A stretch of DNA of 43,408 nt from a virus. Under the pieces are notes generated by a model. The model was not told where the DNA came from, ran no database searches, and worked only from the letters and a program-made list of their open reading frames with translations. A program made the translations under genes and the position numbers. This document shows, one piece after another, positions 1 to 43,408 of the stretch. The number at the start of each line of letters is the position of its first letter. The first letter of the stretch is position 1. The DNA is taken from IMG/VR virus record IMGVR_UViG_3300025282_000078, positions 1-43,408 of that record, one strand, 5' to 3'.

Positions 1-99
1 CTGGGCATTGGTTGTTTTCAGAATCGTGGACTAGCTCGTTGCATTTCTTGCAATAGAAGTATTCTGCGTTTTCGCACTCGTTGCTATGGTTATCGGTAT
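1..99. repeat. 99-bp exact direct repeat, copy 1 (copy 2 at 42051-42149)
   Basis: Bases 1-99 match 42051-42149 without a mismatch and diverge at base 100. The match starts exactly at the first base of the window. That fits either a duplicated zinc-ribbon gene or a contig that was broken at a repeated k-mer during assembly. Confidence 0.9.
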
Positions 100-112
100 C
101 ATATATGCTCAT
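1..112 (-). CDS. Small zinc-ribbon protein, 3' part cut off by the window edge
   Basis: This is a partial leftward gene with 37 codons visible from the ATG at 112. It has a CKKC pair and a later C near the cut edge, typical of a small zinc ribbon. It is nearly identical to the N-terminal half of the complete 80-residue protein at 41920-42162, and only residues 3-5 differ. A purine-rich GGAAGG ribosome site precedes it. If base 1 is joined to base 43408, the frame runs eight more codons to a TAG at 43383-43385, just before the methyltransferase start at 43361. The function is unknown. Confidence 0.6.
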   Translation of the reverse strand, partial: MSIYDTDNHSNECENAEYFYCKKCNELVHDSENNQCP

Positions 113-154
113 TTCGTCTTCCTTCCTTCCTTTCTTCTTGCTTTTTTAGGCTCC

Positions 155-192
155 CCATCCTTGCCCCTGACCGGAGTCAGGGGCAGGGATGG
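155..192. other. Long GC-rich hairpin after a stop codon
   Basis: The arms at 155-171 and 176-192 pair over 17 positions around a CGGA loop, with a single T-G pair at 161/186. It sits directly after the stop of the leftward gene at 195-464. No run of T follows on either strand, so a classical intrinsic terminator is doubtful. It may be an RNA stability or processing element, or a factor-dependent terminator. Confidence 0.5.
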
Positions 193-194
193 AG

Positions 195-464
195 TTACCT
201 ACTGCAATTTGTGCAAGCCTTGGGGTCTATCTCGTCCATGACCCAACCTGGATCCTCTTCATCGCCAGTGTCTAGATAATTCTCGATGGCAGTGGCGAGA
301 TCGGGGAAAATGTATCCCTCTCCAAATGTTTCGAATAGTCGCCTAGTTTTAATGTCACCGCAACCCACCTTGTGGATATCAATTCCATGCCCAGTTACGA
401 ATGCTACTACATAGAGGCCATTTGGATTCTCAAACCGGTTCCGGTTCCTGGTGGCTATAATCAT
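195..464 (-). CDS. Hypothetical protein, 89 aa
   Basis: This is a small soluble protein, rich in acidic residues toward its C terminus and ending with a CTNC pair. I do not recognise the family. The ATG at 464 is chosen because AAGGGGG lies six bases upstream. A longer reading from 533 would run through the promoter at 501-529. It is the last complete gene of the leftward unit after the large terminase and has its own operator-bearing promoter, so it may be expressed early and independently of the terminase genes. Confidence 0.65.
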   Translation of the reverse strand: MIIATRNRNRFENPNGLYVVAFVTGHGIDIHKVGCGDIKTRRLFETFGEGYIFPDLATAIENYLDTGDEEDPGWVMDEIDPKACTNCSR

Positions 465-500
465 GTTGTCCCCCTTGTTAATGTTAATTACCATAATTAG

Positions 501-529
501 AGTATACACCAATAGTGTATACAATGCAA
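501..529 (-). promoter_or_regulatory. Leftward sigma-70 promoter with operator dyad in the spacer
   Basis: On the minus strand TTGCAT (524-529) and TATACT (501-506) are separated by exactly 17 bp. The dyad TATACAC-caata-GTGTATA (503-521) fills the spacer and overlaps the -10 box. It drives the 89-aa gene starting at 464. It is one of five promoters in this window with the same design. Confidence 0.75.
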
Positions 530-610
530 CCATTTAACGCATCAATTTCACAACAATCGTTAAATTGGTTAAAGAGGAAAGGGGCAATCAAAACCGAGCA
601 AAAGAAGGAA

Positions 611-1912
611 CTAGCTAATTAGTTCTATGCCAGCTTCTGGAACCTGGAGCTTAGCAAACGCTCCGGAAACCGCGTCGATCTGGTCGTCATGTGAGCCATT
701 GGGGAAGGACTCGGCTTCGTCAAGGTAATCTGTAATCCAGGTTCCTGCGATCAACCGGAAGTTACCAGCCTGGGCAGTAGAACTAACCGGATTGGCTCGT
801 TCCTCTTTACTGCCGGTCGGTCGGTCACCGTAACAAATGTATCCTTGGAGGACTTTGCGGATGTAGTGGTCTATAGTAATGACACCGGAAGAACCTGGTT
901 CTTGTTCAATGTAAATCGGAGTATTAACACCATCAAGGGCAGCGACCTGTTTGATAAGATGCTCGATATCAAGAGGGGTTCCTTGGATACGCACCATATG
1001 CATGATGTAGTAAATCCCATCTTCATCGATGCCGACAAGCGCACCGGCTGTCCAATCAGGATCTTTACCTGGCGCAGGGGCTGTAGCAGCCATGTCCCAA
1101 TAACGCACTTTGTCTACGAGATTAACAGGCACACGATCCAAAGGAGCTTTGAACCATTCGCGCTTGAATTTTCCACCTTGCTGTCTGGCTGACCAATCTC
1201 CTCGTAGTAACTGCGCTTTTGTGACAGCATCTAGTTGCGACAAGGATTGCACATATGCTGCACGATCAAGGAACGGGTTATCAGCAAGCCGTGCAGGAAT
1301 GAAAATACGGCCCTTGGATTTTCCTTCCACCACAAACCGCTGCTTGACCCAGTCATGGCCTCTTCCACCAGGGTTGGAAGCAGAGCGCATCCTTAATGGG
1401 ATGTTGCTTCCGGTAGGACGACGAAGTCGAGAGAATAAATAAGTGTATTGCGATTGAGTGAACTGGGTTAGTTCGTCGAATCCAATAAACTGGAATTCAG
1501 TGGACTGATATCGATATTTGTGGTTTTCATTATCCATGTAGGCAAAGGTCAACGTTGCCCCGCTCGGGAATCTCCACTCTTTCGTCATCTCGTGCCATGT
1601 GCAATCCTTGCCATTAAGCCATTCCTTGGATCGTTCCATAATTGCACCAGGAAGAGCAAGGTCGGCAAAAGTACGCCGGAAGAGAATGGCGTGATAGTCA
1701 GGTTCATCTACATACTGTAATGCTGCCATGAGCAAAGCTTCTGATTTGCCACCACCGGCAGCACCACCGTAAAGGACTTCTTGTACATCGACCAGCATCA
1801 AAAAACGGGCTTCTTTGTGTGTCGGTTCATGAGGAATATAACGATTGCGTACAACGGTGAACCCAAGAATACCTTCGCGTAGTTTTATTGGATCAATTGA
1901 TGCAGTTACCAT
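611..1912 (-). CDS. terL: Terminase large subunit
   Basis: This is the ATPase-nuclease motor that packages DNA into the prohead. The Walker A motif GGAAGGGKS is at residues 49-57. The Walker B stretch FIGFDE is at 142-147 with the catalytic Glu at 147. The C-terminal RNase H-like nuclease shows D273 in RYWDMA, an acidic pair in YIEQEP near 337 and HDDQID at 408-413. The length of 433 aa is normal for the family. It follows the small subunit by five bases. On a circular map the portal lies downstream beyond the methyltransferase cassette. Confidence 0.95.
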   Translation of the reverse strand: MVTASIDPIKLREGILGFTVVRNRYIPHEPTHKEARFLMLVDVQEVLYGGAAGGGKSEALLMAALQYVDEPDYHAILFRRTFADLALPGAIMERSKEWLNGKDCTWHEMTKEWRFPSGATLTFAYMDNENHKYRYQSTEFQFIGFDELTQFTQSQYTYLFSRLRRPTGSNIPLRMRSASNPGGRGHDWVKQRFVVEGKSKGRIFIPARLADNPFLDRAAYVQSLSQLDAVTKAQLLRGDWSARQQGGKFKREWFKAPLDRVPVNLVDKVRYWDMAATAPAPGKDPDWTAGALVGIDEDGIYYIMHMVRIQGTPLDIEHLIKQVAALDGVNTPIYIEQEPGSSGVITIDHYIRKVLQGYICYGDRPTGSKEERANPVSSTAQAGNFRLIAGTWITDYLDEAESFPNGSHDDQIDAVSGAFAKLQVPEAGIELIS

Positions 1913-1917
1913 GATGT

Positions 1918-2439
1918 CTAATCCACATCGTATTCATCTTGTTCTACTACTTGAGACTGTCCATCAATAAGTTGATCCATATCCTGCCAGGGGTCAGCAC
2001 GAATATCAGCAGCGTACGCAGCCAATTGTTCAGTTAAGCTCATTGTATGCTCAACTTGAATAGGCCCACCTTGATCTCCGACCAACTCAAGTCGATTACC
2101 TACAGCAACATCCAAGCCCAAAAGACGAGCGCGTCGCTCTAAAATTTTTAGGACACGATCAATAGTTGGGAGGTCTCCAGCCCTGGCTCGGCTCCAAAGG
2201 GCCATTAGCAAAGAGTCCAGTCGTGCTAAGTCCATTTGACGCGCTTCTTCAGATGGTTCTTGCAGCGTCTTAAACAAAGCGGTCTGGACGGCGTTATAGG
2301 CTCCTTGCTTGTTGCTATATCCTAACGCCTGGGCGATCTCAAGATAGGTCGCTCCAGCCTTTCGCAAATCCACTGCACTTCGTTGTCGATCAACCGCTGC
2401 TATGCGCCGAGGGCTGGTTTTGCTTTCTCTAGGCATCAC
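1918..2439 (-). CDS. terS: Terminase small subunit
   Basis: This is the DNA-recognition subunit of the packaging terminase. Residues 20-55 form a helix-turn-helix-like segment (LRKAGATYLEIAQALGYSN), followed by helical oligomerisation sequence and an acidic tail. GTG at 2439 and ATG at 2436 are both possible starts behind a GGAGG site. Either way the start overlaps the TGA of the upstream methyltransferase, which suggests translational coupling. The assignment rests on the HTH, the size and the position directly before terL. Confidence 0.85.
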   Translation of the reverse strand: MMPRESKTSPRRIAAVDRQRSAVDLRKAGATYLEIAQALGYSNKQGAYNAVQTALFKTLQEPSEEARQMDLARLDSLLMALWSRARAGDLPTIDRVLKILERRARLLGLDVAVGNRLELVGDQGGPIQVEHTMSLTEQLAAYAADIRADPWQDMDQLIDGQSQVVEQDEYDVD

Positions 2440-3647
2440 TCCACCCTCCGGGGCTCCAGGCCCATCCCGGCCATCCGCTCTAGGGTCACCGCCACATACT
2501 TCGGCTCGATCTCCATCCCGTAGCAGATGCGTTCGGTTTGTTCACAGGCGACCATGGTGGTCCCGGAGCCGAGGAAGGGGTCGTACAGCGTCTGGGCAGC
2601 ATCGGTTATATTTAGAATTGCCGCAAGGAGTTCCACCGGCTTCTCAGTTGGATGGTTCGGATTACCTGTTCGCTGACAGCGAATAACATTACCCAGGGCC
2701 TTGTGGTTGTCAAATTTGATAATGTTTCGACAAGCAAACATGATGATTTCGTGTTGGCTGCGCCATCCAACACCCATACCCGGAGACCCCTTATCCCATA
2801 CAATCATCTGCCTTACACCAAAGCCTGACGATTCCATGACATCATAAAGGTTGACCCACATTTTCCAATCAGTAAAGACGTAGGCGCCCGCACACTCTAT
2901 CTCCCCAATAGCTCGTTTAATCAATGCTAAATACCCATGTGTCGACAACCTGTCATTAACTATTTGGGGCACAGGTTGGCCTTGCTGAACTGTTCCAATA
3001 CTGCCACTGGCCCTTGATGCTTCTTGAAAACCCCCAGAGGAGTACGGTGGGTCAGTCATAATAAAATTAGGTGCCACACCTCCGTACAGCTTCCGCCTGT
3101 CTTCCGGGCTTGTACAGTCTCCGCACATTAAACGGTGTACCCCAACCTCCCAGAGTTGGCCCCGTTCGGTCCCCCACTTAGCTAGCAACTCAGCGGCCTG
3201 ATCCAACTGAGGCCCTGGATCGGGTGCTCCTCCATGTTCTATGGGTAGGTGTTGCTGCTTCCGTATGTCATCCAGCATGGCACTCAGGTCCGGGCGCTGG
3301 ATGCTCTCCAACAGCGCCGTGAGGTCTCCCTTGTCTGCCTCGGCCATCGCTGCCAGGGGATCCAAGGTCGCCAAGACCACGTCCGCCTCAGCTTCGTCCA
3401 GGTCCACCACGAGGACGGGGACAATGGCCTCGGGATCGAGCCCGGCCCGGAGGGGGCCATCCAGGAGTTCGATCCCCTGGTCCGTCTCGCTGCCTATGAG
3501 GGCATCCGCCCACCCAACCTCGGCAAGGACCGCCTGGAGGTGCTTCTGCTGGGCCGGAGAATGCCGCCTCCAGTTCTTCGGGTTGGGAACCAAATCCCCG
3601 GCCCGGGCCCGGCGGAGGTCGGTTATTCGATCTCTAATATCTGCCAT
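2436..3647 (-). CDS. ParB-like domain fused to a DNA methyltransferase (DPPY type)
   Basis: The N-terminal 100 residues resemble a ParB/sulfiredoxin-like domain (NPKNWRRHS near 22-30, LLDGPLRAGL near 61-70). The C-terminal part is an amino-methyltransferase with DPPY at 199-202 before the AdoMet motif DPFLGSGTT at 356-364, which is the beta-class order. DPPY favours N6-adenine as the target. Such fusions are common in phages and are thought to protect phage DNA from host restriction. The gene overlaps terS by four bases. The target sequence cannot be read from the protein. Confidence 0.88.
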   Translation of the reverse strand: MADIRDRITDLRRARAGDLVPNPKNWRRHSPAQQKHLQAVLAEVGWADALIGSETDQGIELLDGPLRAGLDPEAIVPVLVVDLDEAEADVVLATLDPLAAMAEADKGDLTALLESIQRPDLSAMLDDIRKQQHLPIEHGGAPDPGPQLDQAAELLAKWGTERGQLWEVGVHRLMCGDCTSPEDRRKLYGGVAPNFIMTDPPYSSGGFQEASRASGSIGTVQQGQPVPQIVNDRLSTHGYLALIKRAIGEIECAGAYVFTDWKMWVNLYDVMESSGFGVRQMIVWDKGSPGMGVGWRSQHEIIMFACRNIIKFDNHKALGNVIRCQRTGNPNHPTEKPVELLAAILNITDAAQTLYDPFLGSGTTMVACEQTERICYGMEIEPKYVAVTLERMAGMGLEPRRVE

Positions 3648-3658
3648 CAGCGTCCCCT

Positions 3659-3997
3659 TTATCCATTTGATGCAGTCCTCTCGAGGGTCCGGACGATGTC
3701 ATCCCAATCACGTGGTCGCCATATATATACCTGATGTCCAGGGATTTGTTGCAGCATTTCTAACACCTGTTTTTGCGCAGGTGTTAGCTTTCCCTTCTCG
3801 GTCTTTAGCTCGGCGATCACCATCCGTGGTGGTCGCAACAAAACAAGATCAGGCCATCCTGCCGGACTGTGCTTGCTGTTCCACGTGCGAAACTCCTGCC
3901 AACCGAGGCCACGGGCCAGTTGCACTACGTGGTTAGCAAAGGTTTTTTCGCTGATCGCCAAATTCGCTGGCACCCTCGTTCTCCTAACGGTTGGCAT
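3659..3997 (-). CDS. VRR-NUC family nuclease (resolvase-like)
   Basis: This 112-aa protein is a PD-(D/E)XK nuclease of the VRR-NUC type. The core is SPAGWPDLVL with D50, AELKTEKGK with E63 and K65, and LTPAQKQ at 71-77. Phage members are thought to cleave branched DNA such as Holliday junctions before packaging. The start at 3997 overlaps the end of the helicase loader by 14 bp. The position between replication genes and terminase fits a recombination or packaging-preparation role. Confidence 0.88.
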   Translation of the reverse strand: MPTVRRTRVPANLAISEKTFANHVVQLARGLGWQEFRTWNSKHSPAGWPDLVLLRPPRMVIAELKTEKGKLTPAQKQVLEMLQQIPGHQVYIWRPRDWDDIVRTLERTASNG

Positions 3998-4829
3998 AAT
4001 CCCAATGATCTACACCAGTGCGATGATCCCCTGCTGTAATGTACGCTAAAGTAGTTATGCCAGTATCGGTATCCCATAGCCTACTTGCAATCGTGCTGCC
4101 CAATACGAGGGCGGTTTTATCACGGGATAGATGCGTGGCAAGGGCTGTCAGCTTCTCGTCTTGATAACGTTCATTTATGATTGTAGAAAGGGTGGAGACG
4201 CTAAAGCTGGTAGCGTTCACCGATCCAAGTTCGTCCAGCAGCAGCACTTCGGCGTTAATGTAAGCAGCCTCTACATCGTACATGCTAGGGCCATCAGGGT
4301 TCGCAATCGTGGCCCGTAGTTTGCGCAGGAGCATTTCGGCACTTTCATATTTAACCATGTAGCCATCCGCAACCATACGTCTACCGGCTGCTTGCAGTAG
4401 ATGGCTTTTGCCAGACCCATTGGTGCCGTTGAGCATCAAAAACGGGGCAGTGTCAGTGCGCATGGCCCATGCCTGCGCCAAAGCTAGCGCATCTTCCGTT
4501 CCAGGTATTCGGTCAAAGCCTTTGGTAGTGTCAGTTTCCCCGATGTCATCAAAAGTTCGTGGTTTACCCTTGGGGAAATTGTTGTAACGGATCATCATTT
4601 CCGCAGTATGCTTAATTGCTTCGGGGCTTTCAGAAACGCAGTGACAGCGAAACACATTGCCGAAGTCGGGATGTTCCAAAGGCACTTTGTGACGTACCCA
4701 GCCAGTGCCTCTACAATCAGGACACTGCGTTACGGTTTCGTCGTCGTTCGGATAATCTTCGACTCTCGGTTTCAAACCGGTTCTCGATAGGATTGTGCTG
4801 AGGTTTTCCATTCCCTTTTGGTTGGTCAT
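3984..4829 (-). CDS. DnaC/DnaI-like helicase loader ATPase
   Basis: This is an AAA+ ATPase of 281 aa. Walker A GTNGSGKS is at 135-142 and Walker B VLLLDE at 195-200. An N-terminal zinc motif is formed by CPDC at 36-39 and CHC at 62-64. It probably loads the host replicative helicase at the phage origin. The start at 4829 has GGAGG five bases upstream, so the gene truly begins inside the last 113 bp of the initiator gene. The pair initiator-loader resembles lambda O-P in organisation. Confidence 0.9.
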   Translation of the reverse strand: MTNQKGMENLSTILSRTGLKPRVEDYPNDDETVTQCPDCRGTGWVRHKVPLEHPDFGNVFRCHCVSESPEAIKHTAEMMIRYNNFPKGKPRTFDDIGETDTTKGFDRIPGTEDALALAQAWAMRTDTAPFLMLNGTNGSGKSHLLQAAGRRMVADGYMVKYESAEMLLRKLRATIANPDGPSMYDVEAAYINAEVLLLDELGSVNATSFSVSTLSTIINERYQDEKLTALATHLSRDKTALVLGSTIASRLWDTDTGITTLAYITAGDHRTGVDHWDYANR

Positions 4830-5607
4830 TAGTACCTCCGGTCATCATGCACCATGTACGTAGCACGGCATATAAGTTTCGATAGTGTCGTTTTCCTGTA
4901 CCGCTGTGATAATCCCAACCACCACCTTTTTTGTAAGTGAAACTAGCAACCATAGCCCAAGCCTTCAACTCTACGGTTTCCGACGGTATTTGATGTTCAC
5001 GTTGCCAGCGATCAAAATTATCCGCTTGCTTATCCACATAAACAAAGCCTTCAATATACGCCAGGATATCGTGGACAGTCTGAATATTATCAACATCCAC
5101 CGGTATAGATATATTTGATGTTTCTTCTGATGTTTCTAATGGTGTTTGGGGTGTTACTGGTAACACCCTAGGTTGTTCGTTTTTACACCCTAGGTCTAAT
5201 TTATTACACCCTAGGTTTTTGTCATTGTGTCTAAAATTACACCCTAGCTCTATGTCAGATTCAACAACGCTATCCTCGGCACTTGGTTCAGCACGAGCGG
5301 AACTTTTAAAGGGTGGCTTAAGAAGACCTTTGCTTAGATCAATACGGTATTCGGTAGCATAACCGTTGCGACCTCCACCACCACCACGGCCAGGACTAAC
5401 GGGTATCAACAAGCCTATCTTTACCAGTTCCTGAAGAATAGTCTGCACTCTACGGCGAGAGTAACCGGTTTTCCACATCATACGAGCTACGCTTGGGAAG
5501 ACCTTCGTTCCATCGTCTTGAGCATGGTCGGCAAGGCAAAGCATCAAAGTCTGTTGAGTATGTGTTAACTCAATTGACCAAACCTGACCAGACAGTAGAC
5601 CGCTCAT
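4717..5607 (-). CDS. Replication initiator, winged-helix N-terminal domain (O-like)
   Basis: Residues 10-80 form a winged helix-turn-helix typical of phage replication proteins (LTHTQQTLMLCLADHA, then SRRRVQTILQEL). A glycine-rich turn, a low-complexity linker and a C-terminal domain near 185-265 follow. The linker region at DNA level carries four iterons and encodes three LGC(N/K) repeats. An initiator gene that holds its own origin and is followed by a helicase loader matches the lambda O-P plan. The 3' end overlaps the loader by 113 bp. Confidence 0.82.
   Translation of the reverse strand: MSGLLSGQVWSIELTHTQQTLMLCLADHAQDDGTKVFPSVARMMWKTGYSRRRVQTILQELVKIGLLIPVSPGRGGGGGRNGYATEYRIDLSKGLLKPPFKSSARAEPSAEDSVVESDIELGCNFRHNDKNLGCNKLDLGCKNEQPRVLPVTPQTPLETSEETSNISIPVDVDNIQTVHDILAYIEGFVYVDKQADNFDRWQREHQIPSETVELKAWAMVASFTYKKGGGWDYHSGTGKRHYRNLYAVLRTWCMMTGGTNDQPKGNGKPQHNPIENRFETESRRLSERRRNRNAVS
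5149..5249. other. Candidate replication origin: four iterons inside the initiator gene
   Basis: The 13-mer TTACACCCTAGGT occurs at 5183 and 5204. Variants are at 5161 (second base A) and 5237 (GCT ending). The start-to-start spacing is 22, 21 and 33 bp, close to two, two and three helical turns, so the sites lie on one face. A perfect inverted repeat, GGGTGTTAC-TG-GTAACACCC, spans 5149-5168 and includes part of the first iteron. AT-rich DNA lies on either side. By analogy with lambda ori inside gene O, the initiator would bind here. Confidence 0.75.
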
Positions 5608-5617
5608 GTAATCATCC

Positions 5618-5854
5618 TTATTGCGTGGTCTCGGAAAATTGTTCCACCTGAATGCTTTCAGCTTTTCGTTTCAGGGCATCCTCCAGTATAGGCACTGATC
5701 GTGTGGTTTCTTTATGTTCCACAACGTATAGGCGATCCCAATATGGCGACTTACATTTGGCACAGCGTGACGGTTTCGTCATATTTCGGCTATACCATAT
5801 GTGACCGCAAGCAGGTCGTGCGCATTGGTTCGCTTCCACAGATACAGTGGGCAT
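5618..5854 (-). CDS. Small zinc-ribbon protein, 78 aa
   Basis: The Cys pairs CARPAC and CAKC bracket a short hydrophobic stretch, giving a rubredoxin-like zinc ribbon. The remainder is charged. The ATG at 5854 is chosen because AAAGGAG lies six bases before it; an upstream ATG at 5896 would overlap the promoter. It is the first gene of the leftward early unit, directly before the replication initiator, so a regulatory or replication-accessory role is possible. The family is not recognised. Confidence 0.75.
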   Translation of the reverse strand: MPTVSVEANQCARPACGHIWYSRNMTKPSRCAKCKSPYWDRLYVVEHKETTRSVPILEDALKRKAESIQVEQFSETTQ

Positions 5855-5894
5855 ATTTAACTCCTTTCTATCCCGTGGGACATGGTTACCAACC

Positions 5895-5923
5895 ATTTAA
5901 CACTAATAGTGTGTAGTAGTCAA
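5895..5923 (-). promoter_or_regulatory. Leftward early promoter with operator dyad
   Basis: On the minus strand TTGACT (5918-5923) and TTAAAT (5895-5900) are 17 bp apart. The dyad ACAC-taata-GTGT (5900-5912) lies in the spacer. It would drive the zinc-ribbon, initiator, loader, nuclease, methyltransferase and terminase genes. Confidence 0.7.
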
Positions 5924-6002
5924 CACTGTAAGTGTTACTAACACGTTTATTATACAGAGAGATGTAATGTTACACAACACTATCAGTGTAGGCACTGATA
6001 GT
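5922..6002. promoter_or_regulatory. Operator cluster between divergent early promoters
   Basis: Two more dyads of the same class occur here: AACAC-tgtaa-GTGTT at 5922-5936 and ACAC-tatca-GTGT at 5977-5989. The second overlaps a perfect 10-bp inverted repeat, ACTATCAGTG and CACTGATAGT (5979-5988 and 5993-6002), separated by four bases. With the two promoter dyads this gives four sites in about 140 bp, the arrangement of a phage immunity or early-switch region. Confidence 0.65.
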
Positions 6003-6011
6003 TACTCAAGG

Positions 6012-6040
6012 TTGACAATAATACACTATTGGTGTATTAT
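6012..6040 (+). promoter_or_regulatory. Rightward early promoter with operator dyad
   Basis: TTGACA (6012-6017) and TATTAT (6035-6040) are 17 bp apart. The dyad AATACAC-tattg-GTGTATT (6020-6038) fills the spacer and enters the -10 box. It would start the rightward early unit at 6070. Confidence 0.8.
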
Positions 6041-6069
6041 TTTAAGGAAGGAAAAGAAAGGAGAGTGAA

Positions 6070-6354
6070 ATGGAATTCGTGATATCTGACATCAGTGGAG
6101 ACTTTCTAACATCAGTCACCATCGTTGCTGACAGTGTGGAGCAAGGCCATGAATGGGCAGCGTCTCATGCAGCTAGCCTCGGTTTCCCTGGAGTTATCTG
6201 TGTAAGCCCACGTTATCCGTTGGTCTGTTGCAACTGCGGTACACGAACAGAGCCGTTAGTGTCTTACCACCAATACGCTGGCGGTCATGGCAGTGTAGTC
6301 GTTGTGTGCTGCGATGATCGATCTGCATGCTGGGAACGTGAGAGGAGCCAATAA
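6070..6354 (+). CDS. Hypothetical early protein with C-terminal zinc motif, 94 aa
   Basis: This is the first gene of the rightward unit, with GAAAGGAG upstream of its ATG. Cys residues in CCNCG and CCDD..C suggest a metal site in the C-terminal half. The N-terminal 26 residues, of the form MEFVxxDxxGxFLxSVTxVADSV, recur in the truncated gene at 14195, so an ancestral copy was duplicated. The family is not recognised. It is probably an early host-interaction or regulatory protein. Confidence 0.75.
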   Translation: MEFVISDISGDFLTSVTIVADSVEQGHEWAASHAASLGFPGVICVSPRYPLVCCNCGTRTEPLVSYHQYAGGHGSVVVVCCDDRSACWERERSQ

Positions 6355-6773
6355 TGATTGCTGAATCTGAATTAACAGACGCAGAACTGGTAGCAGCATT
6401 GTACGAAGCCAAAGAAAGCCGCAAGCGGGCATACGCTACGCATGATGCGCTAGAGCTAGCGTTACTTCAAAGGATGTACGAAAAGAAGGCCCAGGCCCTC
6501 GCTGGTGTTGGGATGAACGCCATCTTCGATGAAGATACCACCTGGGATGTGGGCATCCTGGAAGGTTTAAAGGAGCACATTGGCCCCGAAATCATCCTGA
6601 CCGCCTACACTGCCGAGCACCAAGAAACGGTACCGGCAAAATGGGATATGCGCATCGTGCGCTCTTGGGGAAAGTTTGGAGAGGAAGTCTCTGAGCTTCT
6701 TGACCGGGCTAAAATCCGAGGCAAGCAACGGGTGAAGATTGTCACCACGAAAGAACCTCCGTCCAGCCATTAG
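6354..6773 (+). CDS. Hypothetical early protein, 139 aa
   Basis: The protein has an acidic helical N terminus (residues 1-55, probably coiled) and a mixed C-terminal domain with the conserved-looking WGKFGEEVSELLDRA. No catalytic motif is visible. It starts one base inside the stop of the previous gene (TAATG), so the two are likely translated together. It ends immediately before the promoter at 6777. Confidence 0.75.
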   Translation: MIAESELTDAELVAALYEAKESRKRAYATHDALELALLQRMYEKKAQALAGVGMNAIFDEDTTWDVGILEGLKEHIGPEIILTAYTAEHQETVPAKWDMRIVRSWGKFGEEVSELLDRAKIRGKQRVKIVTTKEPPSSH

Positions 6774-6776
6774 GGG

Positions 6777-6805
6777 TTGACATGTGTACACCAACAGTGT
6801 ATTAT
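6777..6805 (+). promoter_or_regulatory. Second rightward promoter with operator dyad
   Basis: TTGACA (6777-6782) and TATTAT (6800-6805) are 17 bp apart, with the dyad TACAC-caaca-GTGTA at 6787-6801. It drives the genes from 6851 on, including the helicase-methyltransferase. Confidence 0.8.
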
Positions 6806-6850
6806 AAGGATAGAAAACAACATTAACAGATATGAAAGGAGCCCCACAAC

Positions 6851-7171
6851 ATGCAAGCCATCAAACAAGCCAAGGACTTCACCGGGTACATGATACTAAA
6901 GCACACCTGCGGAGCGATAAGCCGGGTGTATGTAGGCCCCTGGTACTTCAAGGGCTACGCCGCCGACGGTCGCACCCCAGCCGACCTTGATGCGACGATA
7001 ACTTGCGCTTGTGGGAAGCAACTAAAAATAGAGCATGGCCGGGCCTTATATGGCCGGTATGTAACCACCACGATCTGCTCCGATAAATGCACCGGAGCCA
7101 GCGGGCCATCCTGCGATTGCCAGTGTGGCGGCATGAACCACGGCGGCAAATACAGCAACGATGTGAAATAG
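6851..7171 (+). CDS. Cysteine-rich hypothetical protein with CGGxNHG motif, 106 aa
   Basis: A central CxC pair and a C-terminal cluster, CSDKCTGASGPSCDCQCGG followed by NHG, mark a small metal-binding protein. Proteins with this C-terminal cluster recur in early regions of many actinobacterial and environmental phages, where they remain uncharacterised. It has a GAAAGGAG ribosome site and follows the promoter at 6777. Function is unknown, and metal binding is an inference from the cysteine spacing. Confidence 0.75.
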   Translation: MQAIKQAKDFTGYMILKHTCGAISRVYVGPWYFKGYAADGRTPADLDATITCACGKQLKIEHGRALYGRYVTTTICSDKCTGASGPSCDCQCGGMNHGGKYSNDVK

Positions 7172-7271
7172 TGAGGGGCCTGGCCGAAGCCAGGCCCAAC
7201 GCCAGGGCTGGTCCCAAGGCCAGCCAATATAAGCGAGAAGGTATAGACAATGGCTCAATATAAAGTGTTAT

Positions 7272-7367
7272 GTGGCTGCGGCCACGAATGCTTACCTCAT
7301 GGAGGCGCTCAAGGTCTCCAAGGAGGACCTAATGCGGGAGCCCGATCCGGAGGAGGTATCGGCATGA
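7272..7367 (+). CDS. Possible micro-ORF upstream of the helicase gene
   Basis: A short frame runs from GTG 7272 (31 aa) or ATG 7299 (22 aa) and stops with a TGA that overlaps the ATG at 7364 as ATGA. The peptide end, MREPDPEEVSA, has coding-like composition. It occupies the same bases as the first 38 codons of a longer reading of the helicase gene from 7250. The ATGA junction and the GGAGGAGG site before 7364 favour this micro-ORF over the N-terminal extension. Confidence 0.35.
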   Translation: MAAATNAYLMEALKVSKEDLMREPDPEEVSA

Positions 7368-9487
7368 CTACGGCGGTAGACCTATTCCCTTTCCAGGATG
7401 CTATCAGTCAATGGGCAGTCAACAAAGGACGGGCGGCTATATTCGCTGATACAGGGTTGGGGAAAACTCGGATGCAGCTTACATGGGCAGAGGCGATGGC
7501 AGGGCGCACGATCATCCTTGCTCCGTTGGCTGTGGCCTTACAGACAGAACGGGAGGCGCAGCTTATTGGCGTTGATGCTGGCTATGCCAGGCATCCCGAC
7601 CAGGTCTCGGCCAGGGTGACTATTGCAAACTATGAAATGGTGGACAGGTTTAACCCCCAAGATTATCAAGCCGTGGTGCTGGACGAGTCTTCCATTTTAA
7701 AAAATGTTGACGCCAAGACTCGGGGTAAATTAACGGGGTTATTTGCCCAGACACCCTATCGCCTCTGTTGCACAGCAACTCCATCACCCAATGATATCGC
7801 TGAGTTGACCAACCACGCCGAATTCCTTGGCATCATGCGCCGGACAGACGTACTCGCCAAGTTCTTTGTCCATGATGATGATGGGTGGAGGCTCAAGGGC
7901 CATGCTCAGGAATCATTCTGGGAGTGGGTATCGACGTGGGCGATGGCTTTGCAGCGGCCATCGGATCTAGGATATACCGATGATGGTTATGACCTCCCGT
8001 CCCTCAACATTCATCATGTAGAAGTAGAGGGTGAAGCGGCTGCCTATGCCCAAGCAACGGGGCAGCTATTCGCCACCGAACTGAGGGGGTTACATGGCCG
8101 TCTAGCGGCCCGAAAGACGACGGTCGAACAGAGGGCGCAAAAGGCCATAGACCTTATCTCTGAACATCCCGACGATCAATGGCTAGTGTGGTGTGGATTG
8201 AACGAAGAAGGACGGCTACTCAAACGATATTTATCCTCTGCCACTCTGATAGAAGGTGCACATTCTTTCGATACTAAAATGGACGCCGCCCGCCAGTTCG
8301 CCGATGGAGGGCTAGGTGTCCTCATTAGCAAGCCGTCGATTATGGGGTTCGGCATGAATTTCCAGAAGGCGCACCGCATGATCTTCCTCGGTATCAATGA
8401 CAGTTTCGAGACTTACTACCAGGCGATCCGGCGATGCTGGCGATTCGGTCAACAAGAGGCCGTTGATGTATATACCATCATGTCAGACCTGGAGCGGCCG
8501 GTTTGGGATAATGTCCAACGCAAGGCAAAAGAACATGAGGGGATGGTGCAAAAAATGATGGGATTTATGTCGGACTTTGGCAAAGCCGCCCTGCATGGTG
8601 CCATCGTCGACCATGAGAGGATGCCAGACGACACGGCCTCCGGACAGGGATGGACATTGCACCGGGGCGACTCGACCGCCGTTCTTCCCACTTTGGAGCC
8701 CGATAGCGTTGATCTGACAGTATTCAGCCCGCCCTTTCTCAGTTTGTTCGTTTACAGCGATGATGACCGAGACCTGGGGAATAGTGATTCCGAGAATGTG
8801 TTCATGGAGCGGTTCCGGCCCATCGTCGCTGAACTCCTGCGGGTCACCAAGCCTGGCCGCCTGGCCGTGGTCCATGTGGCCCAGGTGGCGGCGACATTAG
8901 CCCATGATGGTTTCATAGGGATCAAGGATTTTCGGGGTGCCGTCATCAAGTTGTTTATCGAGGAGCAGTTCCACTATCATGGTGATGTCACCATCGATAA
9001 GAATCCCCAAGCCCAAGCCATCCGCACCCACGCCAAAGCCTTGCTATTCAAGCAGCTCCGCAAGGACGCATCATGGCTACGTCCTGGACTGGCAGACTAT
9101 ATGTTGCTGTTCCGTAAGCCTGGCGAGCCAGCGATACCCATCCAGCCCGATATCTCCAATGAGGAATGGATCGAATGGGCGCACCCCGTCTGGTATGGCA
9201 TGAGAGAAACGGACACGCTAAATGTCGCCCTGGCCCGAGCGGAACGGGATGAACGCCATATCTGCCCCCTTCAGCTACCTGTTATCGAGCGATGTATCCG
9301 ACTCTGGAGCAATCCTGGCGATGTTGTGTTGAGCCCCTTCGCCGGGATCGGTTCCGAAGGCTACGTAGCGTTACAACAAAAAAGACGGTTTGTAGGGGTA
9401 GAGCTAAAGGATTCATACTATCGGGTCGCTTGCCGTAACCTGGACCATGCTGCGACGACCCGACAGGGCCAGATGGAGATGGTATGA
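7364..9487 (+). CDS. SNF2-type helicase fused to an SPPF-type DNA methyltransferase
   Basis: This 707-aa fusion has a superfamily 2 helicase in the first 400 residues: motif I ADTGLGKT at 28-35, motif II DESS at 107-110, TATP at 137-140 and motif VI QAIRRCWRFGQ at 353-363. The C-terminal part is a beta-class amino-methyltransferase with SPPF at 455-458 and the AdoMet motif SPFAGIGSEG at 657-666. SPPF hints at N4-cytosine, but adenine is possible. A start at 7250 would add 38 cysteine-containing residues. I prefer 7364 for its strong ribosome site. It may couple translocation to modification and protect phage DNA. Confidence 0.88.
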   Translation: MTTAVDLFPFQDAISQWAVNKGRAAIFADTGLGKTRMQLTWAEAMAGRTIILAPLAVALQTEREAQLIGVDAGYARHPDQVSARVTIANYEMVDRFNPQDYQAVVLDESSILKNVDAKTRGKLTGLFAQTPYRLCCTATPSPNDIAELTNHAEFLGIMRRTDVLAKFFVHDDDGWRLKGHAQESFWEWVSTWAMALQRPSDLGYTDDGYDLPSLNIHHVEVEGEAAAYAQATGQLFATELRGLHGRLAARKTTVEQRAQKAIDLISEHPDDQWLVWCGLNEEGRLLKRYLSSATLIEGAHSFDTKMDAARQFADGGLGVLISKPSIMGFGMNFQKAHRMIFLGINDSFETYYQAIRRCWRFGQQEAVDVYTIMSDLERPVWDNVQRKAKEHEGMVQKMMGFMSDFGKAALHGAIVDHERMPDDTASGQGWTLHRGDSTAVLPTLEPDSVDLTVFSPPFLSLFVYSDDDRDLGNSDSENVFMERFRPIVAELLRVTKPGRLAVVHVAQVAATLAHDGFIGIKDFRGAVIKLFIEEQFHYHGDVTIDKNPQAQAIRTHAKALLFKQLRKDASWLRPGLADYMLLFRKPGEPAIPIQPDISNEEWIEWAHPVWYGMRETDTLNVALARAERDERHICPLQLPVIERCIRLWSNPGDVVLSPFAGIGSEGYVALQQKRRFVGVELKDSYYRVACRNLDHAATTRQGQMEMV

Positions 9488-9681
9488 GTCGCCCCCTCCG
9501 CCGTGGGGTCATGGACTCCGCCTGGAGGGAGATCACCCGCCCGATCTGGGAGACACACCTCCAGGAGGCGGAGACCGAGGGGAATGAGGGCCGGGCTGCA
9601 TATGCCCGGTGGGGTCTTCACGCAGGCGGGGGCAGGAGTAAAAACAAACCTCCTCTTCTTCAACAAGGGAAGCCACACTGA
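9484..9681 (+). CDS. Small hypothetical protein, C terminus probably replaced
   Basis: The ATG overlaps the stop of the methyltransferase as ATGA, so a coupled start is likely. The first 45 residues (rich in R, E and W) look like a genuine protein. Past about base 9600 this frame overlaps the HsdM-derived frame and becomes a basic, low-complexity tail. A small phage gene seems to have been cut by the insertion that brought the HsdM fragment. Confidence 0.4.
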   Translation: MSRPLRRGVMDSAWREITRPIWETHLQEAETEGNEGRAAYARWGLHAGGGRSKNKPPLLQQGKPH

Positions 9682-9967
9682 GAAGATTTGGTACTATGAC
9701 CTATCTGACCTGAAGGTCGCTAAACGGAAGCCCTTGGCCGCATCTCACTTCGATGAGTTCTTCAAACTGCTGCCGGGGCGAGAAGAAAGTGAGAACAGCT
9801 GGACGGTTACGAGGGCGGAGATAGAAGCAAAGAACTACGACCTAAAGGCAGTCAACCCCAACAGGAAAGAAGAAGTAGATACTCGTACCCCAGAAGAACT
9901 CCTAGACATCATCGAACAGAAGGGTACTGAGATACAGGAAGCGTTGGCGATGCTGAGGGGATTATAA
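9602..9967 (+). CDS. C-terminal fragment of type I restriction-modification methyltransferase (HsdM)
   Basis: The 121 residues match in character the last quarter of HsdM N6-adenine methyltransferases: GVFTQAGAGVKTNLLFF, WYYDLSDLKV, HFDEFFKLLPGR, then YDLKAVNPN and DTRTPEELLDIIE to a natural C terminus. The catalytic NPPF and AdoMet motifs of HsdM are absent, so it cannot methylate DNA. Full HsdM is usually around 500 aa. The frame is intact and begins with ATG at 9602 after a weak GAGGG. It may be a relic of host DNA capture or a small protein that competes for HsdS. The frame remains open upstream to 9503. Confidence 0.75.
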   Translation: MPGGVFTQAGAGVKTNLLFFNKGSHTEKIWYYDLSDLKVAKRKPLAASHFDEFFKLLPGREESENSWTVTRAEIEAKNYDLKAVNPNRKEEVDTRTPEELLDIIEQKGTEIQEALAMLRGL

Positions 9968-9978
9968 AATAATTATAT

Positions 9979-10045
9979 TTAGGTTCTATTTCCCTATAGG
10001 AAGACTTTGCTGGAGGTCAACCAAGAGAATGTGGATAGAACCTAA
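9979..10045 (+). other. Long inverted repeat in a non-coding gap
   Basis: TTAGGTTCTAT at 9979-9989 and ATAGAACCTAA at 10035-10045 pair over 11 bp. The enclosed 45 bases can form a small inner hairpin (TTCC-ctata-GGAA at 9989-10001). No gene covers it. It lies just after the HsdM fragment stop and could be a structured RNA or the scar of an inserted element. Confidence 0.45.
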
Positions 10046-10087
10046 CGCCTAGGAGTCAAGCCTGCAGTTAATGAGAGGGAATACCAC

Positions 10088-10201
10088 ATGCGTATAGAGG
10101 AGTTAACGACATGGATGTTCTACATTGGGCTTGGATGCAGACTGACCGAACGACCGGATCATCAAGACCGGTGGACGAGACGGCGGTTAGAATGGCAATA
10201 A
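10088..10201 (+). CDS. Possible small ORF, 37 aa
   Basis: The ATG at 10088 follows GAGAGGGA and opens a 37-codon frame with an aromatic N terminus and an arginine-rich end (RRRLEWQ). It overlaps the 69-aa frame at 10111 in a different phase. Its stop overlaps an ATG at 10192 (ATGGCAATAA), which would start a 42-aa version of the next protein. Only one of the two overlapping frames before 10192 need be real; this one has the better ribosome site. Confidence 0.35.
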   Translation: MRIEELTTWMFYIGLGCRLTERPDHQDRWTRRRLEWQ

Positions 10202-10320
10202 TCGATTACACCCATGACATTGACCGTGCCATCGAACTCGGATATCAAGGTGAGAATTTGGAGACTTCCAACAGTTTTTATCGATACGAGGGCAAGCAAG
10301 CAAACCGGAGTGTTGAGTAA
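10111..10320 (+). CDS. Small hypothetical protein, 69 aa (or 42 aa from 10192)
   Basis: The C-terminal part (IIDYTHDIDRAIELGY) is hydrophilic and coding-like. The start is uncertain. ATG 10111 has GAGG ten bases upstream, while ATG 10192 would couple it to the small ORF at 10088. The gene ends right before the promoter at 10321. No family is recognised. Confidence 0.5.
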   Translation: MDVLHWAWMQTDRTTGSSRPVDETAVRMAIIDYTHDIDRAIELGYQGENLETSNSFYRYEGKQANRSVE

Positions 10321-10349
10321 TTGCATTATATACACTGTTAGTGTACAAT
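10321..10349 (+). promoter_or_regulatory. Third rightward promoter with operator dyad
   Basis: TTGCAT (10321-10326) and TACAAT (10344-10349) are 17 bp apart, with the dyad TACAC-tgtta-GTGTA at 10331-10345. It drives the gene at 10383 and the run of small genes behind it. Confidence 0.75.
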
Positions 10350-10382
10350 AGTAGAGAAGAAAGACGTTAGGAGGATGAAAGG

Positions 10383-11021
10383 ATGATGTTACAGCAACGG
10401 GACATATCAATGGAGATGGAACTACGTGGCATTACGCAAAAAAAGACTAAGGCTGATAAATCCTATGCCGATGTCGAGATACAGTTAGACCCTGTATACC
10501 GCCGAAAATACCCCGAAACCCTTAAATGCTGGGACTGGGACATGGTGGCGCACCTCGTGGATCAGGCTGGTACTCGGCAGACATTTCACCTCAGTCCAGC
10601 AAAGTTAAAAACTAATCAAGACGGTTCTGTTAAAGACGACGATGGTCAGTGGGGAAGTTACGACTGGAAAATCATCGGTGTTGGTGACGGTGATGGTCTA
10701 CCAGCCTTGGATGCGCCAGTGTACCAACCGCAGCCCAAATGGCATGACGAGCCGTCCGACGATTCCAAGCCCATTTACGCCAACAATGCTGGCGATACGT
10801 GGTTGCGCAAGGATCGCTCAATTGAAAGTCAGACTGCCATGTATCAGGCGATAGATTCAGCCAAGTTCCTAACTAAGGAAGCTGCCAATGTCCGAGATAC
10901 AGTGTTTGAGCAAATCGATGGAGAGCTAATTGTTCACATTGACAAGTTTACCGACATAGTGAAGATGTTGCATCCGGTGTATGTACAAATGATCCGAGAG
11001 GAACGGCCTGACAATTGCTGA
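10383..11021 (+). CDS. Hypothetical early protein, possibly ssDNA-binding-like, 212 aa
   Basis: The first 90 residues are beta-rich and could form an OB-like fold (ELRGITQKKTKADKSYADVEI, then TFHLSPAKL). An acidic proline-containing linker follows. A helical tail starting with LRKDRSIESQTAMYQAI resembles tails of phage single-strand-binding proteins. No certain family match is claimed. It directly follows an operator-bearing promoter with AGGAGG upstream, so it is probably an abundant early protein. Confidence 0.6.
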   Translation: MMLQQRDISMEMELRGITQKKTKADKSYADVEIQLDPVYRRKYPETLKCWDWDMVAHLVDQAGTRQTFHLSPAKLKTNQDGSVKDDDGQWGSYDWKIIGVGDGDGLPALDAPVYQPQPKWHDEPSDDSKPIYANNAGDTWLRKDRSIESQTAMYQAIDSAKFLTKEAANVRDTVFEQIDGELIVHIDKFTDIVKMLHPVYVQMIREERPDNC

Positions 11022-11164
11022 TGTTGTGGACGAAATGTTGGCATTGTAAATCGGATAAACTTAAAGTTGCCGATGGCTCACACATGGTGCTGGAATGTAC
11101 TATGTGTAGAGCCATCATGGTTGGTGTTATTGCCAACCATCCCAACACCAAACAACGAAATTAA
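11021..11164 (+). CDS. Mini zinc-ribbon protein, 47 aa
   Basis: The ATG overlaps the stop of the previous gene (TGATG). CWHC near residue 6 and CTMC near residue 31, about 22 residues apart, form a compact two-CxxC zinc ribbon with a short basic tail. It is shorter than common ORF cut-offs. The next gene's AAGGAGG site begins at its stop codon, which supports an unbroken operon. The role is unknown, perhaps nucleic-acid or protein binding. Confidence 0.6.
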   Translation: MLWTKCWHCKSDKLKVADGSHMVLECTMCRAIMVGVIANHPNTKQRN

Positions 11165-11175
11165 GGAGGCTCAAC

Positions 11176-11934
11176 GTGCCGGTGTTTTATGACCGTGGAG
11201 GAAACCCGATCTCGCTGACGAGTTGGACACATAAACTCAACGATCCCGATTACTGTGTCATTGATATCACTGAGTTTGATGACGATCACTCCACCAAAAT
11301 AATCACTCGATGGACTGGCATTGATCTCGGCATTGTGCCAGCGGAAGATGCTAATCCGAGTCGACATCTTATCTACCAAACTGTGTTGTCGGATGCTCGT
11401 GATAACAATATCGTTTATGTCCAGCCCTGGGAAACCGAACGCGCTGCACAACTGGGTCATCAAGCAGCATCCCAAGCATTTACCGATGGACATATTCTGA
11501 GTTGCAGCGAACCGCTATCGGTGGCAGCAGAGCAATTAAGTGACGTTGAAAATACAGTTGTTGAACCGTTAGCAGTCGAAACTGTTGTTGAAGAAGCCTT
11601 ACCAGTGCCAGTGCCAATTTTACCATCTGTTGCCGTGAGCGATGATCCGAACCGTGTGGTTCTTGACCACACGCCAGCTATAGCGTCCGAACCCGTGGTA
11701 CAAATGCAGCCATCAATGGCAGCAGGAGCCGTAGCAGACTATGTGGACGAAAATCGTGTCGTCATTGCGACTCCCGAAGGACAGCAAGTGGAACTACCTG
11801 GTACGCATCCCAGAGATCATGTTGAAATTAGACCTCATGCGTTCCACCATCCGGAAGGCGGTATCTTTGACGGGGCTGGTGCGCCCCTCTGTTCGCATTG
11901 TTGGAATCCTGAAGCATTACATCCCCCTATGTGA
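11176..11934 (+). CDS. Hypothetical protein, 252 aa, with low-complexity middle
   Basis: Translation starts at GTG 11176 behind AAGGAGG. The N-terminal 90 residues look like a compact alpha/beta domain. Residues 110-190 are rich in V, P, A and E and are probably unstructured. The C terminus has HPRDHVEIRPHAFHHPEG and CSHCWNPEALH, a possible metal-binding end. No enzyme motif is visible. Confidence 0.7.
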   Translation: MPVFYDRGGNPISLTSWTHKLNDPDYCVIDITEFDDDHSTKIITRWTGIDLGIVPAEDANPSRHLIYQTVLSDARDNNIVYVQPWETERAAQLGHQAASQAFTDGHILSCSEPLSVAAEQLSDVENTVVEPLAVETVVEEALPVPVPILPSVAVSDDPNRVVLDHTPAIASEPVVQMQPSMAAGAVADYVDENRVVIATPEGQQVELPGTHPRDHVEIRPHAFHHPEGGIFDGAGAPLCSHCWNPEALHPPM

Positions 11935-12200
11935 TCCGTGTGTCAGAATACCAACAACTTCAACAAGTTTACACTGAGGCGTTGAAAATACGGGATGCAC
12001 TTATAGATAAGTCTCTACATATTGAGACGGATCAGGACATGAGGAACAATATGATGATAGTTTTGTCCCATTATTTACTCTCAGGAGTAAATGAAGAAAA
12101 TGTACCTCGAAAAATTGTGTTTGCCCAACGAAACGTGATTGATGCGGATCATGATCTGATGAAAGCAACAACGGAGCAATCGGAGGGAGTGACAAAGTAA
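11931..12200 (+). CDS. Hypothetical helical protein, 89 aa
   Basis: The GTG start overlaps the previous stop as GTGA. The sequence is largely helical and charged, with no Cys cluster and no known motif. It ends in a TAATG junction with the next gene, so the three genes 11176-12445 are likely co-translated. Confidence 0.65.
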   Translation: MIRVSEYQQLQQVYTEALKIRDALIDKSLHIETDQDMRNNMMIVLSHYLLSGVNEENVPRKIVFAQRNVIDADHDLMKATTEQSEGVTK

Positions 12201-12445
12201 TGGAACAGAATGTTGATCTTAGTAGTAGCGTTGAGATTGCCAAAACATCAAGCTATGTAGTTGCGAACGAATTATTAGCGCACGGTTACAAATGGAGGTT
12301 CATTATCAATCGGAGTGAGGAATCAAAACGTAGTGACGGTCAAACCTATCTACGCAAATGGTCGGAGTTTGTACTCTCACGCTCGGCTGATGTGGAGAAA
12401 TATGATCCTCCACGTCGGACACCCTATCAGCAATCCCGTGATTAA
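12200..12445 (+). CDS. Hypothetical protein, 81 aa
   Basis: A small basic protein whose start overlaps the previous stop. The middle (NELLAHGYKWRFIINRS) could be a short alpha/beta unit, and the C terminus is rich in R, P and Q. The family is not recognised. An AAGGAG site for the next gene follows its stop. Confidence 0.65.
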   Translation: MEQNVDLSSSVEIAKTSSYVVANELLAHGYKWRFIINRSEESKRSDGQTYLRKWSEFVLSRSADVEKYDPPRRTPYQQSRD

Positions 12446-12460
12446 GGAGAGTAAAGGGAG

Positions 12461-13318
12461 ATGACAATTCAAGCACGATTCAGTAAAATCGATACCCCTG
12501 TTGAAGACATGGTAGAGGAAGCACTGAGCATCCTGATGAAAGCAAAGGAACTCTATAAGCCAGTGAAGACCTTTGTGCTTACGTCTGGTGGTAATGATTC
12601 AACCACGCTAATGCACCTAATCAATCCATACGTGGATGCTGCCGTTCATATAAAGACAGGGATCGGCATACCTGAGACATCGGAGTTCGTCCGAGAGGTG
12701 ACGGCATCATTTGGGCTAGACCTCATTGAACTGGTAACGCCTCCAGAGGTATATAGGGACATTGTATTGCGTGATAAGGCTAATTTCTATGGATTCCCAG
12801 GCCCATATATGCACAACATTACTTACAATAGGCTCAAGAGAGATCGGCTCAGTGATTTGCAAAAGGACTACTCCAAGCGAGGTGAGCGGTTGCTCTTGGT
12901 AAGCGGTGTTCGTTCTAATGAATCAGAGAGACGCATGGTAAACATTGGGAACGCTGAACACCAACCCCCAGATAGACAACTTGTACGATGCGCTTGGGTG
13001 CAACCCATCGTCCACTGGACAACCTTTGAGATGAATAAGTACCGATCAGCCCTTGAAGTACCTAGAAGCCCTGTTGCAGACAAGATTCATAAATCTGGTG
13101 AATGTCTTTGCGGGGCTTTCGCTCGCCCAGATGAACTGAAGGAGATTGAGTTCTGGTATCCAGAGACAGCAGCCTATATTAAATCAATGGAAGCAGAGGC
13201 ACTTGCCATGGGTAAGAAGTTCCCATATTGGGGACATAGAATTGGAACGAAACCAAAGGCAACAGGGCCACTTTGCTCAGATTGCCTATTCAACATGGAC
13301 GATATACCACAACAATGA
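12461..13318 (+). CDS. PAPS-reductase-like PP-loop protein
   Basis: The protein is of the adenine-nucleotide alpha-hydrolase (PAPS reductase/DndC-like) superfamily. The PP-loop TSGGNDST is at 41-48, and the GVRSNES stretch sits in the middle. Cysteines in SGECLCGAF and PLCSDCLF could bind an iron-sulfur cluster or zinc. In phages such proteins are proposed to act in sulfur transfer, nucleic-acid thio-modification or sulfur metabolism. No dndB/D/E or cysteine desulfurase neighbour is present, so the pathway is open. It has a strong ribosome site. Confidence 0.8.
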   Translation: MTIQARFSKIDTPVEDMVEEALSILMKAKELYKPVKTFVLTSGGNDSTTLMHLINPYVDAAVHIKTGIGIPETSEFVREVTASFGLDLIELVTPPEVYRDIVLRDKANFYGFPGPYMHNITYNRLKRDRLSDLQKDYSKRGERLLLVSGVRSNESERRMVNIGNAEHQPPDRQLVRCAWVQPIVHWTTFEMNKYRSALEVPRSPVADKIHKSGECLCGAFARPDELKEIEFWYPETAAYIKSMEAEALAMGKKFPYWGHRIGTKPKATGPLCSDCLFNMDDIPQQ

Positions 13319-13377
13319 CCACAACAATCACAACCGACCACAACGGTTATAAGATCGTGATAGAGGAGGTGGCGTGA
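13315..13377 (+). CDS. Possible 20-aa mini-protein
   Basis: An ATG overlaps the stop of the PP-loop gene (ATGA) and opens a 20-codon frame that ends in the ribosome-site region of the next gene. The composition (TTT-rich start, acidic end) is not random-looking, but the length gives little support. It could serve only for translational coupling. Confidence 0.3.
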   Translation: MTTTITTDHNGYKIVIEEVA

Positions 13378-13442
13378 TGAGTAGCCTTATTACCTATATC
13401 GACCATACTAACCACAACGATGACCACAACGAAGGAGATCGC

Positions 13443-13790
13443 ATGATACCCACGCAATCAGAATCGGCAGGTAACGCAGGTAGGCCACATATTGTTAGGT
13501 ACTTAGAGACGGGGCAGGCAGGGTACATTCCTGCCAAGAAGCCTTGGATACAAGCTGCTAGACCCTGTTGTTGCCCTAATTGTGGAGCAGATGCACAATG
13601 TCATCTGTTGCGGATGGAACCGTGCAACGACGGTTGGTATTGCCAGCCATGCGGATGGACGCTCTTTGACCCTGGTATAGATGCAGACCGGCAGATCATC
13701 AGCAAAGCAGGCATCCATCAGAGAGCGAAACCAGGAGAGAGCAAATCGGATCAGGCAAAATCCGATAAATACAAAGGAGAAAAATGCTGA
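13443..13790 (+). CDS. Zinc-ribbon protein, 115 aa
   Basis: CCCPNCGADAQC and CQPCGW give a classic zinc ribbon in the middle of the protein, followed by a lysine/serine-rich tail (KSDQAKSDKYKGEK). The ATG at 13443 is chosen for GAAGGAG five bases upstream. The frame is open back to 13374, where GTG/ATG could add 23 His/Asn-rich residues. The basic tail suggests nucleic-acid binding. Confidence 0.65.
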   Translation: MIPTQSESAGNAGRPHIVRYLETGQAGYIPAKKPWIQAARPCCCPNCGADAQCHLLRMEPCNDGWYCQPCGWTLFDPGIDADRQIISKAGIHQRAKPGESKSDQAKSDKYKGEKC

Positions 13791-13927
13791 CTGCCGAACG
13801 ACCACCAGACGACACCACTTGCACCTGCGGACATGCAGAAGAGGAACACGAGGCGCAGGGCATGTGGACTCCATGTGAAATAGATGACTGCGAATGTGGC
13901 AATTTTGAGGAAGAACAGGACGATTAG
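13784..13927 (+). CDS. Small CxCGH cysteine-rich protein, 47 aa
   Basis: The ATG follows AAAGGAG and overlaps the previous stop (ATGCTGA). The motif CTCGH, a following His, then CEIDDCECGNF and an acidic tail form the common phage CxCGHxxxxH...CxC layout, a likely zinc-binding mini-protein of unknown role. It is short but well supported by motif and spacing. Confidence 0.6.
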   Translation: MLTAERPPDDTTCTCGHAEEEHEAQGMWTPCEIDDCECGNFEEEQDD

Positions 13928-14080
13928 ACAGCATTATTCTCCTTTCTCCTTGTAAAAAGACCCTGGCCCGTAACACATTTCTATTCAAGTCATCAACCTA
14001 AAAGGCAAGGTAGCTATGTCTCACGTCGGGGAATGCTGGGAAGAGCAACATTAGAAAAACCACATAGAAAGGGGCATGCG

Positions 14081-14146
14081 ATGAATTGGGGACAAATTTA
14101 TTGGCTGCAAATGGCGAACCGGTGGCGTGAGTTGAGGAAGAACTAA
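14081..14146 (+). CDS. Possible 21-aa mini-protein
   Basis: An ATG behind GAAAGGGG opens a 21-codon frame with a Trp-rich amphipathic sequence that ends inside the first unit of the tandem repeat at 14136. Support is limited to the ribosome site and composition. Confidence 0.3.
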   Translation: MNWGQIYWLQMANRWRELRKN

Positions 14147-14179
14147 GGAAGAACTAAGGAAGAACTAAGGAAGAACTAA
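14136..14179 (+). repeat. Four perfect 11-bp tandem repeats
   Basis: The unit GGAAGAACTAA is repeated four times without change, and then the sequence runs into GGAGGTAGATAAGTAATG of the next gene. The unit resembles a ribosome site plus stop codon. The array sits directly upstream of a true ribosome site. Confidence 0.9.
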
Positions 14180-14194
14180 GGAGGTAGATAAGTA

Positions 14195-14401
14195 ATGGAG
14201 TTCGTAGTTACTGACATGACCGGAAATTTTTTGAAATCTGTCACTGTAGTTGCTGACAGCGTAGAAGATGGTCAGGCAAATGAATCTCCAGTATGTCACG
14301 TATTCCCAGCTAATGATCCTGAATCAAAAGGCTATACGCAATCAGTTGAATCGAAGTCTTCATTTGCACTGGGCGACCCCAACCGGTTCCATATAAATTA
14401 G
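14195..14401 (+). pseudogene. Truncated copy of the early gene at 6070
   Basis: The first 26 residues follow the same pattern as the start of the 6070 protein (MEFVxxDxxGxFLxSVTxVADSV). After that similarity ends and the zinc motif is lost. The remainder (68 aa in all) looks arbitrary. A GGAGG site remains. It is probably a degenerate duplicate, or a short protein reusing the same N-terminal domain. Confidence 0.55.
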
Positions 14402-14421
14402 GCATTGAAAGGAGACCCATT

Positions 14422-15254
14422 ATGAGAGAACACGCACCCTTGGACGTACGAGCCGAATGGCTGACGATCACTCCGGCTATAGCAGCAAAAATGCTGGAGA
14501 CTATGAATCGCAATCGCAAAGTAAGTGAGCGTCATGTTACCCAACTTGCTGAACTGATGCAAGCTGGTCAATGGAGAGAGGATGCCGGTGACCCCATTCG
14601 GTTCGACAAACGTGATATTCTGTGGACGGGCAGCATAGGCTGTGGGCGGTTATTGAGTCTGGCGTAAGCCTGAACATGTGGGTCATGCGAGGCATCGACT
14701 CAACGACTATGGAGGTACTGGATACCGGCAAGCACCGCAGTTTGGCCGACTTTTTGCACATGCAGGACGAACCCTATGCGCGCAGTCTCGCTGGAGCGTT
14801 GTCATGTTTGTGGTCATACGATCAAACTGGCATTGTCTCGAGTGATCAATGGGATATTGCTCCTTTTGCCACCCCTTGGGGCCTTCAATTACTGGATGAT
14901 AATCCTGAATTGCGCCAATCCCTAGTTCATGGTGATCGTGTCCGAAAAGTTCTCCGTGGTGGTTGTGGACGTTGGACAACGCTCCATTACATCCTCAGCC
15001 GAATCAACAAGGAAGATGCACACACGTTTTTTGAAATGCTATGTACTGGTGAAAATATACCTACGCAATCGCCAGTAGGATTGCTGCGGAAACGGCTGAT
15101 AAATAACATGCGTGGCACCATGAGGCTCGGCCAAAAGGAGTACACGGCATTGGTCTTAAAAGCGTGGAATATGTACAGGCGAGGAGAGACTGCCAAAACT
15201 CTGTCCTACAAGCCTGGAGGTGCACATCCCGAAGAATATCCGACTCCCATCTAA
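14422..15254 (+). pseudogene. ParB-like DGQHR protein interrupted by a one-base frameshift
   Basis: Two frames together give one protein of about 277 aa. The first frame (14422 to about 14628) carries the N-terminal ITPAIAAKML...ISERHVTQLAE-like part up to RFDKRDILW. The second continues with DGQHRLWAVIESG, the signature of ParB-like phage proteins, then LDTGKHRSLADFL to a normal end at 15254. Insertion of one G near 14628 (CTGTGGACGGG) would restore CTG TGG GAC GGG CAG. No slippery heptamer is present, so mutation or sequencing error is more likely than programmed shifting. Confidence 0.75.
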
Positions 15255-15356
15255 GCACAGCAGCAAAGACCATAATATACAAGTACCGTCGTAGAACAAC
15301 ATCCAATGTTTTGCCAGTCTGAACACGCAATCATCGGCGCATTGAAAGGTAGTCAT

Positions 15357-15773
15357 ATGCTCACTGTACACAATACCGCAGAACTAGCAGATCATCTGAG
15401 CTTGATTGTAGAAAAGCTCCGGGTGACATCCAGTGCAATGGTATCGGTAGACCTGGAATCGGGGTTTCCGCTGAACTGGGGGAACATGGTGCCAGCAACA
15501 GAGGCAATCATAAACTGGTACGATCCCAATTATCCCAACGCAAATGACATGTCTGTTACCTATACAATTACATCACCGATAGAGGCAATGATGGTGACTG
15601 AAGACAGGCCGAGTTTATATCTGTATATGAACGGTGATTGGCATATCATCTCGGCGAAGATGCTCTTGCCTGTTGCGTCGCATGGTTGCCAAGCGATCCT
15701 GTTGGAGTATGTAAAAGACCCTAGCTGGCACACAGTTATGGCAGCTGCGCGGAATGCAAGACGGGGAGATTGA
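15357..15773 (+). CDS. Hypothetical protein, 138 aa
   Basis: An alpha/beta protein without recognised motif. The N terminus (HNTAELADHLSLIVEKL) is helical, and the rest alternates short strands and loops. ATG 15357 has AAAGG upstream; the frame is open to 15306. It is the last well-supported gene of the rightward unit. Confidence 0.65.
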   Translation: MLTVHNTAELADHLSLIVEKLRVTSSAMVSVDLESGFPLNWGNMVPATEAIINWYDPNYPNANDMSVTYTITSPIEAMMVTEDRPSLYLYMNGDWHIISAKMLLPVASHGCQAILLEYVKDPSWHTVMAAARNARRGD

Positions 15774-15816
15774 TATGTCCACATTATCCTAATATCCAAC
15801 GTGGAACCGAAGGGCG

Positions 15817-16008
15817 GTGTTTCTTCAAGGCCTCGGATTAGCCGTCAAACTATATTCCGGGGCCTTGAGCCTTTTAGAGGATATTGAGGAGCAGGTTCAA
15901 GAACAGCTCAGGTCTGCGGAAGAGGTGCTAGACGCTATCAAGGTGATCCGAGCTTTCCAGATGTTTCTACTTTTTAGGTTGAGCAGTTTTCAAATTGCCC
16001 CTATTTAG
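15817..16008 (+). CDS. Possible small coiled-coil protein, 63 aa
   Basis: From GTG 15817 the frame encodes an amphipathic helix (LLEDIEEQVQEQLRSAEEVL) with clear heptad character. A GAAGGG site precedes it. The 5' part coincides with an imperfect inverted repeat (15827-15874), so the region may instead be a transcription signal. Confidence 0.35.
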   Translation: MFLQGLGLAVKLYSGALSLLEDIEEQVQEQLRSAEEVLDAIKVIRAFQMFLLFRLSSFQIAPI

Positions 16009-16060
16009 GGTTGATCGGACGATAAGACTCGGAGCATCCCTTCATCTATCTACAATCGAA

Positions 16061-16109
16061 AGTCCCCCTTGCGCTTGATACAGCAGGGAATCAAGACGCT
16101 CAGGGGACT
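16061..16109. terminator. Hairpin between converging transcription units
   Basis: AGTCCCC (16061-16067) pairs with GGGGACT (16103-16109). Inside it GCGCTTGAT pairs with ATCAAG-a-CGC around a 10-base loop. A run of T is weak on both strands. Its place between the end of the rightward unit and the end of the leftward structural unit suggests a bidirectional terminator. An AAGGAG-preceded 36-codon frame at 16122-16232 is antisense to the next gene and is not called. Confidence 0.4.
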
Positions 16110-16176
16110 GAAAGGAGACCCATGCGAACCCTAGCCCACACAGGGCATTGCCAGCCTAGCATCTATACGTTATTAG

Positions 16177-16440
16177 TCAAGACGCTGGCGTCTTCTGCCG
16201 TTTCATCAACCGCAAAATTGACCGCTGACTAACCGCAAACCGATTAGCAGCTTCTTCAATCGTTAGGTGTTCAGCAGATATGATGGCTGCCCGATACTGA
16301 TCCTTATGGTTCTGTAAATGGGCCTTGTACCCGGCAGGGTCATCATATTTACATTCGGGCAATGGACAGGTCAGGCATGAGTCACTGGCATCACATCCAT
16401 CCAATGCTGACCAAGGCCGTCTACCTGACATCAGAGCCAT
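16177..16440 (-). CDS. Small HTH protein with N-terminal cysteine/histidine motif, 87 aa
   Basis: The N-terminal half has CDASDSCLTCPLPECKYD followed by two His (HLQNH), a likely zinc site. The C-terminal half is a helix-turn-helix of excisionase/resolvase style (LTIEEAANRFAVSQRSILRLM). It is the last gene of the leftward late unit. It could be a DNA-binding regulator. No other stand-alone regulator with a clear HTH is seen in the window, so it is a candidate for the unknown operator-binding protein, but only by exclusion. Confidence 0.7.
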   Translation of the reverse strand: MALMSGRRPWSALDGCDASDSCLTCPLPECKYDDPAGYKAHLQNHKDQYRAAIISAEHLTIEEAANRFAVSQRSILRLMKRQKTPAS

Positions 16441-16445
16441 GTCAT

Positions 16446-17633
16446 TTATTTGTTCTTTTCCAATAGGTTCGCCCTAGCCAATATGGAACTGAGGTTGCCT
16501 GGTGGTCTGTCAGGGATGATATTGAGGCGATCCTGTATTGCATCATATGAAGTTTCGATGATGAAAAAGGTTCTCAAATCATCGAAAGCTGGGGTCGATA
16601 CGGACTCTGGAACAAGGTCTTGTAGGCGTATAACATCACCGGCACGAACACGCCATTTGGGACATTCAATCAGGCTGCCATCAGCGGTTCCGGGTCCAGC
16701 ATCAGTACAATAGATAGCACCGACAATATCAAATCCATTGTCCTGGCGAGGAAGGTTGCGTTCTATCAAAGCTGCATCACGCGCGTCATTCTGAGCATTC
16801 GCTGGAGTCCCAGTTGGCAGACTTAATACCATATCACGCCTCGGATAAATAGCCTGGCTATCCGTATTATTGGCCGCTGTTCCTTCAGTGCCACCAACGG
16901 ATGGGATGATGCGGTTGCGAATGTGCTTACCTTGCTGTTTTAAGGACCCGTTGTCGGTATCATCAAGCCAAACAAAAATATCAACCTGGGAAATTGTCCG
17001 TTTTGTTAGCACCGGGATACGGTCCTCATAGATATAAAAAACTGGCACACTATCATCTGTATCTGATAATGGCATCAATGTGTCAACTATAATATCCTGA
17101 GGATAGGCACGGGTTTCCAAATTCAAGCCTGCTAAATCGCGGCTGAAGGTTTCAATCTGAGGCCAAGTATCAGATACAGAATTGATATCAGGACACGATT
17201 TGTCTAGCAGTTCTTTGACTATATCATGGAGTTCATGGCCGCTTCCAGAAGTCCAATCTGTATTACCAGCATCTTCAGAATCATACATTTGGTCTCGACA
17301 CGATGACCAATAACCAAAGGCTTCGAAATCGATGCCTAATGAACCTGTTCCCCACCGGAGAGCAACATCAAGGATGCGACCTTCCCAGATGGTCCGCTTT
17401 TCTTCCGTTATCAATAGATGCTTGTAATGTACGCCTCGTTGGTTGTCCGTATGCAGATAAGACCAAGCGTCAACCAACGACATATCGATGGATATGTTGC
17501 AGGTCGAGAACCCTCCATGTATTCGCGTCGTAAATGTCAACCCACTGAAGCTATCTGTAAAGTCCGCTTCTAGCGCAGCTTTGTTGTAGTCATCGTACAA
17601 CTGCACTCTCAGGTTGGGCCAATACCGTGCCAT
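16446..17633 (-). CDS. Tail tip / baseplate protein, 395 aa
   Basis: The protein follows the distal tail gene with overlapping ends and has the beta-rich composition of siphovirus tail-associated proteins. The first 110 residues (WPNLRVQLYDDYNK, then GIDFEAFGYWSS) resemble tail-hub domains. No peptidase or lysozyme motif is visible. The call rests on position and composition. It probably builds the tail tip that contacts the host. Confidence 0.6.
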   Translation of the reverse strand: MARYWPNLRVQLYDDYNKAALEADFTDSFSGLTFTTRIHGGFSTCNISIDMSLVDAWSYLHTDNQRGVHYKHLLITEEKRTIWEGRILDVALRWGTGSLGIDFEAFGYWSSCRDQMYDSEDAGNTDWTSGSGHELHDIVKELLDKSCPDINSVSDTWPQIETFSRDLAGLNLETRAYPQDIIVDTLMPLSDTDDSVPVFYIYEDRIPVLTKRTISQVDIFVWLDDTDNGSLKQQGKHIRNRIIPSVGGTEGTAANNTDSQAIYPRRDMVLSLPTGTPANAQNDARDAALIERNLPRQDNGFDIVGAIYCTDAGPGTADGSLIECPKWRVRAGDVIRLQDLVPESVSTPAFDDLRTFFIIETSYDAIQDRLNIIPDRPPGNLSSILARANLLEKNK

Positions 17634-20077
17634 TAAGCTTCAGCAACCTGGAGGAACTTGGGCAAATACGTGATCCCTATGGTCCATTTATCAGCTATGT
17701 CGGCAGCTCCATCATCGGAAACAAAATAGACGCGAGTGCCTTCGGGATGAGCTTCTGGTGGACGACCTACCTGGTCAGCTGGGAAAGACTGGATAACATC
17801 AGCACTGTTCATTATGTACAAACCTTTCGGATTCGACCGGCTATCAGCCCAGACAATATTGGTAGCAAGCGTTTTATTGAGATAAGCAAATCCATTATCG
17901 ACCGGCATTAACATCACCCAATCGACCCAAACACGATCTGTATAGGAGGGGCCACTTTTTGGATACATGGCAAGTCGCAGGGTCAACGTACCGACAGTGC
18001 CACCTCCAGGTGTTGCCACTGGAGGAACTGTTAATGTACCTATATCAATGATATGTCCAGTAGCAACGTTGATTGTTGTATAGTCCGCGGCTACTGCTGG
18101 GTCTTTCGTCACTCCACCATAAGCATAGCCGATGCTCATGCCAAATTGGTCACCAGCATCAGGAGCCGCGACACGGGCAAGCACTCTGTATAAACCCTCT
18201 GGTGGTGTTGTCACATCTTTGGTAACAACTGTAGGAGATGCAGCCGTTGCACCAAACATGGCAGACCTAAACGCCGCTGCTACTTGACACCAAGAAGCGG
18301 ACCCGTCAGGAGAGTGGGTCATAGTGGTTGTGGTGCTTGTAGCAATTTCATAGGACGCTGTTGATTCCGGTGCGCTATTCTCGCCGAGATCAACTTGCCC
18401 AGCACCGGGTGTCCAGGCACGACTATTGCTGGTGTCAGAAGACACCATATCTATTACTATATCGCCAGCAACCGTGGTAACGGCAACCGATGGTGTAGTG
18501 CCAGAGGCTCCGTCTGCGGTTGCATTAGAACGACGTGGATTAACTGCATCTACGCCGTAATAACTCGATGCACGAACAGCGATTTCATCAATAGTGCTTG
18601 CAAAACTGACGACGATGTTATTACTGCCAGTATCTGGATTTACCATGTAGAATATGGTTGCCGAAGCATTGTCTTTGGTAGATGTATCTATTTTGGTCAG
18701 TGCATCGCCTGCATACGTAATACCTGATGGCCCAGATGTGGAGGTATCTTTGGTGGCAACACCAACAACCAACAAGCGACTGCCTTGTGCCGTCCCAACG
18801 GTATGAGAAAGAGTTATGCTAGTCGTAGACGTTGCTACTCCACCAGACTGTGCATCGAAGATGGTGCCATTTATCATCTCACCAATATTGCCAGACGATG
18901 GCGAGAGGTCAGTTGGTTCATCGCTAAAGGTCGCAAAATCCTCACCCTCATGCCAAATCACAACATCACGCTGTCTGGTGGCATGTCTGGCACCGCACCA
19001 AAAATCCGTATGCCCTTCAGCTTCAGTAGCTTTGATTTGTAGAGGACATGGTGCATCACCAGGGATGTTCTCGATATCGATGAAGTTCAACTTTGATTGC
19101 TGTATCTTGCCACCATCCTCATTGTTGTTGTAGACATTGCGACTGCTTACCCAGGCTGTTGGTGCCGTGGAACCATCGCCAAGATATGCCAAATCCATGA
19201 GGACAATATCATCAGTATCGGTACCGCTTGCTGCACGAATTCCTGCGGTGATGGATGTATGGCTAGAACTATCGCGAGTAACTGTGGCTGTCCGTTGGGT
19301 ATTATCTGGAGTGAGGGCTGTTACTGTGGTGCCACCACTATCAGTCAGGAATATCTCGTATTCTTCACCTCCATTGATCTTGTACGTAAGAGAGAAGATA
19401 TGCACTCCGCCAGTCATTGTCTGCACTTGTGAACACTGGAATACTGAGCTAGACGTATTAAGGGTTATCTTGCCCCAGACCGCTCCCTCTGGAGCACCAC
19501 TGGCTTCAACAGCTCTCGTACCATTTGCAACAGTCCAGTCAGCAAATAGAGTACCAGTGCTGCACTCAAAACCAGGATCGTCAAGATAATTTTCAAGGCT
19601 TTCTTCTGTCCCTTGAGCAAAAGGCTCACACTCCACAATAAGACGAGCATCGCGAAGCCGTGTGTGCTTTTGCAAGAACACGCCCATCATGGTAGGCCCA
19701 AGATCAAGGTCACCCTGAAGCACATTGAAATAAACCGGGTTAGTTGCACTATTCCACTGGAACTTGACCTGAACTTGGTTACCTACTCCCACAGTGCTAA
19801 ACTCTTTAGCCTTCCGGAGCAACGTGTGGACAGACTGAATACGGGTAGCAAGATTATCTGTGCTGGAGCCTAAAACTTGGAAGTTGATCTGGACTGTACG
19901 GTTATTGTATGCAAGGGATATTAGGTCCGAACCATGCCGAAAAAGATTGTCGCCGGTATAGCTCGTCCGTGAAGTCGGTGGTGGACATTGAAAGCCGTTT
20001 TCATTGACCCAGGTATTGCTGAGATCATTGCAATCGAATGTTGTAGTCCCGTCTGTTAACTGGACTGTCCACGCCAT
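17633..20077 (-). CDS. Distal tail protein with carbohydrate-binding-like modules, 814 aa
   Basis: Residues 1-150 resemble a Dit-like distal tail domain (DLISLAYNNRTVQINFQVLG, HTLLRKAKEF). Residues 160-310 look like a jelly-roll carbohydrate-binding module (TLFADWTVANGTRAVEASG). A further beta-sandwich at about 410-610 (SRLLVVGVATK, ASSYYGVDAV) is rich in S and T. A C-terminal domain follows. It directly follows the tape measure gene. Extra sugar-binding modules on Dit are known to help adsorption, so this is a likely receptor-contact protein. Confidence 0.75.
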   Translation of the reverse strand: MAWTVQLTDGTTTFDCNDLSNTWVNENGFQCPPPTSRTSYTGDNLFRHGSDLISLAYNNRTVQINFQVLGSSTDNLATRIQSVHTLLRKAKEFSTVGVGNQVQVKFQWNSATNPVYFNVLQGDLDLGPTMMGVFLQKHTRLRDARLIVECEPFAQGTEESLENYLDDPGFECSTGTLFADWTVANGTRAVEASGAPEGAVWGKITLNTSSSVFQCSQVQTMTGGVHIFSLTYKINGGEEYEIFLTDSGGTTVTALTPDNTQRTATVTRDSSSHTSITAGIRAASGTDTDDIVLMDLAYLGDGSTAPTAWVSSRNVYNNNEDGGKIQQSKLNFIDIENIPGDAPCPLQIKATEAEGHTDFWCGARHATRQRDVVIWHEGEDFATFSDEPTDLSPSSGNIGEMINGTIFDAQSGGVATSTTSITLSHTVGTAQGSRLLVVGVATKDTSTSGPSGITYAGDALTKIDTSTKDNASATIFYMVNPDTGSNNIVVSFASTIDEIAVRASSYYGVDAVNPRRSNATADGASGTTPSVAVTTVAGDIVIDMVSSDTSNSRAWTPGAGQVDLGENSAPESTASYEIATSTTTTMTHSPDGSASWCQVAAAFRSAMFGATAASPTVVTKDVTTPPEGLYRVLARVAAPDAGDQFGMSIGYAYGGVTKDPAVAADYTTINVATGHIIDIGTLTVPPVATPGGGTVGTLTLRLAMYPKSGPSYTDRVWVDWVMLMPVDNGFAYLNKTLATNIVWADSRSNPKGLYIMNSADVIQSFPADQVGRPPEAHPEGTRVYFVSDDGAADIADKWTIGITYLPKFLQVAEA

Positions 20078-22446
20078 CAGGAACTCCTCACTTGTTCCTG
20101 ATTCTCGGCAATCTCTCCCAGACGTTCATTGAGACGATTAGCAACTTGATCCGCAAATTGTCGAGCCTGGTGCATATTAGAAGCATCAGCACCATTGATA
20201 TTGATAGTGGCGTTCACGGTCGTTCCATTTGGATGACTAGGCGAGTGACTGGAATGGGAAGCTCCGTTAGATATGTTTGAAGAGTTACTTCGGTCAGGAC
20301 GGTAATGCCACAATCCTGTTGGTATATCCGGAATTATGGGCGGAACATATGAAGGGTGTTGTAGACCGCTCCTGACATTGGACGTGCCACCAGGGATGTT
20401 TGGTATATCAGGCAACAAAGGAATCGCATTGATCTCATCAATACGGGCGTTAAGAAAATCAATGAGTTCCTCCATTGCCCGTTTAATAGGACTGGCAAAG
20501 TCAATGCTAAAAGCATCTTTGATACCACCCCAGACAGCATTCCAGTTCTCCTTAATAAAAAGGATTGCCTTAATCAATGCTCCGCCAGGGAGTAACCACC
20601 CCCATTTGCTTTCGTAGGCAGTTTGAATACCAGTACCGGCAGCACTAAAGGTTGTTTTTACCCCATCCCATATGGGCTTCCAATTATCCCTGATCCATAG
20701 AATAGCCTTAATCAATGTTCCGCCAGGGAGTAACCACCCCCATTTGCTTTCGTAGGCAGTTTGAATACCAGTACCGGCAGCACTAAAGGTTGTTTTTACC
20801 CCATCCCATATGGGCTTCCAATTATCCCTGATCCATATAATAGCCTTAATCAATGCTCCACCAGGGAGTAACCATCCGAAATTGCTTTCGTAGGCAAATT
20901 TAATACCAGCACTGGCAGTGCTAAAAGCATCTTTTGCCCCATCCCATATGGGCTTCCAATTATCCCTGATCCATAGAATAGCCTTAATCAATGCTCCGCC
21001 AGGGAGTAACCATCCGAAATTGCTTCCGTAGGCAGTTTTAATACCATCACAAGCAGTGCTAAAGGTTGTTTTTGTCCCATCCCATATGGGCTTCCAATTA
21101 TCCCTGATCCATAGAATAGCCTTAATCAATGTTCCGCCAGGGAGTAACCATCCGAAATTGCTTTCGTAGGCAGTTTTAATACCAGCACTGGCAGTGCTAA
21201 AAGCATCTTTTACCCCATCCCATATGGGCTTCCAATTATCCCTGATCCATAGAATAGCCTTAATCAATGTTCCGCCAGGGAGTAACCACCCCCATTTGCT
21301 TTCGTAGGCAGTTTTAATACCATCACTGGCAGTTTCAAAAACTGTCTGTGTTCCCTTCCATGCAGCACCCCAAACATCCTTAAGAAAAAGGATTGCCTTA
21401 ATCAATGCTCCACCAGGGAGTAACCACCCCAATTTGCTGCGGTAGGCTTCAGAAATGAAGTCAAAGGCTATGGAGAGGCCATGTATAATATCATCCCATT
21501 TCTTCCATATCACGATGCCAGCCAATACGACTGCGGCCAACGCCAGGATGATCAGCGTAATCGGCCCCATTGCAATCGTGAGTGCAGCAAAAGCACCGGT
21601 TAAAATCGTAATGGAAGCAACCAGGGTTGGAAGGATAAGAAGGAAAACACCAGCAGCGAATGACATTGTTCCAAGGGCAGCGGCTGCGATAACGATAACT
21701 TTGGTCAAGTGTGGATGTTCTTCCGCAAATGCGGTAACCTTTACGGCTACTTTAGTCAAAAAAGCAGCCATCTTTTCAAGCGCAGGTAACAATCCAATGA
21801 CTATAGCCTGATGAACATCGCCCATTGAATTTTTTAGTTGGATAAATTTATCGGCATCAGCTTCGGCATGACCGGCAGCAACACCCATGACGGCAGCCAA
21901 TCTTTCTGTGAAATCAGCTGTCGCATCTACAGATACACCGGTTGCGTCCGAAGTATTAGTCAAACCAACCATGAACTTCGATAAGGTTTCAGAAACAGTA
22001 GTGGCTGATCGCCCAGAGAATGCAGCGGCATCAAGGACAGCAGGGAGAGCCTGAAGAGCCTTTTCTTCATCCCCGATTACAGCAACTAACCGAGTGAGAA
22101 CTTCACGTTGTTCTTCATCGCCGAAGTTCGTCTTTCTCTGTAGAGAAGTGATAGTGCGTTCAATCTCTTTTCTACTACTTGCATAAGATGAACCAACCCC
22201 TTGTAGTGCAACGTCGAGTTTACGAATACCTCTCTCTTGCTCATTAACACTTTTGATACCTAATGCAAGCACACCCAACGTTGCAAGGCCGAAACCAGTC
22301 AAGGCAGTTCCGAACCCTCGTATCTTTCCAGCATTTTGTTTGATGCTGTCATTAAACCGTGCGAACCGGCCTTGAGCTTGATCAAGCGATTTCTTGGATT
22401 CATCCTTGACCTTTAGCAGCACTGATAGAGTGGCAATATCAGCCAT
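20077..22446 (-). CDS. Tape measure protein, 789 aa
   Basis: This protein sets the tail length. The N-terminal 240 residues are helical. Residues 248-314 hold several hydrophobic segments (IVIAAAALGTMSF, FLLILPTLVASITIL). Residues 330-651 are seven tandem 46-residue repeats, and a C-terminal linker with N/S-rich sequence ends the protein. The gene follows the frameshifted chaperone, with AAGGAG before its ATG, which is the standard siphovirus order. It ends one base before the distal tail start. Confidence 0.92.
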   Translation of the reverse strand: MADIATLSVLLKVKDESKKSLDQAQGRFARFNDSIKQNAGKIRGFGTALTGFGLATLGVLALGIKSVNEQERGIRKLDVALQGVGSSYASSRKEIERTITSLQRKTNFGDEEQREVLTRLVAVIGDEEKALQALPAVLDAAAFSGRSATTVSETLSKFMVGLTNTSDATGVSVDATADFTERLAAVMGVAAGHAEADADKFIQLKNSMGDVHQAIVIGLLPALEKMAAFLTKVAVKVTAFAEEHPHLTKVIVIAAAALGTMSFAAGVFLLILPTLVASITILTGAFAALTIAMGPITLIILALAAVVLAGIVIWKKWDDIIHGLSIAFDFISEAYRSKLGWLLPGGALIKAILFLKDVWGAAWKGTQTVFETASDGIKTAYESKWGWLLPGGTLIKAILWIRDNWKPIWDGVKDAFSTASAGIKTAYESNFGWLLPGGTLIKAILWIRDNWKPIWDGTKTTFSTACDGIKTAYGSNFGWLLPGGALIKAILWIRDNWKPIWDGAKDAFSTASAGIKFAYESNFGWLLPGGALIKAIIWIRDNWKPIWDGVKTTFSAAGTGIQTAYESKWGWLLPGGTLIKAILWIRDNWKPIWDGVKTTFSAAGTGIQTAYESKWGWLLPGGALIKAILFIKENWNAVWGGIKDAFSIDFASPIKRAMEELIDFLNARIDEINAIPLLPDIPNIPGGTSNVRSGLQHPSYVPPIIPDIPTGLWHYRPDRSNSSNISNGASHSSHSPSHPNGTTVNATININGADASNMHQARQFADQVANRLNERLGEIAENQEQVRSS
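20494..21459 (-). repeat. Seven tandem 138-bp repeats in the tape measure gene
   Basis: Each unit encodes 46 residues of the form GIxTAYES(K/N)(W/F)GWLLPGG followed by LIKAILWIRDNWKPIWDG. Five central units are nearly identical at DNA level. The first and last are diverged, as expected for an array that grows and shrinks in the middle. Change of one unit would alter tail length in fixed steps. Confidence 0.92.
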
Positions 22447-22463
22447 GCTGCTCCTTTGCTACC

Positions 22464-23224
22464 TTATTCATCTTCATCATCATCTTCATCCAACAGATCG
22501 GTCATCCACTTCCAGAGCTTCACTTGATCCGAAGTCAACTTGTCAAACCCTTTGTCCTGATTGATCTGTGCTTTGATAGCTTTCCATGACCGGTAAACAT
22601 TAACCATCCGCACTTCTGTGACATTCTGTCCTTTTGCGGTTTCAAGGTCACAGTTAAATGTTTCTGCGATCTCACTTAAAGTAGCGTCTGGGGGTTGGGG
22701 GTAGTCACCGTTACGGTCTGCGATATATCGGGCAAGAGCTGTGTACCGTTTTTTAGTTCATCATCCGATTGGTCATTTATAGACTGCACCATGAGATAAG
22801 CCAGTTCATCATTGGACAGGTCTTTGAACGCTGATGGATTGTTCCAAGGTTTTGGAAGAAGCTGACCTTGGAGGTCTGTCCAATTCCAATCAATAATGCG
22901 TCTTGCTAGAGACTCACAAGTTGCATCAATCCAATCAGTAGTTTCCTCCGCATCAATGTCTTTGCCACTCATACCTTGAAGCCTACTCAGCATAATCGAT
23001 TCCCCAACGGTTATCACGGGAATATATTTGATCCATTCGCCGATGTGTACATAGGATAACTGGCCTTCCTTAACAATCGCACCATCTGCAATGATCCTCC
23101 CGATGCTGATAGTGCAATCATCCGATTTACGACATATTGGAGGGATTTTCCAGTTAGGTTGTGGTGGGACGATCTCGCTATCCACCACAACCGCTGGCAC
23201 TTGACTTTGATGTTCTTGCTGCAT
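22464..23224 (-). CDS. Tail assembly chaperone, long form by -1 frameshift (gpGT-like)
   Basis: The short frame at 22676-23224 can shift by -1 at the C-rich stretch read from 22701 to 22690 (CCCCCAACCCCC on the coding strand). The Pro codon CCC re-pairs with CCC. The product gains 75 residues that end in an acidic tail (DLLDEDDDEDE) and has about 253 aa. The -1 frame is open from the site to the TAA at 22464-22466 and has no good start of its own. This two-product arrangement between tail tube and tape measure genes is conserved in most siphophages. Confidence 0.8.
22676..23224 (-). CDS. Tail assembly chaperone, short form (gpG-like), 182 aa
   Basis: The zero-frame product starts behind AAGGAG and ends five codons past the slip site. 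The middle has a helical domain (YIPVITVGESIMLSRLQGM), and the C-terminal part holds FKDLSNDELAYLMVQSI. It would coat the tape measure protein during tail assembly together with the long form and is not expected in the virion. Confidence 0.8.
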   Translation of the reverse strand: MQQEHQSQVPAVVVDSEIVPPQPNWKIPPICRKSDDCTISIGRIIADGAIVKEGQLSYVHIGEWIKYIPVITVGESIMLSRLQGMSGKDIDAEETTDWIDATCESLARRIIDWNWTDLQGQLLPKPWNNPSAFKDLSNDELAYLMVQSINDQSDDELKNGTQLLPDISQTVTVTTPNPQTLL

Positions 23225-23262
23225 TGGGTCTCCTTTACTTAGTTCTGTTATTTAGTCTTTAT

Positions 23263-23670
23263 TTAAGCTCTGGTCGGTGCGGCTCCATCAGCAGCAGCGG
23301 AGCCACCATTGTGCCGCAAACTGAGCGAATACTTGATAGCGTCGTTTACCGAGGCTGTGATTGAATAGCTGGTTACGATAGCGAAACCGTTATACCCTGT
23401 GGAGCCATCCGGCTCGAAGTCCCATTCTTCGCCTTCCAAACCCAACTCACCGAAGATCGTTGCATCGCCCTGGGACGATGCAGGGTCCCAAGCACCGTCT
23501 GCATCCATCGTAGCTGTAGGTTTGCCAGCTAGGAAGTTCTGCCACGAATCCGCAAAGGCTGTGATATCTGCTTCCGGAACACTGAAGTTGACCGTAGCGG
23601 AACTAAGTTCATCTTCTAACGCCACTGAATCAAAAGAGAAATCCGCATCTTTACCATGAGTTCTTGCCAT
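23263..23670 (-). CDS. Tail tube protein paralog 3, 135 aa
   Basis: The N terminus MARTHGKD and the core EADITAFADSWQNFLAGK match the two upstream genes. A DPASSQGDATIF loop follows. The small beta-rich protein lies just before the chaperone. It is the most likely main tube subunit of the three by position, and GGAGG precedes its ATG. Its C-terminal end (SAAADGAAPTRA) is flexible. Confidence 0.75.
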   Translation of the reverse strand: MARTHGKDADFSFDSVALEDELSSATVNFSVPEADITAFADSWQNFLAGKPTATMDADGAWDPASSQGDATIFGELGLEGEEWDFEPDGSTGYNGFAIVTSYSITASVNDAIKYSLSLRHNGGSAAADGAAPTRA

Positions 23671-23722
23671 TATGCACCTCCATAATTTGCCCTCTGAGGG
23701 CTTAAATTGGATTCTAGGGCTA

Positions 23723-24148
23723 TTACGACACTACCCTGGTAGTTGCACCGGAATTTTGGATAGAAGCCGAATAACTGGCTTTATCCCCGACAGGAAAAGA
23801 AATCGAAAGAGACGCTACCAGAGAACCGGTTGGGGCTGATGCTGCACATTGATACTCCGGATCATTGGTATCCGGCCCAGAACCAGTAGGGTCTAAAACG
23901 GTTGCAACTACTCCACCACCCACGGCATCAAATAGAGTATTGACACCCTGGCTGGCTGCTGGATCAAGAGAACCTCCAATATCAATCGTGACGTTTTTCT
24001 TGCCAGCCAGAAAGTTTTGATATATATCTGCAAAAGCCGTAATGTCGGCTTCAGCAACCGCGAAGTTGATTGTCGCCGTATCGAGTTCATCTTCAATAGC
24101 CACTGCGTTGAAGCTGAAATTCAAGTCTTTGCCGTGCGTCCTCGCCAC
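23723..24148 (-). CDS. Tail tube protein paralog 2, 141 aa
   Basis: It starts at GTG 24148 behind GGAGG and shares MARTHGKD, EDELDTATINFAV, EADITAFADIYQNFLAGK and DPAASQGVNTLF with paralog 3. The C-terminal half differs by an inserted loop with a CAASAPTGS stretch. Two close paralogs side by side suggest a tube or tail terminator built from more than one subunit. Confidence 0.72.
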   Translation of the reverse strand: MARTHGKDLNFSFNAVAIEDELDTATINFAVAEADITAFADIYQNFLAGKKNVTIDIGGSLDPAASQGVNTLFDAVGGGVVATVLDPTGSGPDTNDPEYQCAASAPTGSLVASLSISFPVGDKASYSASIQNSGATTRVVS

Positions 24149-24193
24149 TCTTCACCTCCACATTTAATCTAATGATCCGGATCAACCATGTCG

Positions 24194-24946
24194 TCAGTCA
24201 TTATATTCTCGAACGCCGAAAGCTATCACAATGCTAAACGCCCTACTACCACCACCAGACACAGTGGCCACCGCCCTCCAATATGTATCAGTGACCGTAG
24301 CTGTAATTTCTTGGACTTCATAGGTGGCTGTACTGGTCTGATTGAGAGTGGTAAAGGTAGCCCTGGTAGTTTCACCGCCTGCTGAAGCATTAGCATCACT
24401 CTCTATGGTAACCACCAGATCATTGCTTCCTGATCCTGATGGAGCAGCTAGCAATCGCAGGACTGCAACACCACGTTGACTGGCACCGATCGCTCCCTGT
24501 TGGTACTTGGTGCCAGTAGCAGTGGACGAAATAGCTGTAGCAGTATAGAGGATGATGGATCGGTTTAAGGCATTATCACCCCGCCAGTTAACATCAAGAG
24601 TGATCGCTTCACCAATCGTGGATGCCCTGGCTTGATCGCCTGGATTAGTCAAACCTTCATATCCGAAGGAACCAGCTACTGTATCTTGATAAATTCCCAA
24701 TTGGCGGTCTACTGTCGTAAGGTCAGCAAACATTTCAATATCATAGCCACCAGAGGCGGGGTCAAGTAGACCACCTATGCTGGCTGTGAATCCTGGCTTG
24801 CCTTCCAGGTAGGTCATATCAGTATCAGCAAATGCAGTGATGTCAACTAACGCATTGGTTACGTCAATTGTACAAACATTGGATACACCAGAAAAATCAA
24901 ATTCATCTACATAATGGGCAACTGATTTAGCATGGATTCTAGCCAT
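24194..24946 (-). CDS. Tail tube protein paralog 1 with C-terminal extension, 250 aa
   Basis: The N-terminal 120 residues keep the same pattern (MARIHAKS, DITAFADTDMTYLEGKPGF, LLDPASGGYDIEMF), but the protein is about 110 residues longer. The extra part is a beta-rich domain (GVAVLRLLAAPSGSG, YWRAVATVSGGG) like decorative or sugar-binding domains on tube proteins. It is the first of three tandem copies in transcription order. Confidence 0.72.
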   Translation of the reverse strand: MARIHAKSVAHYVDEFDFSGVSNVCTIDVTNALVDITAFADTDMTYLEGKPGFTASIGGLLDPASGGYDIEMFADLTTVDRQLGIYQDTVAGSFGYEGLTNPGDQARASTIGEAITLDVNWRGDNALNRSIILYTATAISSTATGTKYQQGAIGASQRGVAVLRLLAAPSGSGSNDLVVTIESDANASAGGETTRATFTTLNQTSTATYEVQEITATVTDTYWRAVATVSGGGSRAFSIVIAFGVREYND

Positions 24947-24948
24947 AA

Positions 24949-25245
24949 TTATGTACCTCGCGACCGTTCATTTTTCTTACGTCTGAGCGGGTTGTCTCGT
25001 TTCTTTTTTATCGCAGCAGCACTCCGCACCAGTAAGGCTTTTTGTTCTGGAGACCCATCATAGACTGCAATGGCTCCGGTGCTAAAAAGTCTTTCAGCAT
25101 TAACACTTTCATCGCCATCCAGTTGGAACCTTTGCCCTGCCTCAACCTTGGTAGAACTCGGAATAGAACCTGGAGCATTCAGTATGTTTAGACGAACAAG
25201 TGCAATCAACCATTCTTCAGCTAATTCGTTCTGCGAATCCTCCAT
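24949..25245 (-). CDS. Small structural-region protein with LDGDE motif, 98 aa
   Basis: The motif FQLDGDESVNAERLFSTGAI near residue 41 resembles FSLDGDEPLTEKELIDGG in the neighbouring gene, so the two are probably distant paralogs. The C terminus is very basic (KKKRDNPLRRKKNERSR). It overlaps the upstream gene by 29 bp. The function is unknown; a neck or tail accessory protein is possible. Confidence 0.65.
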   Translation of the reverse strand: MEDSQNELAEEWLIALVRLNILNAPGSIPSSTKVEAGQRFQLDGDESVNAERLFSTGAIAVYDGSPEQKALLVRSAAAIKKKRDNPLRRKKNERSRGT

Positions 25246-25465
25246 CGATCAATTCCTTCTCAGTTAGTGGTTCGTCACCGTCTAGGCTGAATACATCACC
25301 ATGCGAAATTATCAAGAATGTGCTAGAACTAGAAGGCCCATTCATAAGCCGGAACTTTTTCAATGCCTTTAACACAATACTAGGATATGTACCCAAGGTC
25401 TGACGTTGAACTTCTCCTTGCTTGCTCAGCTGTTCCAGGCGATCAGCTGCATCCTGAGCATTCAT
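25217..25465 (-). CDS. Small structural-region protein with LDGDE motif, 82 aa
   Basis: It starts at ATG 25465 behind AGGAG (spacing 7), just after the stop of the tail terminator gene. It has a helical N terminus (AQDAADRLEQLSKQ) and the LDGDE motif near residue 61, shared with the next gene. The function is unknown. Confidence 0.65.
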   Translation of the reverse strand: MNAQDAADRLEQLSKQGEVQRQTLGTYPSIVLKALKKFRLMNGPSSSSTFLIISHGDVFSLDGDEPLTEKELIDGGFAERIS

Positions 25466-25475
25466 AGTTATACTC

Positions 25476-25901
25476 CTACGGCTCATCAGCCCAGATATCA
25501 TAGAATGCTCCTACGTGGAACCAGCGTTCACGTCCAACGTGTTCAGAGAAGATCACATCCCGCACTTTCTCGCAATAAAGGAAAGTATGATTTTCAATGC
25601 TCAAAGTAGCGCGATCCAGAAGATTGATAATCTGGCTCTGGATATCCTGGCCTGGTTTAGGCCATCCATCATCCGTAACAGCCTTCACAAGGTAACGAAC
25701 TGTGTGGTATTTCTCGGTAGGACTGAAGGATCGAGAGGAATCCACATTGTCAACGAAGTTAAAGACCACGAATGGTGGTGCAGTCTCTTCCGGTGCTATC
25801 CAGTTATGCACTCCACCTGTTGCAAGACTAGTAACAGCAGATACATTTAAGGCTGTGAAAAGGCCCTTATCGCAAGCCTGCACTATATTGTCAGTCGACA
25901 C
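25476..25901 (-). CDS. Tail terminator / completion protein, DUF3168-like, 141 aa
   Basis: The start is taken as GTG 25901, which lies across the stop of the gp10-like gene and follows GAGGAG. A longer frame would run deep into that gene. The sequence order NWIAPEETAPPFVVFNFV, YLVKAVTDDGWPK and RERWFHVGAFYDIW is typical of DUF3168 tail completion proteins. The position between gp10-like and tube genes agrees. It would cap the tail tube before joining to the head. Confidence 0.75.
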   Translation of the reverse strand: MSTDNIVQACDKGLFTALNVSAVTSLATGGVHNWIAPEETAPPFVVFNFVDNVDSSRSFSPTEKYHTVRYLVKAVTDDGWPKPGQDIQSQIINLLDRATLSIENHTFLYCEKVRDVIFSEHVGRERWFHVGAFYDIWADEP

Positions 25902-26238
25902 TGGTGAAAAGCTCCTCAATCTCATCATGAAATCGCGGCTTGACAGACAGGAGAGCTGGCACCATGTAAGGACGGGCTGGCATGTTGCGAGTGCCGAGTT
26001 CAAGGAAATGGGCGTAATCGGTGCCGGTGTTAACCTGACCACCGATTCCCATTGTATCTAATTCAGTGTGAATCGCTGCACGGTTTCTACCAGTATCGAC
26101 AGGAGACCTCTTTTTAGCCTCAGCTTCAACCCTAAATAGGTTGCGCCGCACAATTTTCTTTAACTCCGGATGGACCGTATCTATTAATTTCTGTAGCTTC
26201 CGGTCATCAAGTTCGCTGCGAAAACTGACACTAATCAT
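25891..26238 (-). CDS. HK97 gp10-like neck protein, 115 aa
   Basis: The family signature is clear: AKKRSPVDTGRNRAAI followed by YAHFLELGTRNMPARPYMVPAL. These proteins sit in the head-tail neck. The ATG overlaps the stop of the adaptor gene (TAATG). Confidence 0.9.
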   Translation of the reverse strand: MISVSFRSELDDRKLQKLIDTVHPELKKIVRRNLFRVEAEAKKRSPVDTGRNRAAIHTELDTMGIGGQVNTGTDYAHFLELGTRNMPARPYMVPALLSVKPRFHDEIEELFTSVD

Positions 26239-26579
26239 TATGCGTTTTTCTCACCTACTGAAATTTCTAGGTGACCAATACCAAAAGCCAAATTCGAAGG
26301 CTTCCGCACTCCTACAACCTCAAAGACACGCGATCCACTATCCATTGTGACCCTCTTTGTTTCATCAACCGCCACATCATGATTGGCATAGATAACGTAT
26401 GTCCTCAGGTTATCTTCTCTGTTGAGCCGTATGGCTTCAGTGGTGCGACCACTGATTTCGGATAACCGGCCTTGAAAGGTGTTACCGTTGGCATAGCTAC
26501 TGCTTCGCCCACCGTATCCATCGGCACTTAACGTCCGGTTCTGAATGGTAAATGTGGTATCTAGGAGTCCTGTAAACAT
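26238..26579 (-). CDS. Head closure / head-tail adaptor (gp16-like), 113 aa
   Basis: A short beta-barrel protein: TFTIQNRTLSADGYGG, FQGRLSEISGR and VFEVVGVRKPSN are typical of phage head-tail joining proteins that close the connector after packaging. It precedes the gp10-like gene, as is usual. Confidence 0.85.
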   Translation of the reverse strand: MFTGLLDTTFTIQNRTLSADGYGGRSSSYANGNTFQGRLSEISGRTTEAIRLNREDNLRTYVIYANHDVAVDETKRVTMDSGSRVFEVVGVRKPSNLAFGIGHLEISVGEKNA

Positions 26580-26582
26580 GTA

Positions 26583-26834
26583 CTACGGCTTCGCTTTCGA
26601 TTGCTTCGCTACATCAGCTTTTAGTACTGGCTCAACTAATCGGTATTGCAATATCGAAACAATGGCATTGACTGACATATGGCCTAGTGCCTCAAGCTGT
26701 TTCGGATCGTCTATGGTTCCATCTTCGATTCTAGCCCGGGCATAACGGATAGTATCTCGCAGCTGTGTAAAACCTTGCCCTGGAACTAACCGTAAGATTG
26801 TTTCCACTAGTCGTTCCACTAATTTATTAATCAT
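26583..26834 (-). CDS. Hypothetical protein, 83 aa
   Basis: A helical protein with an amphipathic N terminus (LVERLVETILRLV) and lysine-rich end. GAGGAG lies upstream of the ATG. It sits between membrane-protein genes and the neck module. No family match. Confidence 0.65.
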   Translation of the reverse strand: MINKLVERLVETILRLVPGQGFTQLRDTIRYARARIEDGTIDDPKQLEALGHMSVNAIVSILQYRLVEPVLKADVAKQSKAKP

Positions 26835-26846
26835 GTTTTTTACTCC

Positions 26847-27056
26847 TCACCATAACAACCATCGGGACAGAACTTCCATAGAAATAGCCCCAGTGCCGAT
26901 CAGACCACCACCGGCCATCACCTTCTGCCGTGTTTTGTTTCCGCGTTCATAGAGTATTTCTACTCTGGCTTCCATAGCCTGGATGCGCTCTAAAAGGTTA
27001 TCTTGGCTAACCTCTATTCGTCCCAACATGCGCTGAACATCATCCCAGGGAGTCAT
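26847..27056 (-). CDS. Small coiled-coil membrane protein, 69 aa
   Basis: Residues 10-45 form a coiled coil (QDNLLERIQAMEARVEIL). Residues 47-69 are hydrophobic with glycine (GGGLIGTGAISMEVL) and end in RWLLW, a likely membrane anchor. With the two neighbouring membrane proteins it could form the lysis cassette (holin or spanin-like), but this is inferred from topology only. Confidence 0.6.
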   Translation of the reverse strand: MTPWDDVQRMLGRIEVSQDNLLERIQAMEARVEILYERGNKTRQKVMAGGGLIGTGAISMEVLSRWLLW

Positions 27057-27059
27057 TGG

Positions 27060-27212
27060 CTATTCATTCTCCAATACCTTCATCCCCAATGCGATAACCC
27101 CTCCGATGGTACCGGTGGCTATCTCAGGCATCCCCTCGGTAATGCCTACCACTGCAAGTCCACCAAGCACTATTATGGCGAGGAATATCTGCGGCCGTAC
27201 CTTGCCGATCAT
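27060..27212 (-). CDS. Small membrane protein, 50 aa, holin-like
   Basis: From ATG 27212 the frame encodes two hydrophobic stretches (IFLAIIVLGGLAVVGI and IATGTIGGVIALGM) separated by a short polar turn, with a basic N terminus and acidic C terminus. This is a two-segment membrane hairpin of holin type. The ATG lies just past the previous stop, with GGTGAAG upstream. It is too short for most ORF filters. Confidence 0.55.
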   Translation of the reverse strand: MIGKVRPQIFLAIIVLGGLAVVGITEGMPEIATGTIGGVIALGMKVLENE

Positions 27213-27214
27213 GA

Positions 27215-28027
27215 TTACTTCACCGTCGTTTCGATCTCAATGTTGTTGTCGCCAGTGCTGTTTTTGACTGTCAAACTACTAAACAGGAAATCCGCCGTAG
27301 CTAGGCCGTCTCCTGTCCCGATCACCATGTTCTTTAGCGTCATCGTGCCTACGTTGAGGTCACTGATCACGCAATCCCCGCCAAAGGTGCGTACATTCGT
27401 TACTGTGAGCGTCTTGATGACTGCACCCGAGGTGCCGCCCCGAAGAATGATTTTATCGTACGTCTCATTGGTTGCAGTGAGGTTGGTATTGCCTCGGCTG
27501 GATGCTACCGACACGTTGCTCGGAGTGCCTACGGTCAAGGCGAAGCTATTTCCGTCGGCTTGGTTGTCCTCATAAATGAGATCATGGACGGTCGCATCGC
27601 TAACCGTGAGTTTTCCACAACGCAGTCCATCTACTGTCATGGTCTCAATCAGAGTGTCGCCAGTGCCACTAATCTCAAACACATTGACTACGCCACTAGC
27701 TACACCAACATCCAACTCGGATAGGTTGATGGTGCCGAACCGCTGTCCATCAATGGTCAGGTCGAAGCTGCGGGTTTCGGGGAGTTCTGCTAGATCGGAA
27801 TTGCTGACCAGTGATCTGGGTGACTCTCGTAGATCGTAGATACCAGGATCGGGGATCGATGCCCAGGTTTTGCCATTGGCAAACAGCAGAATGAGGCCCA
27901 CGGTAACACCGAATGCTATCACCAGAGCCATGCCTACCCAGATCATGGGGTTGCTATGCCCCGTAGCCATTGTGGGCATCGAGTAACGATAAGCTTGACG
28001 GTCTAACATGCGGATGCGGAACTTCAC
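27215..28027 (-). CDS. Membrane-anchored beta-rich protein, 270 aa
   Basis: One transmembrane segment (WVGMALVIAFGVTVGLILLF, about residues 30-50) follows a basic N terminus, so most of the protein should lie outside the membrane. The remaining 215 residues repeat short strands with T, N, G and V (TLIETMTVDGLRCGKLTVSD), suggesting a solenoid such as a right-handed beta-helix. It overlaps the upstream gene by four bases. Function unknown; surface exclusion or lysis accessory are possibilities. Confidence 0.6.
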   Translation of the reverse strand: MKFRIRMLDRQAYRYSMPTMATGHSNPMIWVGMALVIAFGVTVGLILLFANGKTWASIPDPGIYDLRESPRSLVSNSDLAELPETRSFDLTIDGQRFGTINLSELDVGVASGVVNVFEISGTGDTLIETMTVDGLRCGKLTVSDATVHDLIYEDNQADGNSFALTVGTPSNVSVASSRGNTNLTATNETYDKIILRGGTSGAVIKTLTVTNVRTFGGDCVISDLNVGTMTLKNMVIGTGDGLATADFLFSSLTVKNSTGDNNIEIETTVK

Positions 28028-28368
28028 TTGCCACCTCCATTAACGCCAGTGGCTGCGTTAGTATCCTTTACACCGCCCTCACTCACCCACCGGCGGAAAA
28101 GTTCTCCGAGGACTGCTCCAACAGGCAGGTTTAGGGCCGCTACAGGTATCATGAGTCCCTCCACGTTATCCAGGAGGGATATGTCTCCGAGAATCCTTAA
28201 GCTGATCATCAAAAGCAGGATGAGCCACATCCAGACCACGGGGACGGCGACGAGGGCAACCAAAATTGTGGTGCCTGAAATGGTATCTGGTAACCCTCGC
28301 CCTGTTGGTTGTGCTGGTGGAGAAGGTGGTTGTGGTGGTGGTGATATATCGTCAGATGGTGTTGTCAT
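28024..28368 (-). CDS. Proline-rich membrane protein, 114 aa
   Basis: A proline-rich N terminus (PPPQPPSPPAQP) is followed by one long hydrophobic segment (ILVALVAVPVVWMWLILLLM) and a second weaker one near residues 72-88. The layout suits a holin or other inner-membrane phage protein. It lies immediately after a terminator-like hairpin, so it may be the first gene of a separate unit. Confidence 0.55.
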   Translation of the reverse strand: MTTPSDDISPPPQPPSPPAQPTGRGLPDTISGTTILVALVAVPVVWMWLILLLMISLRILGDISLLDNVEGLMIPVAALNLPVGAVLGELFRRWVSEGGVKDTNAATGVNGGGK

Positions 28369-28395
28369 GTATCGTCCTCCGATTTAATGCAAAAC

Positions 28396-28418
28396 TCCCT
28401 GGACACAAACGCCAGGGA
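28396..28418 (-). terminator. Intrinsic terminator candidate, leftward
   Basis: On the minus strand TCCCTGG and CCAGGGA pair over seven bases around a nine-base loop and are followed by GTTTTGC. It stands between the Com-like gene and the membrane-protein genes, where partial termination would separate head-connector genes from the possible lysis genes. Confidence 0.5.
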
Positions 28419-28480
28419 AGTCATATTGACTACACCGACGCTCTAGGCGTTCATCGAACCTCTTGGGTCTCTAGGGTGCT

Positions 28481-28717
28481 TTATTCGATTGTCGTAGAAG
28501 CTAGCTGTTTAATCCAACCACCTATGCCATCCGGAAGAAGTGCTACTTGTTCCTGGTCAACACCGAATTGATTGAGATGACTGCACTTGCACTGAATCTC
28601 AACGGACGATTTAAGTTCTAGATATAGTCGCTCTAGCTTCCGGTGGCACCGTTCACAGTAAACCCATTGCATCGCTTCAAGTTCATCTTCGGGAATGTGG
28701 ATACGCACGATTTTCAT
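28481..28717 (-). CDS. Com-like zinc-ribbon protein, 78 aa
   Basis: CERCHRKLERL and CKCSHLNQF give the CxxC...CxC layout of Mu Com-like translational regulators, which bind mRNA. The family resemblance is moderate and the C-terminal tail is longer. It overlaps the connector gene by four bases. Confidence 0.6.
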   Translation of the reverse strand: MKIVRIHIPEDELEAMQWVYCERCHRKLERLYLELKSSVEIQCKCSHLNQFGVDQEQVALLPDGIGGWIKQLASTTIE

Positions 28718-29604
28718 AATACTGGGATTCCATAAGGGACCAAGGAATCCCAGATCGTTTCATATTCTTCCTTCACGCTGCCTTTGGTGTAGCTATAATC
28801 ACCAAGTCGCTCTGCGGCCATGCCTTTACCAACTCGGCTATAAGCAAGCTCCGTCATGCGTAGCACAGCTTCCTGCACGGGGTACGGATATTCGTAGATA
28901 TAGATATCACTGTTATTTGCGTGAGATGCTGCGGTCGTCCCATTGACACCACGCTCAACGGTGAGATTGTGGGTAGAAATGGCCGAAATCCAAAGCTGTT
29001 CGGACTCAATAAGGATTGTTTGACCGACTTCAAACTGTGTTCCAGCATCAACAGTCAGAGTAGTATCGGTTGAATTAAAAACTTCATTGACATCTGTTCC
29101 GGCATCATTATAAGGCGTCGCAGACCTACCTGTTCCATAACCCCACAATGCAGCAATCTCAATGACACGCTGACCAGATGAAAATGTAGCATAGTCCCCT
29201 TGCCGTTCATCCATCTGAACACCGCGTTTAGGGAACCTGGAACTTTCAAAGGGCCAAAGAATGTAATCAGTTGCTGCCAGGGTGTCTTCGTATGTTGCAT
29301 CCTGGTTAGAGTCCATCTTGATCGTGGTGACGCTTAGGATATCCGGCACCCACAGAGTGCGAGTATCGTCACGAATGATGGGCTGTAAACTGAATTCCTG
29401 ACGTTGGCGGGTATTGTTGAAACGCTCCAGAGGAATGTCAAAATACTTGGTGTCGGTAAGAACGTAGAAATGTCTTCCACAATAACTGTCAACTTCTCGG
29501 CTAGCTGCCTCAAGACGGCGAAGAAGCTGAGCATCCCACGTGGTGGTAGCGGCAGCGATGCTCAGGTTCTCCTTGATTTGATCTAATGTGGCGTATAAAT
29601 TCAC
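28714..29604 (-). CDS. Head-tail connector protein (gp6/gp15-like), 296 aa
   Basis: The N-terminal part (TLDQIKENLSIAA, LLRRLEAASREVDSYCGRHFY) is the helical bundle of the connector family, and the C-terminal AVLRMTELAYSRVGKG closes it. A beta-rich insertion of about 100 residues in the middle (DATYEDTLAATDY to ERGVNGTTAAS) makes it longer than usual members. It starts at GTG 29604 with GGAGG upstream. It would bind the portal ring. Confidence 0.8.
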   Translation of the reverse strand: MNLYATLDQIKENLSIAAATTTWDAQLLRRLEAASREVDSYCGRHFYVLTDTKYFDIPLERFNNTRQRQEFSLQPIIRDDTRTLWVPDILSVTTIKMDSNQDATYEDTLAATDYILWPFESSRFPKRGVQMDERQGDYATFSSGQRVIEIAALWGYGTGRSATPYNDAGTDVNEVFNSTDTTLTVDAGTQFEVGQTILIESEQLWISAISTHNLTVERGVNGTTAASHANNSDIYIYEYPYPVQEAVLRMTELAYSRVGKGMAAERLGDYSYTKGSVKEEYETIWDSLVPYGIPVL

Positions 29605-29850
29605 CTACAGGTTGTCCTCCCAGGCTTTTTCATCAAGTTCGATTTCTTTCCTGGTTCTATGGGGTCCAACCTTCCAGGGCAATAATCCATATCGATCACG
29701 CAGCATAGCCGCTTGTTCATCTCCTGTCAGTAATTTCTTGTCCGGTGCTGCTTTGGTAACTGATCTGGTTATCATCTTGTGATTCGGAGGACGTTCCAAC
29801 AAATACTCCTGTGGGGATCGATTGGGTTTTCGTTGATTGTTCATGACCAT
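29605..29850 (-). CDS. Small hypothetical protein, 81 aa, overlapping the upstream gene
   Basis: ATG 29850 has AGGA four bases before it. The first 45 codons overlap the last part of the upstream gene in another frame. The unique C-terminal part (MLRDRYGLLPWKVGPHRTRKE) looks coding. A +1 frameshift from the upstream gene would give a fusion, but no slip site is evident. Function unknown. Confidence 0.5.
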   Translation of the reverse strand: MVMNNQRKPNRSPQEYLLERPPNHKMITRSVTKAAPDKKLLTGDEQAAMLRDRYGLLPWKVGPHRTRKEIELDEKAWEDNL

Positions 29851-30355
29851 TCGATCCTGGGACAATTATGCTAGATAGCAAATCATGAGGATTGGCTTCC
29901 TTGCCATCTGGTGTTCGGCAGATATCTTGCAACCGTTCTTTAATCAGGGCCATATCCATCCTCAGAGCAAATGGCCCTTGGCTATCTGTCCATTCTACAA
30001 TCCAGTCATAGTCGGTCTGTTCCAGAGCAACCCAATCCAACTGATTAGCTAAGGTGTATTGGAAGGCACGGATGACTGAAGCCGCTGATACCATACCACT
30101 AGCTCCCTCTATCCGCTTTGGCCTACCTTTATCATCGATATCATGACCATAGCCATCATTAATCAGAAACATTACAACTTGAGCGAAGGTAGCTTCTTCA
30201 ATCATGGCTTTGCTGTAGACGTTCGCACCAAGAGGCCATTGAGCAGCTCTGGCTTCTTCTAAAGATTCCCGCTGCTTACGAGCATCAGGGTCTACAATCC
30301 GAATAGGAAAACCTTCGACACCTAAAAAATCTGGGTGATATCTTATGTACTTCAA
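29717..30355 (-). CDS. Hypothetical structural-region protein, 212 aa
   Basis: It starts at TTG 30355 behind GAGGAG. The first 150 residues are helical and hydrophilic with aromatic patches (ASVIRAFQYTLANQLDWVAL). The last 50 are S/T/Q-rich and probably disordered, and they overlap the next gene by about 130 bp. It lies between fibre-like genes and the connector. Not recognised. Confidence 0.6.
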   Translation of the reverse strand: MKYIRYHPDFLGVEGFPIRIVDPDARKQRESLEEARAAQWPLGANVYSKAMIEEATFAQVVMFLINDGYGHDIDDKGRPKRIEGASGMVSAASVIRAFQYTLANQLDWVALEQTDYDWIVEWTDSQGPFALRMDMALIKERLQDICRTPDGKEANPHDLLSSIIVPGSNGHEQSTKTQSIPTGVFVGTSSESQDDNQISYQSSTGQEITDRR

Positions 30356-30386
30356 TGGTCTCCTCTCATTTCAGCACCTTCATGGC

Positions 30387-30602
30387 TTATCGGGCAGCCG
30401 CAGTGTCCAGCGCAGCAATGGCAGAAGCAGAAAAATCGGCCAACGGTAATGCCACAATCCTGACCGAAGTAGCTCTCCGTGACGTAGCAGCGTCCACTAC
30501 TTCACATTCAACCGTCAATTCGTAACTGACTGTGACGCTTTCATCTGCGTTTACGGTCTTCACCTTCCTCACCCTTGTCCACTCGTTATTCTCAATAGTC
30601 AT
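30387..30602 (-). CDS. Hypothetical protein, 71 aa
   Basis: A small beta-rich protein (VRKVKTVNADESVTVSYELTV) with an alanine-rich helical end. GAGGGGACGCA precedes the ATG, and it overlaps the previous gene by 11 bp. Not recognised. Confidence 0.6.
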   Translation of the reverse strand: MTIENNEWTRVRKVKTVNADESVTVSYELTVECEVVDAATSRRATSVRIVALPLADFSASAIAALDTAAAR

Positions 30603-31020
30603 TGCGTCCCCTCTCAGTTCGAATTCTCGTTTCCCGTCCGGTGCCGGTGGCTACTCGTGAAGGAGGCGTTTGATCCTTTAGCCTTGCTCTGACCACTGCC
30701 AGGGGTTCGCCGGTTTGGATAGCGACTTGGCGATACCATAGATATCGGGGCATATCATGCTCCTCGCTATCCCAGGGCTGAACGCTGAAAATGTGTTGTT
30801 GGCGGTTATGGTCGAAATAAGCATCAACCGCTTCGAAATACTGGGGGAACATTGTCGCAAGGTCTCTTAACAGACAGCACATGCGGATACGAAGGGTCTG
30901 TCCTAGGTAGGGATTTGTCCAGTCCTGTATGTTGTGAAATGTACAATCACATAGATCATCGCCATGCTGCCACCACGTTGTAGCAACAGGTTGTTGCAGA
31001 AGTTCTTGAAACGCTTGCAT
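30592..31020 (-). CDS. Hypothetical protein, 142 aa
   Basis: A Trp- and Cys-rich globular domain occupies residues 1-115 (WWQHGDDLCDCTFHNIQDW, MFPQYFEAVDAYFDHNRQ) and is followed by a basic disordered tail. It follows the fibre-like gene by five bases. The function is unknown. Confidence 0.6.
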   Translation of the reverse strand: MQAFQELLQQPVATTWWQHGDDLCDCTFHNIQDWTNPYLGQTLRIRMCCLLRDLATMFPQYFEAVDAYFDHNRQQHIFSVQPWDSEEHDMPRYLWYRQVAIQTGEPLAVVRARLKDQTPPSRVATGTGRETRIRTERGRNDY

Positions 31021-31025
31021 CCTAC

Positions 31026-32474
31026 TTACCCCACATTGCTGACGGTGCCGTCAGCGACAATTTTTTTCAGAACTCCAGATGCAGAGAATATCCCGCTCGC
31101 ATTAGTAATAGCACCCGCAGGAGCAGTGCCGTCGCGCAGCACGATAGCGTTGGTCGGCTGCGTAGTGCCAAATGTCGACGCTGTCCCCATAGTGAGCTTG
31201 ACGCTGCCGTTGGCTACATCAATCTGTTGTCCCGATGATCCCAACGTCATAGTTGCTGAGGTACACAAAATCGTTGATGCTTGAGCAAACGTCAAACCTC
31301 CAACATCGGTGAGACGCATCTTTTCCCCAACGCTGCCCCCGGATCGCAAAAACCATGTAAACGCCGAGTCCTCATTCGCGGCATCAGTCCAGATAACGTT
31401 ATTTCGACCTGCTGTCCGGCCCTCTGTTCCACCCTCATTTTCCAGAACGAAGCTGAGTCCAACTCCGAAACCATCGGTCGCTGTGTTAGTCGAGGAGTGC
31501 TCCAGTTTGAGGGGCTGGATCGCCGCAGTAGTACCGGTATCATTGACATAGACATCCAGGTTTGTCGTAGCAGCACGATTAATGCCGACATTGCCATCAA
31601 ACTGATAAGCCCCTCCCGCAAACGTCAGAGTATTGGACGCGTGAGTAATGGTTATGTCAGCAGAGGCAAAATTGACGACTGCGCCCGATGTAAGAAAAAT
31701 GTCATCACCAGCATATATATCGCCTACTACCCCTAAACCGCCGTCGGTATGGATGGAGCCAGTCGTGGTGGAAGTGCTTTCAGTCGTATCATCTACGCTG
31801 ATAAGACCCGACGACGTAATTGTTTGATCGTTAGCAATGGTTATGGCTGTGGTCATCGTGCCGCCACTGGTAGATGTTCGGAGGAGCATTTCTCCACCGA
31901 TTTGATTTGCGGCTATGGACGAATCGTCGACCACAAATTCAATCTGAGCAACATTGGTTTCCAGGTCTACTCCATCGTCGGCAAAGGCGGCCACAACTCC
32001 TAGCACCTCATTGTCTGTGACGATGGTATGGCTACCAATACTGGCATTGCCACCTTTTACAAGAGCCAACATCGGAGCGGCAGCATTGGTAGCCGTAGTA
32101 GAAAAGACCGCCGCCATAATTGTCCCATCGGCTTGCGCCGTCCCTAGCACTTGTAGTTCAGGTACTAAATCTGTTGCGCCATCTAGGGTAGATATGGTTT
32201 CTTGCGAGGTATGTCCAATAACTATTCCGTTGCCATTGTTGATTAGGAGGTTGCCTGCATAGCGCAATCCAGATGCACTACCGTATAGCTCTATGGCAGG
32301 GATATCATCTGCCGAGAATCCAATGGAGATCGCAGAGTCACCATCAAGGTCAGTAATAGCAATCACATTGTTGGCATCATCATCGAAATAGGTGGATACC
32401 ACTCCACCCTTCTTCTCACCCAGGATAAAAGTCTCGTGCGATTCCCCTGTATCAACATGCTCGATATATCGCAT
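31026..32474 (-). CDS. Fibre-like surface protein, 482 aa
   Basis: A repetitive beta-strand sequence rich in T, S, A, G and D, with fibre-like modules such as [20 protein letters not shown] and [18 protein letters not shown]. These occur in tail or head fibres of environmental phages. It sits between capsid and connector genes rather than at the tail end, so a head fibre is possible. A short N-terminal segment (residues 1-30) may attach it to the virion. Confidence 0.65.
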
Positions 32475-32477
32475 CTA

Positions 32478-32879
32478 CTAAGCCTCCAGACTACCCAGCA
32501 CATAAACTCGGACTATATATGTCGCATTATTAACATTTTGATTAGCGACTTTGAACGTCAGCACATCATCGGCTGCGACCGGAGGATTAACAGATGTGCC
32601 GGAGAACACGATACTTACCTTTTCCGTGCTAGAGGTATGTCGATTCGCTCCGACACCCTCCAGCACATCATGCCCATTCGCATCTACTATCGTAATGTCA
32701 TAGTTACTCGTGGGAGCGGTTGACCCTGGATTTGTTTCCAACGCCAGCAGTCTACCGCTCATCCTGGCGGTGATGTCAGTATTTGGGACGGAACCATCCG
32801 AGCTATCTCCAGTACAACTCAACTCCACCACCGCCACGGGGCCACGCTTGGTTGCAGCTTGTGTAACTGTTCCAGCCAC
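32478..32879 (-). CDS. Small virion decoration protein, 133 aa
   Basis: A beta-sandwich-like protein with the pattern GPVAVVELSCTGDSSDG, LLALETNPGSTAPTSNYDI and VLEGVGANRHTSSTEK. This pattern is shared by small structural proteins encoded next to fibre genes in many uncultured phages. It is probably a fibre base or capsid decoration subunit. No catalytic motif. Confidence 0.6.
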   Translation of the reverse strand: MAGTVTQAATKRGPVAVVELSCTGDSSDGSVPNTDITARMSGRLLALETNPGSTAPTSNYDITIVDANGHDVLEGVGANRHTSSTEKVSIVFSGTSVNPPVAADDVLTFKVANQNVNNATYIVRVYVLGSLEA

Positions 32880-32889
32880 AGATTTCTCC

Positions 32890-34104
32890 TTATGAGGCTA
32901 CTGTAGTGGGTATCAACCGACCGGACTGGTCTACAGCATCAGCTTCGTAGTTCTCAAAACACATGCAGCTACCAGGGTCAAGCATCGATGCAAGGGTGCC
33001 TTCACCCATTAGGTTGTAAGCGATCATGCCGGTTGCAGCAGCCGTGAAGATGATCGCTGGCCCGTAAGTAAACCGGTTGCCAACGACCTCACATTGTGTC
33101 TGGGCAACGCCGGAGTTAATGGCTCCGGTGTCCCATCCGTTGGTGTCAGTGCCACCGAAGAACCGGCAATTGTGTATTAATACTTCGGTAACGATGGCTT
33201 CGATTTCAATCGCTGCATCGGCACCATTTGCCGTCACGACGAAGGTGCAACCAACAATCTCGGCACCATCACCGTCACCTGTGATCGTAATTGATTCCAA
33301 GTTCGTGGAGCCGATGTCAAAGTGACAGTTTGAGACCTTACAGTTTGCAGCGTTGATATCAATGGTTGCGCCACCAGAGGCGGGGGCGGTCGTCGCTTCG
33401 TTGAAGTAGAGATTATCTAGGACAACGTTGGCAGCATCTAGGGCGAAACAATCACCAGCCACGGCTTGCGTAAACTGAGGACGAGCCGACCCTTGCCCAA
33501 GGCCAAGAACCGAGATACCTGCGCTGTCCATTGTTGTCTCGTCGGTAATTGTTTCAGAATGACCAGGCAAAACAAAGATCACATCGCCTTGACTAGCAGT
33601 ACAAAGAGCTTCGGCAGATTCAACGTCTGCAATAGCTTTATCAGGGTGCATTCCATATGACGAAGTGGTGCCGGTTGCTAGAGCGTTGCTGTCCACGAAG
33701 AACACATTGCCGGAGAAATAGTTGGCGTTAACAATGGAGGGGAGTTGACCAGGGGCTTGCTTCCAGAACAACCCAGTTCTGGAACCGACTATTGTGGCAC
33801 CGCCTGCCACCATCGGGATTCCGTTACGAGCAAGCATCGCACTCTGGTAATGTCGGCGCATCCGTGACGGTAAACCGAAATACCAGAAACGTGTTGCCTG
33901 TCTATTCAGATGGCGTTGCTGGGCATACATGGGATTGCTGATTGCGCCAAACTGGAACAAGAGGACACGTATGTAAAACAGCTTGATCCAATTGGGGAAT
34001 CTTCCCAAATTCATATTGAGCGATACACGTACAACATCAAAAAGGGAACATAGGAGTACCAGGGAGCGTATCCAAATGGGGCCTGAGAGACCGGCTCGTA
34101 GCAT
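32890..34104 (-). CDS. Beta-helix surface protein, 404 aa
   Basis: Residues 200-370 show repeated short strands with N and C ladders (VVLDNLYFNEATT, CKVSNCHFDIGS, AEIVGCTFVVTANG, VLIHNCRFFGG), the mark of a right-handed parallel beta-helix as in pectate lyases and tailspikes. The first 60 residues are hydrophobic-aromatic. ATG 34104 has GAGGG five bases upstream. Its place in the head region suggests a capsid-attached spike or a glycan-binding protein. Confidence 0.65.
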   Translation of the reverse strand: MLRAGLSGPIWIRSLVLLCSLFDVVRVSLNMNLGRFPNWIKLFYIRVLLFQFGAISNPMYAQQRHLNRQATRFWYFGLPSRMRRHYQSAMLARNGIPMVAGGATIVGSRTGLFWKQAPGQLPSIVNANYFSGNVFFVDSNALATGTTSSYGMHPDKAIADVESAEALCTASQGDVIFVLPGHSETITDETTMDSAGISVLGLGQGSARPQFTQAVAGDCFALDAANVVLDNLYFNEATTAPASGGATIDINAANCKVSNCHFDIGSTNLESITITGDGDGAEIVGCTFVVTANGADAAIEIEAIVTEVLIHNCRFFGGTDTNGWDTGAINSGVAQTQCEVVGNRFTYGPAIIFTAAATGMIAYNLMGEGTLASMLDPGSCMCFENYEADAVDQSGRLIPTTVAS

Positions 34105-34160
34105 TTCTACCCTCGCTTTTCAGGATTGGCCTTTGTTGCGAGTGGTGGATTATCTACTAA

Positions 34161-34580
34161 CTAGATTCCACCTCGCATTATGATGATTGTGTCACACAAT
34201 TTACATCGCCTTGGGCGGTCATTCCAACGGGCACCGCAATGACCGCAGGTATAACCATCATAATCATTAATGGTGCCGTAGGCAGCTGTCCTACTGTGGG
34301 GAAGCCTACCGTGCCTACGAGCTACCCTGAGTTCCCACCAAACATTGGTATTGGTTGGGAGTGACCCAGTTACATCAAGCCAGACTCGTGCTTTGGCTTT
34401 GACCCTCTGGAGTTCGTCCGGTGTGAGGTACTCAAACGATTCATCGTACCAGTAAACTCCGTCCAGAGGGTCATCTTGTTCCGCGTAATGATCTACCGCT
34501 TGTACAAATAGCTCAGTGGGAAGATCTTTAGGAGCCTCCCTTTTGTTGAGCTTCCAAACCTTGATCCCGTCATCCGTCAA
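34161..34580 (-). CDS. Protein with C-terminal zinc ribbon, 139 aa
   Basis: The C terminus has CGHCGARWND and CKLCD, a zinc ribbon. The N-terminal part is acidic and helical (LTPDELQRVKAKARVWL). The start is uncertain: TTG 34580 gives the full frame six bases from the upstream stop. It is an odd member of the structural region. Its role is unknown. Confidence 0.6.
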   Translation of the reverse strand: MTDDGIKVWKLNKREAPKDLPTELFVQAVDHYAEQDDPLDGVYWYDESFEYLTPDELQRVKAKARVWLDVTGSLPTNTNVWWELRVARRHGRLPHSRTAAYGTINDYDGYTCGHCGARWNDRPRRCKLCDTIIIMRGGI

Positions 34581-34583
34581 GTG

Positions 34584-35063
34584 TTATGACGGTCTCACGT
34601 ACACTATGCTACCAGCGGATGCAGTTCCATCAAGCTGTTCGTGTGGGTAGTGGTAATCGTATCGGATAAAGACACCGAATACGTTGTCTGTTCCGCTATT
34701 ACCACCTTCAGCCACATATAGGCGCACGTGGTTGAAATCGTTGCCAGCGTCCATCTTCTCTTGACGGGCTTCGATAATTACCTGATCGCCATCAGCATCG
34801 ATAGGAGCGTCAGTATCGTAATTACCGCCACTGGCATCGGTGGTGAAATCCTTAACTCCAGTCCCAGAAGAGTCTGAAGCTTGCTGAATCCGGCATTCGT
34901 CCAGGTCATCGCCGGAATCCCAGGTGCCTAGCTCAACCTTAGCAAAGACACGGTCATAACCGAGCATGGTGAGGTATCCACCCGCATTCTGGGCATTGGT
35001 GCCACCGATATCGGCTTGTTCCAGGAAATCAAAAGTCGCTATTTCCGAAAGTTCTCGTCCCAT
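34584..35063 (-). CDS. Probable head decoration / minor capsid protein, 159 aa
   Basis: A beta-rich protein that follows the major capsid gene by about 30 bp, the usual place of a decoration protein. It is rich in D, G and T, with strands such as DRVFAKVELGTWDSG, DQVIIEARQEKMD and VFGVFIRYDYHYPH. No sequence family is recognised. The assignment is by position. Confidence 0.6.
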   Translation of the reverse strand: MGRELSEIATFDFLEQADIGGTNAQNAGGYLTMLGYDRVFAKVELGTWDSGDDLDECRIQQASDSSGTGVKDFTTDASGGNYDTDAPIDADGDQVIIEARQEKMDAGNDFNHVRLYVAEGGNSGTDNVFGVFIRYDYHYPHEQLDGTASAGSIVYVRPS

Positions 35064-35093
35064 ATCTCATCTCCTAGCCTATGGCTCTGTTAT

Positions 35094-36407
35094 TTAAGAC
35101 CTGACTGCAAGCTCTACGAAGGGGCTGAGAGTGTTGCTGCCATTTTGTGGGGTCAGCGCAGAGATCATCCAGGGCTGACCATCGACTCGCTTTACAAACC
35201 TCCAGCAAATCTCGTCAGTGGTGAACTGCTGGTGCATTGACGAATCGATCCGCAAGTCCATTCGGTCACCGATCAGGTACTGGCTAAAGTCGGCCAACAT
35301 GATGTCCCCGGCCGTTCCGAGAGTCTGGGCATGTTCGGTGTAAACGATTGGCCTACCGAGTAGGGTATCGGGCATGTCTGGCACTGAGGACTGCACCCAC
35401 ATGGCTGCTCCACCAGTACCAACGGCTAGGTTCATGGTCATTAACTGAGGGATAGTATCCGAGTTGGCTACCCATACAGCCCTACCATAAGAAGTCGGCA
35501 TGATTCTAGACCGCATCTTCACCACGTTCTCATAAACAACTGTGGTAGCAGCCTGAGATGTTTCCTTAGCTACCGTGACACGGGCAGGTGAGTTCTGAAT
35601 ACCGAGTGGCTGACCTGCACCGTTGCCGGAGAGGAAACCGTCATCTTCGAACCAGCCTATGGCTCGACCGAACAGCTGGAACAGTAGAGCTTCCAACCCA
35701 ATGGCCGAGTCCTGCAAAAGTTCAGTGGTTGAATAAGTGAGACCGACGAGCTTCCGGCTTCGGAGTTCAACCGATCCCAAAGTGGGCTGAGAGGCGGTAA
35801 GGGTTGCGCCTTCGCCTACCCAGTAAGCTTGTACGCCACCGAAGACGGTGGATGCACGGCTGCTTTCATCAATCCTGGGAATCTTGACAAGATCGCCAGC
35901 CATTGGGATGACAGTAGCTCTGGGACGAACCACTGCTTCCTCCATAGCATTCTGGAGCAGTTGGGCGCGAAACTCATCAGGGACAAGGAATCCACCATCT
36001 GCGCCGATCCCTTCGCTGAGTCCGGTGGCTCTGGTTTCCACAATCCCTATATTCTGGCTTCCTTCAAGTCTGGGGTCATGTCGCCCAAACTGAGAATTGT
36101 GAACCGATACAAGGTACTCGCCAAAGGATTTAAACTTGTCACCGTTTTCGTACGGACGACCGGTCGCATGGTCAACAGGGCCAGGAACAAATCTTTGGAG
36201 CGGATCGTTGGCTGGAGTAGGTGCGCGCCGACCACTGCGGTAATCATCGTGTTCTTCACGACTCCGCTGACCGGCAGCATCCAAAGCATCCTTGATCTGT
36301 TGCTCCACGTTCGGGGAGAGGTTCTTGTTGGCCTTGTCTACCGCTTCGGCACTGGCCTCCTCGATCGCTCTGCGGACTGACTCCGGTAATTGTGCCTGCA
36401 TGTTCAT
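35094..36407 (-). CDS. Major capsid protein, HK97 fold, 437 aa
   Basis: The N-terminal 110 residues are a helical delta-like scaffold (ESVRRAIEEASAEAVDKA) likely removed by the protease. The mature part begins near SEGIGADGGFLVPDEF and contains PRATVIPMAGDLVKIP, YWVGEGATLTASQP and FFLSGNGAGQPLGI-like elements typical of HK97-type capsids. The ATG at 36407 overlaps the protease stop (ATGA) and has GAAGGAG upstream. Confidence 0.93.
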   Translation of the reverse strand: MNMQAQLPESVRRAIEEASAEAVDKANKNLSPNVEQQIKDALDAAGQRSREEHDDYRSGRRAPTPANDPLQRFVPGPVDHATGRPYENGDKFKSFGEYLVSVHNSQFGRHDPRLEGSQNIGIVETRATGLSEGIGADGGFLVPDEFRAQLLQNAMEEAVVRPRATVIPMAGDLVKIPRIDESSRASTVFGGVQAYWVGEGATLTASQPTLGSVELRSRKLVGLTYSTTELLQDSAIGLEALLFQLFGRAIGWFEDDGFLSGNGAGQPLGIQNSPARVTVAKETSQAATTVVYENVVKMRSRIMPTSYGRAVWVANSDTIPQLMTMNLAVGTGGAAMWVQSSVPDMPDTLLGRPIVYTEHAQTLGTAGDIMLADFSQYLIGDRMDLRIDSSMHQQFTTDEICWRFVKRVDGQPWMISALTPQNGSNTLSPFVELAVRS

Positions 36408-37696
36408 ACCGCTGCTCCTTCTTCTTCGGACTCGACTTCTTCCCAATGGGCAAAAAATTGGTCGATTTCAGCTTGGGCTTCTGCGCCATTTCCGTTATCT
36501 TCTTGCTGCAATTCAGCAAAGAACTCGTCAATTATGATTTGCTCATCGTCTTTGGCCTGTTTAATTTCTTGAACAGATGCAAGAGTTCGTGCTTGCAGTA
36601 TTTTATCCATGATCGACTTCGGTAAGTATCGGGTCAAGTTTTCTACAGAGGTGAGGGTCAAGAGTTCAACTACGGATTCCATCGTGGTTGCCAAAGACTC
36701 AGTCAAGCTGGGTTCTTCTTGACCATTGCGCTCCCAAGGTGGTGCGCCTTTATCAAAGTCCTTGTAATGCCTGGCGATATGGGACTTAACCTCAATTAGA
36801 TCGTTATCGGAGATGTCGTCGTATTTACCACCTGCAATATCAGCAGCAACTGCCCGAACGCCTTTCCAAACGGTGGCATGGTCGTCGCTGGCATCATGAT
36901 GGATACCACGGTAGGATCGTTTCCTACGCGGTTTTCGCCCTTCAACATAAACAGCCATGATCTCTAATTCATCAATCTCAGACTTAGCCACTTCATCGCC
37001 TTGCGACCATTCAACATCTTCGGGAGCCAGTGGATGCTTCTTATAAGGGATAGCATCCTTTTGCTCAAGATCATCGATGTCGCCAGGGCTAGTGTAAGAG
37101 AACGCCTTATTGGACGGTGTCCAAAGGCCAGCTAGGTTCAGCACATAGTTGCTGATAGATTGTGCTTCATCAATGGACACTGCGCCGAGTGTAACAGCTT
37201 GCATAAGAGCATTGGCATTGGCAGGAACAGGCACTGCGGAAAGCTCTAGCAATTCCTGTTTTAGAAATATCTTGGGCATGAAAAATTGGGAGGGGTCATT
37301 GTCAGCTTCGTCGAGGAATTTCCACTCTTTGGGGATGAATCCTACTGAGACGGCAGCTAAGTAACCGCCTTTATATAGTTTATATATGGTGTCAGCGAAT
37401 TCATATTCGGCAGATGTGGCAAACTGGATATCAAAGATAAGTTTGCCGTTCTCCGAGGTGATTACTTGGGCTTTCCCTATGGGAGGTGCGAAGTAATCGT
37501 GCGCCCACAAAAACACTGGGTTCTTGATAAAGTTGTCAAGCTCCCAGCCTTCAGCGAGGATACGATCACCGCCACGGTCTTGGCTTTCATCTGAACCAAT
37601 AAAACGAAGCACTCGGTTCTTCTCTTCGCCCTCTTGCTTTACATTGTAGGAAAAAGAGAGCTGAACCTTCTCGCTCGACACATTAGCTTCAATCAT
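36404..37696 (-). CDS. Prohead protease with C-terminal extension, 430 aa
   Basis: The HK97-type (S78) protease lies in the first 170 residues: VFLWAHDYFAPPIGKA with His near 66, AAVSVGFIPKEW with Ser near 117, and ELLELSAVPVPANANA. The extension contains a RGIHHDASDDHATVWKGVRA and VKSHIARHYKDFDK segment found in other phage protease fusions, then an acidic helical tail that may act as scaffold. ATG 37696 is chosen for AGGAG five bases upstream; the frame is open to 37786. Confidence 0.88.
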   Translation of the reverse strand: MIEANVSSEKVQLSFSYNVKQEGEEKNRVLRFIGSDESQDRGGDRILAEGWELDNFIKNPVFLWAHDYFAPPIGKAQVITSENGKLIFDIQFATSAEYEFADTIYKLYKGGYLAAVSVGFIPKEWKFLDEADNDPSQFFMPKIFLKQELLELSAVPVPANANALMQAVTLGAVSIDEAQSISNYVLNLAGLWTPSNKAFSYTSPGDIDDLEQKDAIPYKKHPLAPEDVEWSQGDEVAKSEIDELEIMAVYVEGRKPRRKRSYRGIHHDASDDHATVWKGVRAVAADIAGGKYDDISDNDLIEVKSHIARHYKDFDKGAPPWERNGQEEPSLTESLATTMESVVELLTLTSVENLTRYLPKSIMDKILQARTLASVQEIKQAKDDEQIIIDEFFAELQQEDNGNGAEAQAEIDQFFAHWEEVESEEEGAAV

Positions 37697-37769
37697 GGAA
37701 GCTCCTAATGTTACTCCCGTGACTACGATACTGCTGCTATGGGTCTCCAATAATAAGGGAGGTATAAGT

Positions 37770-37798
37770 TGTATAAAAAATAGCAAATTGCCTTACAA
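37770..37798 (-). promoter_or_regulatory. Possible promoter for protease-capsid genes
   Basis: On the minus strand TTGTAA (37793-37798) and TATACA (37770-37775) are 17 bp apart, with an AT-rich spacer. It lies downstream of the double hairpin and about 75 bp before the protease start, where a strong late promoter for capsid expression would be useful. It lacks the early operator dyad. Confidence 0.4.
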
Positions 37799-37831
37799 CA
37801 AGTCAATGGGGGAAATGTCCAGGCAATAAAT

Positions 37832-37901
37832 AGGCTCTCCGTATGGCGCAACCGGAGAGCCTTTGCAACGGAGGAGATACTGTGCTTCTACGCAGTATCT
37901 C
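37832..37901 (-). terminator. Two strong hairpins between portal and protease genes
   Basis: In leftward order GAGATACTG/CAGTATCTC (37874-37882 and 37893-37901) is followed by a perfect 10-bp stem AGGCTCTCCG/CGGAGAGCCT (37832-37841 and 37853-37862) and then ATTTATT. The 220-bp gap contains no gene. The pair may lower transcription out of the portal gene or act as an RNA processing site, so that capsid is made from its own promoter. Confidence 0.55.
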
Positions 37902-37916
37902 AGGATGATTCTATCA

Positions 37917-40055
37917 TTATAAAATCACAGGAACAACAGTACACCGACAACTAGGATGGGCAGGAGGGTGGCTGAACCCACCAGGGAAATTCTTATGGAG
38001 ATCAACGACGACACCATTCAAAGCTTCACAGATGGAGTCTTGCCGTCCATCCAAAGAAGTCAGCCATTCCATACCATCTACTACACCGGATTCGATATAT
38101 CCCTCAACGGTGCCACGATTAGACATCGTAATGACTTCAGTACGGGCAATGTTTCGTGATCGCCGCACAGATGCTTCGGACATGACGGAACGTATCCTCG
38201 ATTGTAATGCCGGAATACCTTCTTCTGCGGTGAATCCTGCTAACAAAGTAGTAACGACAGCTTTTCTCGTTATCTCATTGATTCCAACAATAGCTTCCCC
38301 AACATGTTTTCTAATCCAAACCATTGCTGTGGCATTTAATTGGACTTTCCGGATGCCATCCGTATGTGGTTGTTCAGGATGTACCAATGCATCACCAGCA
38401 TCTAAGCCTTGCTCAAACACGAAGATAAGCATGGGGAGAAGCTTTTCTTCCATGATTTCTGTAAATTCATCTAATGGAAAGATCAGGTCATCAATAGATG
38501 CAATGCCTTGTATACGTCGAACCAGATCATCTGCTTGATCTTCGAACAACTGTTGAAGAACCTTCACGACAGGGGCTTCCATTGCTTCTGTATCAGTTAC
38601 AAATTGATGCCAGATGATTTCCTTCTGTTCAGTGGTGTATCGGCTCTTCGGCATCACCGGCAATGATTCATCATCATTGGTTGGCGCAGAATCAGATGAA
38701 CGCCGATAAATAGTTTCTTCAGCACCGTTCAAAGCGCGGTTGATCATGCGTACCATGCCACCTTCAAACACATTCCGGTCCTCACCGATAGCCATCATCG
38801 GAGGTGGACGGTCCGCTGGGTTAACTGGCACTTCTATCAGTCCAGCAGCACGTAGATAAACGTCGCCTCCTGGTACCTGGTCGAAGCCTAATAACTTGCG
38901 ATATTCGTTCACGGTAACAGCACCGGACGACAACTCCCTAGATGCTATGTTGACTTGCTCTACCCTGTTTTGCGGAGCAGGGTCGGTGAAATCAAGTTCA
39001 ATATTACCACCAAACATAGGCACCAGAGTCATGTTGAGCTTGTTCCTGATACGTCGAAGCCTTGTTCTAAGCACATGCCTTCCATATACATTCTCGGCTT
39101 CTCGCGCATTGGCAAGATTGACGTTTTCAGACAGCCCCATAATGTGTTGAGGAACGCCGTACAAACCAAGAATATTGTCACGGCCAAGCTTCCTAAGATT
39201 AAGATGATCCATATCACGCGGACTTAGCGAAACGGCCTGATATTCCAGGTCACCAGTAAGCACGGCAATAGAGTGGGAAGCACCCCAGCCGCTGTACTGT
39301 TGTTTCCACATCTGCTTGATCTCTTCTTTTTGCTCTGGAGTGGTACGACCAGATTTGGTTCTTAGGATGCCTTCGGGTGTCGCAGAGTTAAATAGCATAT
39401 TTCTGTTCCACTCTGTCGCAAACCGTTCGGTATCTAGTTCAGTTGCCATCGGAGCTACGGGAGCCTGTCCACGGTACATATCTACAGGATTGGGGGTCTT
39501 GAAATGGATAACCTGTCCGATCTCTAAACGTTGACGAAAGTTCTGTAAGCGATACTCGTAGTGATCGATAAAATCAGTGGGCGAAGGCACCACAGTCATC
39601 CGACTGGGTGGAACGATCCATATTTCAGTTGGGATTCCTCGGTTGTCACGGTTCAGAATCCAGAAGCTTTCACCAGGTAAATCCATATACATCTGATGAA
39701 GCTCTCGTACTTCATCGCCAGATTGGAAAGGATTGGCCTTACCTTCCAGCAATTCTAAAAGCGGATGGGATTCAAGCTGGCCCTGGCGTTCTCCATTACG
39801 GATGCTGTATAACTGCCAGTCAACTTCTGATACTGACGATGCGATCTTGGACACTACGGCATAAAGCCATCCAATCGAACCGAAGGCTTTTGTATAATCC
39901 TCGGCCCTCATGCGCGGGGGAATCTTCATCGTCATGTTGGTGGACATGGGAACTGGTATGGATCGGAGGATAGGATTGGGAGAAGTAGCTAAGGCAAGGG
40001 ATGCCTTATTCACCATTGATGGAACGAAGGATTTGATACCCGTGACAATGCTCAT
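37917..40055 (-). CDS. Portal protein fused to a MuF-type head morphogenesis domain, 712 aa
   Basis: Residues 40-430 are an HK97-type portal (SIGWLYAVVSKIASSVSEVDW, LESHPLLELLEGKANPF, GESFWILNRDNRG, DNILGLYGVPQHIMGL). The last 110 residues are a Mu gpF/SPP1 gp7-like domain (IARTEVITMSNRGTVEG, SHPPAHPSCRCTVVPV). The two are separate genes in most phages. GAAGGGG lies before the ATG. The portal part forms the DNA channel, and the MuF part is thought to enter the capsid and may assist DNA delivery. Confidence 0.92.
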   Translation of the reverse strand: MSIVTGIKSFVPSMVNKASLALATSPNPILRSIPVPMSTNMTMKIPPRMRAEDYTKAFGSIGWLYAVVSKIASSVSEVDWQLYSIRNGERQGQLESHPLLELLEGKANPFQSGDEVRELHQMYMDLPGESFWILNRDNRGIPTEIWIVPPSRMTVVPSPTDFIDHYEYRLQNFRQRLEIGQVIHFKTPNPVDMYRGQAPVAPMATELDTERFATEWNRNMLFNSATPEGILRTKSGRTTPEQKEEIKQMWKQQYSGWGASHSIAVLTGDLEYQAVSLSPRDMDHLNLRKLGRDNILGLYGVPQHIMGLSENVNLANAREAENVYGRHVLRTRLRRIRNKLNMTLVPMFGGNIELDFTDPAPQNRVEQVNIASRELSSGAVTVNEYRKLLGFDQVPGGDVYLRAAGLIEVPVNPADRPPPMMAIGEDRNVFEGGMVRMINRALNGAEETIYRRSSDSAPTNDDESLPVMPKSRYTTEQKEIIWHQFVTDTEAMEAPVVKVLQQLFEDQADDLVRRIQGIASIDDLIFPLDEFTEIMEEKLLPMLIFVFEQGLDAGDALVHPEQPHTDGIRKVQLNATAMVWIRKHVGEAIVGINEITRKAVVTTLLAGFTAEEGIPALQSRIRSVMSEASVRRSRNIARTEVITMSNRGTVEGYIESGVVDGMEWLTSLDGRQDSICEALNGVVVDLHKNFPGGFSHPPAHPSCRCTVVPVIL

Positions 40056-40085
40056 TGGATACCCCTTCTAGTTACTGGTTGATTT

Positions 40086-40118
40086 ATTATATCAATTGCA
40101 GCAAGACGGTACAGTCTT
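40086..40118 (-). promoter_or_regulatory. Possible leftward late promoter with dyad
   Basis: On the minus strand TGATATAAT (40086-40094) is an extended -10 box. The upstream region holds a dyad AAGAC-N6-GTCTT (40103-40118) in place of a clear -35 hexamer. It lies about 35 bp before the portal start. It may need a phage activator that binds the dyad. Confidence 0.4.
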
Positions 40119-40144
40119 AACATTGGCCTGTAAAACTAACAGTG

Positions 40145-40175
40145 TTGACAAACATTCTGGAGGAATGTTCATAAT
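40145..40175 (+). promoter_or_regulatory. Possible rightward promoter with a different dyad
   Basis: TTGACA (40145-40150) and CATAAT (40170-40175) flank a 19-bp spacer that is a perfect dyad, AACATTC-tggag-GAATGTT (40151-40169). The operator differs from the ACAC-N5-GTGT class. It faces the small fragment at 40203, away from the portal gene. Confidence 0.4.
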
Positions 40176-40202
40176 GCTTCATAAAGAATTAGAAGGTGAT
40201 CT

Positions 40203-40298
40203 GTGAAAGTAGTGATTTTGTGCGGAGGGTTTGGAACCAGGCTGCGCGAAGAGACAAAGGATGAGGCGGCGGAGAGGAGAGACCAACAATGGCGGTAA
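40203..40298 (+). pseudogene. N-terminal remnant of an RfbF-type sugar nucleotidyltransferase
   Basis: From GTG 40203, behind AAGGTGATCT, the first 19 residues (KVVILCGGFGTRLREETK) carry the nucleotide-binding signature of glucose-1-phosphate cytidylyltransferases, with the conserved GGxGTRLRxET. The frame then departs and stops after 31 codons. Real enzymes have about 255 residues. It is probably a captured host gene start, inactive as an enzyme. Confidence 0.6.
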
Positions 40299-40403
40299 AC
40301 GCTTACCAAGTGAAAGTTGCGGAATGTTTTTGAGAAATGACCTTACTGAAGATGGCGAAGCGTATATAAGACAATGCGCTATTGACGGCGTTATTCTTCT
40401 GGA

Positions 40404-40682
40404 ATGGCAAGAATGCTATTCCTACCTCGGCATATAATTTTGGAAAGCGAGATTGCTGTGATTTATGAATGTCCACATTTAGGATGCTCCGACAAAGTTC
40501 AAGGCGATGATATGCAATCGGTGATGCGACCTTTGGTAGATCAAAAGGTAACCTTTACTGCTATCAAACCATTACCGCACGATTTTATTGATGCTGTTTT
40601 CGGTGTATCAGGTAGACAGGCTCATCGAAAACTCCAATGTTCTCAATGGTGCCGAAGGGGTCCTGATTGCCGACAATCCTGA
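40404..40682 (+). CDS. Possible small protein, 92 aa
   Basis: The middle (VIYECPHLGCSDKVQG, VTFTAIKPLPHDFIDAVF) looks coding and has a CPHLGC pair. The C terminus overlaps leftward frames behind the methyltransferase and becomes basic and cysteine-rich. No good ribosome site is seen. It may be a remnant in a region of captured fragments between 40.2 and 40.7 kb. Confidence 0.3.
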   Translation: MARMLFLPRHIILESEIAVIYECPHLGCSDKVQGDDMQSVMRPLVDQKVTFTAIKPLPHDFIDAVFGVSGRQAHRKLQCSQWCRRGPDCRQS

Positions 40683-40781
40683 CCTCGTAGCCAATGTATA
40701 CCCAAGGTGTTCCTGCATCATACGTCGATGCTCATCTATCCGGTGGCCTCGTATCTTCCGTTGCTGATATGGGTAAACCAT
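40608..40781 (-). CDS. Degenerate HNH-like fragment, 57 aa
   Basis: The ATG overlaps the stop of the methyltransferase (TAATG). The first 27 residues (KIRGHRIDEHRRMMQEHLG) resemble the start of phage HNH endonucleases, where an H..V/I..H..MEEHLG stretch precedes the HNH core. The core itself is missing, and the rest looks arbitrary. A second leftward frame at 40585-40731, which contains VYIGYEVRIVGNQDPFGTIE, also looks protein-like but has no start. Confidence 0.35.
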   Translation of the reverse strand: MVYPYQQRKIRGHRIDEHRRMMQEHLGYTLATRSGLSAIRTPSAPLRTLEFSMSLST

Positions 40782-41838
40782 TATATCCATCCGCCTTGTC
40801 GTAAAAAGCGTTCCACCACTTTTGGTAGGATGCCATTTCCAAGGGCACTAAATTGACCCACCCTATCGGTAACCCCATCAGCCACTCTACCCACCTCGGG
40901 TTCAGTTTCCCACCAACCTCCCTTGGTAGAGACGATTGGTGGCCTCCCCGTTCCGTTGTGCCCGTCCCTGGTGCGCCCTTGTAGTCCCTGCTGTTCGGCG
41001 TTGCCCATCGTACTACATCCCCCAGACTCTCCCTTGCTGGCCCGTGGGGACCGTCCTGCGCCCGCGGCGTCGGCCCATGCTGAACAGTCTCTCGTAGATT
41101 CATACCCCTCTTGCCATTGCTGTAGGTACTGGTGTTCGCATCGGGTGTAGGCCATAGCCTCACTGCCGTATCCAGCGTCAGACCGAAGCCGTTCCCGTTC
41201 TTCTTCGTTGCTTGGATGGATGCTCTGCGCTCCAACAGCTTCTCCAAATCCTTCTCGCCCTGTTGCCAGTTGGACGGGGTGGGCCACATCCCGGTCGCTG
41301 CTATCGTCCCGAGGCCCGCCGTCCCATCTACATTTTGATTGCTCTTGAATCGTACTCTCCCACTCGTTGTCCGATACATTTGTTCCTCTGGCCGTCCAAG
41401 GCACATCGCATCTGCTGCCTGCGGGGTAGGCAAGGCACCACCACCTATAACGAAGGTGTGGCGCACCGACTTCGGCGGCAGATACGCAGTCCCAGATACA
41501 ATCGTACCCTGCTTCGGCCAACTCCCCGACCACGGTTCCAGCATATCCTGGTTCCACAAGGAGACCTGGTACGTTCTCCAGCACTGCGAATCTCGGTCCC
41601 ACTTCCCGAATGATTCTAAGGGTATCGGGCCAGAGGTTGCGTTCATCCTCTGCTCCTCGTCGTTGCCCTGCGACTGAGTGGGGCTGGCAAGGGAATCCTG
41701 CCGTAATGATGTCAACCAGTCCTCGATACTGGGTGCCGTCGAAGGCACGTATATCGGGGAAGATGGGAGCATCATCGAGGAACCCATCGAGTATCCTCTG
41801 CTGGATAACCGCTTGGCAGTAGGGGTCAATTTCGACAT
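40732..41838 (-). CDS. Overlapping second-frame ORF inside cytosine methyltransferase 1, 368 aa
   Basis: This frame starts at ATG 41838, one base out of phase with the Dcm-like frame, and stays open for 368 codons. It holds several WPTP-like motifs (GMWPTPSN, RLWPTPDA) and GKLNPRWVEWLMGLPIGW, a motif seen in annotated phage proteins. In the C-terminal half it is better conserved against the second copy than the Dcm frame (see finding). It has no ribosome site that I can assign. It may be a true overlapping protein, or it may supply sequence to the enzyme through frameshifting. Confidence 0.5.
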   Translation of the reverse strand: MSKLTPTAKRLSSRGYSMGSSMMLPSSPIYVPSTAPSIEDWLTSLRQDSLASPTQSQGNDEEQRMNATSGPIPLESFGKWDRDSQCWRTYQVSLWNQDMLEPWSGSWPKQGTIVSGTAYLPPKSVRHTFVIGGGALPTPQAADAMCLGRPEEQMYRTTSGRVRFKSNQNVDGTAGLGTIAATGMWPTPSNWQQGEKDLEKLLERRASIQATKKNGNGFGLTLDTAVRLWPTPDANTSTYSNGKRGMNLRETVQHGPTPRAQDGPHGPARESLGDVVRWATPNSRDYKGAPGTGTTERGGHQSSLPREVGGKLNPRWVEWLMGLPIGWVNLVPLEMASYQKWWNAFYDKADGYNGLPISATEDTRPPDR

Positions 41839-41923
41839 AGCCCACCGTCCTTACATCAAGTCCTGCAAGTCGTAACCCGAGGCTGAAACCACCATACCCT
41901 GTGAATAAGGATAGTTCGTTCAT
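40781..41923 (-). CDS. DNA cytosine-5 methyltransferase, copy 1, 380 aa
   Basis: It transfers a methyl group to C5 of cytosine in DNA. Visible motifs are AdoMet motif I FTGYGGFSLG at 7-16, GYVEIDPYCQ near 28, the catalytic GFPCQPHS with C79, ENV at 116-118, HLRYRWW near 150, and the final ALGNGILP near 360. The region between 155 and 335, where the target-recognition domain should lie, is polar and low-complexity (VAHPVQL, MAYTRCEH, MGNAEQQ). The start overlaps the zinc-ribbon stop (ATGA). The likely role is protection from host restriction. Confidence 0.88.
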   Translation of the reverse strand: MNELSLFTGYGGFSLGLRLAGLDVRTVGYVEIDPYCQAVIQQRILDGFLDDAPIFPDIRAFDGTQYRGLVDIITAGFPCQPHSVAGQRRGAEDERNLWPDTLRIIREVGPRFAVLENVPGLLVEPGYAGTVVGELAEAGYDCIWDCVSAAEVGAPHLRYRWWCLAYPAGSRCDVPWTARGTNVSDNEWESTIQEQSKCRWDGGPRDDSSDRDVAHPVQLATGREGFGEAVGAQSIHPSNEEERERLRSDAGYGSEAMAYTRCEHQYLQQWQEGYESTRDCSAWADAAGAGRSPRASKGESGGCSTMGNAEQQGLQGRTRDGHNGTGRPPIVSTKGGWWETEPEVGRVADGVTDRVGQFSALGNGILPKVVERFLRQGGWI

Positions 41924-42162
41924 CTAAGGATTAGATCGACACCATGTTGCCATCCAAAGGACATCCGACGTATCAATTCCTTGCCAGGTTCTGGCGTTGG
42001 TAGCATGTCGCAAACACAACCTTCCATGCGAGGGATAAATTTTAAACAGGCTGGGCATTGGTTGTTTTCAGAATCGTGGACTAGCTCGTTGCATTTCTTG
42101 CAATAGAAGTATTCTGCGTTTTCGCACTCGTTGCTATGGTTATCGGTATAATACCCACTCAT
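41920..42162 (-). CDS. Zinc-ribbon protein paired with methyltransferase 1, 80 aa
   Basis: CKKC and CPAC, 15 residues apart, make a zinc ribbon after an acidic N terminus. The C-terminal part has another CVC. AGGAG lies before the ATG, and the stop overlaps the methyltransferase start. A near-identical N-terminal copy lies at the left end of the window. The strict linkage suggests that the protein works with, or is co-regulated with, the methyltransferase. Confidence 0.75.
   Translation of the reverse strand: MSGYYTDNHSNECENAEYFYCKKCNELVHDSENNQCPACLKFIPRMEGCVCDMLPTPEPGKELIRRMSFGWQHGVDLILR
42051..42149. repeat. 99-bp exact direct repeat, copy 2
   Basis: Identical to bases 1-99. It lies inside the zinc-ribbon gene and covers most of its N-terminal half. 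Confidence 0.9.
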
Positions 42163-42198
42163 TTTTGACTCCTATGGATATATGTGATGTGCCGGTAG

Positions 42199-42510
42199 TT
42201 ATTGCCTCTCTCCATCTGCATGTAGCCTGCTAAGATGATGAGGAGTAGGGGGGCCGTTCCCAGGGGTACGTAGTGACTCTCCTTGAGATTGGACCTCCAA
42301 TTCTCCAGGGGGTGGGAATGTTCTAGCCTCACAATAGGCGCAGTTACCTACAAGACCGATGCACCCGCAGGTACCACACATCACGTACTGAGGGGGATCT
42401 TCCTCAGCGTCGATCAGACATTGTAGCATGAGTTCTTTGAGTTCGTTACGCCCCCAGCTGGTCTTCTGGGCTAGGCGTTCCAGTAGTAGCTTCCATGCTC
42501 GTTGGTACAA
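42199..42510 (-). CDS. Small protein with central zinc ribbon, 103 aa
   Basis: A helical N terminus (WKLLLERLAQKTSWGRNELK) is followed by CGTCGCIGLVGNCAYC, a compact zinc ribbon, and a disordered tail. It starts at TTG 42510 behind GGAGGGAGCCC, 11 bp after the methyltransferase stop. It lies between the two methyltransferase units and is not related to the other zinc-ribbon protein in sequence. The function is unknown. Confidence 0.65.
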   Translation of the reverse strand: MYQRAWKLLLERLAQKTSWGRNELKELMLQCLIDAEEDPPQYVMCGTCGCIGLVGNCAYCEARTFPPPGELEVQSQGESLRTPGNGPPTPHHLSRLHADGERQ

Positions 42511-43267
42511 GGGCTCCCTCCTTAGAAATTCTCCTCAAGAAACCTCGCTGCCACTGACGGAACGATCCCGTTGCCAAGGGTTCTAAGTCGGTCCACCCGA
42601 TGGGCACCCCCATCAACCACTCGACCCACTGCGGGTTCAGCTTTCCACCAGCTTGGGTTGGTAAGTCTGGGGTGTGGTGTTGGTGTTCGGCTACTCCCCC
42701 GGGACTCCGAGAGTCTCTGGCTTTGGGAGTGGTCCACATCTTGACTGCTGTGTCCAGAGTTAGACCGAAACCATTCCCGTTGCGACCCTTGGCCTTCTCC
42801 CTGATCCTGCGCCGCCTTAAGGTCTCTAGGTTCTCGTCCTGCACCCATCTGCTGGGACTGGGCCAGACACCACCACCTCTTCCTGAGATGAGGGGCTCCT
42901 GTTTCGGCAGCAGATACAACTCCCCAGATACAGTCATACCCCGCTTCGGAAAGCTGCCCGACCACGGTTCCCCCATACCCTCGGGAGAGGATGCCCGGGA
43001 CGTTCTCCAGTAGGACGTACTCCGGTCCCACCTCGCTGATGACTCTGAGGGTGTCGGGCCACAGGTTCCGCTTATCCGATTCTCCCTGCTGCCTTCCTGC
43101 AACAGAGTGGGGCTGGCACGGGAAACCTCCCGTAATGATGTCCACCACTCCTCGACACTGGCTACCGTCGAAGGCACATATATCGGGGAAGATGGGGGCA
43201 TCATCGAGGAACCCATCTCGTATCCTCTGCTGGATAACCGCTTGGCAGTAGGGGTCAATTTCGACAT
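42446..43267 (-). CDS. Overlapping second-frame ORF inside cytosine methyltransferase 2, 273 aa
   Basis: It is the counterpart of the 368-aa second-frame ORF in copy 1, with the same start MSKLTPTAKRLSSRGY at an ATG, and with VWPSPSRW, NGNGFGLTLDTAV and GGKLNPQWVEWLMGVPIGW. It is about 95 residues shorter because the variable region has fewer WPTP units. Its end runs past the methyltransferase stop into the start of the next gene. Confidence 0.5.
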   Translation of the reverse strand: MSKLTPTAKRLSSRGYEMGSSMMPPSSPIYVPSTVASVEEWWTSLREVSRASPTLLQEGSRENRISGTCGPTPSESSARWDRSTSYWRTSRASSPEGMGEPWSGSFPKRGMTVSGELYLLPKQEPLISGRGGGVWPSPSRWVQDENLETLRRRRIREKAKGRNGNGFGLTLDTAVKMWTTPKARDSRSPGGVAEHQHHTPDLPTQAGGKLNPQWVEWLMGVPIGWTDLEPLATGSFRQWQRGFLRRISKEGALVPTSMEATTGTPSPEDQLGA

Positions 43268-43361
43268 AACCCACCGTCCTTATGATAGTAGGTAAAGAAA
43301 GAGTCAGGTGGAGGCCTAGACTGAACCCACCGTAGCCAGAAAATAGGGATAACTCATTCAC
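42522..43361 (-). CDS. DNA cytosine-5 methyltransferase, copy 2, 279 aa
   Basis: It has the same motifs as copy 1: FSGYGGFSLG at 7-16, EIDPYCQ, GFPCQPHS with C82, ENV, HLRKRWW and TLGNGIVP near the end. The variable region between 160 and 240 is about 100 residues shorter, so the target sequence may differ from that of copy 1 or the recognition domain may be reduced. AAAGGAGGAG precedes the ATG. It is downstream of the truncated zinc-ribbon copy if the ends are joined. Confidence 0.87.
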   Translation of the reverse strand: MNELSLFSGYGGFSLGLHLTLSLPTIIRTVGYVEIDPYCQAVIQQRIRDGFLDDAPIFPDICAFDGSQCRGVVDIITGGFPCQPHSVAGRQQGESDKRNLWPDTLRVISEVGPEYVLLENVPGILSRGYGGTVVGQLSEAGYDCIWGVVSAAETGAPHLRKRWWCLAQSQQMGAGREPRDLKAAQDQGEGQGSQREWFRSNSGHSSQDVDHSQSQRLSESRGSSRTPTPHPRLTNPSWWKAEPAVGRVVDGGAHRVDRLRTLGNGIVPSVAARFLEENF

Positions 43362-43408
43362 TGAATAGCTCCTCCTTTCCCTCTAAGCACAGATATTGGT
43401 TCGCAACA

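Follow-up and report, generated by a model that had tools for sequence, protein, structure and literature searches.

In cytosine-5 DNA methyltransferases (C5-MTases) the large domain is interrupted between motifs VIII and X by the small domain, which comprises the recognition domain and motif IX. The naturally split enzyme M.AquI is divided into one chain with motifs I-VIII and part of the variable region and another with the rest of that region and motifs IX-X. In M.EcoHK31I, which is part of a restriction-modification system, the small subunit is encoded within the gene for the large subunit in another frame; reportedly, to go by the title of a 1995 article by Lee, two proteins are required in vitro. 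This natural two-protein C5-MTase (YGGCCR) has motifs I-VIII and X in the larger subunit and only motif IX in the smaller one, with the recognition domain predicted in the large subunit (PMC3404938). When the chain of a C5-MTase is divided after motif VIII, ahead of the recognition domain, whether naturally or artificially, the pieces reassemble (PMC5944983; PMC3404938). ShiLan-type phage methylases carry out-of-frame HNH insertions, with a mobile homing element in the insert (PMC11855218).

The window analysed here, a stretch of viral DNA 43,408 nt long, contains two tandem Dcm-like loci, copies A and B (Table 1). At each of them a Dcm frame (alpha, frame 0) is accompanied by a long open frame one base out of phase (beta, +1). 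The closest known system is M.EcoHK31I: when compared by its published description (PMC3404938), with motif IX assigned by position and by the single-chain relative L300 (see below), the window alpha likewise has motifs I-VIII and X, and beta alone has motif IX. Unlike M.EcoHK31I with its predicted large-subunit recognition domain, the window genes have a middle part that is constrained in beta (nonsynonymous/synonymous ratio 0.46) and near-neutral in alpha (0.83), L300 places the WPTP modules between motifs VIII and IX, and the genes sit in a phage instead of a restriction-modification system. The M.EcoHK31I sequence itself was sought in plasmids, with no clear case found.

The likeness to M.AquI lies in the class II relatives described below, which divide the motifs identically. 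The window copies differ from M.AquI, with its small subunit carrying both IX and X, in having motif X in the alpha frame, on the DNA of motif IX, and in genes that overlap over most of their length. As in the ShiLan-type insertions, an out-of-frame ORF is hidden within a phage methylase gene; unlike the HNH insert, the second frame of the window loci extends along the methylase gene proper, with no nuclease match.

The alpha/beta overlap is already annotated in individual phages. In Paenibacillus phage Diva, gp50 is in the +1 frame of gp49 and is annotated as 'g49 internal gene', DNA methyltransferase; no analysis of function or selection in the gp49/gp50 overlap was found in two genome papers on P. 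larvae phages. A literature search, with most subscription journals outside its coverage, found no description of the phage alpha/beta overlap. What is new here is the breadth of the phenomenon, the dual coding of motifs IX and X and the evidence for recognition in the second frame.

Two overlapping frames at each locus

Table 1. Coordinates of the two overlapping frames and of their main features in the window.
Feature	Coordinates	Strand	Remarks
Copy A alpha (Dcm frame, frame 0)	40781..41923	-	380 aa; motifs I-VIII, linker, motif X (LGNGILP)
Copy A beta (+1 frame)	40732..41838	-	368 aa; WPTP-type modules, motif-IX-like LNPRWVEWLMGLPIGW
Copy B alpha (Dcm frame)	42522..43361	-	279 aa; GTG start
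Copy B beta (+1 frame)	42446..43267	-	273 aa
Copy A dual-coded block	40804..40917	-	putative beta motif IX 40867-40905, alpha motif X LGNGILP 40823-40843; same DNA, two frames; mapped from L007 (identical sequence)
Copy B dual-coded block	42558..42640	-	beta LNPQWVEWLMGVP 42602-42640, alpha LGNGIVP 42558-42578
Copy A middle region	40906..41429	-	alpha near-neutral linker; beta constrained, putative WPTP-type recognition modules; by family statistics
Copy A beta ribosome-binding region AAGGACGGTGGGCT, ahead of ATG	41839..41852	-	within alpha V-R-T-V-G-Y
Copy B beta ribosome-binding region AAGGACGGTGGGTT, ahead of ATG	43268..43281	-	

The first-pass annotation of this DNA had reported the open +1 frames of 368 and 273 codons, and their coordinates and lengths are right. 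It had also ascribed a common start and common motifs to them, and indeed both begin MSKLTPTAKRLSSRGY and both carry GGKLNPxWVEWLMG. At positions 41161-41199 in copy A and 42743-42781 in copy B, where silent change in the second frame had been claimed, both second frames read NGNGFGLTLDTAV; the seven nucleotide differences between the copies all fall at third positions of the second frame and therefore at first positions of the Dcm frame. The LGNG(I) motif, as had been noted, is kept in the Dcm frame with silent third-position changes (GGA/GGC, AAT/AAC, GGC/GGG). The alpha proteins of the two copies are 63% identical and the beta proteins 55%. Elsewhere the phage has genes for the large terminase, portal, major head and tape-measure proteins and a further helicase-methyltransferase gene.

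The alpha proteins have motifs I, IV (PCQ), VI (ENV) and VIII of C5-MTases (PF00145) in order and, in the alpha frame, the C-terminal motif X (GN-A/G-V-P), as LGNGILP and LGNGIVP. The alpha chain was not found to include a recognition domain or motif IX as well: the IX-like motif is present only in the +1 frame, and motif IX is absent from frame 0 in copy A alpha. PF00145 matches extend in both alphas to just past motif VIII (copy A, 4e-37, residues 2-191 only; copy B, 1.3e-36, residues 2-182). The Dcm frames match phrog_363 and the beta frames phrog_1008 (copy A, 4e-27; copy B, 1e-17); both families are labelled DNA methyltransferase, and the labels are silent on DNA common to the two. Searches with beta against Pfam, NCBIfam and PDB sequences gave no match. 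The AlphaFold model of alpha is confident to about residue 170 and of low confidence at residues 207-265, and that of copy B alpha matches the M.HhaI catalytic domain (Foldseek). The beta model is poor (pLDDT 60), and a fold search with it gave no match. The LNPxWVEWLMG sequence is most likely motif IX, to judge by its position, the L300 chain and the layouts with motif X downstream, although it has no significant match to an LTPRE-type profile.

The dual open frames are real and beyond chance. Synonymous codons of the Dcm frame were shuffled 500 times and stops in the +1 frame were counted; in the stretches of the two copies, which had been picked for openness, the mean was 7.8 stops for copy A and 4.5 for copy B against none observed in either, with stops as low as observed in 0/500 and 1/500 shuffles, respectively. 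In a fixed region (Dcm codon 50 to the end, 63 loci) there were 140 stops in the +1 frame versus 356 expected, the lowest of 500 shuffles having 324, and 93 of the 140 belong to the six classical Dcms that served as controls. The +2 frame of the same loci and region has 876 stops versus 849 expected, that is, as expected. Almost all non-classical Dcms among the relatives keep the +1 frame, but not the +2 frame, open along the gene. The classical Dcms used as controls (L076-L086, with LTPRECWRLQGFP in frame) lose the +1 frame after about 170-175 codons.

Selection on the two frames and start signals of beta

Selection was assessed in 49 disjoint pairs of genes with the layout of the window copies (class I, see below), each site being counted by its effect on both frames; the counting is simple, with no correction for multiple hits, and sites at which change is silent in both frames form a small, noisy class. 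The nonsynonymous/synonymous ratios over motifs I-VIII were 0.23 for alpha, 0.59 for beta and 1.20 for the +2 control; over the middle part 0.83 (0.77-0.91), 0.46 (0.43-0.50) and 1.27; and over the 3′ block 0.44, 0.40 and 1.09. As the sole control the +2 frame proved too generous: by the same counting, classical one-frame Dcms put the non-coding +1 baseline at 0.72 over motifs I-VIII and 0.77 after motif VIII, not at 1, with alpha at 0.47 after motif VIII. Because of this lower baseline the claim of beta constraint over the catalytic part is weakened, and selection on beta is modest there, at 0.59 against the control value of 0.72. In the middle part and at the 3′ end beta is clearly constrained, also against the one-frame Dcm baseline, and alpha is relaxed, nearly neutral, in the middle. 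The proposal made from the two copies, that constraint shifts from frame one in the catalytic part to frame two in the middle, is thus supported by the 49 pairs; at the 3′ end both frames are held. An alignment of homologs in which the second frame is often broken and silent change is not in excess had been named as evidence to the contrary, and this test, when run, had the opposite outcome.

The synonymous codons of alpha are near-frozen around the second-frame motif LNPxWVEWLMGWPxGW. Over the alpha block GRVADGVA they are almost all those that beta needs for WVEWLMGWP. Among the 83 of 144 alpha proteins with this block in the tested form, the codons were GGT in 80/83 (background 17%), GCT in 66/66 (18%), GGG in 82/83 (18%), GTG in 81/81 (35%) and GCC in 80/80 (31%). 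In contrast, the codons of alpha motif IV are spread.

The start signals of beta are of two kinds. In many relatives the alpha and beta starts make up the sequence ATGAATG, 4 nt apart, with a single ribosome-binding site upstream; in other relatives, and in both window copies, the beta ATG lies inside alpha GYVE and is preceded by AAGGA or GGAGG, also internal. These signals depend on codon choices (AAT, TAT, AGG/AGA) that are above background. AAT stands at alpha codon 2 in 99/112 genes versus an overall background of 46%, which is the fair figure, the ATGAATG group being itself defined by the AAT codon; in genes with no ATGAATG start, TAT is used in GYVE in 28/33 versus 38%.

Relatives and their layouts

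Relatives were collected from IMG/VR by the Dcm half, from annotated phages, and from genomes and viral contigs by the DNA pattern of the second-frame motif alone. Their layouts were scored with short profiles for motifs I-VIII, motif X and the second-frame LNPxWVEWLMG. The two-frame arrangement is shared by well over 100 phages and prophages. In class I, to which both window copies belong, motif X in frame 0 and LNPxWVEWLMG (IX) in the +1 frame occupy the same nucleotides, with profile matches mostly 11 nt apart. This dual coding is conserved at 172 loci chosen by alpha (near-copies included; 144 distinct alpha proteins) and, among loci chosen by the IX DNA pattern only, at 62 of 79 in bacterial and archaeal genomes, from many phyla, and at 100 of 120 in viruses; the three sets overlap in part, and near-copies are counted.

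In other relatives (class II) the split lies elsewhere: alpha ends past motif VIII, and both IX and X belong to the +1 protein, with X downstream of IX by 126-477 nt in the subset of loci measured. There are 11 such loci in the alpha-chosen set and four in each of the IX-selected sets, over a dozen relatives in all (L010, L012, L017, L025, L053, L056 and L289 are examples). The +1 proteins with both IX and X match phrog_1008 and the C-terminal part of phrog_363 (L001, 4e-12; L056, 1.5e-4). The frames are shifted at a few loci (L146, L161, L099, L209, L305, L311, L356, L357 and L389).

A Dcm fused in frame to the WPTP segment, which the first-pass annotation had suggested seeking in phages, does exist, though on an actinobacterial contig and not in a phage. 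This relative, L300, is a single chain of 714 residues that has motifs I-VIII, a beta-start-like segment, six WPTP-type modules, motif IX and motif X in order; the beta domain is weakly homologous to it in its first part (FARFD...SW...WP..G), at 7 bits.

On a tree of the N-terminal domain, nine class II rows need eight changes, in a direction that the tree does not give; therefore, either genes have changed layout repeatedly or there is exchange of C-terminal cassettes. Class II could turn into class I in one step, by an out-of-frame deletion between IX and X that brings X into the alpha frame, and class I could turn into class II by insertion or cassette exchange; the tree allows both directions equally.

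Interpretation and alternative readings

The division between alpha and beta follows the boundary between the large and small domains of C5-MTases, and known splits of these enzymes reassemble; it is therefore very probable, in our view, that each locus encodes a cytosine-5 DNA methyltransferase split between two overlapping frames of one message. What this adds to the first-pass annotation is a most likely identity for the second protein, as the remaining half of that enzyme. Alpha would provide the large catalytic domain, with the AdoMet and catalytic motifs I-VIII, a loosely constrained linker in the place of the target-recognition domain of a normal enzyme, and motif X. Beta, translated from its own ATG inside alpha, would provide the small domain, with the WPTP-type recognition modules and then motif IX (LNPxWVEWLMGxPxGW). 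We infer that the two chains assemble into one active enzyme methylating phage DNA, which, judging from the phage gene context, probably counters host restriction. The beta chain would choose the methylation target, and the tandem copies probably differ in target sequence because their beta modules differ. We hold only tentatively, at somewhat worse than even chances, to a more extended version, a widespread and probably ancient nested pair in which IX with the recognition domain and X share nucleotides, WPTP modules vary in number and set the target, and the sites methylated differ between tandem copies.

By itself, beta has neither an annotated domain nor a fold match, as might be expected if the second frame encoded some other protein with no part in methylation, such as a DNA-binding or anti-defence protein, overprinted on the Dcm gene. 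Such a protein is quite improbable: the alpha frame itself has neither motif IX nor a recognition domain under constraint, the +1 protein itself has motif X in over a dozen relatives, both parts are in a single chain in L300 and, except for contig ends and the remnant L272, none of the 199 IX-chosen loci has a beta gene free of alpha. It is hardly credible that the second protein is not made at all and that the +1 frame is open merely from codon bias and a conserved Dcm protein. The +1 frame of the classical Dcms L076-L086 is also open for about 170 codons, over the catalytic part, and the beta N-terminal profile also picks up L300 in the +1 frame beneath the catalytic part; the N-terminal similarity of beta is therefore partly a shadow of alpha, and this profile was dropped as evidence. 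Still, a mere by-product is already contradicted by a frame stop-free far beyond the codon-shuffle expectation, and in the middle region it is the +1 frame, not alpha, that selection favours; the frozen synonymous codons and the conserved start signals also argue against it.

A programmed ribosomal or transcriptional frameshift might instead join the N-terminal part of alpha to the C-terminal part of beta, replacing free beta or alongside it. The product would be one long Dcm with a recognition domain and motif IX; alpha is fused in frame to the end of beta in L146, L161, L356 and L357, and several relatives have runs of 8-15 Gs in the overlap, where slippage is likely. However, such runs are absent from most loci and from both window copies, the conserved start signals belong to beta itself, and a class I fusion would lack motif X, so that we consider frameshifting a quite improbable explanation.

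If the two-frame split methyltransferase is as we propose, the 'solitary Dcm' genes of many phages, N15 (gene 58) included, would each encode only half an enzyme, with the target-choosing half in the other frame, usually unannotated. Codon-recoded expression of the annotated gene would then abolish activity, with the cause not visible. The family would offer a nested pair of genes for one enzyme, represented by hundreds of homologs in three natural layouts, in which the origin and persistence of overlapping genes would become directly testable.

Frame arrangements among the relatives

In an actinobacterial relative of the two Dcm-like methyltransferase genes (locus L300), all motifs and six WPTP-type modules are held in one frame, as a single chain (see the table below). 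The two-frame layout of the window's genes is present in L090, gene 58 of phage N15, a classic cytosine methylase gene. In locus L042 the Dcm frame (alpha) of a class I arrangement, with motif X in frame 0 over motif IX in the +1 frame, bears a C-terminal, HNH-like extension.

Comparison of mycobacteriophage loci L099 and L209 (Llama and Ochi17 type) with L097 (SG4) suggests a frame shift in the Llama-type phages that is absent from SG4 and that splits alpha into gp74 and gp75 and puts motifs X and IX into other frames.

Other reading frames in the window

The short ORF VKVVILCGGFGTRLREETKDE stops after about 30 codons, and is possibly a remnant. Judged by its family matches, the 745 aa protein is possibly a further methyltransferase of the phage.

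Features of the window and the single-chain relative
Feature	Location	Strand	Remarks
745 aa protein	window 7250-9487	plus	matches DNA helicase and DNA methyltransferase families
Short ORF VKVVILCGGFGTRLREETKDE	window 40203-40298	plus	resembles sugar-nucleotidyltransferase start
Small cysteine-rich ORF, zinc-ribbon-like	window 41920-42162	minus	separates the methyltransferase loci and shares their strand
Small cysteine-rich ORF, zinc-ribbon-like	window 42199-42510	minus	likewise separates these loci, on their strand
L300	contig RFZO01000033.1	minus strand of locus	actinobacterial, 714 aa, one chain

G runs in the overlap

Runs of 9-15 Gs occur within the doubly read DNA of several relatives, either 3' of motif VIII (L305, L311, L355, L356 and L357) or at motif IV (L314, L325, L351, L389 and L409). 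Among close relatives the length of the run 3' of motif VIII varies (12, 13, 14 or 15 Gs), and with it the choice of frames that are joined, a pattern like that of slippage-driven phase variation.
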